From contig JBBTBY010000143.1 in NCBI GenBank assembly GCA_038043445.1, positions 1 to 39,988 of the forward strand: a stretch of DNA of 39,988 bases, written 5' to 3'. This document shows positions 1 through 39,988 of the stretch, piece by piece. This stretch comes from Spirochaetota bacterium (lineage in GTDB: Bacteria > Spirochaetota > Brachyspiria > Brachyspirales > JACRPF01). The notes beneath the pieces were generated by a model that saw nothing but the letters and a program-made list of their open reading frames with translations, did not search any database and was not told the DNA's origin. Position numbers and translations under genes: made by a program. How positions within the stretch are numbered: position 1 is the stretch's first letter; the number at the start of each line of letters is the position of its first letter.

Positions 1-57
1 ATATTCTCCTCATCTGGAACGCGTGGGGAGAGTAGCAAGAAAACACGATCCTGTCAA

Positions 58-960
58 CTACGACCCGGGAGCGGAGGCGGTAAGTGTTTCGAAACCCGCG
101 ATGATATCGAGGAGCTCGGAGGTGATCGCTTCCTGACGGACAGCATTGTATCGCCCCCGCAGTTCATCGAGGTGTTCATCGACGTGCTTTTCCGCCGCCT
201 GCATGGCCATGAGTCGTGCGGCGTTCTCGCCTGCGAGCGAATCGACGAAGGCGCGAAAGAGCGAAGCATAGAGGTGATGCCGGATCGCTTCGCGCAGTAG
301 CATATGCGTGTCGCCGGCGATGGCCGGTATGCTCTTCGATCTCCATTTCCTGCCGCGCAAAGAAAGGAGATATTCGGGGTCGATGGGGAGCAGCGTTCGC
401 ATGTGCGAGGCATAGGCGAGCTCGCCGACCGGTCGATTATGGAAAAGCAGAACGTTTTGAATTCCCCCGTCGTGCAGGCGTTCAAGGAGCAGGATGAAAT
501 CATGCAGTATGGGTGTTATCCCGGTCTGCAATCCTGCGGGGTAGGGTATCGTCTCGGCGATGGGAAACCCATTCCCTTCGATGCGCGGCACGATCTTTTC
601 TCCGATGGTGATCATCAATGAATTCTCCGCACGTATCCCCATGCCGGCCAGCGTACGAACGCAGTACGCCGCGATATCGTCGTTGAATTGACCGCACATG
701 CCGAGGTCGGAGCCGAATAGCACGACGGCCGTTCTTTTTGAGACATCGAATTTCGTGCGGAAATACCGGGTATTGACAGGGAGGAATTTTACGATGACGG
801 ACAGCGCATCTTCGATGGTGCGGGCATGATCGGCGAGCGAATAGAGCGTTCTCTCGTATTGACGCAGGCTCACCGCCGCCATGATCTTCATCGTGCGTAT
901 GACGGATTTCAGCGAATCGGTCGCGCCTATCGTTCTTTGTATCTCTTCAAGCGACGGCAT
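58..960 (-). CDS. atpG: N-type ATPase gamma subunit (AtpG)
   Basis: Central-shaft subunit of the F1 head of a rotary ATPase, 300 residues. The N-terminus (MPSLEEIQRTIGATDSLKSV) and the C-terminal helix (YNAVRQEAITSELLDIIAGF) fit the two long helices of gamma that form the coiled shaft. The middle matches the gamma Rossmann-like domain only loosely, as usual for N-type gamma subunits. It is the last gene of the operon and starts two bases after the atpA stop, so translation is probably coupled to atpA. The family assignment rests on the end motifs and on operon position. The 57 bases downstream to the window edge show no gene or clear terminator. Confidence 0.9.
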   Translation of the reverse strand: MPSLEEIQRTIGATDSLKSVIRTMKIMAAVSLRQYERTLYSLADHARTIEDALSVIVKFLPVNTRYFRTKFDVSKRTAVVLFGSDLGMCGQFNDDIAAYCVRTLAGMGIRAENSLMITIGEKIVPRIEGNGFPIAETIPYPAGLQTGITPILHDFILLLERLHDGGIQNVLLFHNRPVGELAYASHMRTLLPIDPEYLLSLRGRKWRSKSIPAIAGDTHMLLREAIRHHLYASLFRAFVDSLAGENAARLMAMQAAEKHVDEHLDELRGRYNAVRQEAITSELLDIIAGFETLTASAPGS

Positions 961-962
961 AT

Positions 963-2495
963 CTATGCACCGAGGGACGCGACGGCATCGCGCATCTTTG
1001 AGATCATCGTGTCCCTGTCGTCCGGCGAAAGCTTTTTTCCCGACCTGATCGTTTCTGCGATACGACCGAGCTCACCGGTGAGGAGCGCGGTAATGGCGAT
1101 CTTCGCATCGTGTATCTGTTCTACGGCGATGTCGTTGAGTATCCCGCTCGTTACGGCGAGGAGCACGGCTATCTGTTCGGCCACGGGCACCGGTCTGTAT
1201 TGCGGCTGTTTCAGCACTTCGCGTATTCGATGGCCGCGGTCCAGTACGCTTCGTGTCCCTTCGTCAAGACGTGTGCTGAAACGCTCGAACAATTCCAATT
1301 CCTCGAATTGCGAATAGGTGAGCCTCAGATCGCCCGCTACATCGCGATACGCGGGGATCTGCGCCTTGCCGCCGACGCGCGAAACGGATCTGCCAATATC
1401 GATCGGCGGCATTTTTCCTTCCTGGAACAGTTTTGCGGAAAGGTATATCTGACCGTCGGTTATCGATACGAGATTCGTTGGGATGTATGCGGCGATATTC
1501 TGCGACTCGGTCTCGACGATGGGAAGCGCGGTGAGCGATCCGCCGCCTTTTTCTTCGGAAAGGTGCGTTGCGCGTTCAAGGAGGCGTGAATGTATGTAGA
1601 AGATATCGCCGGGGAACGCTTCGCGCGCGGGGGGGCGCCGCAGCAGAAGAGAAAGTTCCCGGTACGAGCGGGCGTGCCGCGAGAGATCGTCGTAGATGAT
1701 AAGTGCATCGCGTCCGCTCTCCATGAAATATTCGGCTATCGATGTCGCCGCGTACGGCGCAATGAAATTCATTCCCGGGCTGTCATCCCCGGAAGCGACT
1801 ACGACTATCGTATACCCCATCGCGCCATGTTTCTTGAGATCGGCTATGACCTTCGCCGTCGCCGAGTTCTGCTGACCGATGGCGCAATAGACGCATATCA
1901 TATCCTTGTCGCGCTGATTGATTATGGTGTCCACCGCAATGGCCGTCTTACCGATCTGCCTGTCGCTCACGATGAGCTCGCGCTGGCCCCTGCCGATAGG
2001 TATCAACGCGTCAACGGCGATGATGCCCGTTTGCAGCGGGACGTTCACCGGCGCACGGTCCATGATAGCGGGGCAATCGCGTTCTATCGGATAGCGGGTC
2101 GATGCTGCGACAACCCCGCCGTTGTCAAGCGGCGCACCAAGCGGATCGATGACCCTGCCGAGAAGCGCGTCCCCCACCGGCACGTCGATTATCCTTCCCG
2201 TGCGGCGCACTTCCATCCCCGCTTCCACCCGTGCGCTTTGTCCTGTCATGACGATCGACACGGAGTCTCGCTCGAGATTGAACGCGATCCCGAAATTATC
2301 GCCGGGAAAGCGGACCACCTCGTCCGCCCGCACGTTCGGCAAACCGCTTACACGTACTATGCCGTTACCCACCTGCGTCACTACGCCGATCTCCTCGGGG
2401 GAGAACTCGGCGTTGTAATTCCTGAGCCTTTCGTATGCATTCGCGAACATATCCTCGACGATGCCGTCAATATTCGAGCCTGTTTTCTCGTCCAT
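963..2495 (-). CDS. atpA: N-type ATPase alpha subunit (AtpA)
   Basis: Non-catalytic nucleotide-binding subunit of the F1 hexamer, 510 residues, close to the usual length. The N-terminal beta-barrel is followed by the nucleotide-binding domain with the P-loop at residues 177-184, which reads SDRQIGKT where the usual alpha motif is GDRQTGKT. The arginine-finger segment [10 protein letters not shown] lies near residue 370. Walker B residues are in [10 protein letters not shown]. The start ATG sits three bases after the atpF stop. The two P-loop substitutions are visible in the sequence; their effect is unknown, and the site is regulatory and not catalytic in the family. Confidence 0.95.
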
Positions 2496-2498
2496 TGT

Positions 2499-3278
2499 TT
2501 ACCTTAATCCGCGATCCGCGGTCGATGCGCTGTTTGCCGGGAAAAGATCCCGTTCGATGCCCGAGACGAATGCGTCGATGCTCCAGGATATCGTATGCGC
2601 ACCGGCGATAAGCGCTATCCCATAGAGGTCTTTCGCCCCGCTTTCAAAACGTATGGCACCGGAATACCCCAAGGCAGCTGCAACGGCATCGGATATCGTT
2701 CGTTGTACAGCGGGTGTGACGGGGAATGTGCTTCGGATAATGGGTGACGCGCCCGGCGCGCGCAATGCCTCGGTGAGGCGCGTACGTTCGCTTTCCGCGA
2801 GGGATCTCACCTTGCCGGCGAATTTCAATGCGATCCGTTCTTCCAGCGATTCGTCGGCGAGATCGGTCACGGTCTTGTTCGCCAGCGCATAGATGAAGTC
2901 CCTGCCCTTTGCCTTGAGGGCGCTGATGAATTTCTCCTCCTGCGCTGCCTGTATCGACTGCAGCTGCTCGCGGTGAGATCGGATCGCTTCCTCAGCATCC
3001 TGCATGAGCCGTTCCCTGAGCGAACTCGCTTCCGCGCGCGCGCCTGCGAGCATCGCCTCGCGTTCATCGGCGATGGATTGCAATGCAGACGCATGCTTCG
3101 CCTTAAGCGCATCGGCTTCCGCCATTTTTCTGTCTGCGCTCTCGATAGTCGATCGAATCCGCGCATCACGCTCGTCCATCGCCTGTTTCACGCGCCCGAA
3201 AAGGAATTTGTAGAGGAGGAAGAGCAGTACGAGGAAGTTGACTATCTGCGCTATGAACGTGAAAAGGTCTATCTCCAT
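2499..3278 (-). CDS. atpF: N-type ATPase b subunit with delta-like C-terminus (AtpF)
   Basis: Peripheral-stalk subunit, 259 residues. One N-terminal membrane helix (about residues 8-30, IVNFLVLLFLLYKFLFG) leads into a long charged helix rich in Ala, Glu, Arg and Lys to about residue 135, typical of subunit b. The last 90 or so residues (FPVTPAVQRTISDAV, then a GIALIAGAHTISWSID segment) resemble the C-terminal part of subunit delta. No separate atpH is present in the operon. N-type operons are known to lack atpH and to carry an enlarged AtpF, so this protein probably does both jobs. ATG starts three bases after the atpE stop, with a GGGGAAA ribosome site. Confidence 0.88.
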   Translation of the reverse strand: MEIDLFTFIAQIVNFLVLLFLLYKFLFGRVKQAMDERDARIRSTIESADRKMAEADALKAKHASALQSIADEREAMLAGARAEASSLRERLMQDAEEAIRSHREQLQSIQAAQEEKFISALKAKGRDFIYALANKTVTDLADESLEERIALKFAGKVRSLAESERTRLTEALRAPGASPIIRSTFPVTPAVQRTISDAVAAALGYSGAIRFESGAKDLYGIALIAGAHTISWSIDAFVSGIERDLFPANSASTADRGLR

Positions 3279-3281
3279 GTT

Positions 3282-3560
3282 CTATTTCCCCGCTTGCGAT
3301 ACGAAATAATTCCAGAACGGGTTGGTAAAAATGAGCACGAACGCTATCACAAGACAATAGATAGCGAGCGACTCTATCATGGCGAGCCCGACGAACAGGT
3401 TCCTGCTTATGGTAGGGGCTGCGTCCGGCTGCTGAGCGATAGCCTCGACCGCTCGTGCGACCGATATGCCCTCCCCGATGGCCGGACCGATGATGCCGAG
3501 GGATATGCATGTCCCGGCGGTAATGATCGAGACGACTGCGATGAATGTAAGACTGTCCAT
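3282..3560 (-). CDS. atpE: N-type ATPase c subunit (AtpE)
   Basis: Proteolipid that forms the ion-carrying rotor ring, 92 residues, two membrane helices. I chose the ATG at 3560 because TAAGGAG lies just upstream and the protein then begins MDSLTFIAVV; the open frame extends further 5' but runs into atpB. Helix 1 holds GPAIGEG with Glu30; helix 2 holds MIESLAIY with Glu63, Ser64 and Tyr68. Sodium-type rings usually have Gln at the position of Glu30 and Thr after the Glu-Ser pair; here those are Glu and Leu. So two carboxylates per subunit are seen. The ion used cannot be fixed from sequence: N-ATPases were first predicted to use sodium, but the Burkholderia ring was measured as proton specific. 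Confidence 0.95.
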   Translation of the reverse strand: MDSLTFIAVVSIITAGTCISLGIIGPAIGEGISVARAVEAIAQQPDAAPTISRNLFVGLAMIESLAIYCLVIAFVLIFTNPFWNYFVSQAGK

Positions 3561-3570
3561 GGAATGCTCC

Positions 3571-4275
3571 TTATGTTGTTGAGATTGAAATGCTGTTCTG
3601 CCCGCGCTCCGTATGCACTGTCGCGGCACTCCCGATGAATACCGTCGCCAGAATAAAGAAAATATACGCCTGCACGATGCCGATGAGCAGGCCCAGAAGA
3701 TGCATGAGCACGGGCACAAAGAACGGCGCTATCAGCAGCAGGATCGCGGCGATAAGCCCTTCGCTCATGATATTTCCGAAGAGACGGATCGAGAGCGCCA
3801 CCGTTCTTGTGAATTCCGTGAGAATGTTGAGCGGGAGCATGACGAAGACGGGTTCGAGGTAGTACTGAAGGTAATCGAAGAACCCCCGCTCCCTGATGCC
3901 GAAGAAGGGCACCGCAGCGAATACGGTACATGCGAGAGCTGCCGTCGTGGACAATGATCCGGTGGGTGCATGGAAGTGCGGGACATAATGCAGGACGTTT
4001 GAGACCAGAATGAAGAGGAAAAGCGTTGCCACATAGGGAAAATAGGGAACGTGCTCCCTCCCGGTGATACCCTTTATCTGATCCTGTATGAGCGATACTA
4101 CGCTTTCAAGGACATGCTGCCGTTTCGATATGTTCGGGCCCAGTGAAAGTTTTCTTGTGACGAGTATTGAAAATCCGATAAGGACAGCCATGACGACCCA
4201 CGTGTACACGATCGTCGCATTGACGGCAATGGCACCGGCCCTGAACATGATGATCTTGTCCGGGTTTATCGTCAT
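3571..4275 (-). CDS. atpB: N-type ATPase a subunit (AtpB)
   Basis: Membrane stator subunit that makes the ion half-channels against the c ring, 234 residues with five to six hydrophobic segments. The essential arginine is Arg164 in the motif LSIRLFGNIMS, the signature of subunit a. The ATG overlaps the atpR stop by four bases (ATGA), so translation is coupled. The gene ends ten bases before atpE. Length and motif order are those of the family; no missing essential residue was noticed. Confidence 0.95.
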   Translation of the reverse strand: MTINPDKIIMFRAGAIAVNATIVYTWVVMAVLIGFSILVTRKLSLGPNISKRQHVLESVVSLIQDQIKGITGREHVPYFPYVATLFLFILVSNVLHYVPHFHAPTGSLSTTAALACTVFAAVPFFGIRERGFFDYLQYYLEPVFVMLPLNILTEFTRTVALSIRLFGNIMSEGLIAAILLLIAPFFVPVLMHLLGLLIGIVQAYIFFILATVFIGSAATVHTERGQNSISISTT

Positions 4276-4601
4276 CGGGGAGGTCCCTCGCCGGGTTTGT
4301 GGGATGTCGGGAAGGAGCGTATCACATTGATGGCGATAAGGCGCATGATCGCGAAGCCGATAACGCTGACCGCGAGCCTGTCGAATCGCCCCCCGAGTGA
4401 ACAGAGGAAAAATGACGCCCCGCAGAGAAATATTCTGAAAAAGAAACCGACAAACGCCAGCAGCGATGGCGCCGCATCGCGGACTATTTTCCCTACCGAT
4501 AAGTGAAGGAGCCAGAGATAGATGATCGCGGTAGCGCTCCCGGCGATGAACACGACGACATAGAGAACGATCTCAAGGGCGGTAATGCTTTCCGGTATCA
4601 T
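4272..4601 (-). CDS. atpR: N-ATPase membrane protein AtpR
   Basis: Small membrane protein (109 residues) found only in N-type ATPase operons. Three hydrophobic segments are visible; the segment AFVGFFFRIFLCGASFF carries the in-membrane arginine typical of AtpR. The family is thought to act in assembly or ion supply of the c ring, which is a literature hypothesis. I chose ATG 4601 (MIPESITALE) because GGAAGG lies nine bases upstream. An upstream in-frame ATG at 4664 would overlap atpQ by 29 bases and add a charged, unfamily-like leader. It sits between atpQ and atpB exactly as in the canonical N-type order. Confidence 0.85.
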   Translation of the reverse strand: MIPESITALEIVLYVVVFIAGSATAIIYLWLLHLSVGKIVRDAAPSLLAFVGFFFRIFLCGASFFLCSLGGRFDRLAVSVIGFAIMRLIAINVIRSFPTSHKPGEGPPR

Positions 4602-4635
4602 ACACGGCATCCTTCCATCGCGGCGGCACGATGCA

Positions 4636-4931
4636 TCATTTTCCATCCTTCTTTTCGACGACACGTTTCATATGCCGCCACGCGTTACAACAGCCAAGCG
4701 CAAATCCGGTGAGCATGAGGGTGAGTGCGAACGGAAATTTCGCGGGGAATGAGGCATCGAGCCAGGACCCGAGTGCGATGCCGAGCAGCGGCGGAACGAT
4801 CACTGACCAGCCGATCAGTCCCGCCGTTCGAAGCCAGAGGAGATTATCCGTATTGCCGCTGTGCGTCCCCCCGCCGCCTGCCGCATCGATGCGCTTGAGG
4901 AATCGCGCCTGATATCCGCGCTTTGTGTCCT

Positions 4932-4935
<4 letters not shown>
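4636..4935 (-). CDS. atpQ: N-ATPase AtpQ (AtpI-like) membrane protein
   Basis: Protein of 99 residues with a charged N-terminus and two hydrophobic helices (about 30-55 and 60-82), followed by a basic tail. This is the layout of AtpI/AtpQ proteins, small assembly or magnesium-handling partners of rotary ATPases. The helix pair around GWSVIVPPLLGIALGSWLD fits this family. The ATG overlaps the end of atpC by four bases. Position after atpC and before atpR is the diagnostic N-type arrangement, and the call relies on this as much as on sequence. Confidence 0.82.
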
Positions 4936-6709
<1,774 letters not shown>

Positions 6710-6745
6710 TTACTGCTCGGTTTGGAACGCGATAAGACTGGATAC

Positions 6746-6774
6746 AATATACTTTTTATGAAAATCAATGTCAA
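6746..6774 (-). promoter_or_regulatory. sigma70-type promoter for the N-ATPase operon
   Basis: On the minus strand, -35 TTGACA (6774-6769) and -10 TATATT (6751-6746) are separated by exactly 17 bases. The TGA inside the -35 is the stop codon of the upstream ctaB fusion gene. Expected start is near 6739, about 42 bases before the atpD ATG. The hexamers are read directly; activity is inferred. Confidence 0.7.
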
Positions 6775-8189
6775 TACGCTGAAAGAACAGCGAGCACCTC
6801 GTCATCGGTGATCTGCCTGAAATCGTCATAAAAACTTCCTACAGCGCGAAATATCGTCGGGGCACAGAGACAGAGCACCTCATCGCAAACGGCGGCCACT
6901 TTTCCGATCGCTTCAGTGGAAGCGACCGGGACCGCGCATATGAGCCGTTTTGGCTTTTCACGGGCTATCGATTCAAGCGCGAGCTGCATGGTAGCCCCGG
7001 TGGCAAGTCCGTCATCGATGACTATGACGATGGTGTCGCGTAACGGCACCCGCGGGATTATTTTCCGATAGCGCGCCCCCTGGTGGACCAACTCCTCATG
7101 TTTTGCCTTCTTTTCGATTTCTATGTGCCGCGTGTCGATCTGTGCGGCGATGGACGCATCGATGATCGCCTGCCCGTTCTCCGCGATGGCGCCGATCGCG
7201 AACTCGGGGTTTCCGGGAAGACCAAGTTTATGGGTAAGCACGATGTCCAATCGGGCTTTCAGCAGTTTTGCTGTTTCGGCGGCTATCGCCATGCCGCCCC
7301 GGGGTATACCCAGCACCACCGCGCCAACATCGTAATAGCCGGTGAGCTCTCGCGCGAGCAATCTGCCGGCCTCATGCCGGTCAGCGAAACGTTCCGGCCG
7401 ATCGGAAACGATCGATATCGTGCCTGTGCGTCGCATACGAACCCCCTTGCGGTAAAGGATCACGAAGCCGATAGCTGTGGCTGAAACAATGATCGCTGTC
7501 TCGATGAAGGAAGTGATACGAAAGTACGCGAACGGGAGCGCGCTCATCGAAGCGAGTACGGCCCAGAGCACGATGCCGCGTTTGAACCGTGTCTCATCGC
7601 CTGTTCGGTACATCGACGGCATGCCGGCCGATACGTATTCAGCCCCGTATTTCAAAAGCAGTATATGGAAATGGGGGATCTGCCAGAGGAACATGAAAAG
7701 CGCTATCGATAGAACAGCGGGGTCAGTCAGCGATCCCCCTGCCGCCGTCCAGCCGGCCATCGGCGGCAGAGCACCGGTGAACGCACCGATGAATATCGCA
7801 TATTTCGTCCTATGCTTCAACGGCGTGTACATACCGTTGTACCAGACGAATGTAACAGCGCCGATGATCGCGCTCACTGGTGCGGTAAGGAAATAAAGCG
7901 AAGCGAGCCCCGCCGATCCGAGAACGATGACTATCATCAGCACACCCCATACCGGCATCGTTCCCTTCGGGAGCGGCCTGTTCTTCGTCCGCGGCATGCG
8001 GCCATCGAGATCGCGCTCCTGGATTTGATTGAGCGCCGACGCTGACGCGGCGAGGAGCGCAATACCGATGAAAATAAAAATACTTTTCGCAGTTATTTCA
8101 CGGGTGCAGAGAAAACAGCCCGCGAATGCCGAAGCTGCAACGGCAAGCGATATGGTAGCGCGCGTGAGGGAGAACAATGCGGACATCAT
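6771..8189 (-). CDS. ctaB: heme O synthase (CtaB/CyoE)-phosphoribosyltransferase fusion
   Basis: Fusion of 472 residues. Residues 1-247 are a UbiA-type protoheme IX farnesyltransferase: NQIQERDLDGRMPRTKNRPL at 54-73 is the first Asp-rich site, YTPLKHRT follows at 121-128, and FLWQIPHFH is at 167-175. I count eight membrane helices; CtaB proteins normally have nine. Residues about 262-472 are a complete phosphoribosyltransferase with LGIPRGG, HKLGLPGNPEFAIGA and the PRPP loop IVIVIDDGLATGAT at 387-400. CtaB makes heme O for the neighbouring oxidase. The role of the second domain is unknown. The ATG overlaps the ctaC stop (ATGA). An in-frame ATG at 7436 with AGGGGG just upstream could also yield the second domain alone. 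No frameshift or stop separates the domains. Confidence 0.88.
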   Translation of the reverse strand: MMSALFSLTRATISLAVAASAFAGCFLCTREITAKSIFIFIGIALLAASASALNQIQERDLDGRMPRTKNRPLPKGTMPVWGVLMIVIVLGSAGLASLYFLTAPVSAIIGAVTFVWYNGMYTPLKHRTKYAIFIGAFTGALPPMAGWTAAGGSLTDPAVLSIALFMFLWQIPHFHILLLKYGAEYVSAGMPSMYRTGDETRFKRGIVLWAVLASMSALPFAYFRITSFIETAIIVSATAIGFVILYRKGVRMRRTGTISIVSDRPERFADRHEAGRLLARELTGYYDVGAVVLGIPRGGMAIAAETAKLLKARLDIVLTHKLGLPGNPEFAIGAIAENGQAIIDASIAAQIDTRHIEIEKKAKHEELVHQGARYRKIIPRVPLRDTIVIVIDDGLATGATMQLALESIAREKPKRLICAVPVASTEAIGKVAAVCDEVLCLCAPTIFRAVGSFYDDFRQITDDEVLAVLSAY

Positions 8190-9103
8190 TTGATCGTCTT
8201 AAGATAGTTTACTATCTCGTCGACCTCCCTGTCGGAAAGAACGTCCCTGCCGGACGGCATCGTGTTGGGGAATCCATCGGCAACATCGGCCCCGGGCGTT
8301 ATGATCGAAGATCGGATATAGTCGGCATCGGCGAGTATCTTTTTCGTACGCCCGGCGCTTCGCACCGTCACCGTGGAGCCGTAGAAGCCCCTGAACGTGG
8401 GGCCGACCATGGCGGCACCGTCGATGGAATGACAGGATATGCATCCGCGCTCGAAAAGAAGCGATTGCCCTTTCGGCATGGCAAGATCGCGCATCGTGCC
8501 GTCGAGCGAAACGTTTTTTCCCGAAAGCCATGCATCGAATTTTTCCGACGGTACGGCGATCAGTTTTGCCAGCATCGCCGAATGCTTTTGACCGCAGTAC
8601 TGCGAACAGAGGATATAATTATTCCCGGGGGCAGTGGCATTGAACCACACCTCGGTCTTTATCCCGGGCACCGCATCCTGCTGTAAGCGATAGGCCGGCA
8701 CGTAAAATCCGTGTATCACATCGGCAGCAATGAGCTCGCACCGAACATTCCTGCCGACCGGTACGATGAGATCGGGGCTTTTTTTTCCGTTCTCATATTC
8801 GAAAAGCCACGTCCATTGCCGGGCATGGACTTTCACGCGCATCGAGCCTTTCGGCGTTTCACGGAGAAAGGTGAAGCCCGTCAAGCCATAGATGAACATG
8901 GTGGTGGCAAGAAGCGCCGGCAAGAGCGTCCATGCGAATTCGAGGAGCGGATTGGGCGAAACCTCGCAGGGGACGGGGTTGCGCGATCGCCGATACCGTA
9001 CGGCGAAATATATCATGAAGAACACGATGAGAAAAAAGAGGAGGGCACAGAAGACGAGTATGTATATCAGTGCGCCGTCGACGACGGCCGTGGATGTTGC
9101 CAT
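8186..9103 (-). CDS. ctaC: caa3-type cytochrome c oxidase subunit II with fused cytochrome c
   Basis: Electron-entry subunit, 305 residues. Two N-terminal membrane helices (about 10-35 and 55-76) anchor a cupredoxin domain with the CuA ligands His131, Cys166, Cys170, His174 and Met177. The loop reads CSQYCGQKHSAM, so Gln168 replaces the usual Glu. A cytochrome c domain follows, with CISCH at 221-225 and likely Met282 (NTMPSG) as axial ligand. The fused cytochrome defines a caa3 enzyme. No lipobox or cleavable signal is obvious. AAGGAGG lies nine bases before the ATG. It is followed directly by the ctaB fusion. Confidence 0.95.
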   Translation of the reverse strand: MATSTAVVDGALIYILVFCALLFFLIVFFMIYFAVRYRRSRNPVPCEVSPNPLLEFAWTLLPALLATTMFIYGLTGFTFLRETPKGSMRVKVHARQWTWLFEYENGKKSPDLIVPVGRNVRCELIAADVIHGFYVPAYRLQQDAVPGIKTEVWFNATAPGNNYILCSQYCGQKHSAMLAKLIAVPSEKFDAWLSGKNVSLDGTMRDLAMPKGQSLLFERGCISCHSIDGAAMVGPTFRGFYGSTVTVRSAGRTKKILADADYIRSSIITPGADVADGFPNTMPSGRDVLSDREVDEIVNYLKTIK

Positions 9104-9117
9104 GCGTTCGCCCCTCC

Positions 9118-9417
9118 TTACCGGGTTAGAATGTCGGAAAACGTGAGTCCGATGAATATCGTAAGTGTTATAATGGAGATCGGGATTATCAGTCGTATCA
9201 CGAGCCGACCCTCATGCCGCAGGTGCATGAAGTAGAGCAGGACGAACGTGGCTTTTGTCGCCGCTATCGCAAGGCAGACGATTATCGCGACCTTCCCCAA
9301 ATGAAGACTTGCCGCCGCCACGGTCACAACGGTGAGGATGAGGAGGGCGGCCCACACTGCGCTGTACACGATCAATTTAGATGCCATATCAGTATCCTGC
9401 TTCATCGCTTCATTCAT
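9118..9417 (-). CDS. ctaF: caa3-type cytochrome c oxidase subunit IV
   Basis: Small subunit of 99 residues with three membrane helices (about 14-37, 40-62 and 72-95). The segment KATFVLLYFMHLRHEGRL is typical of the prokaryotic subunit IV family. It stabilises the oxidase core and is not catalytic. The ATG overlaps the ctaE stop by four bases, and the gene ends 14 bases before ctaC. The order CtaD-CtaE-CtaF-CtaC differs from Bacillus, where ctaC comes first. Confidence 0.88.
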   Translation of the reverse strand: MNEAMKQDTDMASKLIVYSAVWAALLILTVVTVAAASLHLGKVAIIVCLAIAATKATFVLLYFMHLRHEGRLVIRLIIPISIITLTIFIGLTFSDILTR

Positions 9418-10010
9418 GTTAACAGATAAAATAACGGGAAAAGAAATATCCAGATAATATCAACCAGATGCCAATAGAGCCCCGCGTTCTCGTGAATGAC
9501 GAAACGTTGCGCCGTGATTTTTCCGCGCGCTATCCACACAAGGACGAAGGTAAGCACGCCGATGCCGACAATAACGTGAACGGCATGCAGCCCCGTCATC
9601 ATGTAGTAAAGTCCGAAATACAGTATTTCTCCGCGGGGGCGTGCGAGCAGCGCCGCTGCATTCGGATAAATGCCGTGTTCGAACTTCGCTGTCCACTCGA
9701 TCGCTTTCACAACGAGGAAGCCCAATGCGAAGAGCACCGTTGCGACGAGCAATGCCGCCGCGAGCCTCGTTCTGGCCACTTTCATGAAATGGATCGACAA
9801 TGCAACGGTAAAACTGCTCGTGATGAGAATTACCGTATTGAGCGTGCCGAAAAAACGCGACAATGCAAGCGATGCCGAATGGAACTCGGATGGATTCTTG
9901 AGGCGATATATCGAGTAGAGAAGGAACAAGCCGCCGAAAAGGAGTATCTCGGTGGCGATGAAAAGCCACATGCCAAGCGCGCCGGAAGAACGCGATCCGT
10001 TCCCGCTCAT
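9414..10010 (-). CDS. ctaE: cytochrome c oxidase subunit III
   Basis: Subunit III, 198 residues with five hydrophobic helices, the short form usual for caa3 and bo3 enzymes. Motifs include LGMWLFIATEILLFGGLF near residues 12-29 and MTGLHAVHVIVGIG near 138-151, then WHLVDIIWIFLFPLFYL at the C-terminus. It is a structural subunit that supports proton pumping. It overlaps ctaD upstream (ATGA) and ctaF downstream, so the four oxidase genes are probably translated as a coupled set. Confidence 0.93.
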   Translation of the reverse strand: MSGNGSRSSGALGMWLFIATEILLFGGLFLLYSIYRLKNPSEFHSASLALSRFFGTLNTVILITSSFTVALSIHFMKVARTRLAAALLVATVLFALGFLVVKAIEWTAKFEHGIYPNAAALLARPRGEILYFGLYYMMTGLHAVHVIVGIGVLTFVLVWIARGKITAQRFVIHENAGLYWHLVDIIWIFLFPLFYLLT

Positions 10011-11629
10011 GGGTTTTGTCCTTTATTCCCGAAATCGTACGGGCCCTTCGTTATCGCCGGTACTTCTTCAAAATTCTCCGACGGCGGGGGCGAGGGGATG
10101 GTCCATTCGAGCGTTGCGCCGCCCCACGGATTCGAGGGCGCCTTCGGTCCGGTGAACGCACCGCGTATGAGGTTCGCCGCCATGAGAAAAAGGCCGACGA
10201 TCATGATGAAAGATCCGATAGTGGCCAGCTGATGCATATCCTGATACTGCGGAAGATAATCGTAGAATCGCCGCGGCATGCCCTGCCAGCCGAGAATGAG
10301 CATGGGAAAGTAGAAAATGTTGAAACCGACGAAGAGTATGAGCCAGGCAACGACGGAGAACCGTTTATCATACATCCTTCCGGTCATCTTCGGGAGCCAG
10401 TAGTGGAATGCGGCGAAGAGACCGAACCCCATGCCGCCGAATATCACATAATGAAAATGACCGACGACGAAGTAGGTATTGTGCAGCTGCACGTTCGCCG
10501 AAAGCGCCCCGAGGAACAGCCCGGTAAGCCCGCCTATGGAGAACAGAAAAATGAACGACAGCGCATAGAGGAACGGGGGTTCGAGCTGTATCGATCCTTT
10601 GTACATGGTCGCGAGCCAGTTGAACACTTTTATCGCGCTCGGCACGGCGACGATGAACGTAAGGAATGAAAAGATGATGCCCGCGGTGTTGCTCTGCCCG
10701 CTCACGAACATGTGATGCCCCCACACAAGGGAGCCTACGCTCGCGATGGCAATGCTTGAGAACGCGATCATCTTGTAGCCGTAGATGTTCTTTCTGGAGA
10801 ACACCGGGAAAATATCGGAGATAACGCCCATGGCGGGGAGTATCATGATATACACCGCGGGGTGCGAGTATATCCAGAAAAGGTGCTGATAGAGGAGCGG
10901 GTCGCCCCCCTTGGACGGATCGAAGACGCCGATGCCGAACAATCGCTCCATGATGACGAGAAGCATAGTGATACCAATGACCGGTGTCGCCAGTATCTGC
11001 ACCCAGGCGGTCGCGTAGAAACCCCACACCGAGAGCGGCATGCGGAAGAATTTCATCCCCGGTGCGCGCAATTGATGCACGGTAGTGACGATATTGATGC
11101 CTGTAAGTATCGAAGACATGCCGAGAATGAACACGGCGAACACGGCGAGGGGCACATTCACCGTGGTCTTGATGCTGAACGGCACGTAGAATGTCCATCC
11201 GGTATCGACAGCGCCGCCGCCGAAGAACACAGAAACGAAGGCAAGTATCGCGCCGGCCATATAGAGATACCAGGTGAAGAGATTGAGCCGCGGGAACGCC
11301 ATGTCCCGGGCGCCGATAAGTATCGGCAGGAAGAAATTCCCGAAAATGGTCGGCACGGCGGGAATGACAACGAGGAATATCTGAATGATGCCGTGCAGCG
11401 TGAACATCGCGTTATACTGCTGCGCGGTCATAATTTTATGCCCGGGGACCATGTTGATGCGCATGAGCACGCCGAGGAATACGGCAAGCGTGAAAAAGAA
11501 AAGTATCGCAGTGAGATACAGAATGCCGATGCGCTTATGATCGGTGGAGGTGATCCATCCGAGCACGCCGGTGTATTTTCCCGTGTCGGCGAAGTAGGGG
11601 AGTTCCGCTGTAGTTCCGTGTTCTGACAT
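10007..11629 (-). CDS. ctaD: cytochrome c oxidase subunit I, A2-like
   Basis: Catalytic subunit (540 residues) that reduces oxygen to water at the heme a3-CuB site and pumps protons. Visible ligands: His79 (heme a), His256 with cross-linked Tyr260, His305 and His306 (CuB), His391 (heme a3) and His393 (heme a). Lys334 of the K channel is in AIKVFNW. The sequence YSHPAVY at 254-260 lacks the D-channel glutamate found as HPEVY in A1 enzymes, and instead has the Tyr-Ser pair of A2 heme-copper oxidases such as the Thermus and Rhodothermus caa3 enzymes. About twelve membrane helices. AAGGA lies nine bases before the ATG. Confidence 0.97.
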   Translation of the reverse strand: MSEHGTTAELPYFADTGKYTGVLGWITSTDHKRIGILYLTAILFFFTLAVFLGVLMRINMVPGHKIMTAQQYNAMFTLHGIIQIFLVVIPAVPTIFGNFFLPILIGARDMAFPRLNLFTWYLYMAGAILAFVSVFFGGGAVDTGWTFYVPFSIKTTVNVPLAVFAVFILGMSSILTGINIVTTVHQLRAPGMKFFRMPLSVWGFYATAWVQILATPVIGITMLLVIMERLFGIGVFDPSKGGDPLLYQHLFWIYSHPAVYIMILPAMGVISDIFPVFSRKNIYGYKMIAFSSIAIASVGSLVWGHHMFVSGQSNTAGIIFSFLTFIVAVPSAIKVFNWLATMYKGSIQLEPPFLYALSFIFLFSIGGLTGLFLGALSANVQLHNTYFVVGHFHYVIFGGMGFGLFAAFHYWLPKMTGRMYDKRFSVVAWLILFVGFNIFYFPMLILGWQGMPRRFYDYLPQYQDMHQLATIGSFIMIVGLFLMAANLIRGAFTGPKAPSNPWGGATLEWTIPSPPPSENFEEVPAITKGPYDFGNKGQNP

Positions 11630-11635
11630 GAATGA

Positions 11636-12442
11636 TTATCCTTTGTTGCGTCGACGTCGCGAGGAGATCACGAGATACGCAATGAATATCCCAATGAATA
11701 CGATAATGACAGAGGCGCTTACCCGGAGCAGGTTGAACACATATCGATGGCTCTTCGGGTCATAGCTGAAGCACATGCGCAGTGCGCGCGCTATTGTCGG
11801 CTGTATGGTGCCGGTCCGCGCCTCCATGAGCGACATCGTTATCTCCATGGGCAGATACTCGGTGCCATGTATATAGCGTACGACCTTCCCGGTCGGGGAT
11901 AGGATGATAAGCCCAAGGGGATGATCGAAATCATTCCCGCGGCGGGCGAAGCGAAAACCGGCGGCGTCGGTCACTTGTTTCACGCTTGCAGCCGATCCGA
12001 TAAGGAAATGCCATCGATCTTGCGGGTACGGTTTCTGGATGGCCTCAAATGCGATCGTTCGTATCTTCAATGCATCGGCCGGTTTTTCACGGTCGTCGAT
12101 GGAAATGGTGACCACAGCGGGCTCCGACCCCGGCTTGTCAGCGCACGATCGAAGCGCGCTCGACAACGACGTGACCACCGATAAACATTCATTCCTGCAT
12201 GTGTAGAAAACGAAGCAGAGTATGGTCGGTCCCTGCACCACATCTTTGAGAAGCACCGATCCCCCATATTCGTCGACAAATTTCGTATCAAGGGGGATCG
12301 TCGATCCTTTTTTCTCCTCGATACCTACGATCGGGTCAGGCTCGTTCGTAGCATGCGTTCCGCCATGGGAAAAAAGAGGGGTGATGAAGAGCGACAGCAT
12401 GAGGAGCGAAGCATGCAGGGGAGTGTACTTCGCGGTTTTCAT
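11636..12442 (-). CDS. SCO1/SenC copper chaperone
   Basis: Thioredoxin-fold protein (268 residues) that delivers copper to the CuA site of subunit II. The copper ligands are Cys82 and Cys86 (TCRNEC) and His175 (DHPLG). The N-terminus has a signal-like hydrophobic stretch ending near FSHGG. A second membrane helix at about 238-260 with a basic tail anchors the C-terminus, a known variant among SCO proteins of caa3 operons. It overlaps the upstream gene by four bases and ends six bases before ctaD, which fits a role in building this oxidase. Confidence 0.9.
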   Translation of the reverse strand: MKTAKYTPLHASLLMLSLFITPLFSHGGTHATNEPDPIVGIEEKKGSTIPLDTKFVDEYGGSVLLKDVVQGPTILCFVFYTCRNECLSVVTSLSSALRSCADKPGSEPAVVTISIDDREKPADALKIRTIAFEAIQKPYPQDRWHFLIGSAASVKQVTDAAGFRFARRGNDFDHPLGLIILSPTGKVVRYIHGTEYLPMEITMSLMEARTGTIQPTIARALRMCFSYDPKSHRYVFNLLRVSASVIIVFIGIFIAYLVISSRRRRNKG

Positions 12443-12969
12443 CGTGTCATTCCTCCCGCTGATCCAGCGCGGCCCGGCGCAGCCGTGTTCGTCTGTGCGG
12501 GGATCACTATCGGTGTCTGCTTCGGGACTTTGATCTCAAGCCCCCTGCCGTACACGATCCCGGCCCCAAAATAACCAAGCCCTATCATCGCAACGAACGC
12601 AACAGCATAGAGCACGGTCATCGTGAGCGTATGAAGCTTTATTTCGCTCCCGAGAATAATGCCGGCACCAAGCGCAACAAGTGAAATTGAGGCAAGGGTG
12701 ATCTTGATCTTAATGGGGGTGAACGGGGCGGCATTATAAAAATGTATCCAGTCGAATACGCCGAGGAGTATTGTCGGGAATACGAAAATGAAGGCCAGAA
12801 TTGATGCGTGCCGTGCGGAGAGCACGAGGTTCTTGCGCTTGAAAATGACAGCGACGAGAAAGAATGTCAACGCCCCTACGGTCAGTCCGATCGGCATATG
12901 GGTGATGGGCGAGTGCAGCGGTTCATTGAAGCCTATCGAGGCCAGGAGCTTATACATTTCATCGATCAT
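12439..12969 (-). CDS. DUF2231-like membrane protein
   Basis: Protein of 176 residues with four membrane helices. The segment HSPITHMPIGLTVGALTFF near residues 19-37 resembles the DUF2231 family (His-Phe/Met-Pro-Ile). Histidines in HSPITHMP, and others in later helices, could bind heme, but this is speculation. The C-terminal 35 residues are a low-complexity Pro/Thr/Ala/Gly tail. It is the first gene of the oxidase operon, with AGAGGTGAT before the ATG and a promoter just upstream. Its function is not known; its position suggests a part in oxidase assembly or electron supply. Confidence 0.65.
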   Translation of the reverse strand: MIDEMYKLLASIGFNEPLHSPITHMPIGLTVGALTFFLVAVIFKRKNLVLSARHASILAFIFVFPTILLGVFDWIHFYNAAPFTPIKIKITLASISLVALGAGIILGSEIKLHTLTMTVLYAVAFVAMIGLGYFGAGIVYGRGLEIKVPKQTPIVIPAQTNTAAPGRAGSAGGMTR

Positions 12970-12990
12970 GTATCACCTCTCAAAGTGACG

Positions 12991-13018
12991 ATTATATGGA
13001 AAGCGATGCAAAATGCAA
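12991..13018 (-). promoter_or_regulatory. promoter of the oxidase operon
   Basis: Minus strand -35 TTGCAT (13018-13013), 16-base spacer, -10 TATAAT (12996-12991). The start would be near 12984, giving a very short leader that holds AGAGGTGAT before the ATG at 12969. A perfect -10 and a 4/6 -35 make this plausible but not certain. Confidence 0.55.
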
Positions 13019-13062
13019 TATGAAACAGATCGGGGCGTCTGTGCACTTTACCTTTCAGGGGT

Positions 13063-13117
13063 TATAATATATACTGATCGAAAGGCCGATAATAGTTCAT
13101 ACGATATCCCTATGAAC
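13063..13117 (+). promoter_or_regulatory. -10 box and leader hairpin upstream of the GGDEF-EAL gene
   Basis: A perfect TATAAT stands at 13063-13068 on the plus strand, with no good -35 at 16-18 bases. Downstream, GTTCATA (13095-13101) and TATGAAC (13111-13117) form a perfect 7-bp inverted repeat with a 9-base loop. It could be a leader hairpin or an operator between the divergent genes. A five-codon frame starting at 13112 overlaps its right arm. Confidence 0.4.
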
Positions 13118-13153
13118 CTCGAACGTTGACGCGCTCGGGGGAAGCGAGGAACG

Positions 13154-15625
13154 GTGCATCCGTCGTTTCAGTACCCACTGAACTATTTTGAGCTCATACT
13201 CCCGTTCTTCTGTGCGGGGTCGATATTCATCGGTTTGGCGATGTTCCTCCTCATCTATGCCCGTTGGCGTAACAGGCTGTACCTTGCGCTGATATTCCTC
13301 TCCGCAATAGCCTTCCTCTTCGTCGCAAGCGGCGCACTGACCGGCATCATCGGCGGCGTCATGCATCAGGCCGCGCTTTCCCGCCAGTTCCATCGGACCG
13401 AACAGATCGCTGCGGCGCTCTTCCTTTTTGCGCTTCCGTATTTTCTGGTGCATCTGCTCACGCTCAACGATGTTTTCAAGAAGATAAACCTCGTTCTTGC
13501 GGCGGTCTGCTTCGCTCTTGCGTCAGGCATCGTATTGATATCGTTCTTCTCGCCGGACCTCTATATCTCAATGACGATACCGCAGGATAAAGACGATCTT
13601 TATGAGTCTGCGTTCGGGCGGGGGCATCAGGGACCGCTCTATATGGTGCGCGACCTCATACTCGCGGTGCTGATACTCTACGCCTTCATCGTCATCGCTG
13701 TCGATATCGTGTGGCGCCGCCGCTTGAAAGCCCTCGGGCTGATACTCGCGGGCATAGCAATAGCGATATTCACCGCCGTTGACGATACGCTGTTCGTCTA
13801 CGGCATGAATCATATCGGGCTCCTTCCGCATCTTGACTATTCGCGTTTCACCGTGGGGATAACCGCGTTCATACTGCTCACGATGGCGAACATTCTGCAG
13901 CAGTTCGCGAGCCAGGCGCGCGATGTCGCGCGTGCGTACGAGGCGCTCAATAAGAGCGAGGAGAAATTCCTCGAGATAGCGACCAATATAAGCGAGGTGT
14001 TCTGGGTGGTCGATGTGCGCGCGAAAAAGGCGCTCTACGTCAACCCCGTGTATGAGCGCATCTGGGCGCGCCCGCATGAGCCGCTCTATTCGTCGATAGA
14101 CCCGTGGATCAATTCCATTCACGCGGACGACCGGCGTTATGTGACCGAAGAGATCGTTGCCAATGCCCCGGGATCGAAAAAGGAACTTGAATACCGCATC
14201 GTGCGGCCGGACGGATCGATACGATGGATACGCGACCGCATATCGCCGATCCGCGATTCGGCAGGCGTCGTGTACCGCATCGCGCGCATCTCGGAAGATA
14301 TTACCGAGGCGAAGCTCGCCAATGAGAACCTCACGTATCTTGCATACCACGATGTGCTCACCGGGCTTTTCAATCGCAAGTCGTTCTATCTGAGGCTCGA
14401 GGACATCATCATACAGGCGCGGCGTCTGCGCGGCGATAAGGTCAAGGCCGTGCTCGTGTTCGACCTCGATCACTTCAAGGACATAAACGATCTGTTCGGA
14501 CATACGGCCGCCGACGCGGTGCTCATTCAGGTCTCACAGCGCGTCAAGCGATGCATTCGCGAGAGCGATGTCCTCTTCCGCATCGGCGGCGACGAGTTCG
14601 CGGTGCTCCTCAATAATCTCGGTACGGAGACGGACACTGCGATAGTTGCGCAGAAGATGATCGATTCGCTGTCAAAACCGTTCTCCATCAGCGGGAACAC
14701 CATTTATACCGGTGCGAGCGTCGGTATCGTTCTCTATCCTCGCGATGGTGCGGATGCCGAAGCACTCGTTGCGAACGTTGAGGCGGCGCTCTTCGAGGCG
14801 AAGCGCGAGAAGGGGAGCTATGCGTTCTTTACGCCGGAGATGCAGGCCAAGGCGATGGGAAAGATAACCGTCATGGAAGAGCTTCGCCATGCGATAGAGC
14901 GCAATGAGTTCGAGTTGTACTATCAGCCGCAGGTGGATGAACATGCGCGCGTGGTCGGTGCGGAGGCGCTTCTGCGATGGAAACATCCGCAGTGGGGGTT
15001 CGTCCCGCCGATCAAATTCATCCCGATAGCCGAAGAGACAGGGCTTATCGTCCCCATCGGGCGCTGGGTGTTGAACGCGGCCTGCGCCAGCCTCGCGCGA
15101 TGGTCGGTAGCGGGTATATCCGGCATCCCCGTATCGGTGAACCTTTCCGTGCGCCAATTCCGCGATCGTGCGCTCTCTGCTTCCATCGATGAGGCATTGA
15201 ACGCAAGTACGGTCGCGCCGTCGATGCTTCACCTGGAAATAACGGAAAGCACGCTCGCTGAGAACGTCGAGGAAACGATCGTGAAGCTCAAGGAGCTGAA
15301 CGGCCGCGGATTGGAATTCTCCATCGATGATTTCGGTACGGGGTATTCATCGCTCTCCTATCTGAAGCGCTTCCCCATCAAGGCGCTCAAGATCGATAAA
15401 TCCTTCGTCGACGGCATACCGGAGAACAGGGAGAACACGGCGCTTGTCAAGGCCATCATTTCAATGGCGCAGGAATTCGGATTATCCGTTGTCGCTGAAG
15501 GCGTGGAGCTTGAAGAACAGGCGGCATTCCTCCGCTCGATACGCTGTTCGATAATACAGGGCTATGTATACAGCCCGCCGGTCCCGGAGAACGAATTCAT
15601 CGCCTTCGTCAAGGAACATCCGTAA
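13154..15625 (+). CDS. membrane PAS-GGDEF-EAL cyclic-di-GMP enzyme
   Basis: Protein of 823 residues that likely makes and/or degrades cyclic di-GMP. About seven membrane helices fill residues 1-250, a sensor of unknown ligand. A PAS domain spans about 265-385. The GGDEF motif is intact at 478-482, with an RESD inhibitory site at 469-472, so cyclase activity and product feedback are plausible. The EAL domain runs from about 575: EALLRW starts at 604, ITES at 696 and DDFGTG at 725, all of which support phosphodiesterase activity. The start is GTG; an AGGA lies only three bases upstream, so the exact start is less sure. It ends one base before the convergent dapF stop. Confidence 0.93.
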   Translation: MHPSFQYPLNYFELILPFFCAGSIFIGLAMFLLIYARWRNRLYLALIFLSAIAFLFVASGALTGIIGGVMHQAALSRQFHRTEQIAAALFLFALPYFLVHLLTLNDVFKKINLVLAAVCFALASGIVLISFFSPDLYISMTIPQDKDDLYESAFGRGHQGPLYMVRDLILAVLILYAFIVIAVDIVWRRRLKALGLILAGIAIAIFTAVDDTLFVYGMNHIGLLPHLDYSRFTVGITAFILLTMANILQQFASQARDVARAYEALNKSEEKFLEIATNISEVFWVVDVRAKKALYVNPVYERIWARPHEPLYSSIDPWINSIHADDRRYVTEEIVANAPGSKKELEYRIVRPDGSIRWIRDRISPIRDSAGVVYRIARISEDITEAKLANENLTYLAYHDVLTGLFNRKSFYLRLEDIIIQARRLRGDKVKAVLVFDLDHFKDINDLFGHTAADAVLIQVSQRVKRCIRESDVLFRIGGDEFAVLLNNLGTETDTAIVAQKMIDSLSKPFSISGNTIYTGASVGIVLYPRDGADAEALVANVEAALFEAKREKGSYAFFTPEMQAKAMGKITVMEELRHAIERNEFELYYQPQVDEHARVVGAEALLRWKHPQWGFVPPIKFIPIAEETGLIVPIGRWVLNAACASLARWSVAGISGIPVSVNLSVRQFRDRALSASIDEALNASTVAPSMLHLEITESTLAENVEETIVKLKELNGRGLEFSIDDFGTGYSSLSYLKRFPIKALKIDKSFVDGIPENRENTALVKAIISMAQEFGLSVVAEGVELEEQAAFLRSIRCSIIQGYVYSPPVPENEFIAFVKEHP

Positions 15626-15626
15626 A

Positions 15627-16466
15627 TTATATCTCGATCGTCCCTGAAAATACTTCCACCGCATTGCCCGTCATGCGCACACCGGCATCATCGCTCGGCC
15701 AGGTTATCGACAGATCCCCGCCGGTAAGATGAACGACGAGCGTTCTGTCGGTCTTTCCCGTGAGCACCCCGGCGACGCATACCGCCGATGCACCGGTACC
15801 GCAGGCAAGCGTCTCTCCCGAACCGCGTTCCCAAGTCCTCTGGCGCACTTCCTTTCGGCTCAATATCTCTACGAATTCAACGTTCACCCGCTTCGGGAAT
15901 GTCGGGTGGTTCTCGATGAGCGGACCGATGGTCGTCACCGGGAATGCAGCGACATTTTCGACATAGATGACCGCATGCGGATTTCCCATCGACACTGCGG
16001 TGAAGCGATAGTCCTTCCCGTTCACGGTGAGCGGGCGATCGATGACGCGCGGTGCGTCTATCGTCGTGGGGACAGCAAGACCGTTGAGGCACGGAGTTCC
16101 CATGTCGACGGTGACCTGCGATACCTTCCCGTTGTCGACAGTAAGCTGAAGCGTAAGGACGCCGCGGCCGGTCTCTATCCTGAGCGTATCCTTCTTCGCT
16201 ATGCCGTGGTCATGCACGTATTTCGCCACACAGCGCACGCCGTTGCCGCACATCTCGGATTCGCTCCCGTCGGCATTGAACATGCGCATGCGCGCGTCGG
16301 CCTTGTCCGCGGGCTCGATGAGTATGATGCCGTCGCCGCCGATGCCGAAATGCCGGTCGCTTACGCGTACCGCGAGGGATGCCGGATCGCTTACCGTATT
16401 CGCGAAGCAGTCGATATAGATGTAATCGTTGCCGGCACCGTGCATTTTCGTGAAGGGCAGCTTCAT
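15627..16466 (-). CDS. dapF: diaminopimelate epimerase
   Basis: Converts LL- to meso-diaminopimelate for lysine and peptidoglycan. At 279 residues it is of normal length. Both catalytic cysteines are present: Cys73 in EMCGNGVRC and Cys222 in ACGTGAS. The substrate-binding segments MHGAGNDY (8-15), GIGGDG (41-46) and MGNPHAV (160-166) are intact. ATG has GGAG eight bases upstream and a consensus-like promoter. It is a single-gene unit, convergent with the cyclic-di-GMP gene and divergent from the flagellar-type gene beyond repeat element 1. Confidence 0.97.
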   Translation of the reverse strand: MKLPFTKMHGAGNDYIYIDCFANTVSDPASLAVRVSDRHFGIGGDGIILIEPADKADARMRMFNADGSESEMCGNGVRCVAKYVHDHGIAKKDTLRIETGRGVLTLQLTVDNGKVSQVTVDMGTPCLNGLAVPTTIDAPRVIDRPLTVNGKDYRFTAVSMGNPHAVIYVENVAAFPVTTIGPLIENHPTFPKRVNVEFVEILSRKEVRQRTWERGSGETLACGTGASAVCVAGVLTGKTDRTLVVHLTGGDLSITWPSDDAGVRMTGNAVEVFSGTIEI

Positions 16467-16492
16467 AGGATGTTCTCCGATCGAACGTATAT

Positions 16493-16520
16493 ACTATATC
16501 CTTCTTGCATACAGTGTCAA
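16493..16520 (-). promoter_or_regulatory. promoter of dapF
   Basis: Minus strand -35 TTGACA (16520-16515), 16-base spacer, -10 TATAGT (16498-16493). The predicted start near 16486 leaves a leader of about 20 bases with GGAG before the dapF ATG. Confidence 0.65.
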
Positions 16521-16545
16521 ATCCGCATATGGCACAAATCCTCAT

Positions 16546-16673
16546 GGAAAGAAAATACAACCACAGAGATGCACAGAGATATAGCGGATATTGGTTTAAC
16601 CCAACGGGTAATTTCATATCTTATTTCTCTGTGTCCTCTCGGCCTTTTCTCGGTCTCTGTAGTTTTCTTTGCC
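16546..16673. repeat. inverted-repeat element, copy 1
   Basis: Non-coding element of about 128 bases. The left arm contains AACCACAGAGA and a second CACAGAGA; the right arm contains TTTCTCTGTGT and GTCTCTGTAGTTTTC, so the ends are imperfect inverted repeats. The core holds ATAGCGGATATTGG, then a TTGGTTTAACCCAA hairpin and ACGGGTAAT. Copy 2 at 28125-28268 shares core and both arms almost fully. No transposase is linked. It lies between the dapF promoter and the FlbB-like gene. Confidence 0.85.
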
Positions 16674-16756
16674 TTATGTGAGGATCGGGTATATGCCCCT
16701 TTCGCTTGCGAAAAAGGCCGATTCCCCGTACAATGCGCTATAGGTGAAATAACAGT

Positions 16757-17365
16757 ATGCGCATGCGTATAGCAACACTCCTCTTGGCGAATGTCGTCGC
16801 GGTCATAGTATTATTCTATGTCCTTGACGTGTTCGGTCTTGTCAGCTATTATTCCGTCATCTCCGGTCAGTTCTATCGCAGCATGCCGTTCGTCCCGCAG
16901 AAAAAACGCATAGAGGACGTCGCCCTTCTTGAGAAGGAAGAACTCGCGAAAATGCGTTCGATGTTCCTCGACCGCGAGCGCGATCTTGTCGCGAAAGAGA
17001 CAAAACTCAGGGACAAAGAGCGCGATCTCACGAGTCGCGAGGACGATATCAACGAAGGGAAGACGCAGCTCGCTGTCGCATGGCAGGCGCTCACGAACCA
17101 GAAGCAGAAGGATTTCGAGTACACGAAGATCGTGAAGGACATGGCGACGAAATGGAAGGAGATGCCGCCGGAAAGAACGGCCGCCATTCTCCAGGAACAT
17201 GCAAAGAACGGCGAGGATCAGCTTATTCTCGATATACTCCTCGAAATGGACAAGCAGGCGCGGGATGAGGGCGGACAATCCATTACGCCCTATCTTTTCA
17301 GTCTGCTTCCGCCGGAGCTTTCAGCGCGATTACTTGAGAAATACCGTTCACGTTCGCAATCATAG
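16757..17365 (+). CDS. FlbB/MotE-like flagellar protein
   Basis: Protein of 202 residues. One N-terminal membrane helix (about 7-29, with the LDVFGLVSYY segment) is followed by a charged coiled coil at about 55-130 (many Arg, Asp, Lys, Glu repeats) and a C-terminal helical domain like the MgtE-N/MotE fold (MPPERTAAILQE, then LLPPELSARLLEKY). This layout matches FlbB, the collar protein of spirochaete periplasmic flagella, and MotE chaperones of MotB. The function in this organism is inferred. AGGTGA precedes the ATG. It is not next to other flagellar genes here. The alternative is a generic MotE-like protein. Confidence 0.6.
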   Translation: MRMRIATLLLANVVAVIVLFYVLDVFGLVSYYSVISGQFYRSMPFVPQKKRIEDVALLEKEELAKMRSMFLDRERDLVAKETKLRDKERDLTSREDDINEGKTQLAVAWQALTNQKQKDFEYTKIVKDMATKWKEMPPERTAAILQEHAKNGEDQLILDILLEMDKQARDEGGQSITPYLFSLLPPELSARLLEKYRSRSQS

Positions 17366-17422
17366 CACGCTTCGGGCATCGTTCTGACCGACGAGTGCGC
17401 ACGGCATCACAAAGGAGCCCGT

Positions 17423-18496
17423 ATGGAGATAAAGGTAAAGAGCAATGCGCTTCGAAGGGAAAGGAAGCGCGTGCTGTCAAAGAAGGTAGTGTCGCCCGAT
17501 ATCACGGGCGATTTCCGCATATGCGACATGATGGACGCGTTCAAGGACATGTCCATTCAGGCACGGAATCTCGGGCTGTGCGCCGATGTGTTCGAACAGA
17601 TGCTTACGGACAAGGACAGACCGACGATACTCCTCGGGCTTGCAGGCCCGCTCATTGCCGGGGGGCTCAGGAACATCATACGAGGGATGATAGAGCACAA
17701 CATGGTGGATGTCATTGTCTCCACCGGCGCCGTCATGTACCAGGACATCTATCAGGCACGCGGCTTCTCGCATTTCAAAGGGTCTCCGTATGCCGATGAC
17801 AGCAAACTGCGCGACCTGTACATCGATCGGATATACGATACCTATGTCGATGAGGAGAAATTCTGGGATACCGACGAATGGGTCGGCCGTTACGCCGATA
17901 CGCTCGAGCGGCGCATCTATTCCTCACGCGAGTTCATATCGCTCGTCGGGCGTGACTGCATCAAGGATAAGGGGTCGATCGTCCGTTCGGCATATATGCG
18001 CGGCGTGCCGATATTCATCCCCGCCATCAATGACAGCTCCATCGGCATCGGGCTTACCAATCACTATCACCAGGCGAAGCAGAAGGGTGTTGAGCCGATA
18101 ACGATAAGCTCGATACGCGATAACTACGAGCTTACGCAGATAGTCGCGAAGTCGAAGGCGACGGCGGCCATCTATATCGCAGGCGGCGTACCCAAGAACT
18201 ATATCAACGATTCCGTCGTCATGACCTATATCTTCAACCGCGATACCGGCGGGCACACCTATGCGTTCCAGATAACGACGGCGGTGACCGCGGACGGCGG
18301 GCTTTCGTCGAGCACGCTCGACGAGGCGAAATCATGGGGCAAGGTGAACAAGCGTGCCGACCGCGCCATGGCGTGGGTGGACCCGATGATAGGGCTGCCG
18401 CTCGTGTACGGCTCCGCGCTGCAGAAGGGTACGGCGAAGAAGCGGTCGAGAAGGAAGATAGCCTTTACCGGTGATATCCTCACGAAGCTCGTCTGA
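17423..18496 (+). CDS. deoxyhypusine synthase-family enzyme
   Basis: Protein of 357 residues of the deoxyhypusine synthase fold, which uses NAD and spermidine-type substrates. Visible family segments are GLAGPLIAGGLRNII near 72-86, DVIVSTGA near 96-103, AGGVPKNYI near 253-261 and SWGK at 304-307, whose Lys307 matches the lysine that carries the aminobutyl intermediate in the eukaryotic enzyme. Bacteria lack eIF5A, so bacterial members are thought to make polyamines such as homospermidine or related products; the substrate here is not known. AAAGGAG lies five bases before the ATG. The stop overlaps the rluA-like start by one base. Confidence 0.85.
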   Translation: MEIKVKSNALRRERKRVLSKKVVSPDITGDFRICDMMDAFKDMSIQARNLGLCADVFEQMLTDKDRPTILLGLAGPLIAGGLRNIIRGMIEHNMVDVIVSTGAVMYQDIYQARGFSHFKGSPYADDSKLRDLYIDRIYDTYVDEEKFWDTDEWVGRYADTLERRIYSSREFISLVGRDCIKDKGSIVRSAYMRGVPIFIPAINDSSIGIGLTNHYHQAKQKGVEPITISSIRDNYELTQIVAKSKATAAIYIAGGVPKNYINDSVVMTYIFNRDTGGHTYAFQITTAVTADGGLSSSTLDEAKSWGKVNKRADRAMAWVDPMIGLPLVYGSALQKGTAKKRSRRKIAFTGDILTKLV

Positions 18497-19182
18497 TGGG
18501 TGCCTCCCCGATCGTTCTCATCCACGAGGATGATGATCTCATTGTCGTCGACAAAGCCGCAGGGATAGAGGTCGACAACGAGAGCGTTTCGCGCCCGACG
18601 AATATACTGAATGTAATACCAAGATCGTTCCCCGCATTGAGTTCCGTACCGATAACGCTCGTGCATCGCATCGACAAATACACGAGCGGGCTGGTCGTGC
18701 TCGCAAAGACGGCGGCTGCCGGTGCGTCGCTTGAAAAGCAGTTCCGTACCCGCACCGTAGAAAAGGAATATCATGCGATAGTGCAGGGGAGGGTGGCCCG
18801 CGACACCGGCGTCATGGCAGGGCCCATCGGACGCGACCCGAAAATGCCCAAACGCTTCGCCGTGATACGCGGCGGGAAGCCCGCGTTCTCTGCCTATACC
18901 GTGCTCTCCCGATTGACCGGCCATACCCTGCTCGCGCTTTTCCCCAAGACGGGACGGACGCATCAGCTGCGCGTCCATTGCGCACAGATGGGACATCCTA
19001 TCATCGGCGACAGGCTCTATTCAAAGCGCGCAGGCGACTATGCGATGAAAGGCTTCGCACTTATTGCAAAGAAGATAACCTTCGATCACCCATCGACGGG
19101 AAAGCGGGTGTCGTTCGAAACGGAATACCCGGATGAGTTCAAACGCATGTGCGCGTTCTTCAGCGTATCGTCCCGGCCATGA
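18496..19182 (+). CDS. RluA-family pseudouridine synthase
   Basis: RNA-modifying enzyme of 228 residues, shorter than RluC/RluD because it lacks an S4 domain. The catalytic aspartate is Asp60 in LVHRIDKYTSGL. The motif KTGRTHQLRVH near 166-176 and the segment GHPIIGDRLY complete the family pattern. The start overlaps the previous stop (TGATG), so the two are co-translated although their functions seem unrelated. The last 23 bases overlap the 3' end of the convergent pfkB gene. The RNA target (rRNA or tRNA) cannot be told from sequence. Confidence 0.92.
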   Translation: MGASPIVLIHEDDDLIVVDKAAGIEVDNESVSRPTNILNVIPRSFPALSSVPITLVHRIDKYTSGLVVLAKTAAAGASLEKQFRTRTVEKEYHAIVQGRVARDTGVMAGPIGRDPKMPKRFAVIRGGKPAFSAYTVLSRLTGHTLLALFPKTGRTHQLRVHCAQMGHPIIGDRLYSKRAGDYAMKGFALIAKKITFDHPSTGKRVSFETEYPDEFKRMCAFFSVSSRP

Positions 19183-20035
19183 GGCGCTCCGCGTTCCTGC
19201 GTGCGCACCATTCCGCTTTCCGCACCGCTTGAGCGACCGACCCTGTCCGCAGATACTGCGATATGAAACCCGCGGCGAATGAATCGCCCGAGCCGATGGG
19301 GTTGACCGCCGTGATGCGTGTCGGCGACAATGTCTTCACCACGCCGTCGTCGGTGTAATGGATGGCCTTTTTTCCGTCGGTGAGTATCACTCGTGCGCCG
19401 GAGTCTTTGCTCACGGCAAGCATCGTCCGCTCAAGACCGGCCGTCCTTCCGCCCATGAACGTCTGGGAGAATTCATATCGGTTTATCTTGATGAAATCGG
19501 GGCGGCAGTGCATGCTTGCCAGAAGGTCCCTGCCGCGAAAATCGATGAGCACGGTCTTGCCGGCGGTTTTCGCAAGCGTAACGAGCGTCGGCATGATATC
19601 GGCGCGGAACCCGGGGGCCCTGGTCCCGGATATGACCACGGCGTGTGCGCGCGGAAGCTCTTTCCTGAACGCGGCAAGCACTTTCGTACCGGTAGTACTG
19701 TCGACGGGAGAACCCTCTTCGACGATCTCGGTGGCGCTGCCGTCTTTCCTGTTGAGCAGCGTGTAGCAGAATCGCAGTTCGGTCTTCGCCGGTACCGCGA
19801 TGATGGGATATCGCTCACGGACGGCAAGCGATCGGAATATCATATCGAACATGCCGCCGGAGAACGTGATATGGGCGGTCTTTTCGCCGAGCTCTGAAAG
19901 CACGCGCGATACGTTCACTCCCTTACCGGAGAGATAGAAATAATGTTCGCTGCTGCGATTGACCTCACCCTCGATATAGGCGGGAAGTACTATCGTTTTC
20001 TGAAGAACAGGATTGAGGCAGACGGTGACGATCAT
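19160..20035 (-). CDS. PfkB-family sugar kinase, 1-phosphofructokinase-like
   Basis: Ribokinase-fold kinase of 291 residues. MIVTVCLNPVLQKT at the start and SGKGVNVSRVLSELG at 36-50 match the 1-phosphofructokinase/tagatose-6-phosphate kinase branch. The catalytic loop NPIGSGDSFAAG lies near 245-256, with Asp as the base. No phosphotransferase-system genes are nearby, so the substrate is uncertain. It is the last gene of a three-gene operon, nine bases after pyrE, and has no clear ribosome site, which suggests coupling to pyrE. Confidence 0.88.
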   Translation of the reverse strand: MIVTVCLNPVLQKTIVLPAYIEGEVNRSSEHYFYLSGKGVNVSRVLSELGEKTAHITFSGGMFDMIFRSLAVRERYPIIAVPAKTELRFCYTLLNRKDGSATEIVEEGSPVDSTTGTKVLAAFRKELPRAHAVVISGTRAPGFRADIMPTLVTLAKTAGKTVLIDFRGRDLLASMHCRPDFIKINRYEFSQTFMGGRTAGLERTMLAVSKDSGARVILTDGKKAIHYTDDGVVKTLSPTRITAVNPIGSGDSFAAGFISQYLRTGSVAQAVRKAEWCARRNAERLMAGTIR

Positions 20036-20044
20036 CGCGGGGCG

Positions 20045-20626
20045 CTATGTGTTCCTGCGGCTGCCCGGCTTTACCGGCGTACTGCCGCTTTTACAGAGCG
20101 CGCAGGCATCTGCTTTCCACGATGTAGCCTCGACCGAATGGAGCCATTCCTTGCGTATGCCGAGATCCGCGCCCTCGGGCTGTCCGCGGTCGACGATGAC
20201 GGCCGCACCGACGGTGATGCCGCCGTGCTTATCGACGAGCTCTTTCACCTCGAGAATGCTTTTCCCGGGGGTGCATACGTCTTCGGCGATGAGCACGCGC
20301 TCGCCCGGCGCTATGGAGAACCCGCGGCGGAGGCTGAACACGCCGTCGACGCGCTCGGCGAACATGGTGCGTACACCGAGTTCACGCGCTATACCGTACG
20401 CGATGATGATGCCGCCGAACGCCCCGCCGATGACGACATCTATCTTCTCGCCCTGATAGAGCGCGGCAAGATGGGCCGATACATAGGTGTTGTGTTCCGG
20501 ATACATGGTGAGCCTGGCACATTGCACGTAGCGGTCCGAGTGCAGGCCGCTTGAGAGGAGGAAATGTCCTTCGAGGAGCGCGCCGCTTACGCGCAGCATC
20601 GAGAGGAGGGTCTCATCGGTTCGCAT
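20045..20626 (-). CDS. pyrE: orotate phosphoribosyltransferase
   Basis: Joins orotate to PRPP to give orotidine monophosphate in pyrimidine synthesis. About 193 residues. SGLHSDRYVQCARLTMYP near the N-terminus and a C-terminal CALCKSG...VKPGSR segment match the PyrE subfamily with a C-terminal cysteine pair. The PRPP loop reads VLIAEDVCTPGKS, keeping Glu-Asp but with Pro in place of the usual second Thr. I chose ATG 20626 because AAGGA lies five bases upstream; ATG 20632 would touch that site. It lies 21 bases after the MORN gene. Confidence 0.9.
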   Translation of the reverse strand: MRTDETLLSMLRVSGALLEGHFLLSSGLHSDRYVQCARLTMYPEHNTYVSAHLAALYQGEKIDVVIGGAFGGIIIAYGIARELGVRTMFAERVDGVFSLRRGFSIAPGERVLIAEDVCTPGKSILEVKELVDKHGGITVGAAVIVDRGQPEGADLGIRKEWLHSVEATSWKADACALCKSGSTPVKPGSRRNT

Positions 20627-20647
20627 AATCATCCTTGTCCTGATCTG

Positions 20648-21871
20648 TTAACGCAGGGATTCCTTTTTCTCGCCGAGTATCCACTGCTCTGTCGATGCAT
20701 TCCCGCCCGCATCGTAGGTCTTCCAGACACCGTGTTTCATGCCGGTCTTGTACAGTCCTTCTTCGATCGGCTTTCCGTTCGCGCCGTATCTGATGAATTT
20801 GCCGTTGTAGTTCTTTTCGACAAGCTCGCTGAAATTCCTGTCCTCGAACGCGGCGAGGAACTGCACCTCGAAATCCTTTGCTCCGTTCTTATAGAACACA
20901 CAGTGTTTTATGCTTGCGCTCTTGAAGTCCGGCTGCTTATCGAGGGCACCGGTCTCAAGATAGTAATTCCACACGCCCATCTTCTTGCTGCCTTCGTACA
21001 TGCCTTTTGCACGAACTTTGCCGCTGGGGTAGTATTCGGTGAATTCGCCTTCCTTCTTGCCGGCCTTATACGGCCCCTGCATGAAGAGCGATCCATCCTT
21101 GCTGTAGAATTTCCAAGTCCCTTCCTGCTTGCCTTTCACATAATTGCCTTCCGACATGACGCTCCCGTTCGAATAATAGGAGGACGATGCGCCGTCAAGG
21201 ACATTGCTTGCGAACGTGGACCTCTGTGATACGCCCGCGCCGGGATAGTAGAACTCGGAGACGCCGTTGGTAACATTGTCCGCGAAGCGTATCTTTTCAA
21301 GCACGGAGTTGTTCTCATAGCGCAGCCACACGCCGTTTGACATGCCGCGCTCGAAGGTCCCGGAATATGCCATCGTGCCTTTATCGTCGAAGGCCTTGAA
21401 ATCACCCGTTCTCTTGCCGTCCTTATACGTTGTCAGTGAGGAGACGGTCTTTCCATCCGGGTGATACTCTTTCCACAATCCCTGCCGCTCATCAGCACCG
21501 TACTGTCCGTCGATGAGCTTTGAGCCGGTGTCGTAGTAGCGCGTCGTCGGACCTTCCAGTTTATCGCTTTTATAGATGACGATGATGCTCGTTGCGCCGT
21601 TCTCGTGATAGAACGTCCATTTCCCGTTCTTCGTATCGTTCTCGTAGACGCCCTCGGATTCTTTTTTACCGCTCTTGAAAAAGGTGGTTGCGGGGCCGTT
21701 GCGCATCGCATTGCTCATGATGCCCTGTTCTTTTATCTTGCCGTCGTCATATTTTTCCGTATACGGACCATTGACGACCTTCGGCGTCTGTTTGACGCTC
21801 TTCTGGTCGCCGCCGCATGATATGAATACCACGGCGATGCCCGCAAGAAGCAATATCGATAGATGTTTCAT
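20648..21871 (-). CDS. MORN-repeat lipoprotein
   Basis: Protein of 407 residues. A signal peptide ends in the lipobox FISC|GG, so the mature protein is a lipid-anchored cell-envelope protein. The rest is made of many MORN-type repeats of about 20-24 residues (patterns like GKWTFYHENG, GVWNYYLETG, GTWKFYSKDG). Such repeats are common in spirochaete and Bacteroidetes envelope proteins; no enzyme activity can be assigned. ATG 21871 is chosen because GGAGG lies five bases upstream; the open frame could start at a TTG four codons earlier. It has a near-perfect promoter and heads the operon with pyrE and the kinase. Confidence 0.9.
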   Translation of the reverse strand: MKHLSILLLAGIAVVFISCGGDQKSVKQTPKVVNGPYTEKYDDGKIKEQGIMSNAMRNGPATTFFKSGKKESEGVYENDTKNGKWTFYHENGATSIIVIYKSDKLEGPTTRYYDTGSKLIDGQYGADERQGLWKEYHPDGKTVSSLTTYKDGKRTGDFKAFDDKGTMAYSGTFERGMSNGVWLRYENNSVLEKIRFADNVTNGVSEFYYPGAGVSQRSTFASNVLDGASSSYYSNGSVMSEGNYVKGKQEGTWKFYSKDGSLFMQGPYKAGKKEGEFTEYYPSGKVRAKGMYEGSKKMGVWNYYLETGALDKQPDFKSASIKHCVFYKNGAKDFEVQFLAAFEDRNFSELVEKNYNGKFIRYGANGKPIEEGLYKTGMKHGVWKTYDAGGNASTEQWILGEKKESLR

Positions 21872-21897
21872 GACGTCCTCCAAGCAAGAGTGAACGC

Positions 21898-21925
21898 ATT
21901 ATAGAAGATAGGTGTATTTTGTCAA
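21898..21925 (-). promoter_or_regulatory. strong promoter of the MORN-pyrE-pfkB operon
   Basis: Minus strand -35 TTGACA (21925-21920) and -10 TATAAT (21903-21898), both perfect, with a 16-base spacer. Start expected near 21891, giving a leader of about 20 bases with GGAGG. A second TTGACG lies just upstream of the -35. Confidence 0.75.
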
Positions 21926-21938
21926 CGTCAACAGGCGT

Positions 21939-22949
21939 TCAGCCGCTTTCCGATGGGAAAACGGCCGATGATATCCGCCTGTTGTCGCGAATGACCGTAA
22001 CGACGCATTTCTTCCCGATAGTATCCTCTCCAAGCACACGATGCAGGGAATCGACGCTGTCGATGGCGTGGTCATTGAACGCGACGATAATATCGCCGAT
22101 GATGAGCCCCGCGCGCGATGCCGGCGTTCCTTTCTCCATGGATATGATGCGGATGCCATGCTCGACGGGAAGTTCGAAATAGCGTATTACTTTTCTATGC
22201 AGCGGGACATCCTGTCCGCCGATGCCCAGATATCCGCGGCGTATGCGCCCCTCGCGCATGAGGTGGAGCGCACTGAATTCCGCGCTTGCCGAGGGGATGG
22301 CGAAACATATGCCTTGCGCCGCGCTGATGATCGCCGTATTCACGCCGATGACCTCGCCGTGCGATGTTACGAGCGGGCCGCCTGAATTGCCGGGATTGAG
22401 CGATGCATCGGTTTGGATGATATTGTCGATGAGCCGCCCCGATCGCGAACGAAACGATCGGCCGAGCGCGCTTATAACGCCGGCGGTGACCGTGCTTTGG
22501 AAGCCGTAGGGATTGCCGATGGCGATGACAAGCTGCCCTACGCGGAGCTTCCTTGAATCACCGAGCGGTGCGTACGGGAGCGCCGATGCGCCATGGATGC
22601 GGATGACAGCGATATCGGAATGAGGGTCATCACCGATGATCTCCGCTTCGTGGCGTTCGCCCGAGGGCAGTAAAGCATCAATGGCATTGGCACCGTGCAC
22701 GACATGGCTGTTGGTGATGATGAATCCGTCGGGGGTGAAAATGAACCCCGAACCGCTGCCGCCTTCGGAATTATCCTCCGGGGGCGGTATGCGTTCGCCG
22801 TTCTTGATTATTACGTGCACCACGGATGGTCCGACGCGGTCTACCGCACGAATGACGGCATGTGAATATGCGTCGAACGCTTCTTCATCATCGATCGTTG
22901 TCCTGTGCGATCTCGCATTGGTAAGCGTTAGCCGACGCCGCGATGTCAT
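21939..22949 (-). CDS. HtrA/DegP-like serine protease with one PDZ domain
   Basis: Trypsin-fold protease of 336 residues. The catalytic triad is His82 (TNSHVVHG), Asp112 (HSDIAVI) and Ser189 (NPGNSGGPL). One PDZ domain follows at about 235-325. With ATG 22949 (GGAG six bases upstream) there is no signal peptide or membrane helix, so a cytoplasmic location is predicted, which differs from classical DegP. The open frame runs 303 bases further 5', but that stretch holds the promoter of the divergent fadD gene and no signal sequence either. The SHAVIRAVDRVGPSVVHV start of the domain resembles cytoplasmic HtrA-like proteins. Confidence 0.88.
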   Translation of the reverse strand: MTSRRRLTLTNARSHRTTIDDEEAFDAYSHAVIRAVDRVGPSVVHVIIKNGERIPPPEDNSEGGSGSGFIFTPDGFIITNSHVVHGANAIDALLPSGERHEAEIIGDDPHSDIAVIRIHGASALPYAPLGDSRKLRVGQLVIAIGNPYGFQSTVTAGVISALGRSFRSRSGRLIDNIIQTDASLNPGNSGGPLVTSHGEVIGVNTAIISAAQGICFAIPSASAEFSALHLMREGRIRRGYLGIGGQDVPLHRKVIRYFELPVEHGIRIISMEKGTPASRAGLIIGDIIVAFNDHAIDSVDSLHRVLGEDTIGKKCVVTVIRDNRRISSAVFPSESG

Positions 22950-23041
22950 GTACTGCTCCGTTCGTCCGGGTTTGTATTCGTAGAAAGGGTAATAAAAAAT
23001 CCCCGTGCGGTAAAGGGTTTCGCGGAGGGCTGCGCGGGAGT

Positions 23042-23069
23042 TTGACTTCGCCCCTTCGATTCCTATATT
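23042..23069 (+). promoter_or_regulatory. promoter of the fadD-acyl-CoA dehydrogenase operon
   Basis: Plus strand -35 TTGACT (23042-23047), 16-base spacer, -10 TATATT (23064-23069). Start expected near 23076, which leaves a leader of about 85 bases. The site lies in the divergent intergenic region shared with the HtrA-like gene. Confidence 0.6.
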
Positions 23070-23161
23070 GTAATCGGATAGCAGCTCTTTTTCAGATAGA
23101 AACGGCGCATCGCGCATGCGCTCAAAAAGTGCCGGCGATGCGCTTCTTAAGGAGGGGTACC

Positions 23162-25018
23162 ATGTACAACTCACTTGCCGATATGTTCGTAAAAACGGTG
23201 GATAGCCACAGTGAGAAGAACGCCCTGCGATACCGGAAAAAGGACGGTACAAAGGCGAACATCACCTATGGGGAACTATACGGATCGGTCAATGCGTTCG
23301 CAAAAGCCCTTGCCATGCGCGGGCTTGCAGGGAAGCATATAGCAATATTCTCGGAGAATCGATACGAATGGCTTATCGCGGACCTTGCGATACTCGGGCT
23401 CGGCGGCGCCGATATACCGCGGTCGACCGATTCCACGCGCGAGGAACTCACGTATATAGTGACCCATTCCGATGCCGCGGCGGTCATCGTAGAGAATACG
23501 CGCGTCCTTGATAAAATTCGCGATGTCCTGCCGCCGGCAGTGCCGGTGATAATGTTCGATGACGCCGGATCCCCGGTGCTTTCGTTCGCAGCGCTGATCG
23601 AAGAGGGCAAAGCGGCGAACGGGGACGATATGGCGTTCTATCGCCGTTCGGCAGCGTCGGTTTCGCGCAAGGACCTCGCAACGATAATTTACACATCCGG
23701 AACAACAGGCATTCCCAAGGGCGTCATGCTCGAACACGGCAATATCCTCCATAATGTCGAGGCGCTCCCCGGCATGGTCGCACTTTCCGCCGCAGACAAG
23801 CTCGTTTCGATACTGCCGATATGGCATATCTATGAGCGGATGATATGCTATGCGGTCGTTTCTGTCGGCGCATTTTCCGTTTACAGCAGCAAGCGCGATG
23901 TGCGCACCGATCTTGCCGAAGAGCGGCCGACGGTGTTCATCTCAGTACCGGCGATATGGATAAATATGCACCGCACGGTGATGACGCGGATACACCGTGA
24001 GCACGGGCTCAAACGGCCGCTCGCGCAATTTCTTATCAGGCATTCCTTGCGGTATATCCGCTACCGGCGCCTCATGCGCAATGAAATGATATTGTACAGG
24101 GATGATACGGTCCGCGCTCACATGAAGGAGCTTCATCCCGGTCCGTTCGACGGTCTCTTCCATGCGCTCGCAGGAAAACTGGTATATGCAAAACTGCAGC
24201 ATGCCACCGGCGGCAGGCTCAGGCTTACGATATCCGGCGGCGGCGCGCTCCCGATGTATGCCGAGGATTTCTTCGAGGCAGCAGGAGTTCCGCTCGCGGT
24301 AGGGTGGGGGATAACCGAGACATCGCCGGTGCTCACCGTACGGCTGATCGAGGAGAACATACGCGGTACTGCGGGCAAGCCCGTTCCCGGGGTAGCGGTC
24401 GAAGTACGCGGTGCCGACGGCAAAAAACTCCCTGATGGCGACGTCGGGGTTCTCTGGGTGAAAGGCCCCAATGTCATGCGCGGATATTACAAGGAACCGG
24501 AGCGTACGGCTACGGTCATCGTGAACGGATGGTTCAATACCGGCGATATCGGCGCGATAACGAAGCAGGGGCATGTGGTGATAATAGGCCGCGAGAAGGA
24601 AACGATAGTGCTTGTCAGCGGGGAGAATGTCGAGCCGGTGCCGATCGAAGACAAACTCACCGAGTCGCCGTTCATCGAGCAGGCGATGCTCGCCGGTCAG
24701 GATAAGGAATATATCACAGCGCTTATAGTGCCGAATGCGGACAATCTGTCGCATCATTTCGGCGACGGTACAGCTGTTTCCCACAAGGATATCATCGCCC
24801 ATGCGGGAACATATGAAATGATAAAGGCTGAGATAGAGCGATTGGTGAACTCGCTCGCACGGGTAAAAAGTTACGAGCGCATCGTGCGCTTTTCGCTCGT
24901 CGAAGAGCCGTTCAGCATTGAGAACGGGCTCCTTACGCAGTCGATGAAGATGAAACGCAATCTGATCGCGGAGAAATATCGCGACGTGATCTCGAGGATG
25001 TATCCCGCACGGGGATAA
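23162..25018 (+). CDS. long-chain acyl-CoA synthetase (FadD-like)
   Basis: AMP-forming ligase of 618 residues that activates fatty acids to acyl-CoA. The ATP loop YTSGTTGIPKG lies near residues 177-187. LTISGGGALPMYAEDFF and GWGITETSPV are the adenylate-binding region, and WFNTGDIG the Asp motif. The C-terminal lid has GREKETIVLVSGENVEP. I chose ATG 23162, preceded by AAGGAGGGG, over the longer open frame, which begins in the promoter region. It is followed 11 bases later by an acyl-CoA dehydrogenase, a pairing typical of fatty-acid oxidation. Chain length preference is not known. Confidence 0.93.
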   Translation: MYNSLADMFVKTVDSHSEKNALRYRKKDGTKANITYGELYGSVNAFAKALAMRGLAGKHIAIFSENRYEWLIADLAILGLGGADIPRSTDSTREELTYIVTHSDAAAVIVENTRVLDKIRDVLPPAVPVIMFDDAGSPVLSFAALIEEGKAANGDDMAFYRRSAASVSRKDLATIIYTSGTTGIPKGVMLEHGNILHNVEALPGMVALSAADKLVSILPIWHIYERMICYAVVSVGAFSVYSSKRDVRTDLAEERPTVFISVPAIWINMHRTVMTRIHREHGLKRPLAQFLIRHSLRYIRYRRLMRNEMILYRDDTVRAHMKELHPGPFDGLFHALAGKLVYAKLQHATGGRLRLTISGGGALPMYAEDFFEAAGVPLAVGWGITETSPVLTVRLIEENIRGTAGKPVPGVAVEVRGADGKKLPDGDVGVLWVKGPNVMRGYYKEPERTATVIVNGWFNTGDIGAITKQGHVVIIGREKETIVLVSGENVEPVPIEDKLTESPFIEQAMLAGQDKEYITALIVPNADNLSHHFGDGTAVSHKDIIAHAGTYEMIKAEIERLVNSLARVKSYERIVRFSLVEEPFSIENGLLTQSMKMKRNLIAEKYRDVISRMYPARG

Positions 25019-25029
25019 GGAGTAGTACC

Positions 25030-26181
25030 ATGCTGGTCACACGATCACTGACGGCCGATCAGGAACGGATACAGAAGCTCGCCCGCGAACTGGCCCGGGA
25101 ATATATCGCACCGATAGCCCGCGAGCTCGATGAAAGCGAAGCGTTCCCGCGCGAAGCGATATTCGCGCTCGGCAGGGAAGGGCTTTTCGGCATAAGCATC
25201 CCAAAGGAGTACGGCGGCATGGGCCTCGGGATATTCGAATTCTGTCTCGCCACCGAGGAGATAGCCCGTATCGACGGTGCGGCCTCGACGGCATTTGCGG
25301 CGACGCTGCTCGGCGCACTGCCGATAATACTCTACGGCACCCACGAGCAGAAGCTGAAATACCTGACGCCGATAGCCCGCGGTGAGAAGTTAGCATCATT
25401 CGCATTGTCAGAACCGGGGGCGGGTTCGGATGCCGGAACGCTCGAAACGACGGCGATGCGCGATGGCGACAACTATATCATCTCCGGGGCCAAACGGTTC
25501 ATAACGAATGCAGGGCAATCGGACATCTATTCAGTGTTCGCTGTTACCGATAAGAGTCGCGGCCCACGCGGTATTTCATCGTTCATTATAGAGAAGGGCG
25601 CGCCGGGTATGAAATTCGGCGAGCCGCATAAGAAGATGGGCATACGCGCCAGCGCCACCTGCAATATCGCTTTCGATCATGTGGCGGTGCCGGCAGAAAA
25701 TCTCATCGGCGGCAAGGAGAATATGGGATTTATCCACGCGATACGCACCTTTGAGCATTCGCGTCCGGGGGTGGCAGCGCAGGCCGTCGGCATTGCGCAG
25801 GGGGCGCTCGATCTCGCATTACGGTACGCAAAAAAGCGCGAGCAGTTCGGAAAAACGATAAGCACGTTCCAGGGGATACAGTGGATGCTCGCCGATATGG
25901 AGATCAAGGTCGAAGCGGCACGGGCGCTGACCTATGCGGTCATCGATATGGTGGTGCGCGGCGACAGGGAAGTGAGCGCTGCGGCTGCCGCCGCGAAGGT
26001 GTTCGCTTCGGACACGGCGATGCAGGTGACAACAGATGCGGTGCAGATATACGGCGGGTGGGGATACATGCGCGTATTCGAGGTGGAGCGCTTCATGCGC
26101 GACGCAAAGGTGACGCAGATATACGAGGGTACGAACCAGATACAGCGGAATATCATCGCGCTTCGCATGATAAAAGGATAG
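25030..26181 (+). CDS. acyl-CoA dehydrogenase
   Basis: FAD enzyme of 383 residues that makes the alpha-beta double bond in acyl-CoA. ALSEPGAGSDAG near 130-141 and YIISGAKRFITNAG near 152-165 are family flavin and substrate segments. The catalytic base is Glu366 in IYEGTNQIQR, as in short-chain and butyryl-CoA dehydrogenases. GGWGYM near 341-346 is also typical. No electron-transfer flavoprotein genes are in the window. AAGGAG precedes the ATG. It is co-transcribed with the upstream ligase and ends three bases before the convergent dnaX stop. Confidence 0.95.
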   Translation: MLVTRSLTADQERIQKLARELAREYIAPIARELDESEAFPREAIFALGREGLFGISIPKEYGGMGLGIFEFCLATEEIARIDGAASTAFAATLLGALPIILYGTHEQKLKYLTPIARGEKLASFALSEPGAGSDAGTLETTAMRDGDNYIISGAKRFITNAGQSDIYSVFAVTDKSRGPRGISSFIIEKGAPGMKFGEPHKKMGIRASATCNIAFDHVAVPAENLIGGKENMGFIHAIRTFEHSRPGVAAQAVGIAQGALDLALRYAKKREQFGKTISTFQGIQWMLADMEIKVEAARALTYAVIDMVVRGDREVSAAAAAAKVFASDTAMQVTTDAVQIYGGWGYMRVFEVERFMRDAKVTQIYEGTNQIQRNIIALRMIKG

Positions 26182-26184
26182 CGG

Positions 26185-27738
26185 TCACTGCTGCGAATCG
26201 ATGATCGTCCCGTTGAACATCTCTTTCAGCTTATCGAATTGGTCCGACTGTGCTTTTTCCGCGGCGACAAAAATGAATTCAATATCGGCGCGGCTCGTGT
26301 TCTCCGCAATGGCCTGCTTTATGACATCCTTCGCACGTTTATCCTGCTCAATAAGCGAAAGGATATTTGCCGGGAGCGACACGATGAGCTTAACGCCGTC
26401 TTTCCCCACCGCATTCCCCTGTGAAAGGTAGCTGTATATCGAGGGGCTGATCTTGCTTATCGACGCGAGCACTGCTTTGAAGAAACGCTGCTTGCTGTCC
26501 TCGCCGGATGCTACTTCCGCTGCAGCAGCGGCGGGCGCGGCCGGTGCTGCGGGCTGCACGACGTGCGATGCGTTTCGCACGGGTGCGGGGGGCGGCGTGT
26601 ATGCCGCGGCGGGCGCGGACAATAGATCGGCCGGCTGAATGAGATTGGACGGGTTCAAGAGCTTCAACGCCCTGAGCTCGAATATGAGCATGGGATCGTT
26701 CGCCATGCGCACCTGATAATCGAGCCCGAGGGTGTAATCGACGATGTTCTCAAGTTCACGGTCATCGAATGCAGCCACGAACGGGGCCATCTCTTCACGC
26801 TCGGAATCGGGTATCTCCAGTATGCGCGCATCGGAGATGCCGCTTTTCATGAGAAGCGATACGCGCAGATACTCGATGATGTTCGCAAGGTACGTACGTA
26901 TATCGACGCCGCTCTCACGGAGCTCGGCAATAAGAGCGAAGTATGCCGGCTTGTCCTGCTCGGTCATGGCGCTGAAAAGTTTTTTCACAAGCCCGAAATT
27001 ATTGCTTCCGACCACGGCAAGAACATCCTGCGCACTGATATGCCCGCTCGCGGACGTATACGCAATCATCTTTTCCAGTATCGTTTCGCTGTCGCGTACC
27101 GACCCGCGGGAGTGCTTTGCGATAAGGAATATCGCTTCCGCATCGTAGGATACCTTTTCATTCTCGAGTATCTTTTTCAGTATCTGTTCAAGGTCGCCGA
27201 TGGAAAGCGTTTTGAAGCGATACTGCTGGCAGCGGCTCCTCACCGTCGGGAGCACCTTCTCCGCTTCCGTCGTTGCAAGTATGAACACGATGTGCGACGG
27301 CGGCTCCTCGAGCGTTTTGAGGAGCGCGTTGAACGCCTCGACGGTTATCTGATGCACTTCATCGATGATGTATATCTTGAATTTCCCGGCGGCGGGGGAT
27401 ATGCGTACCGTTTCTATTATTTCTCTGATATTATCGATACCGCGATTCGATGCGCCGTCTATCTCTATCACATCGAGCGGGTTCCCGTCGGCTATCTGCG
27501 TGCAGGACGAACAGACGCCGCAGGGCTTGTCCGTCGGCCCCTGTTCACAGTTAAGCGCTTTCGCAATGATGCGTGCAAGCGATGTCTTTCCGACACCGTG
27601 CGGTCCCGAGAAGAGATAGGCATGTGCATGCTTGCCGGCGGCAATACTTCGCGCTATCGTCTCGGTGATATGCTCCTGTCCGATCACTTCGGTAAAGACC
27701 GTGGGGCGGTACTTTCGCGCGATCACTTTATATGCCAC
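26185..27738 (-). CDS. dnaX: DNA polymerase III gamma/tau subunit
   Basis: Clamp-loader ATPase of 517 residues. The AAA+ P-loop GPHGVGKT is at residues 45-52, the zinc cysteines are Cys64, Cys73, Cys76 and Cys79, Walker B is YIIDEVHQ, and the sensor/arginine segment is LPTVRSRCQQYRF. A Pro/Ala-rich linker near 395-430 leads to the tau-type C-terminal domain. I chose GTG 27738 because GAGG lies five bases upstream and the protein then starts like other DnaX proteins (VAYKVIARKYRP). A TTG at 27768 would lie in the U-tract of the SRP RNA. No frameshift slippery run was recognised. It is the last member of the stable-RNA unit. Confidence 0.95.
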   Translation of the reverse strand: MAYKVIARKYRPTVFTEVIGQEHITETIARSIAAGKHAHAYLFSGPHGVGKTSLARIIAKALNCEQGPTDKPCGVCSSCTQIADGNPLDVIEIDGASNRGIDNIREIIETVRISPAAGKFKIYIIDEVHQITVEAFNALLKTLEEPPSHIVFILATTEAEKVLPTVRSRCQQYRFKTLSIGDLEQILKKILENEKVSYDAEAIFLIAKHSRGSVRDSETILEKMIAYTSASGHISAQDVLAVVGSNNFGLVKKLFSAMTEQDKPAYFALIAELRESGVDIRTYLANIIEYLRVSLLMKSGISDARILEIPDSEREEMAPFVAAFDDRELENIVDYTLGLDYQVRMANDPMLIFELRALKLLNPSNLIQPADLLSAPAAAYTPPPAPVRNASHVVQPAAPAAPAAAAAEVASGEDSKQRFFKAVLASISKISPSIYSYLSQGNAVGKDGVKLIVSLPANILSLIEQDKRAKDVIKQAIAENTSRADIEFIFVAAEKAQSDQFDKLKEMFNGTIIDSQQ

Positions 27739-27766
27739 ATCACCCTCGGTAGTGGTACGTATGGTC

Positions 27767-27783
27767 AAAAAAAGCCCTTAAAA
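27767..27783 (-). terminator. U-tract after the SRP RNA closing helix
   Basis: Minus strand: the 3' half of the closing helix (TACCGTT then TAAGGG) is followed by C and seven or more T residues. The helix is the long one formed with the 5' end of the RNA. It may end the stable RNA or cut down transcription into dnaX. Confidence 0.5.
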
Positions 27784-27890
27784 ACGGTAAGATAAGTCCA
27801 GCGCACGTACTCATCGTCGTACCGTTGCTGCCTTCCGGCCCTGGCGGGTTTGCCGTCAGTCCGCCGTGAACGTCCTACCGTTCATAAGGG
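27775..27890 (-). ncRNA. ffs: signal recognition particle RNA (4.5S type)
   Basis: The conserved core CAGGGCCGGAAGGCAGCA, which binds Ffh in bacterial SRP RNA, is read on the minus strand at about 27843-27826. The flanks GGCGGAC / and GCAACGGTACG fit the apical hairpin of the small bacterial form. The ends pair: CCCTTA-T-GAACGGTA at the 5' side with TACCGTTTTTAAGGG at the 3' side, leaving one mismatch and one G-U. Length is about 116 bases; the exact ends are inferred from this helix. It lies between tRNA-Ser and dnaX. Confidence 0.92.
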
Positions 27891-27893
27891 TTT

Positions 27894-27976
27894 CGGAGAA
27901 TGTGGGATTCGAACCCACGGTGCTTGCGCACACACGCTTTCCAGGCGTGCTCCTTCAACCACTCGGACAACTCTCC
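27894..27976 (-). tRNA. tRNA-Ser(GGA)
   Basis: Class II tRNA of 83 bases. Acceptor GGAGAGT pairs with ATTCTCC, the discriminator is G, the anticodon stem-loop is ACGCC-TGGAAA-GCGT with anticodon GGA, and a long variable arm precedes GTGGGTTCGAATCCCAC. CCA is not encoded. It is followed three bases later by the SRP RNA. Confidence 0.95.
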
Positions 27977-27991
27977 CGCTTCCAATCGCTG

Positions 27992-28065
27992 CGTGCCTAA
28001 GAGGATTTGAACCTCCGACCCTCAGAACCGCAATCTGATGCTCTATCCAGCTGAGCTACAGGCAC
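27992..28065 (-). tRNA. tRNA-Arg(GCG)
   Basis: Class I tRNA of 74 bases. Acceptor GTGCCTG pairs with TAGGCAC, and the discriminator is G. The D arm AGCTCAGCTGGATAGAGC holds A20, an arginine identity base. The anticodon stem-loop TCAGA-TTGCGGT-TCTGA gives anticodon GCG, which reads CGC and probably CGU. CCA is not encoded. Most bacteria read these codons with ACG (inosine), so the anticodon is worth noting. Confidence 0.93.
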
Positions 28066-28089
28066 GTCTTAAGGAAAATTAAGGAGTGC

Positions 28090-28118
28090 ACTATATCAAG
28101 AACTCGGAAAAATATCAA
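28090..28118 (-). promoter_or_regulatory. promoter of the tRNA-SRP RNA-dnaX unit
   Basis: Minus strand -35 TTGATA (28118-28113), 17-base spacer, -10 TATAGT (28095-28090). The start is expected near 28083, 18 bases before the 5' end of tRNA-Arg. Confidence 0.6.
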
Positions 28119-28124
28119 TGCCCG

Positions 28125-28268
28125 CATGAAATAAAAACGCAACCACAGAGAAAAGACAGGAGAACACAGAGAAATAGCGGGTATTGGTTTTAACCCAACG
28201 GGTGATATTTTATTTTCTCTCTCTGTGTACTCTCGGCCTTTCCTCGGTGATCTCCGTGGTTTTTCATG
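28125..28268. repeat. inverted-repeat element, copy 2
   Basis: Element of about 144 bases bounded by CATGAAA...TTTCATG. The left arm has AACCACAGAGAAAAG and AACACAGAGAAA; the right arm has TCTCTCTGTGT and CTCCGTGGTTTTTC. The core ATAGCGGGTATTGG, then TTTTAACCCAACGGGT, matches copy 1 with only a few changes, and CTCTCGGCCTTTCCTCGGT in the right arm is also shared. It lies between the tRNA promoter and aroE. A minus-strand open frame over it is considered spurious. Confidence 0.85.
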
Positions 28269-28343
28269 TCTTTTGTCATGATCTGGAGCGATCGAAATAT
28301 TGCATTTCCGGGGATTTGTCTTACAATGCAGACGAGCCCGATA

Positions 28344-29198
28344 ATGAAGACCATTGATGGTAATACCCAGGTCGCCTGCGTCATAGGCAATCCCATTGAG
28401 CATACGCTTTCTCCGCTCATGCATAATCACGCGTTCGCCCGAATGAAATTGAACTGGGTGTATATACCGTTCCTCGTGAACGATATCGAGGATGCGGTCG
28501 CCGGCATGCGCGCATTATCCATTCGCGGTGCATCGGTGACGATACCATTCAAGCGCTCGGTGATTCCGTTCCTCGATGCTGTCGATCCAGCCGCGCGGCT
28601 CGCCGGCTCGGTGAATACCATCGTGTATGATCACGGGAAGCTAACCGGCTACAGCTCCGACGGATACGGGGCCGTCCGTGCGCTGAAAGAGTGTTCGCCC
28701 ATAGCCGGGAAAAACATCGTGGTCCTCGGGAACGGCGGGAGCACATCGGGCATCCTGTCGGCTCTCCGCGATGAGGCGCCGTCAAAGATAACCATTGTTG
28801 GTCGTGACAGGAATAAAGTAAACGCTTTCATCGCGTCGATGGGGGGCGTGATCGTTTGCGACGGCATGCTGTTCTCGGATGCGGTGAGGGAGCGATGCGC
28901 CGCTGCCGATATTATCATCAATACGACATCCGTGGGTATGCATCCCGAAGTGAATGCCTCCCCGATACCGGAAGACTGCATCATGCAGAGGCACGTCGTC
29001 TTCGACATCGTCTATACGCCGAAGGATACGCTCCTTCTCCGGTATGCGCGCACACGCGGGGCGAAGATCGTGTATGGATATAAAATGCTCCTGCATCAGG
29101 CGGCGGTACAATTCGAATTGTGGACGAAGATGCCGTTCCCGACAGATGCAGTTGATACGGTGCTGTCACGTGAGCTTGCGCGGAGGGACCATGGATAA
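28344..29198 (+). CDS. aroE: shikimate dehydrogenase
   Basis: NADPH enzyme that makes shikimate in aromatic amino acid synthesis; 284 residues from this start. VIGNPIEHTLSPLMHN at the N-terminus and the catalytic lysine in SVTIPFKRSV are intact. The catalytic Asp region reads YSSDGYG where NTDG is usual. The nucleotide loop LGNGGSTSGI replaces GAGGA. The start is not certain: ATG 28344 gives the usual spacing to the first motif, while ATG 28326 in frame would add six residues; neither has a good ribosome site. It overlaps the next gene by eight bases. Confidence 0.92.
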   Translation: MKTIDGNTQVACVIGNPIEHTLSPLMHNHAFARMKLNWVYIPFLVNDIEDAVAGMRALSIRGASVTIPFKRSVIPFLDAVDPAARLAGSVNTIVYDHGKLTGYSSDGYGAVRALKECSPIAGKNIVVLGNGGSTSGILSALRDEAPSKITIVGRDRNKVNAFIASMGGVIVCDGMLFSDAVRERCAAADIIINTTSVGMHPEVNASPIPEDCIMQRHVVFDIVYTPKDTLLLRYARTRGAKIVYGYKMLLHQAAVQFELWTKMPFPTDAVDTVLSRELARRDHG

Positions 29199-29676
29199 CA
29201 GGACCTACAAACTGCTCGTTGTCTCCGATACGCACGGGAATATCGATGCCATTGAAAAAATGGTAGCGAGCGAACCGGACATCCATGGGATAATGCATCT
29301 CGGCGACGGTATATCCGATCTCATGACAGCCGAGATACCGATGCATATAGAACGGCACTGCGTGAACGGCAATTGCGATGCCGCGCGCGGGCATCCGCGG
29401 ACGCTCGAAAGTACGTTCGGCGGGGTAGGGGTGGTTGCTGCACACGGCGACTCGTACAATGTGAAGCAAACGCTTACATCGCTCCGGTCGAAGGTGATAC
29501 GGAGCGAGGCGCCCCTCGGGTTTTTCGGTCACACGCATGAACGAACCCATTCCGATGAGAACGGTGTCAAGCTCATCAATCCGGGTCATGGCGCGCGGGG
29601 GGAATACCTTGTGGCGGTTTTTTCTGAAAAAGGATATGCTGTGGAATTCAAGGAGATAACTCTTGGCGAACAATAA
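29191..29676 (+). CDS. YfcE/MJ0936-type metallophosphodiesterase
   Basis: Two-metal phosphoesterase of 161 residues. The metal ligands are visible in order: DTHGN near 13, GDG near 37, GNCD near 58, AHGD near 83 and GHTH near 108. Family members hydrolyse phosphodiesters; the natural substrate here is unknown. ATG at 29191 has GGAGG upstream within the end of aroE and overlaps that gene by eight bases. It overlaps the next gene by 14 bases, so the three are one coupled unit. Confidence 0.9.
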   Translation: MDNRTYKLLVVSDTHGNIDAIEKMVASEPDIHGIMHLGDGISDLMTAEIPMHIERHCVNGNCDAARGHPRTLESTFGGVGVVAAHGDSYNVKQTLTSLRSKVIRSEAPLGFFGHTHERTHSDENGVKLINPGHGARGEYLVAVFSEKGYAVEFKEITLGEQ

Positions 29677-30583
29677 ACCGCTCCCGATAACGATCATTGA
29701 ATTCATTCCGGCGTTATTCCTGATAGGGCTTTTCATGCTGCTGCCGTATCGTTTTACGTTATGGTTCTCGCGCCTGGTCGGGCGCATCGCGTTCCGCTTC
29801 GCAGAAGAAGCGCGCAACGACGCGCTCTATGGGCTCTCGCTCGCCTTCCCTGACTGGGACAAGGAAAAGATCCGTGCGATGGCGATACGATCCTTCGAGC
29901 ATATGGTCATGTATTTCGTAGAAGCATTCGTATTTCCGATACGTTTCTCGAGCAAGCGCATCGAGAAGAAGCTTGTGCGTGTCGTCAATTACGAAGTGGT
30001 GGAGAAAATACTCGCGGAAGGGAAGGGGCTTATCGCTTTGGCCGCGCATCTGGGCAATCCCGAGATACCGGGTATGATAACGGGGATAAAAGGGCATCCT
30101 GTGTACGGCGTGAACCGACGTATGGACAATCCGCTGTTCCAGTGGATGGCGAAAACAGCGCGTGAGGCTAAAGGAATAATCATAGTGCCGCGGGACAAGG
30201 CGCTGCGCATGATATTCGATGCGCTTCGGACGAATAATCCCGTTGCGTTCCTCATTGACCAGAACTGGGCTGCGGGCGGTGTGTTCGTGCCGTTCTTCGG
30301 GAAGCTCGCCGCTACGGCGAAAGGGCCGGTGCAATTCGCCATGAAAACGGGCGCAAAACTGCTCGTCACATATGATCTGCGCAACCCCGACGGTACGCAC
30401 ACGGCGACGTTCGGCGATATCGTCGAGCTCGAGATAAAAGAGAACGATGAGGAAACGATACGGTATACTACCGCAAAATATACGAAGATATTCGAGGACC
30501 TGATACGGCAGCATCCGGAACAATGGATGTGGGCGCATGGGCGCTGGAGCACACGTCCCCCCGAGGAAATAAAAGGGAAATAG
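29663..30583 (+). CDS. LpxL/HtrB-type lysophospholipid acyltransferase
   Basis: Membrane acyltransferase of 306 residues that likely adds a secondary acyl chain to lipid A or a related lipid. An N-terminal membrane helix (about 9-30) is followed by the catalytic H(X4)E motif at His129-Glu134 in AAHLGNPE. NNPVAFLIDQNW and VFVPFFGKLAATAKGP are the later family blocks. The start is TTG with AAGGAG seven bases upstream. Its presence fits a lipopolysaccharide-like outer membrane, but the precise acceptor is not known. Confidence 0.87.
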   Translation: MANNKPLPITIIEFIPALFLIGLFMLLPYRFTLWFSRLVGRIAFRFAEEARNDALYGLSLAFPDWDKEKIRAMAIRSFEHMVMYFVEAFVFPIRFSSKRIEKKLVRVVNYEVVEKILAEGKGLIALAAHLGNPEIPGMITGIKGHPVYGVNRRMDNPLFQWMAKTAREAKGIIIVPRDKALRMIFDALRTNNPVAFLIDQNWAAGGVFVPFFGKLAATAKGPVQFAMKTGAKLLVTYDLRNPDGTHTATFGDIVELEIKENDEETIRYTTAKYTKIFEDLIRQHPEQWMWAHGRWSTRPPEEIKGK

Positions 30584-30611
30584 TTGACTTTGCCTGCTCT
30601 TTCAGTATGAT
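30584..30611 (+). promoter_or_regulatory. promoter of the HD-GYP gene
   Basis: Plus strand -35 TTGACT (30584-30589), 16-base spacer, -10 TATGAT (30606-30611). The -35 begins right after the stop codon of the acyltransferase gene. A better -10-like TATAAT at 30617-30622 is too far from this -35. Confidence 0.5.
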
Positions 30612-30643
30612 GTCCGTATAATAAGGTCTGCCCGGAGGCGGTC

Positions 30644-31873
30644 GTGCTCGAACGATGTGAACTGGAACAGCTCAAGGCAGGGATGATCATCGGCGCTGCG
30701 GTGAGCAGTGAACGTAATAATGCAACGCTCATCGAAGCGGATACGGTCTTGTCGGAAAAAATGATCGATACGCTCAAGAAACACGAGGTCTCGTACGTAT
30801 TCGTCAAGATAATAAAAGAACCCGCCCCCGCGGCCGAAGAGCCGCGGGCTGCGCCTGTCGTTGCCGCCGCCTCATCCGCACCAGAGCGGCCGCGCCCGGC
30901 GGTAGTGATAACGGATCTCGTTACTAACGCGAAGCAGGAGATCATTGACCGCAATTTCACCGAAGAGGCGGGCAAGACGATACTCCGCATCGACAGCGCA
31001 CAGGCGATCGAGCTCAAGGGCAAGACCGTTGAGAAGACCATGCAGATATTCCAGAAAGTGCGGGGCGACGGGAAGCTCGATTTCAAGAGCATGAAAGATG
31101 AGATCAATGCACTTATCGCGGAGATATATAAGAACCAGCAGGCGTTCCTGAACCTGAGCGTCATAAAAAATGCGAGCCACTATACCTATCAGCACAGTGT
31201 CGATGTGTCCTCACTGGCGGTCCTCGTAGGGAAATCGATGAACCTTCATTACACGGAGGTTGCACTGCTCGGATTTGGCGGCCTCATGCACGATATCGGC
31301 CTTTCAACGATACCGGCTGAGATACTGGAAAAAAAGGGAAAGCTTACGGAGTCCGAGCGCGAAAAGGTTAAACAGCATCCCCTTGACGGGTACAACAGGA
31401 TAGTCAAACAGGACGTCGATCCGAAAGTATCGCAGGTGGTATTGCAGCATCATGAATGGATCAACGGCAACGGTTACCCGTCAAAAGCCGCCGGCGCATC
31501 GATAATGACCGTGAGCAAGGTTATCGCCATTTGCGACGTATACAGCGCATTGGTCACGAATGACCGCTATCGACCGCCGTTCCCGCCGTACAAGGCAGTG
31601 CAGATGATAATGGGTGAGGCGGGCAGCCATTTCGACATGAATATCGCCAAGGCGTTCCAGCAGGTCATGGGGCTCTATCCGAACGGGAGCATGGTCCGGC
31701 TTGCCGACGGGACCACCGCACGTGTCATTGACCAGAACCCGGGAGCGCTCCTGTACCCGATAGTGCAGGTTGTTAAGGACAAGGATGGAAAGACCGCCAA
31801 TGGTGTCGAGATAATCGATATCAAGGAAAAGCGCGATAAATTCGTAAAAGAAGTATTATCGGGCATCGAATAG
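30644..31873 (+). CDS. HD-GYP domain protein
   Basis: Probable cyclic-di-GMP phosphodiesterase, 409 residues. The N-terminal 55 residues look like the DUF3391-type domain often found before HD-GYP. A Pro/Ala linker (about 59-85) leads to the HD-GYP domain: the HD pair is at 216-217, HHEWINGNGYP at 269-279 keeps the GYP triad, and DVYSALVTNDRYRP follows. A C-terminal extension of about 70 residues is of unknown role. The start is GTG with GGAGG seven bases upstream. With the GGDEF-EAL protein it suggests active cyclic-di-GMP signalling. Confidence 0.9.
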   Translation: MLERCELEQLKAGMIIGAAVSSERNNATLIEADTVLSEKMIDTLKKHEVSYVFVKIIKEPAPAAEEPRAAPVVAAASSAPERPRPAVVITDLVTNAKQEIIDRNFTEEAGKTILRIDSAQAIELKGKTVEKTMQIFQKVRGDGKLDFKSMKDEINALIAEIYKNQQAFLNLSVIKNASHYTYQHSVDVSSLAVLVGKSMNLHYTEVALLGFGGLMHDIGLSTIPAEILEKKGKLTESEREKVKQHPLDGYNRIVKQDVDPKVSQVVLQHHEWINGNGYPSKAAGASIMTVSKVIAICDVYSALVTNDRYRPPFPPYKAVQMIMGEAGSHFDMNIAKAFQQVMGLYPNGSMVRLADGTTARVIDQNPGALLYPIVQVVKDKDGKTANGVEIIDIKEKRDKFVKEVLSGIE

Positions 31874-31893
31874 CAGCGTTCAAAAGGACAAAC

Positions 31894-32634
31894 ATGATCG
31901 ATCTATCCCCGGCATCATGGGCCATAAGCATACTTTCGGGTTTTTTCATCGGTATCGCGAAAACAGGCATTTCCGGGCTCGGCATAGCCGTAGTGCCTCT
32001 CATGGCATCGGTATTCCCGGCGCGCGCGTCCACCGGCATCATACTGCCGATGCTCATCATGGCGGACATCATTGCCGTCATTTATTACCGCAAACACGCT
32101 CAGTGGAACCATCTGCTGCGCATCATCCCGTTCTCCGTCGTCGGCGTCATCGCGGGATTCCTGCTTCTCGGGCGTGTCGGTGATCATGAGATGCGTATCG
32201 TCATCGCCTCGCTTATCCTCGTGCTGGTCGCGCTCAATATGCTCCGGGACGTCGGCGTCATACGCGATGAGATGATACCGACGAACCTCGTATTCACCGC
32301 CGTCATGGGCATACTCGCCGGGGCAACGACCATGCTTGCCAATGCCGCCGGGCCCATCATGGTGGTCTATCTCCTGTCGATGAAGCTTGAGAAAAAGGAA
32401 TTCATAGGTACCGGTTCGTGGTATTTCTTCTTCGTGAACTGCTTCAAGGTGCCGTTCTCCGCATCGCTCGGGCTTATCACGCCGGCAACACTCGCGTTCA
32501 ACGGGCTTCTGTTCCCGGCGATAGCCGTCGGAGCGGTGACCGGGATACTCATCGTCAAACGAATCCCGCAGCGTGTGTTCCAGATCGTCGTACAGCTCTT
32601 GGCCGTCGCCGGGGCGATAAAGCTTTTCTTTTAG
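31894..32634 (+). CDS. TauE/SafE-family membrane permease
   Basis: Membrane protein of 246 residues with about eight hydrophobic helices. GFFIGIAKTGISGLGIAVVPL near 12-32 and MGILAGATTMLANAAGPIM near 140-158 are the duplicated family blocks (GxGKTGxxGxG and TTMLAN-GP). Members are thought to export sulfite or other small organosulfur anions; the substrate here is not known. AAGGA precedes the ATG. It follows the HD-GYP gene after 20 bases and is convergent with the STAS gene. Confidence 0.85.
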   Translation: MIDLSPASWAISILSGFFIGIAKTGISGLGIAVVPLMASVFPARASTGIILPMLIMADIIAVIYYRKHAQWNHLLRIIPFSVVGVIAGFLLLGRVGDHEMRIVIASLILVLVALNMLRDVGVIRDEMIPTNLVFTAVMGILAGATTMLANAAGPIMVVYLLSMKLEKKEFIGTGSWYFFFVNCFKVPFSASLGLITPATLAFNGLLFPAIAVGAVTGILIVKRIPQRVFQIVVQLLAVAGAIKLFF

Positions 32635-32694
32635 CGTACAGAACGATACACAGGCAGGTTTACATAATATGCATTATCGGAAGTTGCCATAAGC

Positions 32695-33024
32695 TCAGTG
32701 CACATCGTCCCGAGAATTGAATATCGTGAAGAAACGCGAAAGCCCGGAGAGATCGAAGAGCTTGCTGACCTGCGGCTGCGGTGCGCAGAGCGAGAATTTC
32801 TTCTTCGATTTGCGCAGCGTCTTGTGGAGGTTGATGAAAACACCCATGGCCGTTGAATCGAGGAAATTCACTGCCGAAAGATCGATGCACAGATGCTTGA
32901 ACGTTTTCGATCGTGTTATGAGTTCATCGAGCGACGCCTTGAGATCGGGCGCCAAGAGCACGTCAACACGTCCTGCCAGGATGACTATATGAATCTCATT
33001 ACGTATCTCAGTCTGCAGTTCCAT
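32695..33024 (-). CDS. STAS-domain anti-sigma factor antagonist
   Basis: Single-domain protein of 109 residues of the SpoIIAA/RsbV type. The phosphorylatable serine is Ser57 in NFLDSTAMG, and the flanking LCIDLS strand is typical. Such proteins bind or release a partner according to phosphorylation by a HATPase-type kinase; no such kinase is in the window. AAGGTG lies before the ATG. It has its own promoter and is a single-gene unit. Confidence 0.88.
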   Translation of the reverse strand: MELQTEIRNEIHIVILAGRVDVLLAPDLKASLDELITRSKTFKHLCIDLSAVNFLDSTAMGVFINLHKTLRKSKKKFSLCAPQPQVSKLFDLSGLSRFFTIFNSRDDVH

Positions 33025-33049
33025 GCTTCACCTTCATTACTATACCTCC

Positions 33050-33078
33050 ATTACACACTTGCCGAGGCATTTTGTCAA
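33050..33078 (-). promoter_or_regulatory. promoter of the STAS gene
   Basis: Minus strand -35 TTGACA (33078-33073), 17-base spacer, -10 TGTAAT (33055-33050). The start is expected near 33043, 19 bases before the ATG. Confidence 0.6.
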
Positions 33079-33108
33079 GGAAAGCTGCCCATGAGGACGG
33101 TCGTCTTC

Positions 33109-33136
33109 TTGACATTTGACCGCGATGAAATACTAT
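33109..33136 (+). promoter_or_regulatory. promoter of the zinc-ribbon/yjbQ pair
   Basis: Plus strand -35 TTGACA (33109-33114), 16-base spacer, -10 TACTAT (33131-33136). The start is expected near 33143. Together with the STAS promoter it forms a divergent pair with the -35 boxes about 30 bases apart. Confidence 0.65.
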
Positions 33137-33168
33137 GAAACCCTCAATCGATCGAGAAGGATGATGCC

Positions 33169-33624
33169 ATGGCGAAGTTCAAGTGCAGGAAATGCGGCGC
33201 CGAGAACGAGAAGGTGAACGATCGCTGTGTGTCGTGCAAGGAACCCCTCTATCACGACACCCCCTACCCCACCGCCGTCACCGCCACGCTCATCCTCGAT
33301 GTCGTATTCATGGTGCTCTACGCCGTCGCCATTCCGCTCTATATGCATGCCGCTCAGGGCCAACAGAGCGTCGGCAATTCAATGGCGGTACCGCTCCCCG
33401 AGGCAGGGAGCTTTTTCTATATGCTTTGGCTCCTCCTTTTCGGCATCTATATCGCGGTACGTCTCGCGTATATCGTGAACCACTTTACCGTGAAGAATGA
33501 AACGGTCATCTTCATTCGCCGCCTTGTCATGTTCGCGGAATCGGTAACGATGTTCCCCGTACAGTCGATATTGGCGCTCTATTTCTATAATCCGGCCACG
33601 AAAAAGGCCCCCACAAAAGTCTGA
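33169..33624 (+). CDS. zinc-ribbon membrane protein of unknown function
   Basis: Protein of 151 residues. An N-terminal zinc ribbon has Cys6, Cys9, Cys20 and Cys23 (FKCRKCG and RCVSCKE). Three membrane helices follow (about 38-60, 83-103 and 118-141). No enzymatic motif was recognised. GAAGG lies eight bases before the ATG. The stop is directly followed by the yjbQ start, so the two are translated together, but the reason for the pairing is unclear. Confidence 0.75.
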   Translation: MAKFKCRKCGAENEKVNDRCVSCKEPLYHDTPYPTAVTATLILDVVFMVLYAVAIPLYMHAAQGQQSVGNSMAVPLPEAGSFFYMLWLLLFGIYIAVRLAYIVNHFTVKNETVIFIRRLVMFAESVTMFPVQSILALYFYNPATKKAPTKV

Positions 33625-34038
33625 ATGAAGTCAAAGACCGAATATATCACCTTCAATACGAAAAGTCACAGGGAATACATACGGATAACCGACCGTGTCG
33701 CAAAGGTCGTGAGCGACAGCGGCATACGCGAGGGCATGGTACTCGTGTCCGCCATGCATATAACCGCGGGTGTTTTCGTCAACGACAATGAAAGCGGCAT
33801 ATTGAAGGATATCGATGATATGCTCGAACGCCTGGCGCCGTATCGCGATGACTACCGGCATCATCGCACCGGCGAGACGAACGGCGATTCGCATCTGAAG
33901 AACATACTCACGCATCATCAGGTCATTGTTCCGGTCACCGACGGGAAGCTCGACCTCGGTCCTTGGCAGGAGATATTCTACGCGGAATTCGACGGTCAGC
34001 GCGGGAAGCGGCTTATCATCAAGGCGATGGGGGAATAG
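33625..34038 (+). CDS. YjbQ-family protein
   Basis: Compact protein of 137 residues of the YjbQ (UPF0047) family; some members have weak thiamine-phosphate synthase activity, but the true role is not settled. [15 protein letters not shown] near 43-57, [15 protein letters not shown] near 79-93 and [16 protein letters not shown] near 111-126 are the family blocks, with conserved histidines. The last 20 bases overlap the 3' end of the convergent ABC-F gene. Confidence 0.88.
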
Positions 34039-35809
34039 CACGTCCGTCGATCGTTTCCAGTTCTTCGCAGAGTCTGAGCCAGGAACCTTCCGCATCACGA
34101 ATGAGCGAATCAAGTTCGGCAAGCCGTGCGCTTTTTGAGGCATCGAATGCACCGCTCTCAAAGAACGTCATGACCTCCGCGCGCTCATTCTGGTACGCTT
34201 TGAGATCACGCTCCGCGGCCGCGACCGCCTGTATCGCACGCCGACGCTCCGCGGCAATGTTCTTTTTCTTTTCCGGTACCGCTGACGAGGCACGCTTCTC
34301 ATTGCCGGAAGGATCGCTGTCATCGTCGGACGCATCGCGGGTAAGACGCCAGACATAATCGTCGTAGGACCCGGGATAATGCGTCACACTGCCCCGCTTT
34401 ACCTCGAGAATATCGGTCGCAATGAGATTGACGAATGTACGGTCATGGCTCACGAAGAGTATGGTGCCGGTGAAATTCTTAAGCGCCTGCGCGAGCGTTT
34501 CCACCGTTTCGAAATCGAGATGGTTGGTCGGCTCGTCCAGGAAGAGGATATTCGCCCCCGAGAGCAGGAGCCCCGCAAGTGCAAGACGCGACCGCTCGCC
34601 GCCGGACAGGACGGATATGTTTTTCTCCACCGCATCGCCCCGAAAGAGGAATGATCCGGCGAGATCGCGTATGTCCTGCGCGAGAATATCCTTCCCCGCG
34701 CACGATTCCAGGTATGACTGCACGGTCTTCCCCGCCGGGAGCGACGCGTATACATGCTGCGCATAGTAGGCGACCTTCGTCTCTATACCGAACGATACCG
34801 TTCCGCCGAGCGACGGAAGCTCTCCCGCAAGCGTCCGTATCAGGGTGGTCTTCCCTTCGCCGTTATCGCCGAGCACGGCAACATGACTCCCGCGCGCTAT
34901 CTCAAGGCGTATATTGCGTGCGACGGCATGCTTCCCGTAACCGATGGCAAGCGCGTCCGACGAGAGCGCGGTACCGCGTCGTTCGTCACCGCCGGGTATG
35001 CGCATACGCACATTCTTCGCGGCTGCCGGTATCTCTATGGGTAGAAGCTTCGAGAGCTCGCGCATCTTTGAGCGCGCACGCGATGCTGTCGATGCGTTCG
35101 CGCGGAACCGTTCGATGAACGAGGTGAGCTTCTCGCGGCGTTCTTCGACGGCCTTGTTCGCCTCGATCATCTGCTCGCGTACCTCATCGCGGAAGGCAAG
35201 GTAATCCTCGACCGCGCCCGGGAAAAACACGGCATCACCGTCCTCGACGGAGAGCGTCTTATCGCAGGTGGTCCTCAGGAACTGCCGGTCATGGGAAATG
35301 ATGAAGTAGCCGCCGTTGAATGACAGAAGAAAACGCTCAAGGAGTATCAGGGTGGACAGATCGAGGTAATTCGTCGGTTCATCGAGGAGTATGATATGCG
35401 GTTCATCGAGGAGCATCGCCGCAAGCTTTACGCGCATACGGTAGCCGCCGGACAATGCACGGATGCGGGAGCGGAGCATGTCCCCTTTCACCTGAAAACG
35501 CGCCGCCATGCGGGCGCAATCCCATTCCTCGCGATGCGATGCATGCATGAGAAAGCCGATCACCGTGTCTTCCGCGGTATACGGTTCGTCCTGCGAGAGC
35601 GTCCCGATGCGCAGTCCGCTCGATCGTATGATGCGCCCTTCGTCCGGCTCCTCCTGCCCGGTCAGGATGCGGAGCAAAGTCGTTTTTCCCGCACCGTTGC
35701 GTCCGATGACGCCGATCCTGTCCTCTTCGGTGATGCACACCGATGCGCCGTTGAGAATATGCTGCATCCCGTAATGTTTTACGAGTGATTCTGCGAATAG
35801 CTGTTTCAA
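34019..35809 (-). CDS. ABC-F family ATPase
   Basis: Soluble protein of 596 residues with two ABC domains and no membrane segment. The first P-loop is GRNGAGKTT near 36-44 with signature ALSGGYRMR; the second is GDNGEGKTT near 330 with signature VLSGGERSR and [12 protein letters not shown] charged linker between them (about 220-265) is the P-site tRNA interaction motif region of ribosome-binding members. The C-terminal 100 residues form a charged helical tail as in Uup/YdiF types. It follows the MlaC-like gene after seven bases. Role in translation or antibiotic protection is inferred. Confidence 0.92.
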
Positions 35810-35816
35810 CGATGAA

Positions 35817-36485
35817 TCAGTACGCTGAGTATTGAGCGATGACCGAATCCATACGCTTGTAGAGGCCGCTCAATCGCTCCTTGCGGAGTATGGAATCGAA
35901 TTGATCGCGGTAGAGCGCGACCAGCCACTTCGATGATCCGGATATGCTTTTAATGAATCGTTCGTTTTCTTTCGGCGCCTCGACGATATCGTACCAGATA
36001 TCGGTTATCACGCGGCGGTCGCCCACCATTTCCAGCTTGTATACCGCAGTAAGCGGCACGCGGGAATCGCCGGCTTTCACGCTGCCGCTCTGTATCACGA
36101 GATCGGCGCTGCCGACGGGAACGGTGCCGATCACGTTCATCGCATCCACCCGATTGAAGAAGCTACTTGCCCGCTTGTAGCCGTACACCTCGATGCATGT
36201 TCTAAGCTTCGAGGCGACAAGCGTCTGTTCCGCCTTGGTGAGCCTGGCCCAGTTCTTCCCGAGCGATGCCTCTCCGAAGAGGTTGAAGTCGAATACAGCG
36301 GCTATCTTCGCCTTGACCGCCTCATTGGCCTCTTTCACCTCTTTTGTCGCGGCATTGGTGCTGTAGCTTTTCAGGTAGGCCGAGAGCGCGTTCACCGCAT
36401 CGGCGGAATGTTCGTATGTTACGACCATATCCTTCGCTGAGCAAAAAACCGCAATGGCACAAACGAGCACACATATATATTTCAT
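35817..36485 (-). CDS. MlaC/Ttg2D-like periplasmic phospholipid-binding protein
   Basis: Protein of 222 residues with a signal peptide (cleavage likely after CSA, near residue 17). Family-like features are the FDFNLFGEASLGKNWARLT segment near 66-84, where MlaC proteins carry a FD-like core and LGxxWxxxT, and VPLTAVYKLEMVGDRRVITDI near 143-163. MlaC shuttles phospholipids between membranes. The usual mlaDEF permease genes are absent from the window. ATG 36485 has GAGGAG upstream; a longer open frame runs into repeat element 3. A consensus promoter lies just upstream, and the ABC-F gene follows. Confidence 0.78.
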   Translation of the reverse strand: MKYICVLVCAIAVFCSAKDMVVTYEHSADAVNALSAYLKSYSTNAATKEVKEANEAVKAKIAAVFDFNLFGEASLGKNWARLTKAEQTLVASKLRTCIEVYGYKRASSFFNRVDAMNVIGTVPVGSADLVIQSGSVKAGDSRVPLTAVYKLEMVGDRRVITDIWYDIVEAPKENERFIKSISGSSKWLVALYRDQFDSILRKERLSGLYKRMDSVIAQYSAY

Positions 36486-36525
36486 GAGGTCTCCTCGGCA
36501 ACACAATGAGCAACTGGTTCCATCG

Positions 36526-36554
36526 ATTATATCCGCTGTAATAACGGTTGTCAA
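36526..36554 (-). promoter_or_regulatory. consensus promoter of the MlaC-like gene
   Basis: Minus strand -35 TTGACA (36554-36549), 17-base spacer, -10 TATAAT (36531-36526): both hexamers and spacing match the sigma70 ideal. The start is expected near 36519. Confidence 0.78.
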
Positions 36555-36577
36555 CTTGATCTGAATTTTCAAACCCT

Positions 36578-36730
36578 CACACGAAGAGAAACCACGGAGT
36601 TCACGGAGAAAATTCAGAGAGAATGCTGAGCTGCGAATGAATTGAACACCTTTTGATAATGAAGCCAACTCCGTATCATTCTCTTCTTAAATATTCTCTG
36701 TGTGCTCAGTGGTTTTCTTTTCTTGCGTGA
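36578..36730. repeat. inverted-repeat element, copy 3 (divergent core)
   Basis: Element of about 153 bases with arms like copies 1 and 2: AGAAACCACGGAGTTCACGGAG on the left is split here as GAAACCACGGAG and CACGGAGAA, and TTCTCTGTGTGCTCAGTGG with TTTTCTTTTC on the right. The inner arms AGAGAGAATG and CATTCTCTT also pair. The core (36630-36680) is unlike that of copies 1 and 2. It lies between the beta-barrel gene and the promoter of the MlaC-like gene. Confidence 0.65.
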
Positions 36731-36744
36731 TGTTTTTCCGGACA

Positions 36745-37536
36745 CTACCACACGCTTTGGCGGCCGCCGGTATTCGTAGATCGATTCGTCGCACGGGTGT
36801 TCGTCACTGCGGGATCAGGGTAATCGCCCCAATTGGTCATCGGCGCATTCGTCAGCGGAAGACGCATGGATATGCCGAGCGTGAAGAAATATTCACGGTG
36901 CGTGAAATTGACCGCCCCGGCCGGTATCGCGCTCGTAAGAGCACCATTCGCGTCCCGCGTCGGCCAGGTCCCGTCATTATAGTTCTGTACATCCATGCCC
37001 GCACTCGCGGTAAGATAGAACGGATACAAGGTACGCACATAGACGCCTGCCATTATCGTTCCGCCGATGCCGGAGAGCGCCTTCTTCGTGACCGGTGCAT
37101 TGGTGTCCGTAGTGAAATTAAGAAGCGAGTATTTCACCCCGCCGCCGGCATAGATCTCGATGAAGCCGTCCCACATCAGATGCACATTGAGCCCAAGGCC
37201 GAGATCGAACCCGTTGTCCTTGACGTTCAGGAACATTTCACCGTTCGTACTGCCCGGCCGCACGGCAAGAAAATTCGGATTGTCGCACGCTGAAATATAG
37301 CGAAAGAGGAAATAACCGGTGAGGAATGGGATGTATGGTATCGAGGATTCGACATGAACACCGACCTTGTAGTTCTCGGTGAATCGGTAATCGAACACCG
37401 GGATGGCGGCGAGTTCGTTCTTGCGTTCCGGATTCCCATAGTAGAAGAACGGTGATACATAGAAGCCGCGATATTCCTCTGCAGCGGCGGCGAACGCTGC
37501 GAAAAGAGCAATGAGACCAATGAGCGATATTCTCAT
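36745..37536 (-). CDS. predicted outer-membrane beta-barrel protein
   Basis: Protein of 263 residues. A signal peptide (MRISLIGLIALFAAFAAAA) precedes a mature part rich in alternating aromatic and polar strands, such as YRGFYVSPFFYYG, DLGLGLNVHLMWDG and YFFTLGISMRLPL, as in OmpW/OmpA-type barrels. No plug or enzymatic motif is seen. The C-terminus continues past the last strand with an Asn/Thr-rich tail and ends in Trp. ATG 37536 is chosen because the signal peptide starts there; the longer open frame would overlap gatA. No good ribosome site was found, so coupling to gatA, which ends 19 bases upstream, is likely. Confidence 0.7.
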   Translation of the reverse strand: MRISLIGLIALFAAFAAAAEEYRGFYVSPFFYYGNPERKNELAAIPVFDYRFTENYKVGVHVESSIPYIPFLTGYFLFRYISACDNPNFLAVRPGSTNGEMFLNVKDNGFDLGLGLNVHLMWDGFIEIYAGGGVKYSLLNFTTDTNAPVTKKALSGIGGTIMAGVYVRTLYPFYLTASAGMDVQNYNDGTWPTRDANGALTSAIPAGAVNFTHREYFFTLGISMRLPLTNAPMTNWGDYPDPAVTNTRATNRSTNTGGRQSVW

Positions 37537-37555
37537 CGGATGCGTCCGCCGCACA

Positions 37556-39001
37556 TCATCGCCCGCGCGCTGCTTCGTAGGCATTGGCGAGGGTGAGTAC
37601 CGTGCGCTCGTCGAACGCCTTTCCGATGAGCTGAAGCCCGATGGGCAGGCCGTTGCCGTCGACGCCGCAGGGCATGCTCAATGCGGGAAGCCCGGCGAGA
37701 TTGACCGTTATCGTAAAAATGTCGGAAAGATACATCTCAAGCGGATTGGATGTCTTCTCGCCGATCTTGAACGCGGTCGTCGGCGATGTCGGCGCGATAA
37801 TGGCATCCACGTTCCTGAACGCATCGGTGAAATCCCTCGCGATAAGCGTGCGCACTTTCAGCGCCTTCATGTAGTACGCGTCGTAGTAACCGGAGCTCAG
37901 CACATAGGTGCCGAGCAGTATGCGCCGCTTCACCTCCTCGCCGAACCCGTCGGTGCGTGAACGCTCGTACAGTGACAGAAGGTTCGCGGCATCCTTTGCG
38001 CGCTTCCCGTAGCGAACGCCGTCGAAGCGGGCGAGATTGCTCGATGCCTCGGCGGTGCCGATGATATAATATACGCTGACCCCGTACTCAGTATGCGGGA
38101 GCGATATCTCCTCTATTTTTGCGCCGAGCGATCCGAATACCTTCGTCGCTTCCATGACGCGGGCCTTCACGTCGGGGTGTATACCGGTGACAAAATATTC
38201 CTTCGGAAGACCGAGCACTTTTCCTTTTATGCTGTCAGCGAGATGTGCCCGATAATCGACGGTTTCGCTTTTCACCGATGTCGAATCGTTCGCATCGTGC
38301 CCGGCGATGACCGAGAGGAGCAATGCCGTATCCGATATGGTCTTTGCGAACGGGCCTATCTGATCGAGTGATGAACCGAATGCAGTGAGGCCATAACGAG
38401 AGACGAGTCCGTACGTCGGTTTCATCCCGATAACGCCGCAAAGCGATGCGGGCTGCCGAATAGAACCGCCGGTGTCGCTGCCGAAACTGCCGAACGCATG
38501 GTGAGCCGCCACCGCCGCCGCACAGCCGCCCGATGAACCGCCCGGTATGCGGTCACGGTCATGCGGATTGCGTGTGACCTTCACGGCGGAATTCTCCGTC
38601 GATGAACCCATGGCGAATTCATCCATATTGAGGCGCCCGATGATGTTCGCACCTGCATCGACGAGTTTGTTGACGATGTGCGCGTTGTATGGGGCGACAT
38701 ACCCGGAAAGTATCTTCGACGCGCAGGTAAGCGCATGCCCCTGAAAAGCGATATTATCCTTGAGCGCTATCGGCACGCCGAGGAGCGGTTTCTTCTCGCC
38801 GCCGGCAATACGCTTGTCGCATTCCTTCGCCCGGGCAATAGCTTCCTCCCGGTACAGTTCTATATATGCGCCTACCGGCTTCGCACTGCCGTCATCGGTA
38901 TCGATGGCCTTGAATACGGACTGTACGGCGTCCACCGCCGATGTTTTTTTCGCGGCGAGCGCCTCGGTAAGTTCGGATATCGATAACTCGTTGCTTGCCA
39001 T
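37556..39001 (-). CDS. gatA: Asp-tRNA(Asn)/Glu-tRNA(Gln) amidotransferase subunit A
   Basis: Amidase of the GatCAB complex (481 residues), which releases ammonia from glutamine to convert misacylated Glu-tRNA(Gln) or Asp-tRNA(Asn). The Ser-cis-Ser-Lys triad is Lys81 (ALKDNI), Ser156 (PGGSSGG) and Ser180 (DTGGSIRQPAS). Length and motifs are normal. AAGGA lies six bases before the ATG. gatB and gatC are not in the window. Presence suggests that Gln- or Asn-tRNA is made by the indirect route. Confidence 0.96.
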   Translation of the reverse strand: MASNELSISELTEALAAKKTSAVDAVQSVFKAIDTDDGSAKPVGAYIELYREEAIARAKECDKRIAGGEKKPLLGVPIALKDNIAFQGHALTCASKILSGYVAPYNAHIVNKLVDAGANIIGRLNMDEFAMGSSTENSAVKVTRNPHDRDRIPGGSSGGCAAAVAAHHAFGSFGSDTGGSIRQPASLCGVIGMKPTYGLVSRYGLTAFGSSLDQIGPFAKTISDTALLLSVIAGHDANDSTSVKSETVDYRAHLADSIKGKVLGLPKEYFVTGIHPDVKARVMEATKVFGSLGAKIEEISLPHTEYGVSVYYIIGTAEASSNLARFDGVRYGKRAKDAANLLSLYERSRTDGFGEEVKRRILLGTYVLSSGYYDAYYMKALKVRTLIARDFTDAFRNVDAIIAPTSPTTAFKIGEKTSNPLEMYLSDIFTITVNLAGLPALSMPCGVDGNGLPIGLQLIGKAFDERTVLTLANAYEAARGR

Positions 39002-39032
39002 GATTTTCCTTGTGACAACTGACTCTACGGAC

Positions 39033-39060
39033 AGTCTATCACAGGGACATGTTTTTTCAA
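39033..39060 (-). promoter_or_regulatory. possible promoter of gatA
   Basis: Minus strand -35 TTGAAA (39060-39055), 16-base spacer, -10 TAGACT (39038-39033). The TGA in the -35 is the stop codon of the upstream alpha-2-macroglobulin gene. Four of six -10 bases match, so confidence is modest. Confidence 0.45.
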
Positions 39061-39988
39061 GGCCGCCGCTCGAGTATCGTCACCCGTGATGAAGCAGTAT
39101 TCGCCCGCACTTCGGGAAAATACATCGATTCGGCGCGCGCGGGGAGTATCTCAAACTTGCCCGGTATCTCGGCCCTGAGGCGATACTGTATCGTCTTCTT
39201 CGAACCGTGATAGTAGTACTTCGTTATGAAGAACACCGCCTTCTCGTCGCGGAATTCCTTGTGGCTGTACCATGAGTTCACCGAATCGCGGTCCACGATC
39301 TCGCAGCCGGCGGGGATATAATCCTCTATCATGATATATTCGAGCGTATCCTTCGCCTCAACAGTAAGCGTAACTTCGATCTCATCGCCGGAATTCACAC
39401 CTTGCGCGAGCGCTCGGCGCTCTTCCTTCACGACATTGCCCTTCTCATCGCGTACCTTCGCTATGACCTCATGCGAGCGTGTTATCGTGATGTTCTTCGC
39501 CTCGGGGGTTATCACCTTCTCGTAATTGAAATAGGAAAGCGCGAGCGACAGATAGAGCCGCCCCCCGGCGCTTTTCGTGAGCGTGATGACGTTCTTTCCG
39601 GGTATGATGCCGGTGGCCGGAATACGCACCGAATATCCGCCCTCCATTATCGTGCGCGGATTTATCTTCCCCTGCATTATCTCCTTCTGATTCACCGATA
39701 TCGTATATTCGTAATCGGACGCCATTTCGCCGGTGCGGTCGAGGTATTCCGCGAACGAGAACACCACGAGCGCGGTATCTTTCGTCGACACCCAGTAATT
39801 CCCCTCGCGTCGAACGAGCAGCCAATTGATGATCTTCGGCAGAAGCGCATCGTTGTGATCGAACATGGTGATGGCCTTCATCGCGAGCGCCGTCACTTCA
39901 AGGTCGTTCTTCTGCCACGAATACATGAAGCTGACGCCGGCAAAGAAGCATGATGTCTCTGTTTCGGTCGCCTTCGCTTTTATCGCAC
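39057..39988 (-). CDS. bacterial alpha-2-macroglobulin, 3' part
   Basis: The frame stays open to the window edge, so only the last 310 residues are seen; the codon frame starts at 39986. The first part (ETSCFFAGVSFMYS, NDLEVTALAMKAI, GNYWVSTKDTALVVFSFAEYL) is the end of the helical thioester-type domain, and the rest is the beta-rich C-terminal region with LEYIMIEDYIPAGCEIVD. Bacterial members are large envelope proteins that trap proteases. Whether the thioester CXEQ motif is present cannot be told. It is on the same strand as gatA, 55 bases upstream of it. Confidence 0.85.
   Translation of the reverse strand, partial: AIKAKATETETSCFFAGVSFMYSWQKNDLEVTALAMKAITMFDHNDALLPKIINWLLVRREGNYWVSTKDTALVVFSFAEYLDRTGEMASDYEYTISVNQKEIMQGKINPRTIMEGGYSVRIPATGIIPGKNVITLTKSAGGRLYLSLALSYFNYEKVITPEAKNITITRSHEVIAKVRDEKGNVVKEERRALAQGVNSGDEIEVTLTVEAKDTLEYIMIEDYIPAGCEIVDRDSVNSWYSHKEFRDEKAVFFITKYYYHGSKKTIQYRLRAEIPGKFEILPARAESMYFPEVRANTASSRVTILERRP

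Follow-up and report, generated by a model that had tools for sequence, protein, structure and literature searches.

A heme O synthase without its ninth membrane helix joined in frame to a phosphoribosyltransferase in a bacterial cox operon

One gene in the window (the whole 39,988-nt stretch of DNA analyzed) reads from a heme O synthase (CtaB) straight into a phosphoribosyltransferase (PRTase), and the question is whether this frame encodes a real two-domain protein. We favor, with a probability of approximately 0.6, a real fusion private to this lineage, in which an eight-helix CtaB would still make heme o and would carry a cytoplasmic PRTase, the ancestral activities of the two parts being kept apart.

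The frame runs on the minus strand, as do all window features described here, from the ATG to the stop codon (8189-6771; 472 codons), with zero internal stops. Pfam placed UbiA at residues 21-246 (7e-40) and Pribosyltran at residues 290-454 (2e-14) of the 472-aa protein. Thus, the single uninterrupted frame from CtaB to a full PRTase described in the original prediction was confirmed, with exact coordinates (6771..8189) and with domain models matching both parts. Pfam found no CtaA domain in the protein, which is therefore not a CtaA-CtaB fusion.

The CtaB domain covers residues 1-251 (7437..8189). The heme O synthase model TIGR01473 aligned residues 4-247 with model positions 2-245 of 281, and the C-terminal ~36 positions of the model had no counterpart in the fused protein. 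TIGR01473 was the best-scoring model for this part (173.6 bits over 245 positions), below its equivalog cut-off of 210.3 bits; full-length CtaBs from the operons of two relatives were likewise below the cut-off and scored lower than the eight-helix domain (L013, 171.1 bits; L066, 136.4 bits). The first Asp-rich motif (NQIQERDLD, residues 54-62, 8004..8030), the substrate/Mg site of UbiA proteins, includes N54 and D62, both conserved in comparison with 37 relatives. A linker (residues 252-266, 7392..7436; MRRTGTISIVSDRPE) separates the eighth helix from the region of PRTase homology. The PRTase domain (residues 267-472, 6774..7391) is of the TT1426/1wd5 type: residues 267-469 matched PDB 1wd5, the TT1426 PRTase of Thermus, over nearly the whole of 1wd5 (phmmer, 8e-46; Foldseek TM 0.80, normalized by target). 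Its PRPP-binding loop (DDGLATGAT, residues 392-400, 6990..7016) has D392, D393, G394, A396, T397, G398, and T400 in common with 22 relatives, and the PRTase part differed at 6 of 49 near-invariant positions.

In the alignment, all 37 CtaB relatives extended 28-48 residues past the fusion point, and their tails contained a hydrophobic 17-residue stretch (KD 1.3-2.65, vs. 0.03 at that place in the window protein). The loss of helix 9 relative to a normal CtaB, which had been proposed from the window alone, was thus borne out. Helix 9 was not encoded in any reading frame at the junction: when the GGGGG run there was shifted by one base, the other frames gave 23 or 55 non-membrane residues. A frameshift concealing helix 9 was therefore ruled out, and the truncation of CtaB holds whether or not the frame is correct, the fusion alone depending on it.

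The AlphaFold2 model of the fused protein (mean pLDDT 89.6, pTM 0.66; alignment input, 16 relatives of the two halves) predicted eight membrane helices, as counted in the original prediction, at residues 11-29, 34-57, 80-101, 104-124, 131-149, 157-187, 199-216 (+219-222), and 228-251, followed by the less certain linker (pLDDT 62-72) and a well-formed PRTase. The pTM suggests that the CtaB and PRTase halves have no fixed relative arrangement. When the predicted model was searched with Foldseek, 1wd5 was the top match, followed by the UbiA structures 4tq3, 4od4, and 7bpu. The AfUbiA structure has nine helices, with the N-terminus inside, the C-terminus outside, and both Asp-rich motifs cytoplasmic (PMC4106721). 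Helix 9 of UbiA is loosely packed, lies outside the catalytic bundles, and has no equivalent in related soluble synthases; it also walls the substrate tunnel, and its removal would open the cavity to the bilayer (PMC4106721). Because predictions for UbiA proteins give either eight or nine helices (PMC4106721), the ninth is not essential to the definition of the CtaB family. With eight helices and the published topology, the C-terminus is left on the cytoplasmic side, where the PRTase is expected to lie, and the distribution of charge over the loops fits this expectation (K+R, 14 inside vs. 2 outside). The earlier argument that loss of helix 9 places the C-terminus inside therefore agrees with the AfUbiA structure and the positive-inside count, and we infer the same topology.

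The junction DNA occurred once in the genome, and the composition of the contig was native (GC content 0.555, vs. 0.54-0.56 for the genome, with matching tetranucleotides). A repeat-driven misjoin and a contaminating contig were thus both ruled out. Codon 252 is an in-frame ATG (7434..7436) that could start a separate PRTase of 221 aa. It lies 5 nt downstream of a Shine-Dalgarno-like AAGGGGG (7442..7448; duplex energy -11.7 kcal/mol, computed with a generic bacterial 16S tail and not with that of the host genome). Of the operon's 80 internal in-frame ATGs, this one paired most strongly, near the level of the best true starts, whereas the region holds two further ATGs, neither of them a start, that paired equally well or better. 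With its own ATG and a strong Shine-Dalgarno, a separate PRTase may also be translated from 7436, so the suggestion of a possible start there was credible; on this reading of the sequence, 52-kDa and 24-kDa products are both plausible. As the simplest reading, the ATG is the start of a former PRTase gene that now lies within the fused frame.

The CtaB part kept 25 of the 26 positions that were near-invariant among the 37 relatives, the exception being K10R; N54, D62, M65, R67, T68, R71, and P72 were among those conserved. Decay is therefore not evident. Identity to Bacteroidota CtaBs was 36.5% for the window protein vs. 34.3% for an intact CtaB of the same phylum, and the cox genes showed a similar pattern. 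One CtaB (the fused one) and one COX1 were found in the window genome. No heme A synthase (CtaA) was found in this 97% complete genome in a PF02628 search. With no CtaA found and CtaB encoded beside the sole COX1, heme o is the expected cofactor, and the window oxidase may carry heme o instead of heme a.

The fused gene starts within a 4-nt overlap with cox2 (8186..9103; oxidase subunit II with a fused cytochrome c, profile matches). Upstream are cox4 (9118..9417; prokaryotic subunit IV, PF03626), cox3 (9414..10010; PF00510), cox1 (10007..11629; PF00115 and TIGR02891), a gene for a SCO1/SenC-like copper protein (11636..12442; PF02630, slightly under the curated cut-off), and, as the first gene of the operon, one for a DUF2231-like membrane protein (12439..12969; PF09990, slightly under the curated cut-off). 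Directly after the fused gene, a sigma-70-like promoter (TTGACA-17-TATATT, 11/12; 6746..6774) stands in front of atpD. Because this promoter begins at the stop codon of the fusion and faces the ATP synthase operon, the fused gene looks like the last gene of the cox operon. The ATP synthase operon (58-6697), which comes directly after the cox operon, encodes beta, epsilon, two small membrane proteins, a, c, b, alpha, and gamma; we take its gene order and the 'GEG...MIES' motif of its c subunit to recall sodium-type N-ATPases. Elsewhere in the window, a 411-aa protein with many MORN_2 repeats and a lipoprotein-like N-terminus is encoded at 20648-21883.

Nine loci had the gene order sco-cox1-cox3-cox4-cox2-ctaB, and the ctaB was full-length in each; eight were from Bacteroidota/Chlorobiota (L004, L006, L008, and L010-L014) and one was from the phylum of the window (L066). 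The order was strictly kept between these groups, which suggests transfer of the entire operon. No PRTase gene was found near ctaB within the fetched flanks of the nine operons, and no cox genes were found in the flanks of the PRTase relatives examined. Since all nine operons end in an ordinary ctaB without an adjoining PRTase, a missed stop codon between two ancestral neighbor genes was ruled out; relatives do encode the two proteins separately, but with no PRTase at this site.

Only one further genome of this family was compared (G001, 98% complete); it has an orthologous DUF2231-sco-cox1-cox3-cox4-cox2 operon (L106; G001:C21:195000-212000, operon 6449-11261), with a cox1 that is 78.5% identical. 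This operon has no ctaB; a DUF1801 gene comes after cox2 where ctaB would be. No CtaB was found at the operon or elsewhere in G001, in which the sole good UbiA match was the orthologue of a different prenyltransferase. Thus, G001 apparently has a family A oxidase without a heme O synthase, and CtaB may be dispensable in this bacterial family, which makes the family useful for asking which heme such oxidases use. The PRTase of G001 is a stand-alone gene elsewhere in the genome (L057). Common descent of this gene and the window PRTase was unsupported: the two fell in different parts of the tree, with weak resolution around the window copy.

When the 472-aa protein was used as query against approximately 1,310 genomes and 72,556 plasmids, no further sequence matched across both halves, so the domain pair that the original prediction proposed to look for in related genomes was found in no other genome or plasmid searched. 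The genomes comprised 393 from the phylum of the window, 396 Bacteroidota, 399 Pseudomonadota, 111 from the phylum of Calidithermus, and 18 behind other relatives; a scan of 386 genomes from the G407 phylum, run with a strict cut-off and no positive control, does not count toward the total. No match was found in viral contigs. Long frames with PRTase matches (L087-L092) had no CtaB-like upstream part in any case and were mostly high-GC readthrough; L088 is a PRTase with a C-terminal hydrolase. The large open frames on the CtaBs of G040 and G213 were N-terminal extensions. The sample held under half of the known species and one genome of the window's genus, so that a fusion that is private yet persistent in unsampled relatives is possible; with no second fused genome, persistence through speciation cannot be shown.

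In the reading that we favor, the ancestral operon (DUF2231-sco-cox1-cox3-cox4-cox2-ctaB) would have ended in a normal nine-helix ctaB, and a deletion or an insertion would have fused ctaB, in frame and where helix 8 ends, with the 5′ end of a gene for a TT1426-type PRTase. The join would have removed ctaB helix 9 together with the stop codon, and the PRTase ribosome-binding site and ATG would have been kept inside the new frame. The eight-helix core, with its two four-helix bundles and both Asp-rich sites, would still supply the operon's oxidase with heme o by farnesylating heme b, and the PRTase would be carried in the cytoplasm on a linker of ~15 residues, with a second, soluble PRTase started at 7436. 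The two domains would keep their separate ancestral activities and would have expression and location alone in common. It is possible, although unlikely, that the CtaB part is instead a dead remnant, heme O synthesis being unneeded in the family, ctaB having been cut by a deletion, and the frame running by chance into a PRTase translated from 7436. The same cox operon in G001 without a ctaB there or elsewhere, the absence of a detectable heme A synthase from the window genome, and the strong Shine-Dalgarno at 7436 all fit such a remnant, but 251 codons without a stop or a frameshift, 25 of 26 near-invariant positions intact, and a divergence no faster than that of intact CtaB do not. A very recent truncation would look alike, as it would leave no trace in the sequence. 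An error of sequencing or assembly at the junction, by which a ctaB already without helix 9 would end early and the PRTase would be a separate gene from 7436, seems to us rather improbable. The GGGGG run stands at the junction beside a good ribosome-binding site, a gain or loss of one base there would bring the ctaB frame to a stop 23 or 55 residues on, and the genome is in 178 contigs; however, the assembled frame is exactly open, the junction has no repeat to cause misjoining in a contig of native composition, and an indel would not restore helix 9, so that the truncation holds regardless.

We consider it very improbable that the fused protein is a functionally coupled enzyme, in which the PRTase would sense PRPP or nucleotides, or channel a product, and so control heme O synthesis. 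One chain does hold both the PRPP loop and the CtaB motifs intact, and the topology sets both sites on the cytoplasmic side, but the domain pair did not recur in the genomes and plasmids searched, no PRTase-cox gene neighborhood is conserved, and the substrate of the PRTase is not assigned. We know of no chemical step that connects the two reactions. Hardly any weight, and slightly less again, is given to a bifunctional membrane enzyme in which the PRTase would take the place of CtaB helix 9 and bound PRPP or nucleotide would tune heme O supply, coupling respiration to the nucleotide state. With no recurrence of the pair and no PRTase near the cox genes of relatives, the idea raised in the original prediction that heme maturation might be tied to nucleotide or PRPP metabolism was unsupported. 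The real two-domain protein that it also envisaged stood insofar as the frame is open and the two domains are complete but for helix 9. Such a protein would show that the loss of helix 9 lets a cytoplasmic domain be appended to CtaB.

The window protein has its fold, motifs, near-invariant residues, and position after cox2 in common with Bacteroidota-type CtaB/CyoE of the UbiA superfamily, in which helix 9 is present, whereas the window protein carries a PRTase in its place. The PRTase part has the full length, the fold, and the PRPP loop of TT1426 (1wd5), with ~40% identity; its N-terminus is tethered to a membrane protein, whereas the TT1426-type relatives were seen as stand-alone proteins, except for L088. 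The mycobacterial putative PRTase Rv0571c presumably belongs to the same type as TT1426. TT1426 is a predicted type I phosphoribosyltransferase (PMC2427199), and the function of Rv0571c is listed as uncharacterised (PMC5309233). Decaprenyl-phosphate phosphoribosyltransferase (8j8j), a UbiA-fold membrane enzyme that uses PRPP, matched the CtaB part weakly, and the window protein scored far better as a CtaB than as an enzyme of this type. We take the PRPP site of 8j8j to sit in the UbiA fold, without a soluble PRTase domain. In the literature on heme O synthase fusions, we found CtaA-CtaB alone, in which heme A synthase is fused with heme O synthase (PMC9145763, PMC8239418); the window protein instead pairs a CtaB without helix 9 with a PRTase. 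In both cases CtaB is joined to a second enzyme in one chain, but in CtaA-CtaB the partner catalyzes the step that follows CtaB in its pathway, whereas the partner in the window protein is of an unrelated type.
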